The position numbers and the translations under genes were made by a program. From positions 1-52,264 of the forward strand of contig JAUNTQ010000013.1 in the NCBI GenBank assembly GCA_030538605.1: a DNA stretch of 52,264 nucleotides. The letters run 5' to 3'. This document shows positions 1 to 52,264 of this stretch, piece after piece (position 1 is the first letter of the stretch; every line of letters starts with the position of its first letter). The stretch is from Pseudomonadota bacterium. Lineage in GTDB: Bacteria; Pseudomonadota; Gammaproteobacteria; Burkholderiales; Burkholderiaceae_C. The notes under the pieces were generated by a model. It was not told the origin of the DNA, did not search any database, and saw only the letters and a list, made by a program, of their open reading frames with translations.

Positions 1-410
1 ACGGCGCTCTTCATCATGGCGACGGCGGTCTCGGAGCCAGCGGGGGCGTTCTTGGCGGCGTTGTCCACCAGGGCGGCGAACTGGGCCTGGCTCTCGGCAA
101 CCTTGCCTTCGAAGGCCTTGCTGAACTCGGTGCTGGTGCCCGAGGCGATGTCGTACAGGTGACGGCTGTAGGCAGCGGCTTTCTCGGCCAGGGGCTGGAA
201 CAGGCCAGCTTGCAGGGCCAGCAGCTCTTGTGCGTCCTTCACGGACAGCATGGCTTGCGTGTGCTGGGCAGACTCGCTCAGGGCAGCCTTGGTGGCGTGC
301 AGGTTCAGCTCGACCAGCTTTTCAACGCCTTCGAAGGCCTTGGAGGTCAGGCCGTACAGGGTTTCCATGTTGGCTTTCTGGGAAGCGACGAGTTGTTCGG
401 GTGTCAGCAT
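1..410 (-). CDS. phaP: Phasin family protein (3' end outside window)
   Basis: Phasins are small amphipathic proteins that coat polyhydroxyalkanoate granules in the cytoplasm and control their number and size. Reading leftwards from the ATG at 410 gives [20 protein letters not shown], followed by Ala/Gln/Glu-rich helices containing [12 protein letters not shown] and a later [20 protein letters not shown] stretch, which is the usual phasin_2 pattern. A GGAG box lies about 8 bases upstream of the ATG. About 136 codons are present and the frame stays open to the window edge, so the C-terminus is missing; betaproteobacterial phasins are usually about 180-190 aa. No PHA synthase is in view. The family call is firm; the paralogue number cannot be assigned. 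Confidence 0.85.
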
Positions 411-562
411 GTTCAATCTCCGGATCGGTTCAATGGTGGATGAAAACTTCTTTTGTGCTGTCCGTTTTGTTGCGGTGCAGCATGGGGCGAATTGTAGGTA
501 GGTGAGGGCGCATTGCAAGCCGTTGGGGCCTCTGCGCGGCCTTTTTAGAAGCAGGTTTCTAA

Positions 563-1561
<999 letters not shown>

Positions 1562-1601
1562 GGGGGCTGTTGGCTGTTCGGCTGTTGTCTGAGCACATGA
1601 C

Positions 1602-2537
1602 ATGAAAGCCTTCTATTCCACCCGCTTCGTGCTGCCGCTGCCGCCAGGGCACCGCTTTCCGATGGGCAAATACGAACGGCTGCAAGGCCGCGTGCAGGCC
1701 GAGCTGCCTGAGGTGGATGTGCAGCAGGCCGAGGCGGTGGGCGACGACGCGCTCGCGCTGGCACACGAGCGCGCCTACATCGACGCCGTGGCGCGCGGCA
1801 CGCTGGATGCGCGCATGCAGCGCGAGATCGGCTTTCCCTGGAGCGAGGGCATGGCCGAGCGCGCGCGCCGCTCGGTGGGGGCCAGCGTGCAGGCCGCGCG
1901 CGCGGCGCTGGCCGAAGGCGTGGCCGCCAACCTGGCCGGGGGCACGCACCACGCCAGCGCCGATGCGGGCAGCGGCTATTGCGTGTTCAACGACATCGCC
2001 GTGGCCGCGCGCCTGGCCCAGCGCGAGCACCTGCGCACCCACCCCGGCGCGCGCCGTCCGCGCATTGCCGTGATCGACCTGGACGTACACCAGGGCAACG
2101 GCACGGCCAGCATCTTTGCGCGCGACGACTCGGTGTTCACCCTCTCGCTGCATGGCGAGAAGAACTTCCCCTTTCGCAAGGTGCCCGGCGACCTGGACGT
2201 GGGCCTGCCCGACGGCACGGGCGACGACGCCTATCTGCACGCGCTTGATCTGGCCCTGCACACGCTGGGCGAGCGCTTCGACGCCGAGCGCGTGTTCTAC
2301 CTGGCCGGGGCCGACGCGCACCAGGGCGACCGCCTGGGCCGCCTGGCGTTGACGGACGAAGGCATGGCCGCGCGCGACCGCCGCGTGTTGGACTGGGCCT
2401 TTGCCCGCGGGCTGCCCGTGGCCCTCAGCATGGGCGGCGGCTACGGGCACGACATCGACACCACCGTGCAGGTGCAGATGAACACCTTCGCCGTGGCCCT
2501 TGGCGCGTGGCACCGCTGGCAGAATGCCCGGCGATGA
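1602..2537 (+). CDS. Histone deacetylase-like (arginase/deacetylase fold) amidohydrolase
   Basis: Zinc-dependent deacetylase of the HDAC/acetylpolyamine amidohydrolase/AcuC superfamily, 311 aa, cytoplasmic (no signal peptide). The paired His (GGTHHA, His116-His117), zinc ligands Asp161 and His163 in DLDVHQGNGT, third ligand Asp238 in AGADAHQGDRLG, and the transition-state Tyr281 after GGGY are all present, so it should be catalytically competent. Bacterial members act on acetylated lysines of enzymes such as acetyl-CoA synthetase, or on acetylated polyamines; the substrate cannot be told from sequence. It shares an ATGA overlap with the downstream thioesterase, implying translational coupling. 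Confidence 0.9.
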   Translation: MKAFYSTRFVLPLPPGHRFPMGKYERLQGRVQAELPEVDVQQAEAVGDDALALAHERAYIDAVARGTLDARMQREIGFPWSEGMAERARRSVGASVQAARAALAEGVAANLAGGTHHASADAGSGYCVFNDIAVAARLAQREHLRTHPGARRPRIAVIDLDVHQGNGTASIFARDDSVFTLSLHGEKNFPFRKVPGDLDVGLPDGTGDDAYLHALDLALHTLGERFDAERVFYLAGADAHQGDRLGRLALTDEGMAARDRRVLDWAFARGLPVALSMGGGYGHDIDTTVQVQMNTFAVALGAWHRWQNARR

Positions 2538-2980
2538 ACGCCCCCGCCCACCCCCGCCCCGCACCCGAGCCGCGCAGCGCCTACCGCGCCTTTCGCCTGA
2601 TCACCACCCGCTGGATGGACAACGACCAGTACGGCCACGTGAACAACGTCGTCTACTACAGCTGGTTCGACACCGCCGTCAACGCGCACCTGATCGCCCA
2701 CGGCGCGCTCGATCCGGCAGCCAGCCAAGTGATCGGCCTGGTGGTCGAAACGCAGTGCCACTACTTCGCGCCGCTGGCCTTTCCGCAGAACATCGAAGCC
2801 GGCATCCGCGTGGCCCACATGGGCACCTCCAGCGTGCGTTACGAAGTCGGCCTGTTCGCCGAAGGCGCGCCCATGACCGCGGCCAGCGGCCACTTCGTGC
2901 ACGTCTACGTCGACCGCACCACGCAGCGGCCCGTGCCCCTGCCTGCGCCGCTGAAGGCGGTGCTGGAGCAGCTGAAATAA
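2534..2980 (+). CDS. Acyl-CoA thioesterase, 4HBT hotdog family
   Basis: Single-domain hotdog-fold thioesterase (148 aa) hydrolysing short or medium acyl-CoA, or 4-hydroxybenzoyl-CoA-like substrates. The diagnostic segment is TRWMDNDQYGHVNNVVYYSW with the conserved Asp before the GHVNN turn, as in YbgC/FadM-type proteins. The ATG at 2534 overlaps the stop of the deacetylase (ATGA); an earlier in-frame ATG at 2507 lies inside the upstream gene and is less likely. The pairing with a deacetylase suggests a shared role in acyl-group turnover, which is inference only. Confidence 0.88.
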   Translation: MNAPAHPRPAPEPRSAYRAFRLITTRWMDNDQYGHVNNVVYYSWFDTAVNAHLIAHGALDPAASQVIGLVVETQCHYFAPLAFPQNIEAGIRVAHMGTSSVRYEVGLFAEGAPMTAASGHFVHVYVDRTTQRPVPLPAPLKAVLEQLK

Positions 2981-2982
2981 AG

Positions 2983-3100
2983 AATGACTTCGCTTCGCTC
3001 AATGACTGGCGCTGGCGCGCCATGACAAATGACAAAACCGCTGTGCAAAGCGGGTCATTTGTCATGCGCTCGCCAGAGCGCAGTCATTCGTCATTGAGCG
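2983..3100. repeat. Nested imperfect inverted repeat between thioesterase and nitroreductase genes
   Basis: The core is a hairpin: ATGACAAATGAC at 3022-3033 pairs perfectly with GTCATTTGTCAT at 3054-3065, and CCGCT/AGCGG inside the loop extends it. Outer sequences also mirror each other (GCTCAATGAC at 2997-3006 against GTCATTGAGC at about 3089-3098). There is no T-tract, so it is not a classical intrinsic terminator; it could act as an mRNA-stabilising or processing structure between two genes read in the same direction, or as a small mobile palindromic unit. Confidence 0.6.
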
Positions 3101-3115
3101 CCACGGACAACTGAA

Positions 3116-3838
3116 ATGCCGCCACTGAACGAACCCAGCGCCCGCGTGGACGCCGCCATCGAAAGCCGCTTCAGCGTGCGCGCCTTCCGCCCCGACATGC
3201 CCGTGCCGCGCGCGCGCATCGAAGACATCCTGCGCGTGGCCAGCCGCGCCCCCAGCGGGGCCAACACCCAGCCGTGGAAGGTGTATGTGCTGCAAGGCGC
3301 GGCGCGCGACACGCTGTGCGACAAGGTGTGCGCCGCACACGACGCGCTGCGCGCGCACCCCGAGCGCGAGGCCGAGCACCGCCCCGACTACGACTACTAC
3401 CCCCGCCAGTGGCTGGAGCCCTATCTGGGCCGCCGCCGCCACAACGGCTGGACGCTCTACGGGCTGCTCGGCATCGCCAAGGGCGACAAAGACCGCATGC
3501 ACGCGCAGCACCAGCGCAACTTCCGCTTCTTCGATGCGCCCGTGGGACTGATGCTCACCGCCCACCGCGCGCTCGGGCAGGGCAGCCTGCTCGATTGCGG
3601 CATGTTTCTGCAAAACATCATGCTCGCCGCCCGCGCACGCGGCCTGCACACCTGCCCGCAAGCGGCGTGGAACCACTACGCCCGCATCGTCCTGCCCCAC
3701 ATCGGCGCGCCCGCCGAAGAAATGCTGGTCTGCGGCATGGCCCTGGGCCACGCCGACGAAAGCGCCCCCGTCAACACCTACGCCACCCCGCGCGAGCCGG
3801 TGCAGGCGTTCACGCAGTGGGTGGACGATCCCCTCTGA
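3116..3838 (+). CDS. Nitroreductase family FMN oxidoreductase
   Basis: 240-aa flavoprotein of the nitroreductase fold, using NAD(P)H and FMN to reduce nitroaromatics, quinones or related electrophiles in the cytoplasm. The N-terminal FMN phosphate motif (ESRFSVRAFRPDMPVP) and the substrate-side segment ASRAPSGANTQPWKVYVL are textbook for the family; the C-terminal FMN segment (VCGMALGHADESAPVNTY) is also present. The physiological substrate is unknown. It is separated from the upstream thioesterase by a 135-base palindromic spacer and is the last gene before the minus-strand Wadjet cassette, facing it convergently. Confidence 0.9.
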   Translation: MPPLNEPSARVDAAIESRFSVRAFRPDMPVPRARIEDILRVASRAPSGANTQPWKVYVLQGAARDTLCDKVCAAHDALRAHPEREAEHRPDYDYYPRQWLEPYLGRRRHNGWTLYGLLGIAKGDKDRMHAQHQRNFRFFDAPVGLMLTAHRALGQGSLLDCGMFLQNIMLAARARGLHTCPQAAWNHYARIVLPHIGAPAEEMLVCGMALGHADESAPVNTYATPREPVQAFTQWVDDPL

Positions 3839-3910
3839 GCCGGTGTGCATGCTCACATGGCGGCCTCAATTCTGAAGTGCAACACCCAGGAGACCTCGAA
3901 CTTGCCGCGC

Positions 3911-5197
3911 TCATACTCCCGAAGATCGCAGATCGTCGATCAGCAATGACGCCACTGCCTCTTCCGGGACGGCCAGTCCGTGTGACCGCATGGCATTGAC
4001 CAGCGTCGCATCCCACGATGCAGTTACGTCGGTCTCTGACAAATCGCGTTCCTTGTGAGGAAATGCGCCAATGGCACGCTGATAGTCGGCGGATAGAAGG
4101 TGCCATGGGTCTGCGTTGCACAACCGCATGACAGTGTTGGCGATATGAATGCCTGCCCAATCGAAGTCGCCGTGGTAGAGCAGCTTGGCACCGGCGTCGG
4201 AAAGCTGTGTCAGCAGAACTCGCTGCGCGGCAGCAGGCATGCCATCCGTGCAGACCAGAGGCGCACAAGCACCGCCCAAACGGTCTGCCGCGATGGACAC
4301 GATGTTGGGGTTCTCACATACGTAGACGACCTGGCCAGCCACCGACCAGGTAGTTGGCGTCCGCAGCAACTGGCGCAGTGACAGGTAGCCAGGTTCACCC
4401 GGTGCTGCAGGTGGACAAGACCCACGATCAACCGGTAGGTTCAAGAACAGGACAGGGCGGGCTAATTCATTGACCAGGATGCCCGCCTGCGCCCAAGTGT
4501 CCCGCGTCCGCTCTGCCGGACGGTTGATACTCTCCGCTCCCGTGACGCCTTCCGGTAGATCCTGTTCCTGCGCTGCATCGTTGGCGCCGTGCCGCAAGAC
4601 GGCCAATACCAAGGTGGCCGTCGGCTGACCGCTGTCAAGAGCATGCGCGTTGCCGAGCACGTCGGCTGCCAGCTGAGCGCGTGTCAAACCCGCAGCAGGC
4701 AGACGCTGCAAAATCGCATCAACCTGCTTCAGCAGTCTGATAGCTGTGTCGGGGTCTTGTCGAGCCATGCGCTTGATCAGGCTCGGCGCGGAGGTTGTCT
4801 GCAGCCAGGCGCTGAGTGTCGGATTCGAAATGGGAGTGTTGAAAACCGCTGTCCAGCGCGTGCGCAGCTCTTCCTTGATGGCGGCACGGTGGACAAGAGG
4901 TCCGTCAATGCGCTCCAGCGCTTCGCGCAGCGACCCCGCAATCTCCGCATTGCGCAAAGCGGTATCGAATCGAGCGATGTCGATGCGAACGGATGGGGTG
5001 AAGCGGGACGGGAGACCGACGATCAACGCCAGGGCTTCATGCTCAGCGCGGCTGAGGCCCGTGAGTTGAAGAACCCTTTTCTCAGGATTGTTGCCATGGC
5101 GCTCGAAGTGCCGCCTCAAGCGACGGCGCAAGGCACTGAGCTCGGATCCACCGAGCCGGCGCTCCAACTTTGGATCGATGTGAGAGGTCGTCGTCAT
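3911..5197 (-). CDS. jetD: Wadjet type II nuclease subunit JetD (TIGR02679/DUF2399, Toprim)
   Basis: Presumed plasmid-cleaving subunit of a Wadjet system. JetD proteins carry a winged-helix arm and a C-terminal Toprim domain that cuts DNA after an SMC motor has recognised a small circle. This protein is 428 aa from the ATG at 5197; Toprim signatures are Glu295 in VVYVCENPNIVS and Asp344/Asp346 in YHGDFDWAGIHIAN, i.e. the full acidic triad. The start overlaps the jetC stop (ATGA). A longer reading from 5353 would add 52 residues that overlap jetC and look non-coding, so 5197 is chosen. Membership rests on the four-gene context as much as on the motifs. Confidence 0.9.
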   Translation of the reverse strand: MTTTSHIDPKLERRLGGSELSALRRRLRRHFERHGNNPEKRVLQLTGLSRAEHEALALIVGLPSRFTPSVRIDIARFDTALRNAEIAGSLREALERIDGPLVHRAAIKEELRTRWTAVFNTPISNPTLSAWLQTTSAPSLIKRMARQDPDTAIRLLKQVDAILQRLPAAGLTRAQLAADVLGNAHALDSGQPTATLVLAVLRHGANDAAQEQDLPEGVTGAESINRPAERTRDTWAQAGILVNELARPVLFLNLPVDRGSCPPAAPGEPGYLSLRQLLRTPTTWSVAGQVVYVCENPNIVSIAADRLGGACAPLVCTDGMPAAAQRVLLTQLSDAGAKLLYHGDFDWAGIHIANTVMRLCNADPWHLLSADYQRAIGAFPHKERDLSETDVTASWDATLVNAMRSHGLAVPEEAVASLLIDDLRSSGV

Positions 5198-8100
5198 GGC
5201 TGCGAGGGCGTGGGAAAGCGCCGGTCCGGATCTTCTTCGCGCCGCTTCGCGCGGCCGTCCCAGAGCCAGCGGGATACAAACACCGCATCCATCCCTTCGC
5301 GCCGCTGCAATTGACAGATGGAAACGCCGGGCAGCTCCGCATAGCATGCCCATTCGCGCTCGCTGGTGATGACGAAATCGAGATCGAACTCGTGGATCAG
5401 CCCCATGCAGTGAGCACGCGCTGCATCATCGATGCCCGCGAAGGCTTCGTCGAGCAACATCAAGCGGGGCGCATGCGGACTGCCACCCCGTCCGTAGAAG
5501 CTGGAAATCGCCGCGAAAAGGGGGACCGTCAGACCAAGTGCCCGTTCACCACTGGAGGCAGGTCCGGAGAGTTTGCGCCACGGATCACCCTGTTGGTGTT
5601 GACGCTCCACACGGAAGCGATGCCAACGGCGGTAGTCCAGCGCGCGGGCCAACTGGTCGATCAGGCTCCCGCCGGGGCCGGCAGTATCGGCATCCGACCG
5701 AGCTCGCTCCATCGCGATCTGTTCCTGAAGCATGACACCCACGACCCGCCGGTCTTCCGTCGACCACATATCCGAACTGCTGTTGAGCAAACGCTCGCGC
5801 GCAACGCTCAATCCAGCCGGCGCCCCTTCTTCGGCGGTCAGCGCTTGCCATTGCAGCCGATAGCGCACGCCCGTGGAAGTCGGGCGCTTGTGGAGCTCTT
5901 CGTTGATGGCGTTGACCTGCTTGTCCGCAGCTCGCATGAGGCGCTGTATTTCGGCTGCGATCTCGGCTTGCAGGTGGTTCTCCAAGACTTCCCGCTCCTT
6001 GGCGGAAAGCAACTCGGTGCGCTGGGCGATGTCGTCGGCCAGTCGGGCGGCCAGGGTGTCGGGGCGCTCAGGCCGGTTCTGATACATGACGTGTACCGAG
6101 AAGCCCCAGTCGTTAGGCTCCGAGGTGGCCTGGTGGCCCAATGCGCTCAGCGCACGCTGCAGTTCGGTCAGGTCTTCAGCCACTTGGCGCTGAATGCGCC
6201 CCCAGGCAGCGTCATCGTCCGGTACCTGGGCAAGCGCCTGTTCTGCCCGTCGTGCCAGATTCAGTGCGGGGTCGATGGTCCAAGGGGCAGCTTGATCCGG
6301 GATCGGAAAATCCGGCAGTGCCGAAGCCAGCAGACTGCTGCCAGCGAAGTGCTGGAGCCGCTGAATGGCTTGGGCGCGAACGGCGGTGCGCTCGTCCAAC
6401 AGCCTTTCTGCGCCCTCCGCCTGTGTGTCGGCGACAGCCCGTGTTTCGCTGGCTTTCGTGAGCTTGGTCTGGCTGATGCCTTCAGCGCTATCAGCGTCTT
6501 TCACTGCATTCGCCGCTGCAGTGAGCTGCAAGCGAAGGGATTCGACTTTCGCGCCGACGGCGCTTTGCAGGACTTCGTAGCGCGTCTTGGCCTTCTCTGC
6601 CCGCTCGTCGGCACTGGCGAGCTCTTCTGCCCGCTCCATCACAGCGCTGCGCGCTTCTTCCTCCCGCTCCTGCTGTTGAAGATGGTCGGGACCAGCGCTG
6701 CACCACTCACGCGCAGCTTGCGTTAGGTGCTGATGGGCTTCGGTGAACCGATCCAATGCGTCCGACACGGGTGACAAGCCGTCGAGTGCGCTGGGCAATT
6801 GAAGGTCGGAGGCGTCGCGCTCCACGGCATCGCGTGCTGCCTGCAATTCTGACTCCGCGGTTCTGCATTGGATATCGGCGGCATCAAGGCGCTTGCCGAC
6901 CTGCAGCACATCGCGTGCGGCGCTGGTGGCCGCCTGGATCGCCTTGTGCAGCGGACCATCCGAAGGCGCTTCGCTCCATTCGCGTTCCGCGCTGCGGCGG
7001 GCTGCCGCCAAGTCGTCGATCTCTTGCACCAGCCGTGCATCTTCCTCGTCGATTGCCAAGAGCCGTGTGGCGGTCTCTTCAAGGCGGCGCTGCCGCGCGA
7101 GTGCCCGGGCCGTGTGTCCGATATAGACGGCCTCGGGCTTTTTCCAAGCTCCCGCCAATGCGCCGAGGCGATACCGGCCGTCGGTTCCAATCCAGGATTC
7201 GGCGTCGCCGGCATCGTTCGAGCCGCATGCGACCGTCGCGAGGATGTCAGCCACCAGATCCGATGTCACGCTGCTGTCGTCGGGCACGACCGCCTGAAGC
7301 ACTTTGGCCAGACTGTCGGTAGCAACAAAAGACCGTTGCACCCATACGTTGTCCAGCAGCGCTGTACCGTCAGCGTGCGTCAAGACTCCGTCGGGCGAGA
7401 GCCATGCATCGAGCAGGCCCGAGGCTTCGAGCGCCGCCTCCAGCCCGGCGCGTTCTCCCGTTTCCACATGGGGCAGAAAGTCAACCAGTTGCCAGAGCGG
7501 TGCGCCAGCTCGCTCATCCCGAACACCCGGCATGCGTGTGCCCGGCGTCGGCGGCGCCGCATCGTGGCCGGCAGCCAGTCGATTTCTCTCGTCGACGAGC
7601 TCGGTGCGCTCCCGCTTCAGATCGCTCCCTCGGTTGTCCAATGCGAGTTGTTGCCCAGCGTGCCGCAGGGCGGCCTGCTGATAGGCTTCCTTCAGCACCG
7701 CATGGACCGGATTGGAACCCTCGGGCAAAGCAACCCATGTGGCGAGCTGTTCCAGTGCCTCCACGACATCGAAGCGAAGCTGCACGAGGCGGGCGCAATG
7801 GGCGGACCATGCGTCTGCCAATTCGTCGCCTGCGTTCTCTGCGTCCTGATCGGCGATGGCACGAGCTTCAGCCAATTCCTCCAGCTCCGCTTGCAGGTCG
7901 CGTTGCGTGGATTGCGCGGCCTGTAGCGCCGTTAGCTTGTTCGCTACGGCGACATGGCGCTGTTCGATGTGGCGGATGCTTCCGCGCCGTTTGCTCGCGG
8001 CGTCACGCAAGAGCGCTCCCGCAACTGCGATCTGCGCGATCGGAAACTGTGCCAGACCTTCCAGCGCCAGCGCAGCGAGCGGGTTGTCCACGAGCGCAGC

Positions 8101-9384
8101 GTCCGTGCCGGCCAGCGCAGCTTCCGAAGCGCACCGAACGCGCGCGGCCAGCAGATCGCTCTTTGCCGCCTCGAAGCGCTGGTTCGAGCGGCGACTGCGT
8201 TCTTCTTCACGATTGAGGGCTTGCCGCGCAATGTCATGTTGCCGGAGGACTGTCTTCGCTTCCTCTTGCCTCTCCGACGCATCCTTCTCGGCCTGGCTAA
8301 GGCGGTTGGCATCCTGATTGGCAGGATCGCTTTGGAGCGTTTCCAGTCGTTCCCGGGCAGCAAGCAGGAGCCGCTTCGCATGCTGGTGGTCGGTGACGGC
8401 TCGGGTCTCCTCGTCCTGAGCTTTCACCAGTGCCGCGCTCGCCTTGTTGCGGTCCTCACTGGCGTTGTCAAAACCGGTCTGAGCCTGTCGCAGCTCCCTC
8501 GCTTGTCGGCGCGTCAGCGTTCCCGCGTATGTCCGGTACCGCTGCTCGAAATGCTGGACGGCGCGTTCCAGTTGGCGTGTTTCGTCGAGCTGGATGCGAT
8601 CTTCTTCCAGTTGGTTCAGCGCTTCGGCGACGTCACCGAGCAGCTCCGTCGGCAACGGCGGGAGCGCCTCGGTGAGCGCATGGGACAGGCCCGCTTCGTC
8701 GGGCTTTTTCGACAATTGGGGCTGGCGCAACTGAATCAAGGTATCCATCAGCGCTTCATAGCGCTTGGTGCCCAGTTGGAACAAGCGCTCGTCGACTGCT
8801 CGGCGATAGCTGGGGGCATTCTCAAAAATCTTGCCCCTGCCTTGAGCTTCAACCGCATCGCGCAGACGTTCCCGGGTGAGAACCACGCGCTGTTCGCTGG
8901 TCAGCCAGATGTCCTGACCGATGCGGGGGTCTTCGCCTGCCGCAGGCCCTTCAAGGATGAAGAACCAGCTCTCCACTTGCGCCTTGCCCGTGGCTGCGGA
9001 CAGGCCGGCTCCCAGCGTGAGGTAGCGGTGCGTGCCGTCCGCCATTCGGCGACCGAATTCGATCCAGGTGTAGCCAATGCGACGTTGATAGCCGCTCATC
9101 AGCAGGTTCCAAGCCATCTTCTTGCCGTTGTCACCATCAGGCTCGATCCGCGAGGGCCTCAGATTCGCATCAAAGAGAAACGGCAGGGTCAGCGAGAGCA
9201 CCTTGGATTTGCCGGTGCCGTTGTTGCCGCGCAGAAGCAAGTGGCCGTCCCTGAACCAGAACTCTTCGCTGTCGTAGTGGAACAGCTCGACCAGGCCGAG
9301 CCTAAGAGGCTGCCAGCGTTCACGCAGCGGCTCCGGCAGCGCTGGACGCAACGATGAGGGCGAATCAAAGAGTGCGTCTGTCAT
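5194..9384 (-). CDS. jetC: Wadjet type II SMC-like ATPase JetC (TIGR02680 family)
   Basis: 1396-aa SMC/MukB-like ATPase, the proposed loop-extruding motor of the anti-plasmid complex. Walker A is GNNGTGKS (residues 53-60); the ABC signature is LSGPASSGERAL (from 1272); Walker B is LMLLDEAFAGID with catalytic Asp1312-Glu1313, the run continuing into the D-loop. Between the head halves lie long Ala/Glu/Arg-rich heptad regions (about 270-470 and 770-1030) separated by a non-helical, glycine-containing segment (about 600-760) where a hinge would sit. It overlaps jetB and jetD by ATGA at both ends. Length and motif order fit the TIGR02680 family rather than SbcC. Confidence 0.92.
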   Translation of the reverse strand: MTDALFDSPSSLRPALPEPLRERWQPLRLGLVELFHYDSEEFWFRDGHLLLRGNNGTGKSKVLSLTLPFLFDANLRPSRIEPDGDNGKKMAWNLLMSGYQRRIGYTWIEFGRRMADGTHRYLTLGAGLSAATGKAQVESWFFILEGPAAGEDPRIGQDIWLTSEQRVVLTRERLRDAVEAQGRGKIFENAPSYRRAVDERLFQLGTKRYEALMDTLIQLRQPQLSKKPDEAGLSHALTEALPPLPTELLGDVAEALNQLEEDRIQLDETRQLERAVQHFEQRYRTYAGTLTRRQARELRQAQTGFDNASEDRNKASAALVKAQDEETRAVTDHQHAKRLLLAARERLETLQSDPANQDANRLSQAEKDASERQEEAKTVLRQHDIARQALNREEERSRRSNQRFEAAKSDLLAARVRCASEAALAGTDAALVDNPLAALALEGLAQFPIAQIAVAGALLRDAASKRRGSIRHIEQRHVAVANKLTALQAAQSTQRDLQAELEELAEARAIADQDAENAGDELADAWSAHCARLVQLRFDVVEALEQLATWVALPEGSNPVHAVLKEAYQQAALRHAGQQLALDNRGSDLKRERTELVDERNRLAAGHDAAPPTPGTRMPGVRDERAGAPLWQLVDFLPHVETGERAGLEAALEASGLLDAWLSPDGVLTHADGTALLDNVWVQRSFVATDSLAKVLQAVVPDDSSVTSDLVADILATVACGSNDAGDAESWIGTDGRYRLGALAGAWKKPEAVYIGHTARALARQRRLEETATRLLAIDEEDARLVQEIDDLAAARRSAEREWSEAPSDGPLHKAIQAATSAARDVLQVGKRLDAADIQCRTAESELQAARDAVERDASDLQLPSALDGLSPVSDALDRFTEAHQHLTQAAREWCSAGPDHLQQQEREEEARSAVMERAEELASADERAEKAKTRYEVLQSAVGAKVESLRLQLTAAANAVKDADSAEGISQTKLTKASETRAVADTQAEGAERLLDERTAVRAQAIQRLQHFAGSSLLASALPDFPIPDQAAPWTIDPALNLARRAEQALAQVPDDDAAWGRIQRQVAEDLTELQRALSALGHQATSEPNDWGFSVHVMYQNRPERPDTLAARLADDIAQRTELLSAKEREVLENHLQAEIAAEIQRLMRAADKQVNAINEELHKRPTSTGVRYRLQWQALTAEEGAPAGLSVARERLLNSSSDMWSTEDRRVVGVMLQEQIAMERARSDADTAGPGGSLIDQLARALDYRRWHRFRVERQHQQGDPWRKLSGPASSGERALGLTVPLFAAISSFYGRGGSPHAPRLMLLDEAFAGIDDAARAHCMGLIHEFDLDFVITSEREWACYAELPGVSICQLQRREGMDAVFVSRWLWDGRAKRREEDPDRRFPTPSQP

Positions 9385-10661
9385 GCTTCGAAGAGCGTAT
9401 CTGCTGATCCCTTGCGCACGGACTGCGTGGCAGGCGGGTGGATCTGGGTGTCACCGATGGCGAAGCGAGCGATGGCCGCCAGCGGGCGGATCTGGCCATT
9501 CTGACGCGCGATGAGTTGGAGTTTGTTCAGCCTGTCCAGCGCAATGCTGGCCAGCTCCTTCTCGGCGCCGGGCTCGCGCGCCGATTTGCGCCAGTAGCGG
9601 CCATACCGGTCTACCGCGCCCCGCAAGAACGCAGCGATCGCATCGTCCGTGGTGATTGGAGAGGCTGGCGCATCGCGCAAACGCTGAGCGAGGTGTTCCG
9701 CGACCAGCAACGTGGCGTGGGCCTCGGTACCTTCCGCAGGCATGGAAACGTCGGTCAGCTGCCCGGATTCGTCGGTCAATGCCAGCCCTTCGGCGCGTTG
9801 CTCGGCGACCAAGCCAGTGGCGTCGCAAAGCCGTCCCGCCATGGCACCGCGCTGGTTGACGAAGTAGGCCTGCGTGTCAGCGTCCAGGGAGGTGGTGTAG
9901 ATCACCGGATCATCCAGCAGACGACGTGCGAGGTGATGGCGCTGGGCATCCCGGCGTCCTTGTTCGCCATCGGCCGCATGCTCGACCACCAGCGATCGCA
10001 GCCGATCTTCGAAGTCGACGGGCATGTCTTCCAGCCGCCACGTGGACGGCCCACGCACGGCCGCGAGCATGCCGGCCAGCATGCGGCGTTGCACGTCGTA
10101 GAGCGCATCGTGCTGCGCCGTGCGGTGGTCGTGAATGAAGCTTTCCTCGTCCCCTGCCACGCGTTGCAGCACACCGTGTTCCAGCAGCGTCCTGCAGACG
10201 GCGACGAGATCCCGGCGATCCGCAGAACTGCGCAAGGCGAACTCGAACCCGCGTGACGTCAAGGTGGTCTCCGCTGCCCACTGCACCACGCGCTCGCCCA
10301 GCAACTGCAGCGTGATCTGCGGATCGGCCCGTTCGAGCACAGCGCAGGCCAGACAGAGCAGAACATAACGGCGCTTGTCATAGGCCGGCAAACCTCGTGT
10401 GTCGTCGGTCAGGTTCGCCGGACGTTTGAACAGTCGGGCACCTTCACGCTCGACATGCAGGGGCCAGCCAGCTTCACGTGCAAACCAGTCGCGCAGCCGT
10501 TCGGCTTGGCGCCTGACAGCCGGGAAATCCTCGTTACCAGGTGCCATCAATGGGCGCATCAAAAGGGCGCGGACGCCTCGGCTGAATTCGTCTTGCTGCT
10601 GTGCCTTCTGGAGTTCTCCCAGGCGCTGGCTGTCTTGGCGGGGGGAAGGGCGCGCACTCAT
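9381..10661 (-). CDS. jetB: Wadjet type II subunit JetB (TIGR02678/DUF2398)
   Basis: 426-aa protein recognised by its N-terminal pattern (DEFSRGVRALLMRPLM, then VRREAERLRDW-like and KRRYVLLCLACAVLERADPQ) as a DUF2398 member. In Wadjet complexes the JetB position is filled by a MukE/KITE-like winged-helix dimer that binds the kleisin-like JetA; I see no catalytic motif. The start overlaps the jetA stop and its own stop overlaps the jetC start (both ATGA), indicating a fixed-stoichiometry operon. Role is inferred from family and context. Confidence 0.88.
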   Translation of the reverse strand: MSARPSPRQDSQRLGELQKAQQQDEFSRGVRALLMRPLMAPGNEDFPAVRRQAERLRDWFAREAGWPLHVEREGARLFKRPANLTDDTRGLPAYDKRRYVLLCLACAVLERADPQITLQLLGERVVQWAAETTLTSRGFEFALRSSADRRDLVAVCRTLLEHGVLQRVAGDEESFIHDHRTAQHDALYDVQRRMLAGMLAAVRGPSTWRLEDMPVDFEDRLRSLVVEHAADGEQGRRDAQRHHLARRLLDDPVIYTTSLDADTQAYFVNQRGAMAGRLCDATGLVAEQRAEGLALTDESGQLTDVSMPAEGTEAHATLLVAEHLAQRLRDAPASPITTDDAIAAFLRGAVDRYGRYWRKSAREPGAEKELASIALDRLNKLQLIARQNGQIRPLAAIARFAIGDTQIHPPATQSVRKGSADTLFEA

Positions 10662-12190
10662 ATCGGCGCCTGCGTAAAGGCGATCGTGAGCAGCTGGTCT
10701 CTGCCCGAGAAGATGCCTGCTGGCGTGCGGATCTGGGCCTGACTGTCGCTCCCCAACGGTTCCATGCGGATCTGCAGCAGTCCATCTCCGGTTTGACGCT
10801 CGACAGTCTGCTCAGGACTTGACTGCTCCGCCAAAGCTTCGCCGAGCAGGCTCAGGAACAGGTCAAACGCGTGTGTATCCAGATCGCCCAGCTCTGACAG
10901 CCGAGTGGCGCGACCGGTGGCCAGCCGTTGGCGCGCCGCATCGACCTGGCGTGATTCCTCCGCCAGCTGCTGCGCCATCAGCGCGCGTTCGGCACTGCGA
11001 TCACGCACGCGTGACAGCGCACCGCGCGGCGACGCTTCTCCATATTCGCGCAGGCGCGGGCTGATCTGCAGGGGTGGCGCATCCGCCCAGGAGGTGCTGG
11101 GTGGTAGATCCTCGTCCGCTTGCGGGTTGAGCGAGAAATGCCGTGCCGGCTGGAGCGCGAAGGCAGCACGTGCCAGACGATGCGCCTGTCCCTCGGTGTC
11201 GCAGGCGGCAAACCATTGGGCCAATGTTCGGAAATCCGCCGAACGATCGCTTCGCCCACTGCGCCGTTCATTCATGGCGGCGATCGCGCCCAGCAACTGG
11301 GGAATGGCAGCACGGGCGCGCGCGCGCAGCAATTCTGCTTGGGGCGGTTCGGCGCCCGTTGCCAGGAACCAGCCTCGAAGTCCTTTCCACCGTTCTCGCC
11401 ATGCGCGCCAGCGACGCATCTCTTCATCTGTCCGGTCTTGCGCATCGCCAGGTGCCGTGTCGCGCGCTTCGCGCGCCGCGATCTGAAGAAAGACGGCGTC
11501 TATCCGCGGTGAAAGGTATTCAATGAGTTGGGCGATGCCGTCCGAGCGGCGCACCAGGTCGCTCATGAAGCGCTCCAAGTAGTCGATCAGGCGCCGCTTG
11601 TAGGCGATGACCGTACTGGCTTCGGCCTGCTGGAGTTCCAGGCTGCGCGCCACGCCCGCCATGAATGCCTGGGCGTTTTCGGCCAGGTCCTCAAATACCC
11701 GAACCAGATCTCGCAGGATCTCATGCATCTTGGCGACGTCCGCTACCTCAGCCGAGGCCGATTCGTCGATGAGGTGCTGCAGTGACTGAAGACCGTTGGC
11801 GATGTCCTCCAGTGCGACGGTCTGCAGTTGGGCTCGGCGCCGCAAGGTCTGAAAAAAGACGGACAGGCCGGCTTCCGCAGCTTCACCGCCATGGGAGAGG
11901 CGATAGAGAAAGCGCGCACGATAGAAATCGCTCAGCGACGATACGCGCGCGGTGTCGGGCTGCGATTCCAGATTGCCCCAGACGGCCAACTGAGCCAGAG
12001 CGCTGTTGACTTCCTCGATGCGCGGAGACGGAGAGGGCCAATCAGCTTCTGCCAGCACCTCATCCGGACGCAACTGCAGCCGGTACTGCCGTTTGGCTGC
12101 CGCGAAGACGTCCATGATGCAACGGTAAAACGCAGCCTTCTCCACATTCAGGTGCTGGAAGAGCTCTGCTGCCGTAGTCGTCTTCTGCAT
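10658..12190 (-). CDS. jetA: Wadjet type II subunit JetA (TIGR02677/DUF2397), first gene of cassette
   Basis: 510-aa protein opening MQKTTTAAELFQHLNVEKAA and continuing with AAFYRCIMDVFAAAKRQY, typical of DUF2397 proteins that begin four-gene Wadjet type II operons. By analogy with MukF it is the kleisin-like bridge between SMC heads and JetB; mostly predicted helical, no enzymatic motif. The ribosome site is strong (GAGGAGGAGC about 8 bases before ATG 12190), as expected for the lead gene. The promoter must lie between 12191 and about 12300, just before the transposase remnant; I could not pick a convincing -35/-10 pair. Confidence 0.88.
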   Translation of the reverse strand: MQKTTTAAELFQHLNVEKAAFYRCIMDVFAAAKRQYRLQLRPDEVLAEADWPSPSPRIEEVNSALAQLAVWGNLESQPDTARVSSLSDFYRARFLYRLSHGGEAAEAGLSVFFQTLRRRAQLQTVALEDIANGLQSLQHLIDESASAEVADVAKMHEILRDLVRVFEDLAENAQAFMAGVARSLELQQAEASTVIAYKRRLIDYLERFMSDLVRRSDGIAQLIEYLSPRIDAVFLQIAAREARDTAPGDAQDRTDEEMRRWRAWRERWKGLRGWFLATGAEPPQAELLRARARAAIPQLLGAIAAMNERRSGRSDRSADFRTLAQWFAACDTEGQAHRLARAAFALQPARHFSLNPQADEDLPPSTSWADAPPLQISPRLREYGEASPRGALSRVRDRSAERALMAQQLAEESRQVDAARQRLATGRATRLSELGDLDTHAFDLFLSLLGEALAEQSSPEQTVERQTGDGLLQIRMEPLGSDSQAQIRTPAGIFSGRDQLLTIAFTQAPI

Positions 12191-12304
12191 TGGACTTGCT
12201 CCTCCTCATCAGCGCGGTTTGGGACTGTTGTCATAAATGGTAGCCGCGATCGTGGGCGGGCCATCCGAGAGATGGGCGGATTCAAGTCCAAGTGCAACAA
12301 ATGT

Positions 12305-12640
12305 TCAATGCATTGAATCAGGTTGCTGCATTAGCCGATGCAAGTGCTGCGCATAGACCTCCAAGGGGGTGCAGTAGCCCAAAGTCATCCTGGGTCGTGC
12401 ATTCATCTCATCGGCCACCGCATCGAGCTGCTCCTGGGAGTAGCCACTCAAGTCGGAGCCTTTTGGAAAGCATTGGCGCAGCAGTCCATTGGTGTTCTCG
12501 TAGCTGCCCCGCTGCCCCGCTGCCCTGCTTCCAAGGACTGTAGGGGCCGCAGAAGTACACCTTCATGCCCGTGTTCCGATCCTGAATTTCCCCGCGCCGA
12601 TGCCGGTCAGCGAATTCCATCAGGGGCAGTGGTCAACAAG
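12305..12640 (-). pseudogene. IS30-family transposase, C-terminal remnant with frameshift
   Basis: Read leftwards, the conceptual translation gives MKVYFCGPYSPWKQGS, then after a frame change YENTNGLLRQCFPKGSDLSG and LDAVADEMNARPRMTLGYCT, PLEVYAQHL, ending at the TGA at 12305-12307. These are the hallmark C-terminal residues of IS30 DDE transposases (PYSPWQRG..ENTNGLLR). Everything upstream of the last roughly 110 codons is missing. The frame breaks where the octamer GGGGCAGC has been tandemly expanded (about 12500-12525), adding 16 bases. The element is dead. Confidence 0.82.
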
Positions 12641-12734
12641 CGGCCACATTGAAAGTCCGGATGAATGGCAGCCATCCGTACCGTGTCGAACCCAAAACCG
12701 AATTGAGCGCTTGGCAAACCGGGGGCGTCCATGT

Positions 12735-12874
12735 ATGGGTAGAGCCGAAGGCGAAACCCAGCGCTCTCGCGAGCCGATTTGCTGGCTTTCGCTCGTCGCT
12801 CTACCCAACCCTGCAAAGATGTGTGTGCATGCACAAGCCTCCTCTGGAGGAGGGGCGGGCAGCCCAGGCGTCTG
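12735..12874 (-). repeat. Dispersed repeat family A, copy 1
   Basis: About 140 bases whose reverse complement matches 45604-45750 over nearly the whole length. Shared blocks include CTGGGCTGCCCGC, ATGCACACA, GGGTAGAGCGA and CGCTGGGTTTCGCCTTCGGC. Internally it is a long imperfect palindrome: GGGTAGAGC near one end and GCTCTACCC near the other. No protein is encoded; short open frames here are accidental. Confidence 0.75.
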
Positions 12875-12900
12875 TTGATCCATCCATGGGATTGACGATA

Positions 12901-12992
12901 AAAAGTGAGCTGCTTGCGTACGTATATATTCAATTTAAGATGTAAATATATATGAAAATGTTTTAAAACGTACGCAAACAGCTCACTTTTTT
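12901..12992. repeat. Dispersed AT-rich palindrome family B, copy 1
   Basis: Arms AAAAGTGAGCTGCTTGCGTA(CGT) at 12901-12923 and its complement at 12968-12990 pair at 22 of 23 positions, around an AT-rich core. It sits 30 bases past the exonuclease III stop codon (which reads toward it) and may terminate or stabilise that transcript. Related copies are at 21836-21938, 35555-35650 and 45955-46030. Confidence 0.78.
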
Positions 12993-13020
12993 AATGTATG
13001 GCGCTTGACCTGCAAACCCT

Positions 13021-13806
13021 TCAACCCAGCGTCAAGGTCACCGGCGCGTGGTCACTCGGCTTGGGCCATTTGCGCGGCGTGCGGTCGATGGTGCAGGCCG
13101 CTGCCTGCGGGCGCAGCGCTTCGCTCACCAGCACGTGGTCGATGCGCAGGCCGCGGTTTTTCTGGTAGCCCAGCTGCCGATAGTCCCACCATGAAAAACT
13201 CTTGTCCGGCTGCTCGAACAGGCGAAACGCATCCACCAGGCCCAGCGCCAGCAATTGCCGGAAATGCGCGCGCTCTTCGCTCGTGTGGTGAATCGTCTCG
13301 GCCAGGCCCACCGGGTCGAAGCTGTCGCGGTCTTCCGGCGCGATGTTGAAGTCGCCCAGCAGCACCAGGCGCGGGTGCGCGGCCAGTTCCTCGCGCAGCC
13401 AGTCGTGCAGGGCGCGCAGCCAGCGCATCTTGTAGTCGAACTTCTCCGTGCCCGGCGCCTGCCCGTTCACGAAGTAGCCGTTCACCACGCGCAGCGCACC
13501 GCCCGGCCCATCCACCGTGCCCGCGATCACGCGCGACGATGCATCGTCAAACCCCGGAATGTTGCGCACCACCTCCCGCGCCGCCCCCTGCGCCACGCGC
13601 GTGAGCAAGGCCACGCCGTTGTAGGTCTTCTGGCCGAACACCGCCGCTTCATAGCCCGCCTCGCGCAGCGCCTCGTGCGGAAACTTGTCGTCCGTCATCT
13701 TCAACTCTTGCAGCGCCAGCACATCCACCGGATTGGCGGCCAGCCAGTCGAGCACATGCGGCAAGCGGGCGGTGAGGGAGTTGACGTTCCAGGTGGTGAG
13801 TTTCAT
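13021..13806 (-). CDS. xth: Exodeoxyribonuclease III (AP endonuclease)
   Basis: 261-aa DNA repair enzyme that incises abasic sites and degrades duplex DNA 3' to 5'. EEP-fold residues are all present: Asn7 (TWNVNS), Glu34 (LALQELK), the Asp152-Asn154 pair (LLGDFNIAPED) and the terminal Asp252-His253 (SDHAPVTL). The length matches the Neisseria/Burkholderiales ExoA subfamily. It starts at MKLTTWNVNS; the EamA gene lies upstream on the same strand with a 44-base gap. Confidence 0.95.
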   Translation of the reverse strand: MKLTTWNVNSLTARLPHVLDWLAANPVDVLALQELKMTDDKFPHEALREAGYEAAVFGQKTYNGVALLTRVAQGAAREVVRNIPGFDDASSRVIAGTVDGPGGALRVVNGYFVNGQAPGTEKFDYKMRWLRALHDWLREELAAHPRLVLLGDFNIAPEDRDSFDPVGLAETIHHTSEERAHFRQLLALGLVDAFRLFEQPDKSFSWWDYRQLGYQKNRGLRIDHVLVSEALRPQAAACTIDRTPRKWPKPSDHAPVTLTLG

Positions 13807-13850
13807 GGCTGCAGAAAATCCTTTTCAAACAATGCTTCGGCGCCTGTCTG

Positions 13851-14753
13851 TCAGCGCCGCGACGACACCAGGATGCCCGACACGATCAGCGCGAAGGCCA
13901 GGCCGTGGTAAAGCCTGGGCGCTTCGCCCAGCAGCGCCATCGACATCAGCGCGGCAAACAGCGGCGTGAGGTTGGCGAAAAAGCCCGCCAGCGTCGGCCC
14001 CGCCCGCGCCACGCCCAGCCCCCAGCAGCGATAGGCCAGCAAGGCCGGCCCCAGCGCGATGTACACCAGCGCCGCCGCCAGCGTCCAGCTCCAGTGCATC
14101 TGCACCGGTGCCAGCGTCCATTCGCCCGCCGCCAGCAGCGCCGACCAGCCCAGGCCAAACACCACCTGCGCCAGCAGAAAAGCCGCCCAGTCGCCGCGAA
14201 TGGCCGGCGGTGCCGTGGGCCGTGCCAGCAGCCATGAGTACCAGGCCCAGGCAATCGTGGCCAGCACCATGTACACATCGCCCGGCACCAGTTGCAGCCG
14301 CGCCAGATTGGCCAGATCGCCACGCGCCAGCACGGCGGCCACGCCCAGCATCGACAGCAGCGCCCCAGCCAGTTGCGCCCGGCGAATCGGCACACCAAAG
14401 AACAGGCGCCCCAGCACCATCATCCACAGCGGCATGCTGGAGGCCACCAGCGTCACGTTGAGCGGCGTGGAAGTGTGCAGCGCAAGGTATTGCAGCGCGT
14501 TGTAAATCCCCACGCCCAGAAAACCCAGCAGCGCAAAGCGCCGCCAGTGCGCCCACAAACCGCTGCCCGGCCGCAGCACCCACGCCGCCAGCGGCAGCAA
14601 GACCGCACCCGCCAGCGCCCAGCGCAGAAAGTTGAGCGTCATCGGCGGCACCATGTCCACCACCAGCCGGCCCACCACCGCATTGCCCGCCCACAGCACA
14701 GGCGCGAGTGTCAGCAGCGCGGCGGTTTGGGGGGTGAGGCGGGTGGTGGTCAT
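13851..14753 (-). CDS. EamA/DMT-superfamily inner-membrane permease
   Basis: 300-aa protein with ten predicted membrane helices arranged as two EamA repeats, typical of drug/metabolite transporters (exporters of amino acids or metabolites). The start is MTTTRLTPQTAALLTLAPVL, followed by WAGNAVVGRLVVDMVPPM, a common DMT opening. Its first 53 bases are duplicated, with six mismatches, at 16543-16595 on the other side of the Fic gene. Substrate unknown. Confidence 0.88.
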   Translation of the reverse strand: MTTTRLTPQTAALLTLAPVLWAGNAVVGRLVVDMVPPMTLNFLRWALAGAVLLPLAAWVLRPGSGLWAHWRRFALLGFLGVGIYNALQYLALHTSTPLNVTLVASSMPLWMMVLGRLFFGVPIRRAQLAGALLSMLGVAAVLARGDLANLARLQLVPGDVYMVLATIAWAWYSWLLARPTAPPAIRGDWAAFLLAQVVFGLGWSALLAAGEWTLAPVQMHWSWTLAAALVYIALGPALLAYRCWGLGVARAGPTLAGFFANLTPLFAALMSMALLGEAPRLYHGLAFALIVSGILVSSRR

Positions 14754-14872
14754 GAGGGGAATGCAGTGGGTGCGCTATCCAGTGGTTTGGCCCAGCCAAA
14801 GGGGCGGACTCTTTGGGTTGTCTTGCGAAGGGGTATAGCCATTTAGCTGAAATCGACGGATTTTCTAGCAGA

Positions 14873-16474
14873 ATGCTTGCACTCTTAGCGAAATTGCAAC
14901 CCATGCTCGACACCCTTTTGGGTTTCCACCGGCTCGCGGAAATTTACGACATCCAGCTGGTGCAACCGCTTTTCACCCGCAGCCGCGTGGGATCGGTGCG
15001 CCAGCGCGAAGCGGCGGCTGGCCAGGAAATACGCACCTGGCCCCCGCAGTACCAGCCGACCGACAGCTTTCGCGGGCATTTCGAATTTGGCTTGAAGTAT
15101 GAGCGACTGAACTTCGAGTTCTTCTCGCGGCTGCTCCACCGCGTCGAGCCGCAAGACGTGGCGGCGTGGGTGAGGGACGAGCCCACGGGAAGCTACGCCC
15201 GGCGTGCCGCTTTTTTCTACGAATGGTTCACCGGCAGGCAACTCGCCGTGCCGGACACGGCACCCAACGTGGGTTACGTCGATGCGATCGATGCCGCCCA
15301 GTACCTGGTTGCGCAGCGGCCAGATCGGGTCCGGCGCTGGCGTGTCAATGACAACCTGCCGGGCTCGCGCGATTTCTGCCCGATGGTCTATCTGGGGCCG
15401 CAGGCGCAGCGGGGCTGGCTGTATGACGTGGCGGCGGGTGTCCAGACGCTCGACGACACCTACGGGCCGGAGCTGTTGCTGCGCAGCGCGGCCTGGCTGA
15501 CGTTCAAGGAGTCGCGGGCCAGTTTCGCCATCGAGCACGAGGCAGACAAGCAGGATCGGGTAAAGCGCTTCGCGGCGGCCATCGGCACCTACAGCGGCCG
15601 CATGGACGATCCGATGGCGGCAGAGCAGCTGCTGACGCTGCAGCAGGCCGTGCTTGGCGAGACGGCGCTGCGGGTGGGCATCCGGCAATCGCCCGTGTTC
15701 GTCGGTGAGCGCAGCTTCGTGAGCGAGATCGTCCACTACATCGCTCCGTCCGAGGAGCTGGTGGTGGCGATGCTCGATGCCTTGCGCGGTTTCGAAGTCC
15801 GCACGCGGGGCGCGAACCCGGTGGCGCGCGCGGCGGCCGTGTCCTTTGCCTTCGTCTATCTGCACCCGCTCGCGGATGGCAACGGCCGCATCCACCGCTT
15901 CCTGGTCAATCACCTGCTCGCGGCGGACAGGGTGGTGCCGGCCAACCTCATCGTGCCGGTTTCGGCGACGATTGCTGGCTCGGCCAAAGGGCGCGCCGAC
16001 TATGACCAGGCCCTGGAGTCCTTCTCGCGCCCCTTCATGCAGGTCTATGCCGATGCCTACCGCTTTGGGCCGAAGCGGCTTTGCCCGGATGGTGTCGAAA
16101 CCAATGTCGAATTCCTTCGGGCCGAGGACGCGCGGCATGCATGGCGTTACCTCGATCTGAGCGGGCAGGCGCGCTACCTGAGCGATGTGCTGCGCCAGAC
16201 GGTGGAGCAGGAGATGGCGCAGGAAGCCTTGGCGCTGCGCCGGTACGGCGAGGCACGGGCAGCGATCAAGGAGCTGGTCGAGATGCCGGATCCGGATGCG
16301 GACCGGATCATTCGGTCGCTCACAGAAGGAGGCTGGAAAGTGAGCAGCAAGCTGCGCAAGTCCCTGCCCCAGATCTTCGCGGAGAACGGTGTCTTCTACA
16401 CAAGACACGCACAGATCATTGCTGCGGTTCGCGCCGTGTTCGAGGGCGAGGGGCCTGAGGCTGAACAAGAATAG
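14873..16474 (+). CDS. Fic family protein, probable AMP-transferase with inhibitory helix
   Basis: Fic enzymes transfer AMP from ATP onto Ser/Thr/Tyr of target proteins. The core motif HPLADGNGRIHR is intact (residues 331-342, catalytic His331). An N-terminal segment with Ser217-x-x-x-Glu221 (KESRASFAIEHE) resembles the autoinhibitory (S/T)xxxE(G/N) helix of class II Fic proteins, the last position being His. The protein is about 533 aa, larger than toxin-type Fic, with a helical C-terminal extension. ATG 14873 is chosen; the same frame is open to a TTG at 14813, and ATG 14903 is possible; no clear ribosome site distinguishes them. No antitoxin-sized partner is adjacent. It interrupts a LysR-EamA arrangement (see findings). 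Confidence 0.9.
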   Translation: MLALLAKLQPMLDTLLGFHRLAEIYDIQLVQPLFTRSRVGSVRQREAAAGQEIRTWPPQYQPTDSFRGHFEFGLKYERLNFEFFSRLLHRVEPQDVAAWVRDEPTGSYARRAAFFYEWFTGRQLAVPDTAPNVGYVDAIDAAQYLVAQRPDRVRRWRVNDNLPGSRDFCPMVYLGPQAQRGWLYDVAAGVQTLDDTYGPELLLRSAAWLTFKESRASFAIEHEADKQDRVKRFAAAIGTYSGRMDDPMAAEQLLTLQQAVLGETALRVGIRQSPVFVGERSFVSEIVHYIAPSEELVVAMLDALRGFEVRTRGANPVARAAAVSFAFVYLHPLADGNGRIHRFLVNHLLAADRVVPANLIVPVSATIAGSAKGRADYDQALESFSRPFMQVYADAYRFGPKRLCPDGVETNVEFLRAEDARHAWRYLDLSGQARYLSDVLRQTVEQEMAQEALALRRYGEARAAIKELVEMPDPDADRIIRSLTEGGWKVSSKLRKSLPQIFAENGVFYTRHAQIIAAVRAVFEGEGPEAEQE

Positions 16475-16542
16475 CCTTCGAGAACCGAGCGGCCGGAGTT
16501 GCAGCCCGCATGCTGCATGGCACCGGCACCGGCACCGGCACC
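16475..16542. other. Junction sequence between Fic gene and EamA remnant, with GGCACC tandem repeat
   Basis: Contains about four tandem copies of the hexamer GGCACC (16519-16542) directly abutting the truncated EamA 5' end. Nothing else is recognisable; it probably marks the recombination joint. Confidence 0.5.
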
Positions 16543-16595
16543 GACGCCAGCGTCAGCAGCACGGCGGTTTGGGGTGTGAGGCGGGCGGTGGTCAT
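16543..16595 (-). pseudogene. Truncated 5' end of an EamA permease gene
   Basis: Reads MTTARLTPQTAVLLTLAS, against MTTTRLTPQTAALLTLAP of the intact gene at 13851-14753; 47 of 53 bases match. Its ATG overlaps the TGA of the LysR gene (ATGA), so it was once the second gene of a LysR-EamA operon. Homology stops abruptly at 16543. Confidence 0.75.
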
Positions 16596-17533
16596 GCAAG
16601 TGAGGGGCTTTGCAAAAGAGCAAGCAAGTGGCGGGTGACCGCGTTGGGTGGCCGGTGGCGCCATGTCAGCGCGCCAAACGCGGGCAACGCATCGTGCAGG
16701 CGGTACGCGAGGATGGCGAGCATGCCATGTCGCACAAAGTCTGCCGCTTGAACGGCGGGCAGCACGGCGATGAAGTCGCTTTGCTGGATCAGGCTCAGCG
16801 TGGTGAGCACCGAGGCCGTTTGCACCCCGCCTGGCGGCAAGCGGCGGTGATGACGTGCGAACTCGCGCTCGATCACGCCGCGCATGGGGCTGCCCGGCGG
16901 TTGAACAACCCACGGGCTGCCCAGCAGATCGTCAAAGCGCAGCCGCGAGCGGCCTGACAACACATGCCCGGTGCCGCAGACGATGGACAGCGCCTCGTCG
17001 CCCAAGGGCGTGAAATCGAAATCGGACTGCCGCATGGCATCGGGGGCCGCCACCCGGCCCAGAACGACATCGAGCTTGCCTGCGCCCAGCGCGGCGCACA
17101 GGTGGTCACTGGTGTCCACGACGATTTCCACGCCCAGCAGCGGGTAGTGGCTGCGCAGTGCCAGCAGCGCTGGCGTCAACACGTCGGTGGCTGCCGCCAT
17201 GATGGCGCCGACCAGCAGCGCGTGCGTGCCTTCTGGCGTCATTTGCGTGAGCTCGCGTGCCAGTGCGTTCAGGCTTCCCTCTATGCCGCCGAAGTGTTCC
17301 AGCACGCGCAGTCCGGCCGCCGTCCAGCGCAGCCCGCGGCCTGCGCGATCGAACAAGGCTACGCCCAGCGCATCTTCCAGCTCCTGAAGCATCTTGGTGG
17401 CCGCTGGCTGCGTGATGGCCATGCGCTCGGCTGCTGCGCGAAGGGTTCCGCCAGCATGCAGCGCCAGCAACAACTGCACTTGCCTCAGCTTGAGGCGGTT
17501 CAGACGGTGGAGGGTGGGTTCACGCGCAGTCAT
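16592..17533 (-). CDS. LysR-family transcriptional regulator
   Basis: 313-aa LTTR: N-terminal winged helix (residues about 12-70, containing LRAAAERMAITQPAATKMLQ and ELEDALGVALFDR) followed by a periplasmic-binding-fold effector domain (about 95-300). It is divergent from the TctC gene at 17637, the usual geometry for an LTTR controlling the neighbouring catabolic operon and itself; a TTGATA-N9-TATCAA palindrome spans its start codon. Its stop overlaps the start of the broken EamA copy. The inducer is presumably an intermediate of the sugar-acid pathway, which is inference. Confidence 0.9.
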   Translation of the reverse strand: MTAREPTLHRLNRLKLRQVQLLLALHAGGTLRAAAERMAITQPAATKMLQELEDALGVALFDRAGRGLRWTAAGLRVLEHFGGIEGSLNALARELTQMTPEGTHALLVGAIMAAATDVLTPALLALRSHYPLLGVEIVVDTSDHLCAALGAGKLDVVLGRVAAPDAMRQSDFDFTPLGDEALSIVCGTGHVLSGRSRLRFDDLLGSPWVVQPPGSPMRGVIEREFARHHRRLPPGGVQTASVLTTLSLIQQSDFIAVLPAVQAADFVRHGMLAILAYRLHDALPAFGALTWRHRPPNAVTRHLLALLQSPSLA

Positions 17534-17553
17534 TGATAGCCCCAGGTTATCAA
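17533..17553. promoter_or_regulatory. Candidate LTTR operator
   Basis: Interrupted palindrome TTGATA-N9-TATCAA, fitting the T-N11-A pattern of LysR binding sites, in the 103-base gap between divergent LysR and TctC genes. It overlaps the LysR start codon, so it could serve autorepression as well as activation. Pattern evidence only. Confidence 0.4.
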
Positions 17554-17636
17554 ATCATCATCAATATTCACTATACGGAAAGTTTTCGGCTGCGTACGAT
17601 GGCCGCAAAACATGGATATTCACAGGAGACAGCAGC

Positions 17637-18614
17637 ATGCAGATTCGATTGACACGTCGTGGCCTGGTCGTGGGCCTTGTGGCGATGACGCACACGTTCG
17701 GCGCATGGGCGCAATCCGGCACCTGGCCCACACGGCCCGTCCGTTTGATGGTGGGCTCTGCGCCTGGCGGCGGCACCGACGCCATGGCCCGGGCCGTGGC
17801 CGACAAGCTGGGGTCTGCGCTGGGCCAATCGGTGGTAGTGGACAACCGGCCCGGCGCATCCAATACGCTGGCGGTGGACCTGGTGGCCAAGTCAACCGAC
17901 CGGCACGCGATGGTGATGGGCGTGTCAACCGCACACGCCATTGCGCCACACCTGCTCAAACTCAACTACGACAATGATCGCGATCTGGTGCCTGTGGTGT
18001 TCGTGGGTGCCGTGCCGAACGTGCTGGTGGTCAGCCCGGCGCTGGGCGTGAACACGGTATCCGAGCTGGTTGCGCGGCTCAAGAGTCAGCCGGGCAAGAT
18101 GAATTACGCATCCAGCGGCAGTGGCAGCACGCAACACATTGCCGCCGAGATGTTTCTTGAGGCCACGGGAACCACGGCCACGCACGTTCCCTATCGCGGC
18201 AGCGCGCCAGCACTGGTGGATTTGATGGCAGGCCAGGTGCAGTTCAGCTTTGACACCATGGCTTCGGTGGCACCGCACGTCAAGGGCGGCAAGGTCAAGG
18301 CGCTGGCCGTGGCAGCGTCGGAGCGCAACGCGCAGTTGCCCGAGGTGCCCACTCTCTCGCAGGCGGGGGTGAATGGGGTGGAGATGAGCGCCTGGTACGG
18401 CATCTACATGCCGGCGTCCACGCCCGCGCCCGTGCAGGCGCGCGTGCATGACGAGGTCAACAAGCTGCTTCAGCAACCCGACACGCGCGCCCGACTGGCG
18501 GCGATCGGCTCGGACGTGGTGCCGATGACGCAAGCCCAATTCGCCGCTTTTCATGCCGAGGAAAACAGGCGCTACGCCGAGCTGATCAAGCGCCGCAACA
18601 TCAAGGTGGATTGA
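17637..18614 (+). CDS. Bug/TctC-type solute-binding protein
   Basis: 325-aa periplasmic binding protein of the tripartite tricarboxylate transporter family. The signal peptide is MQIRLTRRGLVVGLVAM, with likely cleavage after AWA; the paired Arg make Tat export possible. Family features: WPTRPVRLMVGSAPGGGTDA, then VVVDNRPGAS and the conserved YRGSAPALVDLMAGQVQFSF near the middle. AGGAGA lies 8 bases before ATG 17637. No TctA/TctB membrane genes are nearby, as is common for the expanded Bug sets of Burkholderiales; it may feed a remote permease or act as a sensor. First gene of the catabolic operon; 3 bases separate it from the PdxA-like gene. Confidence 0.9.
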   Translation: MQIRLTRRGLVVGLVAMTHTFGAWAQSGTWPTRPVRLMVGSAPGGGTDAMARAVADKLGSALGQSVVVDNRPGASNTLAVDLVAKSTDRHAMVMGVSTAHAIAPHLLKLNYDNDRDLVPVVFVGAVPNVLVVSPALGVNTVSELVARLKSQPGKMNYASSGSGSTQHIAAEMFLEATGTTATHVPYRGSAPALVDLMAGQVQFSFDTMASVAPHVKGGKVKALAVAASERNAQLPEVPTLSQAGVNGVEMSAWYGIYMPASTPAPVQARVHDEVNKLLQQPDTRARLAAIGSDVVPMTQAQFAAFHAEENRRYAELIKRRNIKVD

Positions 18615-18617
18615 GCC

Positions 18618-19661
18618 ATGTCACAGGCATCCGACAAACCCGTGGTGGCCCTCACCCTGGGTGACCCTGCGGGCATCGGCCCTGAGTTGATCGCCCGCCT
18701 GCTGGCCCAACCCGACACTTGCAAGCAAGCCAACGTGGTGCTGCTGGGCGATGCCTGGCTGTGGCGCGAGGGCCAGCGCGTGGCCGGGCAAACCATTGAC
18801 ACGCAGCCGCTGACCACGCTGGCCGAAGTGCGTGGCCGCGCCGATACCCGCAAGGCCGCCTTCATTGACATGGACACGGTGCGCCCCGAGCAGGTACACG
18901 TGGGCGTGGCCGAGGCGGCCGGCGGCACCAGCGTGCTGCGCGTGCTCAACCGCTGCATGGACGCGGCCAAGGCGCGCGAGATCGACGCCATCTGCTTTGC
19001 CCCGCTGAACAAGTTCGCCATGAAGCAAGGCGGGCTGAAGCACGAGGACGAGCTGCACCACTTTGCCGAATACCTGGGCGTGCATGGCTACTTCTGCGAG
19101 TTCAACACCCTGGGCGGGCTGTGGACGTCGCGCGTGTCCTCGCACGTGCCCTTGAAAGACGCGGCCAGCTACCTGAGTGCCGCGCGCATCCAGGACGCGG
19201 CCCGGCTCATCTACCGCTCATTGCAAGCCAACGGCGTGGCCACACCGCGCGTGGCGGTGGCGGGCTTCAACCCGCACAACGGCGACGGCGGCACCTGCGG
19301 GCGCGAGGAGATCGACATCATCGAGCCTGCCGTGCGGGCCTTGCAGGCCGAGGGCGTGCCGGTGGCAGGCCCCTACCCCGCCGACACGATCTTTTTGAAA
19401 GCACGCGACGGCGAGCTGGACGCCATCGTCACCATGTACCACGACCAGGGCCAGATCGCCATCAAGCTGCTGGGCTTCAGCCAGGGCGTGACGGTGCAAG
19501 GCGGCCTGCCCGTGCCCATCACCACGCCTGCGCACGGCACGGCCTACGACATTGCCGGGCGGGGCACGGCGAATGTCCAGGCCACGGCCAACGCCTTTCG
19601 CATCGCCTGCCGCATGGGCCGCGCGCACCGCCAAGGCGCGGCCCTGTTTGGCGTGTCTTGA
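18618..19661 (+). CDS. PdxA-family NAD-dependent dehydrogenase (catabolic paralogue)
   Basis: 347-aa member of the PdxA family, which oxidises a (phosphorylated) 3-hydroxy acid and decarboxylates it using NAD and a divalent metal. Metal-binding His are conserved: His176 (SSHVPLK), His220 ([10 protein letters not shown]) and His275 ([11 protein letters not shown]); the substrate Lys is in FAPLNKFAM. The GDGG variant in place of GEGG and the catabolic neighbourhood argue against a role in pyridoxal biosynthesis and for a PdxA2-type enzyme. PdxA2 enzymes acting on 4-phospho-threonate or erythronate normally come with a DUF1537 kinase; none is in this window, so the substrate may be non-phosphorylated or the kinase is elsewhere. 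Confidence 0.85.
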
Positions 19662-19689
19662 GTTCTTCGTTTCAGCCAGAAAGCACCCC

Positions 19690-20889
19690 ATGAAAATCAC
19701 CTCCGTGCGCGCCCGCGTGTTCGAGTGGAAAGGCAAGACCGTGCCGCCCACCGGCCACTTCTGCTCCAACGCGATTGATCTTGTGTACGACAACGGCGCG
19801 GGCCGCGCCCTGACCCAGGGCGACACCATGAAGACCTTCCGCTTTCACCAGTGGACGGTGGTCGAGGTGGAAACCGACACCGGCATCGTCGGCCTGGGCA
19901 ACGTGGCGTTGGCGCCGCGCATCGCCAAGGCCATCATCGACGAATACCTCACCCCGCTGGTCATCGGCCAGGACCCGTGGGACTGTGAATACCTCAACCA
20001 GCGCATGTACCGCGCCACCCACGCCTGGGGCCGAAAGGGCGTGGGCATGGCCGCCATCTCGGCCATCGACATTGCGCTGTGGGACATCCTGGGCAAAAGC
20101 GTGGGCCAGCCCGTCTTCAAGCTGCTGGGCGGGCGCACCAAGGAGAAGATTCCCTGCTACTACAGCAAGCTCTACCGGCTGGAAAACCTGGCCGACATGC
20201 AGCGCGAGGCGCAGACCTATCTCGACCAGGGCTTTCGCGCCTTCAAGATGCGCTTTGGCTACGGCCCCGCGCACGGCCAGCAGGGCGTGGTGGAAAACCT
20301 CAAGTCGGTCGAAGCCGTGCGCGAAGTCATCGGCTACGACAACGACCTGATGCTGGAGTGCTACATGGGCTGGAACCTGGAGTACGCCAAGCGCATGCTG
20401 CCCAAGCTGGAGCGCTTTGAGCCGCGCTGGCTCGAAGAGCCGGTGATTGCCGACGACATCGACGGCTATGCCGAACTGAACCAGCTCACCCGCATCCCCA
20501 TCTCGGGCGGCGAGCACGAGTTCAGCCTCTACGGCTTCAAGCAACTGCTGGACAAAAAAGCCGTGAGCGTCGTGCAGTACGACACCAACCGCGTGGGCGG
20601 CATCACCGTGGCGCACAAGATCAACGCACTGTGCGAAGCCTACAGCGTGCCCGTGATTCCGCACGCCGGGCAAATGCACAACTACCACCTCACCATGAGC
20701 AGCGTGAACTGCCCCATGAGCGAGTACTTCCCCATGTTCGACGTGGAAGTGGGCAACGAGCTGTTCTATTACATCTTCGACGGCGAGCCGGTGGCCGACA
20801 ACGGCTTCGTGCAACTGCGCGACGACGTGCCGGGCCTGGGCCTCACGCTCAAGACCGAGTTCCTCGATCAATTCACCATCCACGAATAG
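19690..20889 (+). CDS. Enolase-superfamily acid-sugar dehydratase, L-rhamnonate dehydratase-like
   Basis: 399-aa Mg-dependent dehydratase of the mandelate racemase subgroup. It abstracts the proton alpha to a carboxylate and removes water to give a 2-keto-3-deoxy acid. Residues at the expected places: His23 (GHFCSNAID), Lys186 (FKMRFGYGP), metal ligands Glu223 (MLECYMGW), Glu249 (RWLEEPV) and Glu275 ([11 protein letters not shown]), and the catalytic His325 ([14 protein letters not shown]). [17 protein letters not shown] and EVGNELFYY closely resemble L-rhamnonate dehydratase (RhmD) as I recall it. Glu223 replaces the usual Asp at the first metal ligand. Start 19690 matches family starts; a longer upstream frame overlaps the PdxA-like gene. 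Confidence 0.85.
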
Positions 20890-20901
20890 AGGAGCGCGCA
20901 C

Positions 20902-21831
20902 ATGGTCGGCCTGTCCAACCCGCGCTACCGGGGCATCTTCCCCGTCGCGCCCACCACCTTTCATGAAGACGGCACGCTCGACTTGCCCAGCCAGAAGCGC
21001 TGCATCGACTTCATGATCGACTCCGGCGTCGATGGCCTGTGCATCCTGGCCAACTTCTCCGAGCAGTTCCTGATTGCCGACGACGAGCGCGAAGTGCTGA
21101 CCCGCACCGTGCTCGAACACGTGGCCGCTCGCGTGCCCGTCATCGTCACCACCACCCACACCAGCACGGCGGTGTGCGCCGCGCGCAGCCGACGCGCGCA
21201 AGACATGGGCGCGGCGATGGTCATGGTCATGCCGCCCTACCACGGGGCCACCTTCCGCTTTGCCGAGCCGCAAATCGTCGAGTTCTACGTCCGCCTGTCG
21301 GATGCCATCGGCATTCCCATCATGGTGCAAGACGCCCCCGCCAGCGGCACCGCGCTGCCTGCCGCCTTGCTGGCGCGCATGGCCCAGAACATCGAGCACC
21401 TCAGCTACTTCAAGATCGAAGTGCCCGGTGCCGCCAGCAAGCTGCGCGAGCTGATCCGCCTGGGCGGCGAAGCCATCGAAGGCCCGTGGGACGGCGAAGA
21501 AGCCATCACCCTGCTGGCCGACCTGGATGCGGGTGCCACCGGCGCCATGACCGGCGGCGCGTTTGCCGACGGCATCAAGCCCATCATCGAAGCCCACGCA
21601 CGCGGCGACCACGACAGCGCCTTTGCGCTCTATCAGAAGTGGCTGCCCCTCATCAACCACGAAAACCGTCAGGCCGGTTTTCTGGCCGCCAAGGCGCTGA
21701 TGAAAGAAGGCGGCGTCATCGCCTGCGACGCGCCGCGCCACCCCTGGCCGGCCATGCACCCCGAAGTGCGCCGCGGCCTGCTGGACATCGCCCGACGGCT
21801 GGATCCGCTGGTGCTGCGCTGGGGCAAATGA
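20902..21831 (+). CDS. DapA-family class I aldolase/lyase
   Basis: 309-aa (beta/alpha)8 protein of the dihydrodipicolinate synthase/N-acetylneuraminate lyase family. The Schiff-base lysine is Lys171 (SYFKIEVPG). The usual catalytic Tyr of the YN.P motif is replaced: the strand reads IMVQDAPASGT (Gln143-Asp144), a pattern seen in some catabolic DapA-like aldolases rather than true DapA. GERMEN-like GTTGE is also altered (ANFSEQ). Placed 12 bases after the dehydratase, it most likely cleaves a 2-keto-3-deoxy sugar acid to pyruvate plus an aldehyde, or dehydrates it. An AT-rich palindrome follows. Confidence 0.85.
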   Translation: MVGLSNPRYRGIFPVAPTTFHEDGTLDLPSQKRCIDFMIDSGVDGLCILANFSEQFLIADDEREVLTRTVLEHVAARVPVIVTTTHTSTAVCAARSRRAQDMGAAMVMVMPPYHGATFRFAEPQIVEFYVRLSDAIGIPIMVQDAPASGTALPAALLARMAQNIEHLSYFKIEVPGAASKLRELIRLGGEAIEGPWDGEEAITLLADLDAGATGAMTGGAFADGIKPIIEAHARGDHDSAFALYQKWLPLINHENRQAGFLAAKALMKEGGVIACDAPRHPWPAMHPEVRRGLLDIARRLDPLVLRWGK

Positions 21832-21835
21832 TCAT

Positions 21836-21938
21836 CAAAAAAGTGAGCTGCTTACGATGGTTTTTAAAGGATTTCAGATGATTTTTACATTGAAATCCTT
21901 TGTTAACAAGCGCAAGCAGATATTTTTTAAATATCTGC
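21836..21938. repeat. AT-rich palindrome family B, copy 2, with leader hairpin
   Basis: AAAAAAGTGAGCTGCTTACG opens the element as in copy 1. Inside, AAAGGATTTCA (21866-21876) pairs perfectly with TGAAATCCTTT (21891-21901). A second perfect stem, GCAGATATTT/AAATATCTGC (21916-21938), lies just before the ribosome site of the DctP gene. It splits the operon after the aldolase gene and could attenuate or stabilise downstream mRNA. Confidence 0.7.
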
Positions 21939-21964
21939 CATCAAAAAAGAAGGAGACAAGTCCC

Positions 21965-22942
21965 ATGCGTCGAAAGTCATTTCTGGCCCTGGTCGGCTCG
22001 GTGCTGGCGGCCCCCACGCTGAGGGCCCAGACCACGCCCACGCGCCTGCGGCTGGCCCATGCCAGCGCCGAAAGCGATTCGCAGCACCTGGCCGCGCTGC
22101 GCTTTGCCGAGCGCGTGAAAGAGCGCAGCGGCGGCAGCCTGCAAGTGCAGGTCTACCCCAACAGCATGCTGGGCAACGACAACACGGCGCTGTCGGGCAC
22201 GCGCGGCGGCACCATCGACATGGTGCTGATCGGCAACCCCTACTACACCGGGCTGATGCCCGAGCTGAACGCGCTGGATCTTCCCTACCTGTTCAAGGAC
22301 GCCGCCCACGCCTACCGCGTGCTGGACGGGGCCATCGGGCAGCGGCTGCTGGGCGAGTTCGGCAAGTTCCGCCTGCAGGGCCTGGCGTTCTGGGAAGTGG
22401 GCTTTCGCAGCGTGGCCAACAGCAGGCGCCCCATCCAGCGGGCCGAGGATTTGCGCGGCCTGAAAATTCGCACCACGCCCAACCCGGCGCACATCCGGGC
22501 ATTCCAGTTGCTGGGTGCCAACCCGCAGCCCATGCCTTATGCCGAGGTGTATCCGGCGCTGGAATCGGGCGCGCTCGACGGGCACGAGAACCCGCCCATC
22601 ATCATGCTGGCGTCCAAGATGTACGAGGTGCAGAAATACCTCTCGCTCACGCGCCATGCCTACACCGCCATGCCGCTGTCGATCAACAAGGCGCGCTTTG
22701 ACCGCCTGCCGCCGCCGCAGCGCGCCATCTTGCAGGAAGAGGCCGTGGCGGCCGCGCACTTCCAGCGCGAGCACAACCAGCGCACCGAGCCGCACGTGCT
22801 GGCCGAGCTCAAGAGCCAACAGGTGCAAGTCATCGAGCAGCCCGACACCGACAGCCTGCGCCGCGTGGTGCGCGACGACACCCGCAAGCTGTTCACCGAA
22901 AAGCAGGGTGACGGCTTGCTCAAGGCCATCGAGGCGCAGTAA
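21965..22942 (+). CDS. TRAP-type solute-binding protein, DctP family
   Basis: 325-aa periplasmic binding protein. The signal sequence MRRKSFLALVGSVLAAPTLR ends near AQT and has a Tat-like RRKSFL. The carboxylate-binding Arg lies in LRGLKIRTTPNP, and the family's NALDLPYLF and HENPPIIM segments are present. An AAGGAGAC box precedes ATG 21965. Its stop shares one base with the next start (TAATG). It has no membrane partners directly beside it, so it may share the DctQM pair at 25868-27681 or widen its substrate range. Confidence 0.9.
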   Translation: MRRKSFLALVGSVLAAPTLRAQTTPTRLRLAHASAESDSQHLAALRFAERVKERSGGSLQVQVYPNSMLGNDNTALSGTRGGTIDMVLIGNPYYTGLMPELNALDLPYLFKDAAHAYRVLDGAIGQRLLGEFGKFRLQGLAFWEVGFRSVANSRRPIQRAEDLRGLKIRTTPNPAHIRAFQLLGANPQPMPYAEVYPALESGALDGHENPPIIMLASKMYEVQKYLSLTRHAYTAMPLSINKARFDRLPPPQRAILQEEAVAAAHFQREHNQRTEPHVLAELKSQQVQVIEQPDTDSLRRVVRDDTRKLFTEKQGDGLLKAIEAQ

Positions 22943-23865
22943 TGCCCCGGCCAGCGGCCATCGTGGACACGCACCACCACCTGTGGGTGCTGGCCGGCCG
23001 TCGCTACCCGTGGCTGCAAGAGGCCTACGACCCGCGGGCCTTCATCCTGGGCGAATACCGCGCGCTGTGCCAGGACTTCGATGCGCCAGCGTTTCGCCGC
23101 AGCTTTGGCGCGGCCCCCGTGGTGGCCAGCGTGCACGTCGAAGCCGAGTGCTGCCGCACGCAAGCGTTGGCCGAAACCCAATGGCTGCACCAACAGCACG
23201 CCAGTTGCGGGCTGCCCAGCGCCGTCGTGGCGTGGGTGGACCTGCTGGCGCCCGACGCGGGCGAGCGCTTGGCCGAGCAGGCCGCGTGGCCGCTGTTGCG
23301 GGGCGTGCGCTTCAAGCCCGTGACGGGCCGCGCCGCCGGCGAATACCCCACAGGCCCCGGGTCACTGCGTGACGCGCACTGGCCCCGCGCCCTGCAGCGG
23401 CTGGCCCGCCACGGCCTGCGCTGGGATTTGCGCGTGCCGTTCTGGCACCTGCAAGAGGCCGCCGCCATGCTGGCCGATGCGCCCGCAGTGACGGTGGTGC
23501 TTGAGCACACCGGCCTGCCGTGGGACCGCGGCGATGCGGGACTGGCCGTGTGGCGCAAGGGCATGCAGGCGCTGGCGGACAACCCGCATGTGTACGTGAA
23601 GCTGTCCGAACTGGGGCTGCGCGGCGCGCCCTGGCACGGCCCCGACAACGCCCGCATCGTGGCCGAGGCCATCGCCATCTTTGGCTGGCAGCGCTGCATG
23701 TTCGGCAGCAATTTCCCCGTGGCATCGCTGCGCGCCAGCTATGCGCAACTGATCGACATGACGCAGCAGGCGCTGACCTTGGCGGGCCTGAGCGAAGCAC
23801 AGCAGCATGCCGTGTGGTGCGGCAACGCACTGGCCTGCTATGCCATCGAAGGCGTCCGGCCATGA
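22942..23865 (+). CDS. Amidohydrolase family (COG3618), probable sugar-acid lactonase 1
   Basis: 307-aa TIM-barrel hydrolase of the amidohydrolase_2 type, which includes L-fucono- and L-rhamnono-lactonases and LigI-like enzymes. The first metal-site signature is VDTHHHLWVL (His11-13). A later strand reads VVLEHTGLPWDRG and the C-terminal strand MFGSNFPVASL, with Asn where many amidohydrolases have the catalytic Asp. Next to a dehydratase and an aldolase, lactone opening is the natural role. It is coupled to the upstream DctP (1-base overlap) and the second amidohydrolase (ATGA). Confidence 0.83.
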   Translation: MPRPAAIVDTHHHLWVLAGRRYPWLQEAYDPRAFILGEYRALCQDFDAPAFRRSFGAAPVVASVHVEAECCRTQALAETQWLHQQHASCGLPSAVVAWVDLLAPDAGERLAEQAAWPLLRGVRFKPVTGRAAGEYPTGPGSLRDAHWPRALQRLARHGLRWDLRVPFWHLQEAAAMLADAPAVTVVLEHTGLPWDRGDAGLAVWRKGMQALADNPHVYVKLSELGLRGAPWHGPDNARIVAEAIAIFGWQRCMFGSNFPVASLRASYAQLIDMTQQALTLAGLSEAQQHAVWCGNALACYAIEGVRP

Positions 23866-24815
23866 ACGACTTGCAAGCCGCACGGGCCGAGTTCTTGAAC
23901 AGCGGCCAGGACGCCGACCTGCCCATCGTCGATGCCCACCACCATTTCTGGGACTGCACGCACAACCCGCACCCCTGGCTGCAGCAGCGGCCCCGCGTGG
24001 CGTTTCGCTATGGCGACTACGAAGCCATTTGCCGCGACTACCTGCCCGCCGACCATGCCCGCGCCGCCGGGGCGCACCGGCTGCTGCGCAGCGTGCTGAT
24101 GGAAGGCGAATGGGACAGCCGCGACCCCACCGGCGAAGCCCGCTGGGTGCAGGCGCTGGCCCGGCGCACGGGCACGCCGCACGCCATGGCCGCGCAAATC
24201 TGGCTTGACCGCGACGACCTGGGCGACGTGCTGGCCGCCTACCGGGCCATGCCCTGGGTGCGCAGCGTGCGCCACAAGCCGCGCTGCGCCACGCAGGCCG
24301 AGCACCACGCGCGCTGGACGGCGCCCGGCTCCATGCGCTGCGAGCGCTGGCGCGCCGGCTATGCGCGCTTGCAGGGCGCGGGCCTGACGTTCGAGCTGCA
24401 AGCGCCGTGGTGGCATGTGGACGACGCGGTGGCCCTGGCGCGCGACTTTCCCGCCACCGCGCTCATCGTCAACCACGCGCTGCTGCCGGCGCAGCGCGAT
24501 GCCCAGTCGCTGGCGACCTGGGCCGCGGCCGTGCGCAAGCTGGCCGACTGCCCCAACGTCTGGATGAAGATTTCCGGCCTGGGTGTGCTCGGCCAGCCGT
24601 GGACGGTGGCGCTGCAGCGCCCCGTGGTCGAAACCTTGCTGGCCAGCTTCGGCACCCGTCGCTGCCTGTTTGCAAGCAACCACCCGGTCGATGGCCTGGT
24701 GGCCAGCCTGGAGACGATTTTTCAGGGCTTCAAGGCGCTCACCAGGCACCTGCCGCCCGCCGAACGCCTGGCGCTGTTTTGCGACAACGCCGCCGCGCTG
24801 TACCGCCTCGATTGA
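23862..24815 (+). CDS. Amidohydrolase family (COG3618), probable lactonase 2
   Basis: 317-aa paralogue of the preceding gene, clearly diverged. His triplet VDAHHHFWD (His26-28), a long arginine-rich middle (RSVRHKPRCATQAEHHARW), VNHALLPAQRD in place of EHTGLP, and the terminal FASNHPVDGL. Two different lactonase-type enzymes in one operon suggest two ring forms (1,4- and 1,5-lactones) or two successive hydrolyses. Start ATG 23862 overlaps the preceding stop (ATGA). Followed by a 39-base gap to the complete TRAP transporter. Confidence 0.82.
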   Translation: MNDLQAARAEFLNSGQDADLPIVDAHHHFWDCTHNPHPWLQQRPRVAFRYGDYEAICRDYLPADHARAAGAHRLLRSVLMEGEWDSRDPTGEARWVQALARRTGTPHAMAAQIWLDRDDLGDVLAAYRAMPWVRSVRHKPRCATQAEHHARWTAPGSMRCERWRAGYARLQGAGLTFELQAPWWHVDDAVALARDFPATALIVNHALLPAQRDAQSLATWAAAVRKLADCPNVWMKISGLGVLGQPWTVALQRPVVETLLASFGTRRCLFASNHPVDGLVASLETIFQGFKALTRHLPPAERLALFCDNAAALYRLD

Positions 24816-24854
24816 GTCCGCTCAACCATCACACGACACATCAGGAGACACGCG

Positions 24855-25871
24855 ATGCCCACACGAAGAAGCCTTGCCCGTTTCATTGCCGCTTCGGCCG
24901 CCGCTGCGGCCCTGCCCATCTGGGCGCAGGACATCAAGGCGCGCATGGGCACCAGCTTGCCCGACAGCCACCCGCAGACGCTGGGCGCGCGCAAGTTCGC
25001 CGAACTGGCCGCGCAAAAAAGCCAGGGCCGCATCCGCATCACGGTTTTTTCGGCGGGCCAGCTGGGCAGCGACCAGCAGATGCAAAGCGCGCTGCGTGGT
25101 GGCACGCAGGAATTCACCGCGCCGTCGACCGCCACGCTGGCCAACCTGGACAAGGCCTTCGGCATCCTGGGCACGCCATTCGCGTTTACCTCGCCCGCGC
25201 AGGCCGACGCCGTGCTGGACGGCCCTTTCGGCCAGAGCCTGCTGGAGCGCCTGCCCGCCGTGGGCATGGTGGGACTGGCGTTCTGGGAAAACGGCTTTCG
25301 CCACCTGAGCAACAGCCGCCGCCCCGTGGCGCGGCTGGAAGACATGCGCGGGCTGAAGGTGCGCACCATGCAGAACGCGCTGTACATCGACATGTTTCGC
25401 GGGCTGGGCGCCAACGCCGTGCCCATGGCCGTGACCGAGCTGTTCACGGCCCTGGAAACCCGCGCGGTGGACGCGCAGGAGAACCCCTACACGGTGGTGC
25501 ACGCGCAGAAGTTCTACGACGTGCAGAAATACCTGTCTGCCACCGGCCACGCTTATGACGCGCTGGTGCTGGTGGTTTCCAGAAAATTCTGGGACGGCCT
25601 GCCTGCCGCCGACCAGGCGCTGCTGCGCGAAGCAGCGCGCGAGGCCACGCTGCATCAGCGCCAGACCAGCCGCCAGCTCAACGCGCGCCTGCGCCAGGAG
25701 CTGATCGGGCTGGGCATGCAGGTCAATGACGTATCGCCCCCCGAGCGCGAACGCATGCGCGTGGCGCTGCAAGGCGTGATCGACAAGCACGCCGCCGCCT
25801 CGGGGGCGGATGTGGCAGCGCGCTTTCAGCAGGCGCTGGCGGCCGCTGCTGCGCAGGTGGGCAAGCCATGA
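24855..25871 (+). CDS. dctP: TRAP transporter solute-binding protein DctP
   Basis: 338-aa periplasmic receptor of the adjacent TRAP transporter. The signal peptide MPTRRSLARFIAASAAAAAL is cut near WAQ and has a Tat-like RRS start. Conserved: LGSDQQMQSALRGGTQEFTA, GLAFWENGFRHLSNSRRP and the binding Arg in DMRGLKVRTMQN, then DAQENPYTVV. AGGAGAC precedes the ATG. It overlaps DctQ by ATGA, so these are the matched receptor and permease; C4-dicarboxylates, sugar acids or aromatic acids are the usual ligands. Confidence 0.92.
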   Translation: MPTRRSLARFIAASAAAAALPIWAQDIKARMGTSLPDSHPQTLGARKFAELAAQKSQGRIRITVFSAGQLGSDQQMQSALRGGTQEFTAPSTATLANLDKAFGILGTPFAFTSPAQADAVLDGPFGQSLLERLPAVGMVGLAFWENGFRHLSNSRRPVARLEDMRGLKVRTMQNALYIDMFRGLGANAVPMAVTELFTALETRAVDAQENPYTVVHAQKFYDVQKYLSATGHAYDALVLVVSRKFWDGLPAADQALLREAAREATLHQRQTSRQLNARLRQELIGLGMQVNDVSPPERERMRVALQGVIDKHAAASGADVAARFQQALAAAAAQVGKP

Positions 25872-26371
25872 TGTCGCGGCTTTTCATCAAGACCGTCGAG
25901 TGGCTGCTGGTGTTGCTGCTCGGCCTGATGGTCGTGCTGGTGTTCGGCAACGTGGTGCTGCGCTATGGCTTCAACTCCGGCCTGGTGTTTTCGGAAGAGG
26001 TCTCGCGCTTCATCTTCATGTGGCTGACCCTGCTGGGCGCGCTGCTGGCCCTGCACCAGCGCAGCCACCTGGGCATGACCAGCGTCATTGCCGCCTTGCC
26101 CATCCAGGGCCGGCGTGTGCTGCGCTTCGTGTCCGACCTGATCATGCTGGGCTGCTGCGTTTTGCTGGCCTGGGGCACGTGGCAGCAGGTGGTGCTGGCC
26201 ATGGTGGACAGGGCGCCCGTCACCGGCATTCCGATGGGTCTGGTGTTCTCGGCGCTGCTGGTGTGCAGCGTGGGCATGGCGGCCATCTTGCTGCACGGCC
26301 TGTGGCGGCAGGCCACCGGCCGCATGCCCGCCGAAGAGTTGGTGAACACGCACACCGAAGCGGTGGAATGA
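25868..26371 (+). CDS. dctQ: TRAP transporter small membrane subunit DctQ
   Basis: 167-aa inner-membrane protein with four predicted helices (about 10-32, 45-65, 85-105, 128-150). The segment SEEVSRFIFMWLTLLGALLA is the DctQ signature. It pairs with DctM for sodium-driven uptake. ATGA overlap with DctP upstream; 29 bases before DctM. Confidence 0.9.
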   Translation: MMSRLFIKTVEWLLVLLLGLMVVLVFGNVVLRYGFNSGLVFSEEVSRFIFMWLTLLGALLALHQRSHLGMTSVIAALPIQGRRVLRFVSDLIMLGCCVLLAWGTWQQVVLAMVDRAPVTGIPMGLVFSALLVCSVGMAAILLHGLWRQATGRMPAEELVNTHTEAVE

Positions 26372-26400
26372 CTTTCAGGCCAGCCGGAAGCTAGCAAGCC

Positions 26401-27681
26401 ATGACCATTTTCATTTTCGTTTCTTCACTGCTGGGCGCCATGTGCCTGGGCATGCCGATTGCCTTCGCGCTGCTGGTGTGCGGCGTGTGCCTGATGCTGT
26501 TTCTGGGCCACTTCGACGCCCAGATCCTGGCGCAGAACCTGCTGGAAGGCACCAACAACTACCCGCTGATGGCCGTGCCCTTCTTCATGCTGGCCGGCGA
26601 GCTGATGAATGCCGGGGGGCTGTCGCAGCGCATCATCGGCATGGCGCAGGCGCTGGTGGGGCACGTGCGCGGCGGGCTGGGCTATGTGGCCATCATCGGC
26701 GCGCTGGTGATGGCCAGCATCTCGGGTTCGGCCGTGGCCGACTCGGCGGCGCTGGCGGCCGTGCTGATTCCGCTGATGCGGCAAGGCGGCTACAACCTTC
26801 CACGTTCAGCGGGCCTGATTGCGGCCGGCGGCATCATCGCGCCGGTGATTCCGCCATCCATCGGCTTCGTGGTGTTTGGTGTGGCGGCGCAGGTGTCCAT
26901 CACCAAGCTGTTTCTGGCCGGCATCGTGCCCGGTATTCTGATGGGGCTGACGCTGTGGATCACCTGGTGGTTCTGCGCCCGCCGCGAAGCGCCACCCGTG
27001 GCGGGCAGAAGCTTCAGCTTTGCCCAGTTGCGCCTGGCGCTGATCGATGGCGTATGGGCGCTGGTGCTGCCGGTGCTCATCATTGGCGGCATGAAGATGG
27101 GCGTGTTCACGCCGACCGAAGCCGCCGTGGTGGCGGCCGTGTACGCACTGCTGGTGGGCATGTTCGTCTACAAGCAGCTGACGTGGAAGGCGCTGCCGCG
27201 GCTTATGCTGTCGGCGGCCAGGACGTCCAGCGTGGTGATGTTTCTCGTGGCCTGCGCGCTGGTGTCGGCCTGGCTGATCACCATTGCCGACATTCCGTCG
27301 CAGATCACCGAGATGCTGCGACCTTTCATGGACCAGAAGACGCTGCTGATGTTCATGATGATGGCGCTGGTCGTGGTAGTGGGCACGGCGCTGGACTTCA
27401 TGCCCACGGTGCTGATCCTCACGCCCGTGCTGATGCCGCTGGTCAAGGAAGCGGGCATTGACCCCATCTACTTTGGCGTGCTGTTCATCATGAACAACGC
27501 CATAGGTCTGCTCACGCCGCCCGTGGGCACGGTGCTGAACGTGGTGGCGGGCGTGGCGCGGGTGGGCCTGGGCAGCGTCACGCGCGGCGTCTGGCCCTTC
27601 CTGGCGGCGCAGGTCGTGCTGCTGCTGTTGTTCATCCTGTTTCCCAGCCTGGTCACGGTGCCTGCGAGCTGGTTTTACTGA
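26401..27681 (+). CDS. dctM: TRAP transporter large membrane subunit DctM
   Basis: 426-aa permease with about twelve membrane helices, the ion-coupled transport channel. DctM hallmarks: NNYPLMAVPFFMLAGELMNA near the start, SGSAVADSAALAAVLIPLM (about 100-120), GIIAPVIPPSIGFVVFG (about 145-160) and LLTPPVGTVLNV in the C-terminal half. Complete and uninterrupted; it ends 14 bases before the aldehyde dehydrogenase gene. Confidence 0.94.
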   Translation: MTIFIFVSSLLGAMCLGMPIAFALLVCGVCLMLFLGHFDAQILAQNLLEGTNNYPLMAVPFFMLAGELMNAGGLSQRIIGMAQALVGHVRGGLGYVAIIGALVMASISGSAVADSAALAAVLIPLMRQGGYNLPRSAGLIAAGGIIAPVIPPSIGFVVFGVAAQVSITKLFLAGIVPGILMGLTLWITWWFCARREAPPVAGRSFSFAQLRLALIDGVWALVLPVLIIGGMKMGVFTPTEAAVVAAVYALLVGMFVYKQLTWKALPRLMLSAARTSSVVMFLVACALVSAWLITIADIPSQITEMLRPFMDQKTLLMFMMMALVVVVGTALDFMPTVLILTPVLMPLVKEAGIDPIYFGVLFIMNNAIGLLTPPVGTVLNVVAGVARVGLGSVTRGVWPFLAAQVVLLLLFILFPSLVTVPASWFY

Positions 27682-27695
27682 AGCGGAGAATTTCC

Positions 27696-29147
27696 ATGAC
27701 GATTCCATGCAAGAACCTGATTGACGGCCAATGGCGCGCGGGCAGCGCCACGGCGCCCAACGTCAACCCTTCCAACCTGAGCGACGTGGTGGGCGAATAC
27801 GCCCAAGGCAGCGCGGCGGACGTCGATGCCGCCGTGCAGGCCGCGCAGGCGGCTTTCGCGGGTTGGGCGCACAGCACGCCGCAGCAGCGCTTTGACGCGC
27901 TGGACAAGATCGGCAGCGAGATCCTGGCGCGCAAGGACGAATTGGGCGCGCTGCTTTCGCGTGAAGAGGGCAAGAGCCGCCCCGAAGGCGTGGGAGAGGT
28001 GGCGCGCGCGGGGCAAATCTTCAAGTTCTTCGCGGGCGAGGCGCTGCGCCTGGGCGGTGAGACGGTGCCTTCGGTGCGTCCCGGCGTGGGCGTGGAAATC
28101 ACGCGCGAGCCACTGGGCGTGGTGGGCCTCATCACGCCGTGGAATTTTCCCATCGCCATTCCCGCCTGGAAGATCGCGCCCGCGCTGGCCTGGGGCAACT
28201 GCGTCGTCATCAAGCCCGCCGATCTGGTGCCGGCCAGCGCCTGGGCGCTGGCCGAGATCATCAGCCGCAGCGGCTTGCCTGCGGGCGTGTTCAACCTGGT
28301 CATGGGGCCGGGCCGCGCGGTAGGCGAGGCGATGGTGCAGCACCCCGGCATCGCGGCCATCAGCTTCACCGGCTCCGTGGGCGTAGGACGGCGCATTGCG
28401 GCAACGTGCATCGAACAGGGCAAGAAGGTGCAGCTGGAGATGGGCGGCAAGAACCCGCAGGTGGTGCTGGACGACGCGCACTTGCCGCAGGCCGTGGAAC
28501 TGTGCGTGCAAAGTGCGTTTTATTCCACCGGCCAGCGCTGCACGGCCTCCAGTCGCCTGATCGTGACCGAGGGCATCTACCCCGCCTTCATCGACGCCAT
28601 GCAGGCGCGCATGGCGCAGCTCAAGGTGGGCGATGCGCTGGCCGAGGGCACGCACATCGGCCCGGTGGTGAGCCAGGCGCAGTTGGCGCAAGACCTTTCG
28701 TACATCGAGATCGCGCAGGCTGAGGGCGCGCGCCTGGTATGCGGCGGCGTGCGCGTGGCCTGCCACACGGGCAGTGGGAACGAGGGCTATTTTCTTCAAC
28801 CGGCGCTGTTTGCCGACACCGAAAATGGCATGCGTATCAACCGCGAAGAGGTGTTTGGCCCCGTGGCCAGCGTGATTCGTGTGAAAGATTACGACGAAGC
28901 CTTGGCTGTGGCCAACGACACCGAGTTCGGCCTGTCGGCGGGCATTGCCACCACCAGCCTGAAACAAGTCACCCACTTCAAGCGCCACGCGCAAGCGGGC
29001 ATGGTGATGGTGAATCTGCCCACGGCGGGTGTGGACTATCACGTGCCCTTTGGCGGGCGCAAGGGCTCCAGCTACGGGCCGCGCGAGCAGGGCGCTTATG
29101 CGCGGGAGTTTTTTACCGTCGTGAAAACGGCCTATACCCAGGCCTGA
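27696..29147 (+). CDS. NAD(P)-dependent aldehyde dehydrogenase, 2-ketoglutarate semialdehyde type
   Basis: 483-aa ALDH. Catalytic residues: Asn150 (TPWNFP), Glu248 (LEMGGKNP) and Cys282 (GQRCTASSR); Rossmann segment FTGSVGVGRRI. The overall pattern resembles alpha-ketoglutaric semialdehyde dehydrogenases of non-phosphorylative sugar-acid pathways, although lactaldehyde or glycolaldehyde oxidation is equally plausible after an aldolase step. A GGAG box precedes the ATG. Its last 35 bases overlap the convergent LysR gene. Confidence 0.9.
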   Translation: MTIPCKNLIDGQWRAGSATAPNVNPSNLSDVVGEYAQGSAADVDAAVQAAQAAFAGWAHSTPQQRFDALDKIGSEILARKDELGALLSREEGKSRPEGVGEVARAGQIFKFFAGEALRLGGETVPSVRPGVGVEITREPLGVVGLITPWNFPIAIPAWKIAPALAWGNCVVIKPADLVPASAWALAEIISRSGLPAGVFNLVMGPGRAVGEAMVQHPGIAAISFTGSVGVGRRIAATCIEQGKKVQLEMGGKNPQVVLDDAHLPQAVELCVQSAFYSTGQRCTASSRLIVTEGIYPAFIDAMQARMAQLKVGDALAEGTHIGPVVSQAQLAQDLSYIEIAQAEGARLVCGGVRVACHTGSGNEGYFLQPALFADTENGMRINREEVFGPVASVIRVKDYDEALAVANDTEFGLSAGIATTSLKQVTHFKRHAQAGMVMVNLPTAGVDYHVPFGGRKGSSYGPREQGAYAREFFTVVKTAYTQA

Positions 29148-30078
29148 GTGGTGGTTCAGGTGACACCCGTTGCTGGGTAGCAAGTGGCTTGCCGCACGCG
29201 TTCAGCTCCGCTTGCGCACACTTCAGAAAACTCTTCTGTGCCTCAGACATCCTCGCCGGGTTCCAGGCCAGCAATGCGGGGGAGAGCTTTGGAGCGCCTT
29301 CGAACGGCACGAACACCACCTGTTTCATGCCAGTGCCGATGAGTGAGCGAGGCACCAGCGCAACCCCGCAGTTGTGCGCGACCATGGCGATGACGGTCAA
29401 CCATTGGCGTGCCGCATGCACCATGCGCGGGTGGATGCCTTCGCGGCTGAGGATGGCGACCAGGTTGTCGTGGTTGGCCGGGGCCACGGCGCGGGCAAAC
29501 ATGACGAATTTTTCGTCCGCCAAGGCGGACAGTTTCACGCTTTTGCGCAACGCCAAGGCGTGCCCGGTGGGCAGGCAGCACACGAACTCGTCGTCGGCCA
29601 AAGGCATGGAATCAAGCTGCGGTGGCACCGTGGGCGTGTTGATGAAACCTGCATGCAATTGGGCGCGCAGCAAATCTTCCACCTGCTGCGCGCTGGGTAG
29701 CTCGCGCAGCACCACTTCAACGCCCGGCATGCTGCGCTGAAACCGCTCGACGATGGCGGGCAGCTCGCGGTACATCAGCGAGCCGGTGACGCCCACATCC
29801 AGCCTGCCTTTCAAGCCGCCCGCGACTGCGCGTGTCAGGCTGGAGGCGCGGTCAACGCGCTCAAGAATTTGCACGGCTTCGGCCCAGAACGCTTCGCCAG
29901 CCGGTGTCAGCTCGACATGTTTGCTGTCGCGAATCAGAAGCTGCGTGCCCAGCTCCGCTTCAAGCGCCTTGATGGCCCCGCTGAGCGGGGGCTGCGTGAT
30001 GGCCAGGCGCTGCGCGGCACGGCCAAAGTGCAACTCTTCCGCCAACACAGAAAAGTATCGAAAGTAATGCAGTTTCAT
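29113..30078 (-). CDS. LysR-family transcriptional regulator
   Basis: 321-aa LTTR. Helix-turn-helix LHFGRAAQRLAITQPPLSGA in the first 40 residues, then ALEAELGTQLLIRD; effector domain from about residue 90. It is divergent from the TctC-CaiB-cupin-dehydrogenase set starting at 30212, its likely target, and convergent with the aldehyde dehydrogenase (35-base tail overlap). The C-terminal tail (PEPPLRPGYRPFSRR) is encoded by the overlap and may have been gained when the two genes met. Confidence 0.9.
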   Translation of the reverse strand: MKLHYFRYFSVLAEELHFGRAAQRLAITQPPLSGAIKALEAELGTQLLIRDSKHVELTPAGEAFWAEAVQILERVDRASSLTRAVAGGLKGRLDVGVTGSLMYRELPAIVERFQRSMPGVEVVLRELPSAQQVEDLLRAQLHAGFINTPTVPPQLDSMPLADDEFVCCLPTGHALALRKSVKLSALADEKFVMFARAVAPANHDNLVAILSREGIHPRMVHAARQWLTVIAMVAHNCGVALVPRSLIGTGMKQVVFVPFEGAPKLSPALLAWNPARMSEAQKSFLKCAQAELNACGKPLATQQRVSPEPPLRPGYRPFSRR

Positions 30079-30122
30079 CAGGCCGTCCTTGCACCGGAAG
30101 GATATGCAAATTGAATTGAAGA

Positions 30123-30166
30123 GTCCAAAAAGAGGATTGGACGCAGATGATTGACCCGCCGATCAT
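30123..30166. promoter_or_regulatory. Candidate LTTR operator pair
   Basis: Two interrupted palindromes in the 133-base gap between the divergent LysR and TctC genes: GTCCAA-N8-TTGGAC (30123-30142) and ATGAT-N10-ATCAT (30147-30166). The spacing of two half-symmetric sites next to each other resembles the recognition plus activation sites of LTTRs. Not tested by any comparison. Confidence 0.38.
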
Positions 30167-30211
30167 TTGACCGTGCTCTGTCTGGCAGCACCCATATCAA
30201 GGAGACAAACG

Positions 30212-31183
30212 ATGACCCCTGTTGCATCTATCGCACGCGCCCTGGCGCTGTGCTTCGGCGCATTGGCTGCGGCCCATGCTGCCGCGCAAAGTTACCCCGA
30301 CAGAACCATCACCGTGGTCGTGCCTTTCGCTGCGGGCAGCGGAACCGACGCCGTGGCCAGAGTGGTGACGCAAAAGCTGTCAGATCAGCTGAAGCAGCCA
30401 GTGGTGGTGGACAACCGCCCCGGCGCCAGCGCGCAGATTGCCGCGCAGTTCGTGGCCAGCGCCAAGCCCGATGGGTACACGCTTTTGATGACGACCAACA
30501 CGTCGCACTCGGCCAATCCGGGGCTTTACAAGAATCTGAAATACGACCCCATCAAAGACTTCACGCCCATCACAAGAATTGGCGAGCTGCCCTTTGTGCT
30601 GGCCGTGAACAACAACGTTCCTGCCAAGACGCTGCAAGAGTTCATCGACTACGCCAAGAACAACAAGGACAAACTCTCCTATGCCACGCCCAACAGCACC
30701 TCGCTGGTGGCGTCGGAAACCATCAAGCGCATGGCTGGCGTCGATGTGCTGGGAGTTCCGTACCGGTCCAGCCCACAAGCGATGACCGATCTGATTGGCG
30801 GTCAGGTGCAGATGTACGTGGTGGATCTGGGCTCTGGCATGTCGATGTTGCAATCGGGCAAGGTGCGCCCCTTGGCCATGACCACCGCCAAACCCTCGAA
30901 GATGCTGCCGAATGTGCCGCCGGTGGCGGACACGGTCAAAGGGTTTGACCTGACTTCCTGGAACGGCATTCTTGGCCCGGCGGGCATGCCCAAGCCGATC
31001 GTGGACAAACTCAATGCCGAGTTGCAATCGGTGTTGCAAGACAAGGACGTGCGGCAAAAGCTCGAGCAGCTCGGCTTTGAGATATGGCCTTCGAAGACAC
31101 CGGATGAATTCAGCCAGTACGTGGGCGAGCAGTTGGTCCATTGGACTTCGCTGATCAAGCAGGCCAACATCCAGCAGGAATAA
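30212..31183 (+). CDS. Bug/TctC-type solute-binding protein
   Basis: 323-aa periplasmic binding protein, only broadly similar to the one at 17637. The signal peptide MTPVASIARALALCFGALAA is cleaved after HAAAQ. Conserved: YPDRTITVVVPFAAGSGTDA, VVVDNRPGASAQIAAQ and YRSSPQAMTDLIGGQVQMYV. AAGGAGAC precedes ATG 30212. No TctA/TctB nearby. It begins a four-gene set with CoA-transferase, cupin and acyl-CoA dehydrogenase, so its ligand is probably a carboxylic acid that is activated as a CoA ester. Confidence 0.9.
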   Translation: MTPVASIARALALCFGALAAAHAAAQSYPDRTITVVVPFAAGSGTDAVARVVTQKLSDQLKQPVVVDNRPGASAQIAAQFVASAKPDGYTLLMTTNTSHSANPGLYKNLKYDPIKDFTPITRIGELPFVLAVNNNVPAKTLQEFIDYAKNNKDKLSYATPNSTSLVASETIKRMAGVDVLGVPYRSSPQAMTDLIGGQVQMYVVDLGSGMSMLQSGKVRPLAMTTAKPSKMLPNVPPVADTVKGFDLTSWNGILGPAGMPKPIVDKLNAELQSVLQDKDVRQKLEQLGFEIWPSKTPDEFSQYVGEQLVHWTSLIKQANIQQE

Positions 31184-31186
31184 GAC

Positions 31187-32446
31187 GTGGGAACGCCGCA
31201 CCAAGCGCCGGCTACCGGCCCGTTGGCGGGCGTGAAGGTTCTCGACCTCACCTCGGTCGTCATGGGGCCGTTTGCGACCCAGATCCTGGCGCAGTTGGGC
31301 GCCGAAGTGACGAAGATCGAATCCCCCGAAGGCGACAACATGCGCCACGTTGGCCCCATGCACAGCAGCGGCATGGGGCACATCTTCCTCAACGCCAACG
31401 CGGGCAAGCGCAGCGTGGTTCTCGATCTGAAGCAGCCGCAGGGGCTGGAGGCCGCGTTGCGCCTGGCCGAACAGTCGGACGTGTTGATCAGCAACGTTCG
31501 GCCGCAGGCCATGGCCCGGCTGGGGCTGGACTATGCGTCGGTGCAGGCACGCAGCCCGCGCATCATTCACGTCAGCTGCTGCGGGTTCGATCAAGATGGC
31601 CCTGATGCTGCACGCCCGGCCTATGACGATCTGATTCAAGGTGCCACCGGCATTCCCTGGCTGATGCTGCACCACGGCGCGGCTGAGCCCGGCTACGCGC
31701 CCGTGACACTGGCTGACCGTGTGACCGGCCTGCATGCCGTCTACGCTGTGACGGCGGCGCTGTATGCCCGCGCCCAAACGGACCAAGGGCAAGCCATCGT
31801 CGTGCCCATGTTTGAAGCCCTGACGCAGTTCGTGCTGAGCGATCACATGGCAGGCCTGACGTTTGTCCCCCCGCTGGGCGAAGCAGGCTACACACGCCTG
31901 CTCACCCCGCACCGCAAGCCATACGCCACCGCCGACGGCATGCTGTGCGTGCTGATCTACAACGACAAGCACTGGCGCAGCTTTTTCGCGGCCATTGGCG
32001 AGGGCGAAGGCCTGGCGCGTGACGCACGCTTTGCCACCCACGGTGCGCGTGCCGCCCACATCGACGCCGTGTATGCCGAAGTCGCCCGTCTCATGCGAAC
32101 CCGCACCACTGCACAGTGGCGCACGCTGCTGGACGCCGCCGATGTGCCCAACATGCCGATGAACAGTCCGCAAGACCTGCTGCAAAACCCGCAATTGCGC
32201 GCCACCGACTTCATCAGGAACGAGGTACACCCCACCGAAGGCCCCATTCACACGCTGGGGCACCCCACGCGGTGGTCGCACACGCCGCCTGCGCGTGAGC
32301 AATCGCCTGCGCCCCATCTGGGTCAGGATACGTGGCGTGTTTTGTCCGAGGCGGGCTACGCTGACGCCGAAATCGACGCCATGCTGGCTGTCGGCGCAGC
32401 CAGCCTTGGTTCATCAAACAACCCCGACCGAACGCAAACGCCATGA
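31187..32446 (+). CDS. CaiB/BaiF family (class III) CoA-transferase
   Basis: 419-aa enzyme moving CoA between carboxylic acids. Family features: VLDLTSVVMGPFATQILAQL and GAEVTKIESPEGD at the N-terminus, NANAGKRSVVLDLK, and the catalytic Asp147 in RPAYDDLIQGATG. The start is a GTG at 31187, four bases past the TctC stop; there is no better ATG nearby. Its stop overlaps the cupin start (ATGA). It probably activates the acid imported with the help of the TctC protein, for oxidation by the downstream dehydrogenase. Confidence 0.9.
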   Translation: MGTPHQAPATGPLAGVKVLDLTSVVMGPFATQILAQLGAEVTKIESPEGDNMRHVGPMHSSGMGHIFLNANAGKRSVVLDLKQPQGLEAALRLAEQSDVLISNVRPQAMARLGLDYASVQARSPRIIHVSCCGFDQDGPDAARPAYDDLIQGATGIPWLMLHHGAAEPGYAPVTLADRVTGLHAVYAVTAALYARAQTDQGQAIVVPMFEALTQFVLSDHMAGLTFVPPLGEAGYTRLLTPHRKPYATADGMLCVLIYNDKHWRSFFAAIGEGEGLARDARFATHGARAAHIDAVYAEVARLMRTRTTAQWRTLLDAADVPNMPMNSPQDLLQNPQLRATDFIRNEVHPTEGPIHTLGHPTRWSHTPPAREQSPAPHLGQDTWRVLSEAGYADAEIDAMLAVGAASLGSSNNPDRTQTP

Positions 32447-32835
32447 CCACCCCCAGCTACCTGGTGCGGGCCGAAGACGTGCCTGCCTATGCCCCAGCCA
32501 ACCATCACCACACCTGCAATCAGCGGCTGATCGGCCCTGAAACCGTGGGGGCCAGGCAGATGGAAGTTTTGCTTGGCACCTTGCACAAAGGTGGTGGTGC
32601 ATTGCCTCATGCGCATCCCGGCATCGAGCAGGCGTGCTATCTGCTGTCTGGCACAGCGCACGTCGAGGTGGCGGGGCAGTCGTTTGACATGGCCTCGGGC
32701 GACACCTGCTTTTTCCCTGCAGATGAGATGCACGTTTTCACGGTCACGAGCGATGAACCCGTGAAGCTGCTCGTCATCTACAGCCCGCCATACGGTGAGT
32801 CGCCCGACAAGGTGATCCGCGCGCAGGCGACGTGA
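32443..32835 (+). CDS. Single-domain cupin protein
   Basis: 130-aa beta-barrel protein with a complete cupin metal site: His56, His58 and Glu62 in LPHAHPGIEQACYLL and His97 in ADEMHVFT. Such cupins act as metal-dependent isomerases, dioxygenases or lyases, or as sugar/acid sensors; the activity cannot be read from sequence. Coupled to the CoA-transferase by ATGA overlap. Confidence 0.85.
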   Translation: MTTPSYLVRAEDVPAYAPANHHHTCNQRLIGPETVGARQMEVLLGTLHKGGGALPHAHPGIEQACYLLSGTAHVEVAGQSFDMASGDTCFFPADEMHVFTVTSDEPVKLLVIYSPPYGESPDKVIRAQAT

Positions 32836-32857
32836 ACCTCTCGTTTGGTGTTGCTCC

Positions 32858-34021
32858 ATGAACTTTGCCTACGCCGCCGAACAGGAACAGATTCGGGATG
32901 CCATCGAGCGCGTGTGTGTGCCCTTCGATGCCGACTACTGGCTGCAAAAGGATCGCGACGGTGGTTTCCCCGACGATTTTCATCAAGCCCTGGCCCAGTC
33001 AGGGTGGCTGGGTATCGCCATGCCCGAAGCCTATGGCGGCGCGGGTCTGGGCATGGCCGAGGCGGCATTGATGATGCACACCATCGCCGCCACCGGCGCC
33101 GGTCTGTCAGGCGCGTCTGCGGTGCACATGAACATCTTCGGACTGCACCCCGTTGTGGTCTTTGGCACTGAAGCGCAGAAAAAGCGTTGGTTGCCGCCCC
33201 TGATTGCGGGTCAGGACAAGGCCTGCTTCGGCGTGACCGAACCCAACACGGGCCTGAACACGCTCAAGCTCAAAACCCGTGCCGTGCGCGAGGGAAATCA
33301 CTACGTGGTGCATGGGCAGAAAGTGTGGATCAGTACCGCGCAGGTCGCCAACAAGATGCTGCTGCTGGCACGCACCACACCTGCCGAGGCGTGCCAGGGC
33401 ACCGAGGGCTTGAGTCTTTTCTATACCGACCTGAACCGCACCGCCATCGAGGTACGCGAGATCGATAAACTGGGGCGTAAGTGCGTGGATTCAAACCAGG
33501 TCTTCATCGACGGCCTGCGCATTCCGGCAGAGGACTTGGTGGGAGAAGAGGGCAAGGGCTTCAGCTACATCCTGCACGGCCTGAACCCCGAACGCATCCT
33601 GATCGCTAGCGAAGCCGTGGGCCTGGGCCGCGCGGCTTTGCAGCGCGGTGCGCTGTACGCCAGCGAGCGCGAGGTGTTCGGGCGACCCATTGGCCAGAAC
33701 CAGGCCATTCAGCACCCCCTGGCCCGCTCATGGATGGAGCTGGAGGCCGCGCATCTGATGGTTCAAAAGGCGGCTTGGCTGTACGACCAGGGCCGGCCAT
33801 GTGGTGCCGAGGCCAACAGCGCGAAGTTTCTGGCGGCAGAAGCTTGCTACCGCGCCTGCGAAAACGCCATCTTTACCCACGGCGGCATGGGCTATGCCAA
33901 GGAGTACCACGTGGAGCGCTATCTGCGCGAAGCCTGGATTCCGCGCCTGGCGCCGGTAAGCCCGCAGCTCATTTTGTGCTTCATCGCCGAGAAGGTGCTG
34001 GGCTTGCCCAAGTCGTATTGA
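32858..34021 (+). CDS. Acyl-CoA dehydrogenase
   Basis: 387-aa FAD flavoenzyme introducing an alpha,beta double bond into an acyl-CoA, passing electrons to ETF. N-terminal helical domain, then CFGVTEPNTGLNTLKLKTRA and the HYVVHGQKVWISTA flavin region, and the C-terminal FGRPIGQNQAIQHPLA plus FTHGGMGYAKEYHVERYLRE segment. Last gene of the CaiB set; the substrate is presumably the CoA ester made upstream. A strong hairpin follows at 34030-34055. Confidence 0.92.
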   Translation: MNFAYAAEQEQIRDAIERVCVPFDADYWLQKDRDGGFPDDFHQALAQSGWLGIAMPEAYGGAGLGMAEAALMMHTIAATGAGLSGASAVHMNIFGLHPVVVFGTEAQKKRWLPPLIAGQDKACFGVTEPNTGLNTLKLKTRAVREGNHYVVHGQKVWISTAQVANKMLLLARTTPAEACQGTEGLSLFYTDLNRTAIEVREIDKLGRKCVDSNQVFIDGLRIPAEDLVGEEGKGFSYILHGLNPERILIASEAVGLGRAALQRGALYASEREVFGRPIGQNQAIQHPLARSWMELEAAHLMVQKAAWLYDQGRPCGAEANSAKFLAAEACYRACENAIFTHGGMGYAKEYHVERYLREAWIPRLAPVSPQLILCFIAEKVLGLPKSY

Positions 34022-34029
34022 GTGGCGGT

Positions 34030-34055
34030 GCCAGCGCACCGGCTAGTGCGCTGGC
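34030..34055 (+). terminator. Candidate terminator hairpin
   Basis: A perfect 10-bp stem GCCAGCGCAC/GTGCGCTGGC with loop CGGCTA, nine bases past the acyl-CoA dehydrogenase stop, followed by CGGTTTGCT with only a short T run. The position fits an operon end; the weak T-tract lowers confidence. Confidence 0.5.
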
Positions 34056-34302
34056 CGGTTTGCTCGCGTGATGGCGGTAGCATGAAATTCACTCGTTCGA
34101 TTCGACTTCATGCATTGTTTTTGAATGAGTTTTCGCTATCAAAATATTCAGCAGCTTCGATCAACCAGGGGCTGTTGCAGTCGTGATGTGTTTTTTTTCA
34201 CGCCGAATGGGGGTTTCTTCTCAGGTCGTCAGTTCTTAGTAAGAAAGGATGCATATTGTGCCGTTTTTCAACCCCCCACTTCGTCGCATGGTGCACGGTT
34301 TT

Positions 34303-35307
34303 ATGAAGCTGCTCAAACTGACATTCGCGATGGTCTTTTCGGCCATGACTTTTGGCGCTGCGGCGCAGGAAAAGCCTCTTGAATTGAGGATGGCTTTTCT
34401 GCTGCCGCTCGATTCCTACCAGGGCGCGGGCGTGACGGCCTTCATCGAGGACGTGCGGCAAGCCTCGAATGGCCGCATCCGGGTCACGCCTCAAGGCGGC
34501 GGCTCGGGTGGTAGCGAGGCGCAGACCATCCAGAACGCCATGGCCGGCAAGGTGGAGATGGTGGTCAGCACCACCACCAGCATCGCGTCGGTGCTGAAGG
34601 TGATGGCGCTGTGGGACACGCCGCTGCTGTTCGCCAATGCCAGCGAGGCGTATGCGATGCTGGACGGTGTGCCCGGACGCAAGGTGCTGGACGCGCTGGA
34701 CGGCGTGGGTCTGGTGGGGCTGAGCTACTGGGAAAATGGCTTTCGCAACGTGACCAACAACGTGCGTCCGATCACGTCCATGGGCGATTTCAAGGGCCTG
34801 CGCCTGCGCGTGATGCCCACCGAGATTGCGACGAGCGCGTTCAAGCGCCTGGGCGTGGACGTCAGGCCGCTGCCGTGGCCCGAGGTGATTGGTGCCATCA
34901 ACAGCAACACCATCGACGGGCAGGAAAACCCGCTGACGGTGATCAGCTCGACCAAGCTCTACGAGATCCAGAAGTACATGAGCCTGACCAACCACGTGTA
35001 CAGCCCGTTTGCCGTGGTGGCGTCCAAGCAGTGGTGGGCAAGCCTGAGTGCGGAAGATCAGAAGATCCTGCGTGATGCGGCTGAAAAGTCGCGCATCGTG
35101 CAGCGCGCGGCGGCGCGCAAGGCGGCCGACGATGCGATGGTCATTTTCAGAAACAGCCAGATGAAGGTCAACACCATCGACGCCTCCGCTCGCGCCTCGA
35201 TTGCCTACCGGCTGGAGCGCAATGTGGCGGCCATTGCCGCCAACGTGGGTCTTCCCCTCTGGATTGAAACCAACAACATGCTGGTGGAGATGCGCGCGAA
35301 GAAGTAG
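34303..35307 (+). CDS. TRAP-type solute-binding protein, DctP family
   Basis: Periplasmic receptor, about 334 aa from ATG 34303, where a good signal peptide starts (MKLLKLTFAMVFSAMTFGAA, cleavage after AAAQ). An upstream in-frame ATG at 34249 has AAGAAAGG directly against it and would give 352 aa; ATG 34288 is a third option. Conserved: GLSYWENGFRNVTNN, the binding Arg in KGLRLRVMPTE, and DGQENPLTVIS. Closest in pattern to the DctP at 24855. No DctQM beside it; orphan, and separated from the CaiB set by a terminator-like hairpin and an AT-rich 200-base gap. Confidence 0.88.
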   Translation: MKLLKLTFAMVFSAMTFGAAAQEKPLELRMAFLLPLDSYQGAGVTAFIEDVRQASNGRIRVTPQGGGSGGSEAQTIQNAMAGKVEMVVSTTTSIASVLKVMALWDTPLLFANASEAYAMLDGVPGRKVLDALDGVGLVGLSYWENGFRNVTNNVRPITSMGDFKGLRLRVMPTEIATSAFKRLGVDVRPLPWPEVIGAINSNTIDGQENPLTVISSTKLYEIQKYMSLTNHVYSPFAVVASKQWWASLSAEDQKILRDAAEKSRIVQRAAARKAADDAMVIFRNSQMKVNTIDASARASIAYRLERNVAAIAANVGLPLWIETNNMLVEMRAKK

Positions 35308-35694
35308 GTCAACGCGGGTTCCACGCGGGCGTGGGCGTGCACGGCAGCATGGCCTTGCAGCCTGCACCCGGTGTTTGCGCAGGGGGGCGGCCAGCGGGTC
35401 GAGCGGCCGATGAATGCGCGGCCATGGTCTGGATGAGCGTTCATGGGTGAGGGGGTGGTGGGCACTGTGCGGCCTCTAATCCACGCGTCAGTCGGCGGCG
35501 TGGCAACATCGGCCCGGGCAGGCGATGACGATGCGTCAAACCTGTCCATGAATCATAAAAAAGTAGCTGCTTGCGTATGCTATAAAGTAATTTCATGTTA
35601 TTTTCCATGCGAAATAAATGTATTACGTGCGGAAGAAGCTATGATATTTTTTATGTTCTGCCCGTCCCTTCACTGACCCTCAGGAGATCCGTCC
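35308..35694. other. Intergenic region before quinone oxidoreductase
   Basis: 387 bases without a convincing gene. The first 240 are GC-rich with no recognisable feature; the remainder is the AT-rich repeat at 35555-35650 and a 44-base leader with AGGAG before the next ATG. Confidence 0.6.
35555..35650. repeat. AT-rich palindrome family B, copy 3 (degenerate)
   Basis: Begins ATAAAAAAGTAGCTGCTTGC and ends GGAAGAAGCTATGATATTTT, the same outer arms as the other copies, with a decayed centre. It lies shortly before the ribosome site of the quinone oxidoreductase gene. Confidence 0.6.
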
Positions 35695-36675
35695 ATGCCT
35701 CTCGCCGTCCAGATCGCCCGCACCGGCGGCCCCGAAGAAATGCAACTGGTCGACGTGCCCGTGGGCGAGCCCGGCCCCGGTCAGATCCGCATTCGCCACA
35801 AGGCGATTGGTCTGAACTTCATCGACGTGTACCAGCGCACCGGTCTGTATCCGTTGCCCCTGCCGCTCACCCCGGGCATGGAAGGCGCAGGCATCGTCGA
35901 AGCGGTGGGCGAGGGCGTGGCGCACCTGAAAGTGGGCGACCGCGCGGCGTATGCCAGCAACCCGCCCGGCAGCTACAGCGAGGTGCGCGTCATGCCCGCG
36001 CTGGCCGTGTGCAAGCTGCCGGACGACATCAGCTTTGAAACCGGCGCCGCCATGATGCTCAAGGGGCTGACGGCGCAATACCTGCTGCGCAAGACGCTGC
36101 CGGCGCAAGGCTTGCAGGCGGGCGACCACATCCTGTGGCATGCCGCCGCCGGCGGTGTGGGGCTGATCGCCTGCCAATGGGCCAAGGCGCTGGGTTACCA
36201 GTTGATCGCCACGGCGGGTTCAGACGAGAAATGCGCGCTGGCGCTGGCCAACGGGGCGGCGCATGCCATCAATTACAGAACAGAAGACTTCGCCGAGCGC
36301 GTGCAGGACATCACCGGCGGCCAGGGCGTGAAGGTGGTCTACGACTCGGTGGGCAAGGACACGTGGGACAAGTCGCTGCAATGCCTGCGCCCCTTCGGCC
36401 TGATGGCCAGTTTTGGCAACGCCAGCGGCCCCGTGCCGCCCTTTGCCCCCGCCGTGCTGGCGGCCAAGTGCCTGTACGTCACCCGCGCCACCTTGTTCGT
36501 GCACATCGCCACGCGCGAAAGCTGCCAGCAGATGGCGGACGATCTGTTCGACGTGGTGCGCTCGGGCAGGGTCAAGATCCACATCGACCAGCGCTTTGCG
36601 CTCGATCAGGTGCAGGCCGCGCACCGCGCGCTGGAGGCGCGGCAGACGACGGGGTCGACGATTCTGACGCTCTGA
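35695..36675 (+). CDS. qor: NADPH:quinone oxidoreductase (zinc-free MDR family)
   Basis: 326-aa cytoplasmic reductase of the zeta-crystallin type. GLNFIDVYQRTGLYPLPLPL and the TPGMEGAGIVEAVGEGV strand identify the QOR subgroup; the NADPH loop is HAAAGGVGLIACQWAK (about 143-158). No zinc-binding Cys cluster. AGGAG precedes the ATG. Monocistronic by position. Confidence 0.93.
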   Translation: MPLAVQIARTGGPEEMQLVDVPVGEPGPGQIRIRHKAIGLNFIDVYQRTGLYPLPLPLTPGMEGAGIVEAVGEGVAHLKVGDRAAYASNPPGSYSEVRVMPALAVCKLPDDISFETGAAMMLKGLTAQYLLRKTLPAQGLQAGDHILWHAAAGGVGLIACQWAKALGYQLIATAGSDEKCALALANGAAHAINYRTEDFAERVQDITGGQGVKVVYDSVGKDTWDKSLQCLRPFGLMASFGNASGPVPPFAPAVLAAKCLYVTRATLFVHIATRESCQQMADDLFDVVRSGRVKIHIDQRFALDQVQAAHRALEARQTTGSTILTL

Positions 36676-36744
36676 GCGGCACCCGAATCGACGATGCAAA
36701 AATCATGCGGCATGAGGGCATCGTATGTTGAAAGGTGATGGGCC

Positions 36745-37062
36745 ATGTTGAAAGAAGTCGGTGCCAGCGGCCAGATTTCGCTGGGCAAACGGTTTGCAGG
36801 CCAGTTGTTCGAGATGGTGGTGCACGCCGACGAACGGGTCGAGCTGATCCCGATGAAGGTGGTGGCCGCGACAGCCAGGACGACGGGTGCGCAGGCGTCA
36901 GCCACTGAGTCTTGGCTTCCACCGGGCGGATATTCGCGCGCAGATGCATGGGCGCTGGAGAACTGGCAGGCACTGGAGCACTACGCTGCCCAGATCGAAG
37001 CGCATGGCACGGCGGCTGAAGAGTTGCAGCAGTATTTGCAAGACACCGATCACGCCGGTTGA
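36745..37062 (+). CDS. Putative antitoxin: AbrB/MazE-like N-terminus with CcdA-like C-terminus
   Basis: 105-aa small protein directly upstream of a CcdB-type toxin. Residues 1-40 (MLKEVGASGQISLGKRFAGQ, then VELIPMKVV) look like a swapped-hairpin AbrB/MazE DNA-binding unit, whereas residues 68-96 (AWALENWQALEHYAAQIEAH) match the toxin-binding tail of CcdA (W..EN..A...Y...I...G). CcdA itself normally has a ribbon-helix-helix front, so this is a mosaic. It probably neutralises the toxin and represses the operon. AAAGGTG lies 10 bases upstream. Confidence 0.65.
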   Translation: MLKEVGASGQISLGKRFAGQLFEMVVHADERVELIPMKVVAATARTTGAQASATESWLPPGGYSRADAWALENWQALEHYAAQIEAHGTAAEELQQYLQDTDHAG

Positions 37063-37068
37063 TGGCGC

Positions 37069-37378
37069 ATGCCGCGCTTCGACATTTATCGCAACCCCAA
37101 TCGCCGCGCCAAATACGCGCTGTATCTGGATGTGCAGAGCGACTTGGTGAGCACCGTCACGCGCTGGTGCATTCCCCTGCACGCTGCAGCGGCGGGGCAG
37201 CCGGTGCTGCTGCGGGCGCAGAGCAGCTTGATGGTTGGGGGGCGAACGCTATGTTCTGGACACGCCGAACATGCTGGCTGTGCCTGCCACCTTGTTGCGC
37301 CAATCCGTGCGTCGCCTGACCGAGGGCGAGCAGGCCGTGGTCGAAGCCTGCATTGAGTTCATGCTGCGCGGGTATTGA
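37069..37378 (+). pseudogene. ccdB: CcdB-family gyrase toxin, frameshifted
   Basis: CcdB poisons DNA gyrase. The N-terminal half is MPRFDIYRNPNRRAKYALYL followed by DVQSDLVSTVT, classic CcdB. After the G6 run at 37237-37242 the frame is lost; one base further on it resumes as ERYVLDTPNMLAVPATLLRQ and ends FMLRGY at a TGA (37376-37378). Removing one G gives an intact 102-aa protein, the family's normal size. Either a real inactivating slip or a homopolymer sequencing error. The tail ends RGY rather than the WGI of F-plasmid CcdB. Confidence 0.8.
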
Positions 37379-37390
37379 GCGGCTGGCGGC

Positions 37391-37912
37391 TCACCGCCCG
37401 CGCCGCACGCGGCGTATCTCGTCCACGATCAGGCCGATGGCACCCACGGTGATGGCGGCGTCGGCCAGGTTGAAGGCGGGGAAATGGCCGCGATGGAACA
37501 TGGGTGCGAGAAACGCCCAGTGAAAGTCGAGGTAGTCGACCACGTAGCCGTGCATGAGGCGGTCCACCACGTTGCCCACGGCCCCGCCCAGAATCATGCT
37601 CAGGCTGAAAGCGAACAGCTTCTGCCCTGGGTGCGAGCGCAGCAGCCAGATGATGAACACCGAGGCCACGACCGCCACGCCGGTGAAGAACCAGCGCTGC
37701 CACCCCCCCGCGCCCGCCAGAAACGAAAACGCCGCGCCCGTGTTGTGCGCACGCACGATGTTGAAGAACGAGGTCACGTACGTGCTGTCGCCCAGCTGGT
37801 AGTTGGCCAGGATGAGCTGCTTGGTGAACTGATCGAGCAGCGCCACCAGCGCGGCCAGCGACAGCCACAGCGCCAGCGAGCTGCCGCCTTTCTTGAATGC
37901 ACCGCGCGCCAC
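37391..37912 (-). CDS. lspA: Lipoprotein signal peptidase (signal peptidase II)
   Basis: 173-aa inner-membrane aspartyl protease cleaving prolipoproteins. Four helices; catalytic Asp117 ([10 protein letters not shown]) and Asp151 (FNLADAAI), with [17 protein letters not shown] typical. The start is a GTG at 37912, two bases beyond the ileS stop; no suitable ATG exists before residue 106. It follows ileS in a ribF-ileS-lspA order that is common in proteobacteria. Confidence 0.95.
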
Positions 37913-37913
37913 G

Positions 37914-40748
37914 TCAGGCCACCTTGCGCGTTTCGCCCGCGCCAAACAGGTTGCTGATGCAGCGCCCGCACAGCGTGGGGTGCTCGGGGTGCTGGCCGAC
38001 GTCGGGCATGTAGTGCCAGCAGCGTTCGCACTTGGTGTCTTTGGAGGCGCGGGCGCTGATCTGCAGGGCGCTGCCAGCTTCCAGATCAATAGCGGACGTG
38101 ATGAACACGAACTTCAGGTCGTCGCCCAGGCTGGCGAGCAGCGTGTGGTCATCGGGCGGGGCGGTGAGCACCACGTTGGCTTGCAGCGAGGCACCCACTT
38201 CGCCTTTTTCGCGCAGGGCTTCGATGTCCTTGTTGACCTGCTCGCGGATGGCGCGGATGCGCGCCCATTTGGCGAGCAGGGCGGTGTCGGGCGCGGGCAG
38301 CTCGCTGTAGGTTTCCATGAAGATGGATTCGCTGTCGCCCAGCAGGGCCCAGGCCTCTTCGGCGGTGAAGCTGAGGAAAGGCGCCATCCAGCGCAGCATG
38401 GCGTGGGTGAGCTGCCACAGCGCGGTCTGGGCGCTGCGGCGCGCGAGCGATCGGGGGGCCGTGGTGTACAGCCGGTCTTTCAGCACGTCGAGGTAGAAGC
38501 CGCCCAGGTCTTCCGAGCAGAACAGTTGCAGCTTGGCGACGACGGGGTGGAATTCGTACTTCTCGTAGTGCGCCAGCACCTCGTCCTGAAACTGCGCGGC
38601 GCGTGCCAAGGCCCAGCGGTCGATCTCCAGCAGCTGGTCGGCGGGCACGGCGTCGGTGGCGGGGTTGAAATCGCTCACGTTGGCCAGCAGAAAGCGCAGC
38701 GTGTTGCGGATGCGGCGGTAGCTGTCGACCACGCGGGCGAGGATTTTCTCGTCGATGCCGATGTCGCCCGAATAGTCGCTGGCGGCCACCCACAGGCGGA
38801 TGATTTCGGCCCCCATTTTCTGGCTGACGGCCTGCGGCGCCACGGTGTTGCCCAGGCTTTTGCTCATTTTTTTGCCTTGGCCGTCCACGGTGAAGCCGTG
38901 CGTCAGCAGGCCGCGGTAGGGCGCGCGGCCATTCAGCGCCGATGACAGCAGCAGCGATGAATGGAACCAGCCGCGGTGCTGGTCGTGGCCTTCCAGATAC
39001 AGGTCGGCCTCGGGGCCGTGGTGGTGGTGCTCGTGCGGGTGCGTGCCGTGCAGCACGTGCCAGAAGGTGGAGCCGGAGTCGAACCACACTTCCAGAATGT
39101 CGCTGCTCTTGGTGTAGTGCGGCGCGTCTTCGGCACCCAGCATCTCCTCGGCGGTTACGCGGCTCCAGGCCTCGATGCCGCCTTTTTCCACGATGTCGGC
39201 GGCCTGGTCCAGGATCTCCATCGTGCGCGGGTGCAGCTCGTCCGTCTCCTTGTGCAGGAAGAAGGGGATGGGCACGCCCCAGGCGCGCTGGCGGCTGATG
39301 ACCCAGTCGGGCCGCCCGGCGATCATGCCCTGCAGGCGGGTCTGGCCGTTGGCGGGGTAGAAGTGCGTTTCGGCCACCGCATCCAGCGCCGTCTGGCGCA
39401 GCGTGCCGGGCGCCTTGTCGCGGGTGAACACGCCTTCACCCTCGTCCATGCGCACAAACCATTGCGAGGCGGCGCGGTAGATCACCGGCGTTTTGTGACG
39501 CCAGCAGTGCGGGTAGCTGTGCACGATGTCGGCGGTGGCCAGCAGCCGGCCCGCGTTGCGCAGCGTGTCGATGATGACGGGCACGGCCTTCCAGATGTTC
39601 AGCCCGCCAAACAACGGAAAGTCCGCCGCGTAGCTGCCGTTGCCCTGCACGGGGTTGAGGACGTCTTCGGCCTTCATGCCATGCGCCAGGCACGAGTGGA
39701 AGTCGTCCAGGCCATAGGCGGGCGACGAGTGCACGATGCCCGTGCCGTCTTCGTCGGTGGTGTAGTCGGCCAGCAGCACGGGCGCATGGCGGCGGTAGCC
39801 CGCATCCACGTCGTACAGCGGGTGCTTGAAGTTCAGGCCCGCCAGCTTTTCGCCCTTGGCCGTGGCCACCACCTCGCCTTGCAGGCCAAAGCGTGTCAGA
39901 CACTTTTCGACCAGCGACTGCGCCAGCAGCAGGTGGCCGCGCTCGGTCTTGACCAGTGCGTAGTCCAGCTGCGGGTTGAGGTTGAGCGCCTGGTTGGCGG
40001 GGATGGTCCAGGCGGTGGTGGTCCAGATGACGGCGTAGGCGGGCGCATCGAGCGTGCCCACGCCCAAGGCGGCGGCCAGCTTGTCGGCCTCGGCACACTC
40101 GAACATCACGTCCAGCGTGGTGCTTTTCTTGTCCTGGTATTCGATCTCGAACTCGGCCAGGCTCGATCCGCAGTCGAAGCACCAGTACACCGGCTTCAAG
40201 CCCCGGTACACAAAGCCGCGCTCGATCACGCGCTTGAAGGCGCGGATTTCCTCGGCCTCGTTGCGCGGGTTCATGGTCTTGTAGGGGTTGTCCCATTCGC
40301 CCAGCACACCCAGGCGCTTGAAGTCGGCCATCTGCTGGGCGATCTGCTCGGTGGCATAGGCGCGGCTCTTGGCCTGCATTTCGTCGCGGCTCAGGTGGCG
40401 GCCATGCAGCTTTTCGATCTGGTTTTCGATCGGCAGGCCGTGGCAGTCCCAGCCGGGCACGTAATGCGCGTCCATGCCCTTCAACTGCCGCGCTTTCACG
40501 ATCATGTCTTTCAGGATCTTGTTGACCGCGTGGCCGATGTGGATCTGCCCGTTGGCATAGGGCGGGCCGTCGTGCAGGATGAATTTGGGCGCACCGGCGC
40601 GGGCGGCGCGCAGGCGCTTGTACAGGCCTTGCTCGTCCCACTGCTGCACCCAGCCCGGCTCGCGCCTGGGCAGGTCGCCGCGCATGGGGAAGGGGGTGTC
40701 GGGCAGGTTGAGCGTTTTCCGGTAGTCGGTCTTGGTCTCGGTGTTCAT
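37914..40748 (-). CDS. ileS: Isoleucyl-tRNA synthetase
   Basis: 944-aa class I synthetase charging tRNA-Ile. HIGH motif at residues 70-73 ([11 protein letters not shown]), KMSKS at 627-631 ([10 protein letters not shown]), an editing domain between them ([16 protein letters not shown]), and C-terminal zinc Cys pairs (CERCWHYM and LCGRC). Start ATG 40748 matches the family ([16 protein letters not shown]); the frame is open for 43 more codons upstream but these overlap the intergenic repeat half-site and ribF. Essential. Confidence 0.97.
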
Positions 40749-40803
40749 GGCGCGAAAGACGTGAGGGAATTTGAACAGGATCAGCCGTTTGCGCAGTAAA
40801 TAT

Positions 40804-40826
40804 AAGCGCAAACAGCTATGAAAATG
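40804..40826 (-). repeat. Half-copy of AT-rich palindrome family B
   Basis: AAGCGCAAACAGCTATGAAA, the right arm of the element plus part of the core, without a left arm, in the ribF-ileS gap. Confidence 0.4.
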
Positions 40827-40873
40827 AAAGTGGGGCGCTGGTGCGGACGGGTGCTGGGGCGTCCGCGGCCCCG

Positions 40874-41938
40874 TCAAATTCGCGTGGAGGCGTGGGCGCG
40901 TGTGGCCAGCCAGTCGCGTGCGTCGACACAGTCGCGCGCGATGCCTTCGGTCAGCGCCGCCAGGCTGTGATAGCGCAACTCGTCGTGCAATTTTTGTAGC
41001 AAATCCACGCGGATGATTTTACCGTAGGCCCCTTCCGGCCCCAGGTGCGTGGGCCAGTCGAGCACGTGCGTTTCCAGCAGCACGCGCCCGCCGTTGACGT
41101 CGTTCGGGTCAAGCGAGGGCCGCACGCCCAGGTTGGCCACGCCGGGCAGGGGCGCATCGCCCAGGCCGTGCACCTCGACCACGAAGATGCCGCTGGCAGC
41201 CGGGTTCCAGGCGTGTGCCCGGCGCGAAAAGCGCAGGTTCAGCGTGCGAAAGCCGTCGCCCGCGCCCGGCGCACTTTCGGCCAGCGCGCGCCCCAGCTTG
41301 CGGCCATGCACCACGTGGCCGCTGATGCTGTAGGGGCGGCCCAGCAGGGCGGCGGCGTCTTGCAGGCGGCCTTCGGCCAGCGCGGCGCGCACGGCGGTGG
41401 ACGACACGCGCAAGCCATGCACCTCATACGCCTGCATGCGCGCCACGTCGAAGCCCTGGGCCACGCCCGCCGCGTCCAGCAGGGCGTAGTCGCCCGCGCG
41501 CCTGGCACCAAAGCGGAAGTCGTCGCCCACCAGCACGTAGCGCACGCCCAGCCCGGCCACCAGCACGTCGTCGATGAAGGCTTGCGGCGGCTGGCTGGCC
41601 AGCGCCTGGTTGAAGGGCAGCACGATGCATTGGTCAATGCCGCAGGCGGCCAGCTCGCACAGCTTGTCGCGGAAGGTGGCGATGCGCGGCGGGGCCAGGT
41701 CGGGCTTGTTCAATGCCGCTGCAAAGTAGTCGCGCGGGTGCGGCTCGAAGGTCATCACGCAGCTGGGCACGCCGCGGTGCGCGGCCTCGCTTTTGAGCAG
41801 CGCCAGCATGGCCTGGTGGCCGCGGTGCACACCGTCGAAGTTGCCAATCGTGAGGGCGCGGCCCGCTGGCGCGGCCGCACGTGTGAGCGCGCAGCCCGAC
41901 GCCATGCCGGGGTGGTGCAGGCCGCGAAAAATCTTCAT
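40874..41938 (-). CDS. ribF: Bifunctional riboflavin kinase / FAD synthetase
   Basis: 354-aa enzyme making FMN and FAD. The FAD synthetase domain has [17 protein letters not shown] (about 30-45) and [13 protein letters not shown] (132-144). The kinase domain begins [18 protein letters not shown] (200-217), but the usual PTAN nucleotide motif reads RTLNL (231-235) after a short insertion. The catalytic Glu in [10 protein letters not shown] (287-296) is present. Transcribed ahead of ileS. Confidence 0.94.
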
Positions 41939-42114
41939 GGGAAATTACTTTTTTGATAGCGATTCGCGCCTGCTGCACAAGCGCAGCGACGCAAAAACGT
42001 CATGAAAACGGAGTATATTGCGCCTTGGTGCCACGCCTTGCGCGCGGCACTGGGGCGGGCGGCGCTGGCAATGCCGGCCACACAAACACCGGTTTCCATG
42101 CAAGGGGTCGTTTT

Positions 42115-42672
42115 GTGAAGGTGCTCAAGCTGTCGGCACAGGGTTTGCCGCAATCGTGGATTTCGCTGGAACAGGCGGTGATTCACTACGCCGCCGAGGA
42201 AGTGCGCTGGGAGGCAGGCCGGCGCGTGGCCACCTTCCGGGGCGGCCACAATGCCGTGACGGGCGAGCAGTCGCTGATCGCCGTCAACAGCATCATCGGC
42301 ACCAAGGGCGTGCCGCGCATCAACCCCTTCGAGTTGCGCCCCGGCCTCACCAACGGCAAGCTGTTTGCGCGCGACCGCAACGTCTGCGCCTACTGCGGCG
42401 GCCACTTTCACGAGACGGAACTCACGCGCGAGCACATCGTGCCCTTCGCGCAGAACGGGCGCGACGGCTGGATGAACGTCGTCACCGCCTGCCGCGCCTG
42501 CAACCACCGCAAGAGCGACCGCACCCCCGAGCAGGCATGCATGCCGCTGCTGTACACGCCCTACGTGCCCAGCCTGTGGGAAGACTTCATCCTGCGCAAC
42601 CGCCGCATCCTGGCCGACCAGATGGAGTTCCTCATGGCGCATTTGCCGCGCAACTCGCGCCTGCACGACTGA
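42115..42672 (+). CDS. HNH endonuclease
   Basis: 185-aa nuclease-fold protein, GTG start at 42115 with AAGGGG upstream. Zinc pairs CAYC (Cys91, Cys94) and CRAC (Cys126, Cys129) bracket the betabetaalpha-metal motif: Glu106-His107 (REHIVPFA), Asn121 and Asn130-His131. Stand-alone HNH proteins of this size are widespread in Burkholderiales, with unknown biological role (repair, restriction-like or RNA-related). Divergent from ribF; a TATATT at 42014-42019 may be the -10 box of its promoter. Not next to an obvious phage or intein. Confidence 0.88.
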   Translation: MKVLKLSAQGLPQSWISLEQAVIHYAAEEVRWEAGRRVATFRGGHNAVTGEQSLIAVNSIIGTKGVPRINPFELRPGLTNGKLFARDRNVCAYCGGHFHETELTREHIVPFAQNGRDGWMNVVTACRACNHRKSDRTPEQACMPLLYTPYVPSLWEDFILRNRRILADQMEFLMAHLPRNSRLHD

Positions 42673-42750
42673 GCGCGGCTGGCCTGCCTTTTTCCGCGTG
42701 CGGCGGGGTCTACACTTTGGCGCTTGTTCAACGCCTGCCCGCCTGCCGCC

Positions 42751-43737
42751 ATGAGCCAGATCCTGACCGAGCCCATCACGGGCCCCGCCGCCTGGCGCGG
42801 TGCCGACATCGCACAAGACGCCGCGCAGTGGACGCGCCGCCTGTCGCCTGAAGCCATTGCCACGATCGACGCCGCGCTGGCCACGCTCAAGGCGCGCGGC
42901 AAGGCGTTTCCGCACTTCGACAAGCAGGACTTTCCCATCGATGCGCTGGCGCCCGAGCTGCGCGAGTGGGCCGAGGTGCTGGAAAACGGCCTCGGCTTTC
43001 TGCTGGTGCGCGGTCTGCCGGTGACGCGCTACAGCGACGCCGACATCCAGGCCGTGTACTACGGCATTGGCCTGCACCTGGGCACGCCCGTGCGCCAGAA
43101 CCCGCGCGGCGACCTGCTCGGCGAGGTGATGGCCGTGGGCGACGTGACCGACCGGAACACCCGCGTGTACCAGACCAACCTCTACCTGCCCTACCACACC
43201 GACCCGTCCGACGTGGTGGGCCTGCTGTGCCTGCGCCAGGCGCGCGAGGGCGGCGTCTCCAGCCTGGTGAGCGTGGCCACGCTCCACAACACGCTGCTGG
43301 CCACGCGCCCGCACCTGATGGGTTTGTATTACCGCGCCTGGTACTACGCCCACATGGGCGAAGACCTGCCCAGCCTCTCGCCCCTGTTCAGCCACCACCA
43401 GGGCAAGCTCGCGTGCCGCTATCTGCGCCAGTACATCGAGCTGGGGCACGACATTCGCCAGCTGCCGCTCTCGCGCGTGGAGATCGAGGCGCTGGACGCG
43501 TTCGACGCCGTCATGCAGGACCCGGCCGCGCGGCTCGACATGATGCTGGCGCCCGGCGATCTGCAATGGGCCAACAACTACGCCGTGCTGCACTCGCGCA
43601 CCGCCTTCATTGACCACGAGGCCCCCGCCCAGCGCCGCCGCATGCTGCGCCTGTGGCTGAAGATGGACAACGCCCGCGCGCTCGCGCCCGACTTTCCCGG
43701 CCGCAACGGCTTTCCCGCCAGCGCCGTGCCGGCCTGA
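42751..43737 (+). CDS. TauD/TfdA-family Fe(II)/2-oxoglutarate dioxygenase
   Basis: 328-aa non-heme iron oxygenase. The facial triad is His149 and Asp151 (LPYHTDPSDVVG) with distal His281 (AVLHSRTAFIDHE); the 2-oxoglutarate Arg lies in RRRMLRLWLK (about 295-304). Substrate unknown: relatives hydroxylate taurine, gamma-butyrobetaine or 2,4-D. Start ATG 42751 is preferred over a TTG at 42724. The proximity of cysB suggests sulfonate use, but that is only a guess. Confidence 0.9.
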   Translation: MSQILTEPITGPAAWRGADIAQDAAQWTRRLSPEAIATIDAALATLKARGKAFPHFDKQDFPIDALAPELREWAEVLENGLGFLLVRGLPVTRYSDADIQAVYYGIGLHLGTPVRQNPRGDLLGEVMAVGDVTDRNTRVYQTNLYLPYHTDPSDVVGLLCLRQAREGGVSSLVSVATLHNTLLATRPHLMGLYYRAWYYAHMGEDLPSLSPLFSHHQGKLACRYLRQYIELGHDIRQLPLSRVEIEALDAFDAVMQDPAARLDMMLAPGDLQWANNYAVLHSRTAFIDHEAPAQRRRMLRLWLKMDNARALAPDFPGRNGFPASAVPA

Positions 43738-43770
43738 GCCAGCGCGCCGGCGCTGCACCCCATCCCGCCC

Positions 43771-44361
43771 ATGCCCCGACTCATCTTCTTCTGCGGCCAC
43801 GCCGGCACCGGCAAGACCACGCTGGCCAAGCGCGCGCTGCCGCTGCTGCACCAGGCCACAGGCCAGTCGTTCTGCCTGCTTGACAAGGACACGCTCTACG
43901 GCAACTACAGCTCTGCCGTGATGGGCGTGCTCACCGGCGACCCGAACGACCGCGACAGCCCGCCCTATCTGGAGCACCTGCGCAACCCCGAATACGCAGG
44001 CCTGCTCGACACCGCGCGCGAGAACCTGGCGCTGGGCGTGAACTGCATCGTGGTCGGCCCGCTCTCGCGCGAGATCAAGGCGCACCAGCTGGCCGACCGC
44101 ACCTGGCTGCGCGTGGCCGATGACGTGCGCGTACACATCGTGTGGGTGCACCTGGCCGAGGACGAGGCGCGCCGGCGCATCACCGCGCGCGGCAACCCCA
44201 ACGACGCCTGGAAGCTGGCGCACTGGGACGACTACCGCCAGCGCCTGTTCATGCCCGCCGCAGATGACTACCCGGAGCTGCGCCTGTATGACAACACCGC
44301 CGCCACCGCACAGGACTTCGACGCGCTGCTGGGCGAGCTGTGTGCGTCAACGGGGCGTTGA
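43771..44361 (+). CDS. P-loop ATPase/kinase-like protein
   Basis: 196-aa single-domain P-loop protein. Walker A GHAGTGKTT (residues 9-17); LLDKDTLYGNY follows as in zeta-toxin/gluconate-kinase-like AAA_33 proteins, and a lid-like DEARRRITARGNPNDAWK segment lies near residue 130. Probably a small-molecule kinase. 33 bases after the dioxygenase, likely one transcript. Confidence 0.8.
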   Translation: MPRLIFFCGHAGTGKTTLAKRALPLLHQATGQSFCLLDKDTLYGNYSSAVMGVLTGDPNDRDSPPYLEHLRNPEYAGLLDTARENLALGVNCIVVGPLSREIKAHQLADRTWLRVADDVRVHIVWVHLAEDEARRRITARGNPNDAWKLAHWDDYRQRLFMPAADDYPELRLYDNTAATAQDFDALLGELCASTGR

Positions 44362-44416
44362 CGCTGGGGGGATATGGTCAATCCCATCAATAAGCCGACA
44401 GATTGTTGGCTGTTGG

Positions 44417-44528
44417 CCCCTTCCCCCGCTGGGGGAAGGCTGGGATGGGGGCTGACCACCTTGGATGAATCCACCGTGCTTGGCCCCCACCCCAACCCTC
44501 CACCAGCGGGGGAGGGAGCAAGAGGCGT
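44417..44528 (+). repeat. Dispersed GC-rich repeat family C, copy 1
   Basis: Starts with the perfect hairpin CCTTCCCCC-GCT-GGGGGAAGG, then GGCTGGGATGGGGGC, ACCTTGGATGAATCCACCGT and AACCCTCC..AGCGGGGGAGGG, ending GCAAGAGGCG. The same sequence recurs in the same orientation at 45828-45927. Non-coding; the hairpin lies past the P-loop gene and may also serve as its terminator. Confidence 0.75.
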
Positions 44529-44574
44529 CTGATTATTTGTGCGTCCGGCTGTTCCGCACCACGCAGCAGCGCCA

Positions 44575-45516
44575 TCACAGCTCGTAATCAGCGACATGGC
44601 CGTTCATGGCCATGGTGATGAGGTCCTTGTCCAGCCGGTCGGACAGCAGCGTGGCGAAGTGGTAGACGAAGTCGCGCAGGTAGGCGCCGCGCTTGAGGGC
44701 GATGCGCGCGACGTTCTGGCCCAGCAGCTGGCCCAGCGGGCGGGTGGCGAGATCGGGGTCTTTCTCGCTTTCCACCGCCATCTCGGCCACGATGCCGATG
44801 CCCAGCCCCAGACGCACATAGGTCTTGATCACGTCGGAGTCGATGGCTTCGAGCACGACGCGCGGCGCGAGCTGGCGCTGGGCGAAGGCGGTGTCGATGC
44901 GGGTGCGGCCGGTGAACGATGGGTGGTAGGTGATGAGCGGGTGCGCGGCGATGTCTTCGAGCGTCAGGCGCTCCTTGCGGGCCAGCGGATGTTGGGCGGG
45001 CAGCACCAGCACGTGCTGCCATTCGTAGCAGGGCAGGGTGACGAGCTCGGGGTAGTCCGAGAGCGATTCGGTGGCGATGCCGATCTCGGCGGTTTCCTCC
45101 AGCACCATGCGCGCTACCTGGTCGGGCGCGCCCTGGTGCAGGCTGATGTTGACCTTGGGGTAGCGCTCGCGCAGCCTGGCCACGGGCACGGGTAGCACGT
45201 AGCGCGCCTGCGTGTGCGTGGTGGCAATCGAGAAAGTGCCCGCGTCCTGCGCGCTGTATTGCTCGCCGATGCGTTTCAGGTTGCCCACTTCGCGCAGGAT
45301 GATGGCAATGCTTTGCAGCACGTGCTGGCCGGGCTCGGTCACGCGCTTCAGGCGCTTGCCGTGGCGGGTGAAGATGTCGATGCCCAGCTCTTCTTCCAGC
45401 TCGATGATGGCCTTGGACACGCCGGGCTGCGAGGTGTGCAGCGCCTTGGCGGCTTCGGTCAGGTTGAGGTTGCGGCGCACGGCTTCCTGAACGAAGCGGA
45501 ACTGGTGCAGGTTCAT
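44575..45516 (-). CDS. cysB: CysB-type LysR regulator of sulfur assimilation
   Basis: 313-aa LTTR with the CysB/Cbl opening MNLHQFRFVQEAVRRNLNLT and helix-turn-helix TEAAKALHTSQPGVSKAIIE. The effector domain has the CysB ligand pattern TTHTQARYVLP (N-acetylserine/sulfate pocket) and TGRTRIDTAF. It controls cysteine biosynthesis and sulfonate genes in relatives. It is flanked by direct copies of repeat family C. The length is typical (about 313-324 aa). Confidence 0.92.
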   Translation of the reverse strand: MNLHQFRFVQEAVRRNLNLTEAAKALHTSQPGVSKAIIELEEELGIDIFTRHGKRLKRVTEPGQHVLQSIAIILREVGNLKRIGEQYSAQDAGTFSIATTHTQARYVLPVPVARLRERYPKVNISLHQGAPDQVARMVLEETAEIGIATESLSDYPELVTLPCYEWQHVLVLPAQHPLARKERLTLEDIAAHPLITYHPSFTGRTRIDTAFAQRQLAPRVVLEAIDSDVIKTYVRLGLGIGIVAEMAVESEKDPDLATRPLGQLLGQNVARIALKRGAYLRDFVYHFATLLSDRLDKDLITMAMNGHVADYEL

Positions 45517-45603
45517 TGCCAGAGTTGCTTATAAGAGAGGGCGAAATTATGGCTGAAATCGTCTAAGGAGGTGGGGTGGGTTGAAGAAGAAAGCCTCATG
45601 CCA

Positions 45604-45750
45604 GGGACGCAAATCTGGGCTGCCCGCGCCTTCGCCCGCTGGGGCTTGTGTATGCACACATCTTTGTAGGCTGGGTAGAGCGAAAGCGAAACCCAGCAAC
45701 CCGGCTCGCGAGAACGCTGGGTTTCGCCTTCGGCTCTACCCAGCCTACGA
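45604..45750 (+). repeat. Dispersed repeat family A, copy 2
   Basis: Matches the reverse complement of 12735-12874. The internal palindrome is GGGTAGAGCGAAAGCGAAAC against GTTTCGCCTTCGGCTCTACC, so the transcript would fold into one long stem. Confidence 0.75.
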
Positions 45751-45827
45751 GGCGGTGGCCTGTTCAAGGTGCCGGAAAAAGCGTTCGTGCAACCCAAAGT
45801 GAGATGTGTGCATGCACAAGCCCGCTG

Positions 45828-45927
45828 AGGGAAGGCTGGGATGGGGGCAGGTCACCTTGGATGAATCCACCGTGGTCAGCCCCCACCCCAACCCTCCCCC
45901 AGCGGGGGAGGGAGCAAGAGGCGTTTG
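45828..45927 (+). repeat. Dispersed GC-rich repeat family C, copy 2
   Basis: Same order of blocks as copy 1: GGGAAGGCTGGGATGGGGGC, ACCTTGGATGAATCCACCGT, CCCCCACCCCAACCCTCC, AGCGGGGGAGGGAGCAAGAG. The 5' hairpin seen in copy 1 is reduced to CCCGCTGAGGGAAGG. Confidence 0.75.
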
Positions 45928-45954
45928 ATGCTCTTTACTTGGCTATAAATGTAT

Positions 45955-46030
45955 AGCTTCTTGCGCACGGTTTAAAACACTTTCAGATCATTTTGTATAT
46001 GAAATTGTTTTAAACCGTGCGCAAACAGCT
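45955..46030. repeat. AT-rich palindrome family B, copy 4
   Basis: 25-base arms, AGCTTCTTGCGCACGGTTTA(AAACA) at 45955-45979 and its complement at 46006-46030, pair at 23 of 25 positions. It lies 9 bases past the cbiX stop and is a plausible 3' end for the lptF-lptG-cbiX mRNA. Confidence 0.78.
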
Positions 46031-46039
46031 CCTGAAATG

Positions 46040-46411
46040 TCAATCAGACCCAAGCCCCAGCGCCGCCTGGGCCATGGCTTGCAGCACGGCGGGGTGTTCG
46101 GCGATGGCGGGGTGCAGGCTCAGGCGCAGGTGGGGGTGGGCGGTGCGCAGCCCGGTCAGCAGGCGGGGCAGGTCTTCGCTCAGGTGTCGGCCTGCGCCGA
46201 TGAACATGGGCCAGATGGCGATGTGCTCGGCACCTTCGGCGTGCAGCGTGCGCACGGCGGTGGGCAAATCGGGCGCGGTGAGTTCAAGGTAGGCGCAGGC
46301 CACGGGGCGGGCGGGCGCGAGCTGGCGCATGCGCGCGGCCACGGCTTCGATGGGCGCGCGCCAGGCGGGGTCGCGCGAGCCGTGGGCGAACAGGATGGTG
46401 GCAGTGCTCAT
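46040..46411 (-). CDS. cbiX: Sirohydrochlorin chelatase, short CbiX/SirB type
   Basis: 123-aa single-domain chelatase inserting Fe or Co into sirohydrochlorin. MSTATILFAHGSRDPAWRAP carries the metal-site His10; the second active-site region reads IAIWPMFIGAGRHLSEDLPR, with His76. The size matches short (dimer-forming) CbiX. It overlaps the lptG stop (ATGA), an unusual partner, but siroheme feeds sulfite reductase and cysB is next door, so a link to sulfur assimilation is reasonable inference. Confidence 0.9.
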   Translation of the reverse strand: MSTATILFAHGSRDPAWRAPIEAVAARMRQLAPARPVACAYLELTAPDLPTAVRTLHAEGAEHIAIWPMFIGAGRHLSEDLPRLLTGLRTAHPHLRLSLHPAIAEHPAVLQAMAQAALGLGSD

Positions 46412-47529
46412 CGCCTCAGCACCAGCCAGCCAAACGCGCCCAGCGAGAGCAGCGAATAGAGGATGCCGGGCAGCGCTGCGGCCACCCAGGGCACCCAGTT
46501 GCGCAGGTTGCCGATGAAGCCGAACACGTTGTTGAGAAGGAAGAAGCTGATGCCCGCCAGCACGCCCAGAAACACGTAGCCGGCGATGTTGCCGCTGCGA
46601 AAGTGCAGGTAGGCAAAGGGCAGCGCCAGCACCATCATCACCAGGCAGCTCAGGGGGTAGAACACCTTGCGCCAGAACTCGATTTCGTAGCGCTGGGCGT
46701 TTTGCGCGTTGTCTTGCAGGTGGGTGATGTACTGGTACAGGTCGATCGTCTGCATGCGGTCGGGGCTGAGCAGGGCGGCGGCCACCATGTCCACGGTCAG
46801 GCCCGTGGGCCAGTGCCATTCGCTGGCCTGGTCGACGCGCACGCGCGGCTCGGCGGTGCGCGTGTCCTGCTCGTCGGCCTGCTCGAAGCCGCGGCGTTGC
46901 ATGTCCAGCAGCTTCCAGCCCTCGGGGGCGAATTCGGCGCGGGCGGCCTTGAGGGTGGCCGTCAGGCGGCCCGTGGCGTTGTCGAACTCGAACAGCCGCA
47001 CCTGGTTCATGCTGCCGTCAGACGCGAGCGCGCCCACGTTCACGGCGTAGTTGTGCGTGTCTTGGCGCTCTTTCATCCACGCGCCCGTGCTGCCCACGGT
47101 GATGTCGCCGAAGTAGCGCGCCTGCAGCGTCTGCGCGGCGCGGTTGGCCGCGGGGGCCAGGTAGTCGCCGCACACGAAGGTGAAGAGCGTAAAGCCCATG
47201 CCCAGCGTCAGCAGGGTGCCCAGCGCGCGGCGCGGGCCCAGGCCGCTGGTGCGCAGGATGGTGAATTCGCTGCTTTCGGCCAGCCGCGCCATGACGTAGA
47301 TGGTGCCGATCAGCACCGCAATCGGCATGAGCTGATAGAGGTGGCTGGGCATCTGCAGCAGCACGTGCAGCAGCGCCACGCCCACGGTGTAGCCCTGGTC
47401 GGCGGCGCGGCCCACGTCGCCCAGCTGGTCGACGAAGTCGAAGAAGAAAAACAGCGCCAGAAACGCCAGCGCCACGAAGCCCGTGGCGCGCAGGATTTCG
47501 GTGTGGATCAGGCGGCGGATGACTCTCAT
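46408..47529 (-). CDS. lptG: LPS export permease LptG
   Basis: 373-aa inner-membrane half of the LptB2FG exporter. N-terminal helices with LFFFFDFVDQLGDVGR and QLMPIAVLIGTIYVMARLAE (coupling helix ESSEFTILRTSG), a periplasmic beta-jellyroll (about 130-260), then C-terminal helices starting FYPLSCLVMMVLALPFAYLH. Start ATG 47529 overlaps the lptF stop by ATGA. Confidence 0.95.
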   Translation of the reverse strand: MRVIRRLIHTEILRATGFVALAFLALFFFFDFVDQLGDVGRAADQGYTVGVALLHVLLQMPSHLYQLMPIAVLIGTIYVMARLAESSEFTILRTSGLGPRRALGTLLTLGMGFTLFTFVCGDYLAPAANRAAQTLQARYFGDITVGSTGAWMKERQDTHNYAVNVGALASDGSMNQVRLFEFDNATGRLTATLKAARAEFAPEGWKLLDMQRRGFEQADEQDTRTAEPRVRVDQASEWHWPTGLTVDMVAAALLSPDRMQTIDLYQYITHLQDNAQNAQRYEIEFWRKVFYPLSCLVMMVLALPFAYLHFRSGNIAGYVFLGVLAGISFFLLNNVFGFIGNLRNWVPWVAAALPGILYSLLSLGAFGWLVLRR

Positions 47530-48632
47530 GCGCCCACCGTCTTCGCGCTGCGCCCCAGCCGCCAGCGGCTGAGCCAGTCGCCATGCCGCGCCAGCAGCCA
47601 CAGCATGGCGGCGGTGAAGATGCCGCCGTGCAAAAGCAGCAGCAGCGGCCACAGCGTGATGCGCCCGTGGCCCACCCAGCTCTGGCCCACGCCCAGCAGG
47701 TTGTAGTAGCTGGCAAAGGCAAACAGCGTGAAGATCAGCCCCGCGCTGCGGCCCACGCGCGGGTTCACCCGCGTGGCCGCCAGCGCGATGACCACGCAGT
47801 TCAGCGCCGCCAGCGCCAGCCCGAAGCGCCACGACAGCTCCGACTGGTGGCGCGGCGTGAGGTCTTGCAGCAGCGCCCAGGTGGACTTCAGGCGCGGCGA
47901 ATCGCTGGTGCTGGGGCCGCCCAGCGCGCGCGGGTTCATGCGCGCACCGTATTCGGCAAACTCGCTCACGCGCGTGGCACCCGTGTCCAGCGCCGTTTCC
48001 ACGCGGTGGCCTTTGTCCAGCACCAGAAAGCGCTCGCCCCGGATGACCTCCAGCCGCCCGCTTTGCGCCGTGACCACGCTTTCGGTGCCGCGCTCGGTGG
48101 CGGTGATGAAGATGTTGCTGCCCGATTCGCTGCTGCCCTCGTCCTGGTCGATGAAGAACACGCGCTGGCCGCCTTGCGACTCGATGAAGCGCCCCGGCGC
48201 GACGCGTTCGATGTCGCCTCGGCCCTGAAAACGGTCGCGCAGCTCGCGCACCTGCTGGCTGGCCCAGGGCAGCACCCCGATCGACAGCACCGCCACCGTC
48301 AGCAGCACCGGCCAGGCAAAGCGCAGCACCGGCTTCAGAAACGACGCCAGCCCCTGCCCGCACGAGAACCACACCACCATCTCGCTGCTGGCGTACATGC
48401 GCGTGAGCGTGGCCGTGATGGCCACGAACAGGCTCAGCGACAAGATCGCCGACAACTGCCCCAGCACCGTGTAGCCCATCACCAGCATCACCTCCTGCGG
48501 GTTGATGCGTCCGATGGATGCCTGGCCCAGCGTGCGGATCAGCATCACCGTCATCACGATGGTGATCAGCACCACCAGGGTGGCGCCGAAGCTGCGGCCC
48601 AGCTCCTTGCGCAAGGTTGAATCGAATAACAT
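47526..48632 (-). CDS. lptF: LPS export permease LptF
   Basis: 368-aa partner of LptG. MLFDSTLRKELGRSFGATLV then six helices and a periplasmic jellyroll (about 130-260); the coupling region is TLTRMYASSEMVVWFSCG and the C-terminal RVNPRVGRSAGLIFTLF is typical. Divergent from pepA with a 70-base gap, the usual order in Burkholderiales. Confidence 0.95.
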   Translation of the reverse strand: MLFDSTLRKELGRSFGATLVVLITIVMTVMLIRTLGQASIGRINPQEVMLVMGYTVLGQLSAILSLSLFVAITATLTRMYASSEMVVWFSCGQGLASFLKPVLRFAWPVLLTVAVLSIGVLPWASQQVRELRDRFQGRGDIERVAPGRFIESQGGQRVFFIDQDEGSSESGSNIFITATERGTESVVTAQSGRLEVIRGERFLVLDKGHRVETALDTGATRVSEFAEYGARMNPRALGGPSTSDSPRLKSTWALLQDLTPRHQSELSWRFGLALAALNCVVIALAATRVNPRVGRSAGLIFTLFAFASYYNLLGVGQSWVGHGRITLWPLLLLLHGGIFTAAMLWLLARHGDWLSRWRLGRSAKTVGA

Positions 48633-48639
48633 AGCTTGA

Positions 48640-50268
<1,629 letters not shown>

Positions 50269-50282
50269 GCGGGCAGCCAGGA

Positions 50283-50339
50283 CGCGAAGGACGCGAAAGA
50301 AAACCAGAATATCTGGCTGTTTCTTTCGCGTCCTTCGCG
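50283..50339. terminator. Long hairpin between pepA and holC
   Basis: A perfect 20-bp stem: CGCGAAGGACGCGAAAGAAA (50283-50302) with its complement at 50320-50339, and an inner CCAGA/TCTGG. The CGCGTCCTTCGCG unit is then repeated at 50345-50361, as in mobile palindromic repeats. The A/T-rich inner stem could terminate transcription in both directions or separate pepA from holC expression. Confidence 0.5.
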
Positions 50340-50397
50340 AACCCTTCGCGTCCTTCGCGTCCGGCAGTTCTTGCATTCCCCACCTCAAGGCACAGGC

Positions 50398-50841
50398 ATG
50401 ACCGACATCGCCTTCCACTTCAACATGCCCGACAAGCTGGCCTACGCCTGCCGCCTGCTGCGCAAGGCCTACGCGGGCGGCGCGCCTGCCGCGCCCATCG
50501 GCGTGGTGGGTGCGCCCGAGGCACTGCAAGCGCTGGACGAGGCGCTGTGGCGCTTTTCACCGCTCGACTTCATTGCCCACTGCGGCGCATCGGCCCCCGA
50601 GCACGTGCGCCGCGCCAGCCCCATCGTGCTGGCCAGCGACAGCGCCGCGCTCACGCACACCGGCGTGCTCGTGCACCTGGGCGACACCGACGCCGTGCCC
50701 GTCGGCTTCGAGCGCTTCGAGCGTCTGGTCGAGCTCGTCGGCACCGGTGCCGACGACCGCGCCCAGGCCCGCCAGCGCTGGCGGCACTACGCTGACCGCG
50801 GCTACCCGTTACAGCGGCACGACCTGGCCGCCAAGGAGTGA
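50398..50841 (+). CDS. holC: DNA polymerase III subunit chi
   Basis: 147-aa clamp-loader accessory protein linking the polymerase to SSB. Start MTDIAFHFNMPDKLAYACRL, LLRKAYAGGAP and the chi-typical ALDEALWRFSPLDFIAH, then YADRGYPLQRHDLAAKE at the end. ATG 50398 fits better than 50371, which lies in the repeat-rich leader. pepA-holC adjacency is conserved across proteobacteria. Confidence 0.92.
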   Translation: MTDIAFHFNMPDKLAYACRLLRKAYAGGAPAAPIGVVGAPEALQALDEALWRFSPLDFIAHCGASAPEHVRRASPIVLASDSAALTHTGVLVHLGDTDAVPVGFERFERLVELVGTGADDRAQARQRWRHYADRGYPLQRHDLAAKE

Positions 50842-50847
50842 CACAGC

Positions 50848-51177
50848 ATGACCGACGACATCACCGACCCCCCCGCGCGCCCCGCGCCCCGCAACGTGCC
50901 CACGCTCACCGAGGTGATTGGCGACCAGCCCGATGCCGCCTGCGCCACGCCCCCTGGCCTGGCCGCCGCCGATGTGCCCGGCGCGCAGGCCCTGCTGGCG
51001 CACCTCGGCCCCGAGCTTGACCGCCAGATCAGCGAAGCCATTGGCCGCGTCCTGCACGAGCAGCTGCTCGGCCTGAACGCCCGCGTGCAGAAAGCCGTGG
51101 CCGAAGTGGTGCGCGACGCCGTCGCCAGCGCCCTTGCGCGCGGCGTGGTCGGCAGCGGCGACGGTGAAAACCCCTAG
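50848..51177 (+). CDS. Small conserved hypothetical protein
   Basis: 109 aa, no membrane segment or signal. Proline-rich N-terminus (PPARPAPRNVPTLTEVI) and an amphipathic C-terminal helix (ELDRQISEAIGRVLHEQLLG..VQKAVAEVVRDAVASALARG). It follows holC by six bases; small proteins of this kind (DUF2486-like) occur at this position in Burkholderiales. Function unknown. Confidence 0.75.
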   Translation: MTDDITDPPARPAPRNVPTLTEVIGDQPDAACATPPGLAAADVPGAQALLAHLGPELDRQISEAIGRVLHEQLLGLNARVQKAVAEVVRDAVASALARGVVGSGDGENP

Positions 51178-51249
51178 GCAGATGCACCCGAAACACTAGC
51201 GTGTTCCCTGATGCCTTGGGTGGGTGAATTGCGCTACCGTGTGCGGCTG

Positions 51250-51275
51250 TTGGGCCGCCCACATCGGGCGGCCAA
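51250..51275 (+). promoter_or_regulatory. Leader hairpin before livK-like gene
   Basis: TTGG(G)CCGCCC pairs with GGGCGGCCAA around ACATC, 25 bases before the start codon and just ahead of the GGAGG ribosome site. It could be the terminator of the upstream unit or a translational control element. Confidence 0.35.
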
Positions 51276-51300
51276 CGCATTTTCACCACTGGAGGACTCT

Positions 51301-52264
51301 ATGCAATCGAAGCTGAAACTGACCGCTGCCGCCGCCTTCGCCCTCGTGGCGGGCATGGTGTCCGCGCAAGACGTGCAAGTGGTCAAGATCGGCCACGTCG
51401 CGCCCATCTCCGGGCCGCAGGCGCACTTTGGCAAGGACAACGAAAACGGCGCGCGCATGGCCGTGGAAGACCTCAACACCCAGAACATCACCATCGCGGG
51501 CAAGCGCATCCGCTTCGAGCTGCAGGCCGAAGACGACGCGGCCGACCCCAAGCAGGGCACCGCCGCCGCGCAGAAGCTGTGCGACGCCAAGGTCGCCGGC
51601 GTGGTCGGCCACCTGAACTCCGGCACCACCATTCCTGCGGCCAAGGTCTACAACGACTGCGGCATTCCCCACGTCACCGGCGCGGCCACCAACCCGGCCC
51701 TCACCAAGCCCGGCTACAAGACCACCTTCCGCATCATCGCCAACGACAACGCCCTGGGCGCGGGCCTGGCCAACTACGCCGCCGACCAGCTCAAGCTCAA
51801 GCGCGTGGCCGTCATCGACGACCGCACCGCCTACGGCCAGGGCGTGGCCGAAGTGTTCAAGGCCGTGGCCAAGCAGCGCGGCATCGAAGTGGTGAGCGAG
51901 CAGTTCACCACCGACAAATCCACTGACTTCATGGCCATCCTCACCGCCATCCGCGGGCGCAAGCCCGACGGCGTGTTCTTCGGCGGCATGGACGCGCAAG
52001 CCGGCCCCATGCTGCGCCAGATGGAGCAGCTGGGCATGGGCGGCGTGAAGTACTTCGGCGGCGACGGCATCTGCACCACCGAAATCGCCAAACTCGCCGC
52101 AGGTGCCAAGATCCTCGGCAACGTGGTCTGCGCCGAAGGCGGCTCGTCCATCCAGAAAATGCCCGGCGGCACCGCCTGGAAGGCGCGCTACGACGCCAAG
52201 TTCCCCAACCAGTACCAGATCTACAGCCCCTACACCTACGACGCCACCATGCTGCTGGCCGACG
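51301..52264 (+). CDS. livK: Branched-chain amino acid ABC transporter binding protein (3' end outside window)
   Basis: Periplasmic LivJ/LivK-type receptor; 321 codons are present and the frame runs off the window. The signal peptide MQSKLKLTAAAAFALVAGMV is cut near SAQ. VVKIGHVAPISGPQAHFGKD, GVVGHLNSGTTIPAAKVYND and FFGGMDAQAGPMLRQMEQLG are diagnostic. GGAGG lies 6 bases upstream. The permease and ATPase genes, if present, lie beyond the window. Confidence 0.93.
   Translation, partial: MQSKLKLTAAAAFALVAGMVSAQDVQVVKIGHVAPISGPQAHFGKDNENGARMAVEDLNTQNITIAGKRIRFELQAEDDAADPKQGTAAAQKLCDAKVAGVVGHLNSGTTIPAAKVYNDCGIPHVTGAATNPALTKPGYKTTFRIIANDNALGAGLANYAADQLKLKRVAVIDDRTAYGQGVAEVFKAVAKQRGIEVVSEQFTTDKSTDFMAILTAIRGRKPDGVFFGGMDAQAGPMLRQMEQLGMGGVKYFGGDGICTTEIAKLAAGAKILGNVVCAEGGSSIQKMPGGTAWKARYDAKFPNQYQIYSPYTYDATMLLAD

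Follow-up and report, generated by a model that had tools for sequence, protein, structure and literature searches.

Wadjet systems are described as dimeric loop extruders built from JetA, JetB, and JetC, in which completed extrusion of a circular DNA activates sequence-independent cleavage by JetD (PMC10586767, PMC12647877). A type II system with a solved structure, nvJET of Neobacillus vireti LMG 21834, is reported to cleave naked circular DNA, to have a channel-less hinge, and to have failed to bypass the obstacles against which it was tested; the complex was reconstituted as (JetC2 JetB1 JetA1)2 with a JetD dimer, rather than at 1:1:1:1 (PMC12647877). From the molecule names and the same report, we infer that PDB entry 9qe0 is this complex. 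Deletion of the native Wadjet of Clostridium cellulovorans is reported to increase conjugation about 10^5-fold (PMC12287153), and predicted Wadjets are described as widespread in strains of Ralstonia solanacearum (PMC7251935). Deletion of a predicted type III Wadjet from Cupriavidus necator is reported to leave electroporation and plasmid stability unchanged (PMC12645576), and an intact operon is thus no proof of restriction under test conditions.

Family assignment and catalytic residues

The locus described here lies in a 52,264-bp stretch of DNA, hereafter the window, which is contig 93 of a 3.77-Mb genome in 234 contigs. Positions 3911-12190 of the minus strand hold a complete Wadjet type II cassette in the order jetA-jetB-jetC-jetD, coding for four full-length proteins without internal stops in any of the genes; the genome contains a single TIGR02680 match. 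The jetA gene (10658..12190, minus strand) codes for a 510-aa DUF2397 protein, the kleisin-type subunit (PF09660, E 1.9e-146; TIGR02677, 555 bits against a cut-off of 166), with a relative in PDB, the JetA chain 9qe0_E (E 4.1e-29). It is followed on the same strand by jetB (9381..10661), coding for a 426-aa DUF2398 protein, the KITE-type subunit (PF09661, E 2.4e-98; TIGR02678, 390 bits, cut-off 125), and jetC (5194..9384), whose 1,396-aa SMC/MukB-like ATPase matches Pfam SbcC_Walker_B, TIGR02680 (1359 bits, cut-off 463), and the JetC chain 9qe0_A (E 6.1e-68; profile E 1e-96). The last gene, jetD (3911..5197, minus strand), codes for a 428-aa Toprim nuclease with DUF3323 and DUF2399 domains (PF11796 and PF09664; TIGR02679, 410 bits, cut-off 196); we place its start at the ATGA-coupled ATG at 5197, which fits the relatives, rather than at 5353 as in the mechanical ORF list.

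All four proteins thus match the TIGR02677-02680 and DUF2397-2399 profiles named in the original prediction, far over the cut-offs and over nearly the whole length of each TIGR model, and the top PADLOC models are JetA2, JetB2, JetC2, and JetD2. The DUF2397, DUF2398, TIGR02680 SMC, and DUF2399 genes are adjacent and in jetABCD order, as in type II. Compared with Wadjet type I (Escherichia coli GF4-3, PA14) and type III (C. necator), the proteins give weak PADLOC matches to JetC1, JetD1, and JetD3 (E 3.5e-8 or weaker), far under the scores of the type II models, with those to JetD1 and JetD3 covering the C-terminal part of JetD. Sequence and profile searches of JetB and JetD against PDB (E 0.1) gave no match; with no solved relative found by profile, the folds of these two subunits are taken from their family names only.

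To examine the catalytic motifs, we used protein alignments of 15 sequences, comprising the window, 13 of the 15 related loci in the genome_contigs set, and one further locus, L012; two loci were left out of both the protein and the upstream alignments, L034 being near-identical to L025 inside the shared block described below and L037 having a broken jetC. JetC residues G53NNGTGKS60, S1277SGER1281, and D1312E1313 are invariant in the alignment, and we take these to be the Walker A (53-60), signature (1277-1281), and Walker B (1312-1313) motifs of an intact ABC ATPase. JetD combines an N-terminal DUF3323 part with a Toprim domain in which E295 and D344-x-D346 are likewise invariant, presumably as the metal-binding acids of the family. 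The prediction of full-length proteins with intact motifs and Toprim acidic residues is therefore borne out. The profile alignment of JetC with 9qe0_A also runs through the expected hinge region (residues 540-860; 6805..7767, minus strand). From this relationship and its length of 1,396 aa, the window JetC is probably a long-armed protein with a channel-less hinge, like that of N. vireti.

Gene junctions, upstream region, and neighbors

Each of the three junctions, A/B, B/C, and C/D, is a 4-base ATGA overlap (−4), as originally described. Across the loci, with starts assigned to the codon closest to the expected position, the A/B junction is a 4-base overlap in 15 of 16 (seven ATGA and eight GTGA; the L012 stretch runs out at jetA, which was therefore not assessable), the B/C junction in 14 of 17, and the C/D junction in 6 of 17. 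The other 11 C/D junctions comprise two one-base overlaps, eight gaps of 4-5 bases, and one broken junction (L037). Four-base overlaps are also frequent in bacterial operons. Given the uneven subunit ratio of the N. vireti complex (PMC12647877) and the frequent absence of the C/D overlap, the proposed tight stoichiometric translation cannot be deduced from the overlaps, and we read them as indicating one operon, not a fixed stoichiometry.

Upstream of jetA, an AGGAGG Shine-Dalgarno sequence can be read at 12201..12206 (minus strand), and GGAGGAGC is present in nine of 14 aligned upstream regions, the window counted. The same alignment contains a putative promoter-like box, CGGCTACCATTT, at 12235..12246 (minus strand); eight of the 14 sequences have the form CGGTTACTATTT, from which the window copy deviates at two bases. 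About 30 bp above this box, and about 90 bp above jetA, is the near end of an IS30-family remnant (12279..12576, minus strand), confirming the predicted IS remnant beside the cassette. It codes for the last 43 residues of the transposase (NF033563 positions 224-266 of 267, E 1.5e-15), its score of 57.6 bits falling below the whole-protein cut-off of 80, as expected of a fragment, and its DNA is 75% identical to six copies in a congener (G013). The position of this fragment and the two deviating bases raise the question of whether the operon is intact but silent, its promoter weakened or removed by the IS30 fragment and an upstream rearrangement. We consider this unlikely, since the upstream block common to Comamonas composti (to 12272) is kept and the genes are without decay.

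The closest genes on either side are of housekeeping type, as predicted, with an exonuclease III-like gene (xthA) on the upstream side and a nitroreductase gene downstream (Pfam). Congeners have the nitroreductase block and xthA widely separated (e.g., by ~136 kb in G013 and ~56 kb in G023), and the cassette therefore sits at a rearrangement point; with flanks this distant, no empty site could be defined by comparison with these genomes. An integrase beside the cassette was also sought, and the three arm-domain integrase matches in the genome are all on other contigs.

Beyond the IS30 remnant, the order is repeated DNA (12736-12867), a palindrome (12900-12991), and the exonuclease III-like gene. 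The repeated DNA and a second short repeat at 2983-3102 each have several copies elsewhere in the genome and are at least partly palindromic. The palindrome, which lies behind the exonuclease gene, is 92 bp long, AT-rich, and absent from Rfam, and a search of the window at Rfam gathering thresholds gave no match. We estimate ~100 copies of its family in the genome, with 113 and 97 hits to the arm pattern against 5 and 7 for the reversed control; several copies have a spacing of exactly 65 bp between their arm starts. In 28 congeners, the pattern gives 3 to 28 hits each, with controls of 0 to 34, and is somewhat above the control in a few (e.g., G016, 24 vs 11). Candidate explanations are a terminator family or a mobile palindrome.

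Farther out, 2.6 kb from jetA and beyond the IS30 remnant, the exonuclease gene, and an EamA gene, is a gene for a 553-aa Fic-domain protein (14813-16474). In PADLOC, almost the full length of this protein matches the candidate defense family PDC-S24 (E 4.9e-163), and there is a weak match to SoFic. The other 29 of the 30 window ORFs scanned gave no PADLOC match at E 1e-5; the ORFs were picked by length and codon bias, some may be in wrong frames, and a few small ones were left out. The expectation of a defense island is thus weakly supported, with one candidate among 30 ORFs, and PDC-S24 and the Wadjet may at most form a small defense cluster, not a rich island.

Maintenance, distribution, and related loci

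Comparison with the nearest relative, in C. composti, gives dN/dS values of 0.048 for jetA, 0.083 for jetB, 0.137 for jetC, and 0.193 for jetD, with amino acid identities of 93.9, 93.4, 89.3, and 82.5%, respectively; jetD is the fastest changing of the four genes. These low ratios suggest that all four genes are maintained under purifying selection. Curated families, PADLOC type II models, gene order, catalytic motifs, and selection therefore agree with the predicted complete type II Wadjet cassette.

The family is rare. Counting the host genome each time, matches over the family cut-off occur in 2 of 199 genomes of relatives and in 3 of 369 sampled members of the class; weaker matches below the cut-off, in 10 and 22 genomes, respectively, are probably other SMC-like proteins. 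JetC has matches in 22 plasmid records, each at <60% identity and the best at 40.6% (Cupriavidus taiwanensis), and no relatives among the phage records searched at E 1e-5. In a BLASTN search with the whole window (E 1e-5), the matches to each of the 15 genome_contigs loci fall entirely within 3918-12272, so that the cassette is shared and the flanks are not. One locus, L037 (7168-15414), from a Burkholderiaceae metagenome-assembled genome, has an interrupted jetC and open frames that do not fit the normal layout, and is a decayed copy or an assembly error.

This distribution bears on whether the operon is instead a chromosome-organizing SMC of the MukBEF/MksBEF kind, with its main role in the host chromosome and JetD as an auxiliary. 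JetC is SMC-like, housekeeping-type genes adjoin the operon on both sides, and a Pseudomonas MksBEF, likely to have arisen through loss of JetD, is reported to contribute to chromosome organization (PMC10586767). However, jetD is intact, retains its acidic residues, and is ATGA-coupled to jetC, which sets the operon apart from MukBEF or nuclease-less MksBEF; moreover, a family under the cut-off in 197 of the 199 genomes, and with no flank in common with the window at any of the 15 loci, does not behave like a housekeeping gene. We thus regard a chromosomal main role as highly improbable.

Seven of the 15 loci (L025, L027, L028, L030, L033, L034, and L035) have an AbiEi-AbiEii pair divergently upstream of jetA, identified by Pfam on the pair of L027. 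The abiE genes and jetABCD form a common block of 10.2-10.5 kb, at about 4.9-15.45 kb in the seven loci, with pairwise DNA identities of ~83-95% (L030 in two pieces, and L025 and L034 99.7% identical) and, in four of the seven, an abrupt left boundary at TCGATCATGAGGCC. Outside the block, L025 and L034 have the right flank in common and not the left, a 0.95-kb piece of L027 is shared with L025 and L034, and a 0.38-kb piece is found in L030 and L033; there is no other outer match of >150 bp between the seven among the matches listed (up to 12 pieces per pair). The seven loci are related and therefore not seven independent events, and we infer that the abiE-jetABCD block moves as a unit. A distant AbiE pair is also near the cassette in L029, and no tRNA genes were found in the 10 related loci scanned. 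A congener (G002) with its own type II Wadjet (L038) has a gene for an AbiEii-like nucleotidyltransferase near jetD (5035-5826). No title on Wadjet-AbiE linkage was found among the matches listed in the literature search.

These loci lead us to a tentative speculation, which we hold to be doubtful as a whole, that the type II Wadjets of this betaproteobacterial branch may be autonomous cassettes moving from one chromosomal site to another without their own recombinase, bundled with AbiE in some relatives as a ~10.5-kb two-layer module (against plasmids plus phages, or with addiction), that JetD may evolve against plasmid-borne inhibitors, and that the window copy would be the version without AbiE. 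The linked block may be a case of two defense layers passed on and moved together. The proximity of AbiE, an abortive-infection system, in the seven loci, and of the candidate phage defense gene PDC-S24 in the window, could also be taken to mean that the operon restricts phages instead of plasmids, or both; this is very unlikely, as characterized Wadjets are reported to act on small circular DNA and to spare linear DNA (PMC10586767).

Predicted activity and comparison with known systems

We conclude that the window very probably carries a complete, maintained type II Wadjet operon, which from its sequence would code for an SMC motor that extrudes DNA loops and, on small circular DNA, switches on a Toprim nuclease. 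By analogy with the family, JetA, JetB, and JetC would form a dimeric motor that reels in DNA using ATP; upon finished extrusion of a small circle, the motor would activate JetD, which would then cut the circle without sequence specificity. The chromosome and linear DNA would be spared, since extrusion does not reach completion on them, and if the JetC hinge lacks a channel, as its relationship to the N. vireti complex makes probable, obstacles would not be bypassed through the hinge. Of 29 genomes in the genus, two carry a Rep3-type (Rep_3) plasmid replicon and the host genome is among the negatives, a pattern that says nothing for or against plasmid exclusion. Should the host be engineered, the operon is a likely barrier against small plasmids.

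The cassette is closest to that of C. composti DSM 21721 (L023), with 94, 93, 89, and 83% identical JetA, JetB, JetC, and JetD and the same three ATGA junctions; the C. composti cassette lies in an island with tyrosine integrase, YhcG, ParB-like, DUF2130, and SIR2 genes, and its flanks have no homology to the window. The Hydrogenophaga, Simplicispira, and Xylophilus loci (L025, L027, L028, and L033-L035) have the same gene order and 71-72% JetC identity, but unlike the window, they adjoin the AbiEi-AbiEii pair and lack the jetC/jetD overlap. In comparison with nvJET (PDB 9qe0, 9qe1), JetC and JetA are recognized over most of their length, including the JetC hinge region, although the sequences are distant, JetB and JetD lack a PDB match, and cleavage is demonstrated for nvJET and predicted for the window cassette. 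With the N. vireti structure solved and cleavage shown, the type II kind is already known, and the original view of type II as much less studied than type I is now only partly true, its structure and activity having been published. The window cassette is an ordinary member of this described family. Its interest lies in being a well-preserved type II Wadjet from a betaproteobacterium, of a kind that is rare in the class (over the cut-off in 3 of 369 sampled genomes, its own counted), and it might be developed into a second model, from a Gram-negative host, to complement N. vireti.
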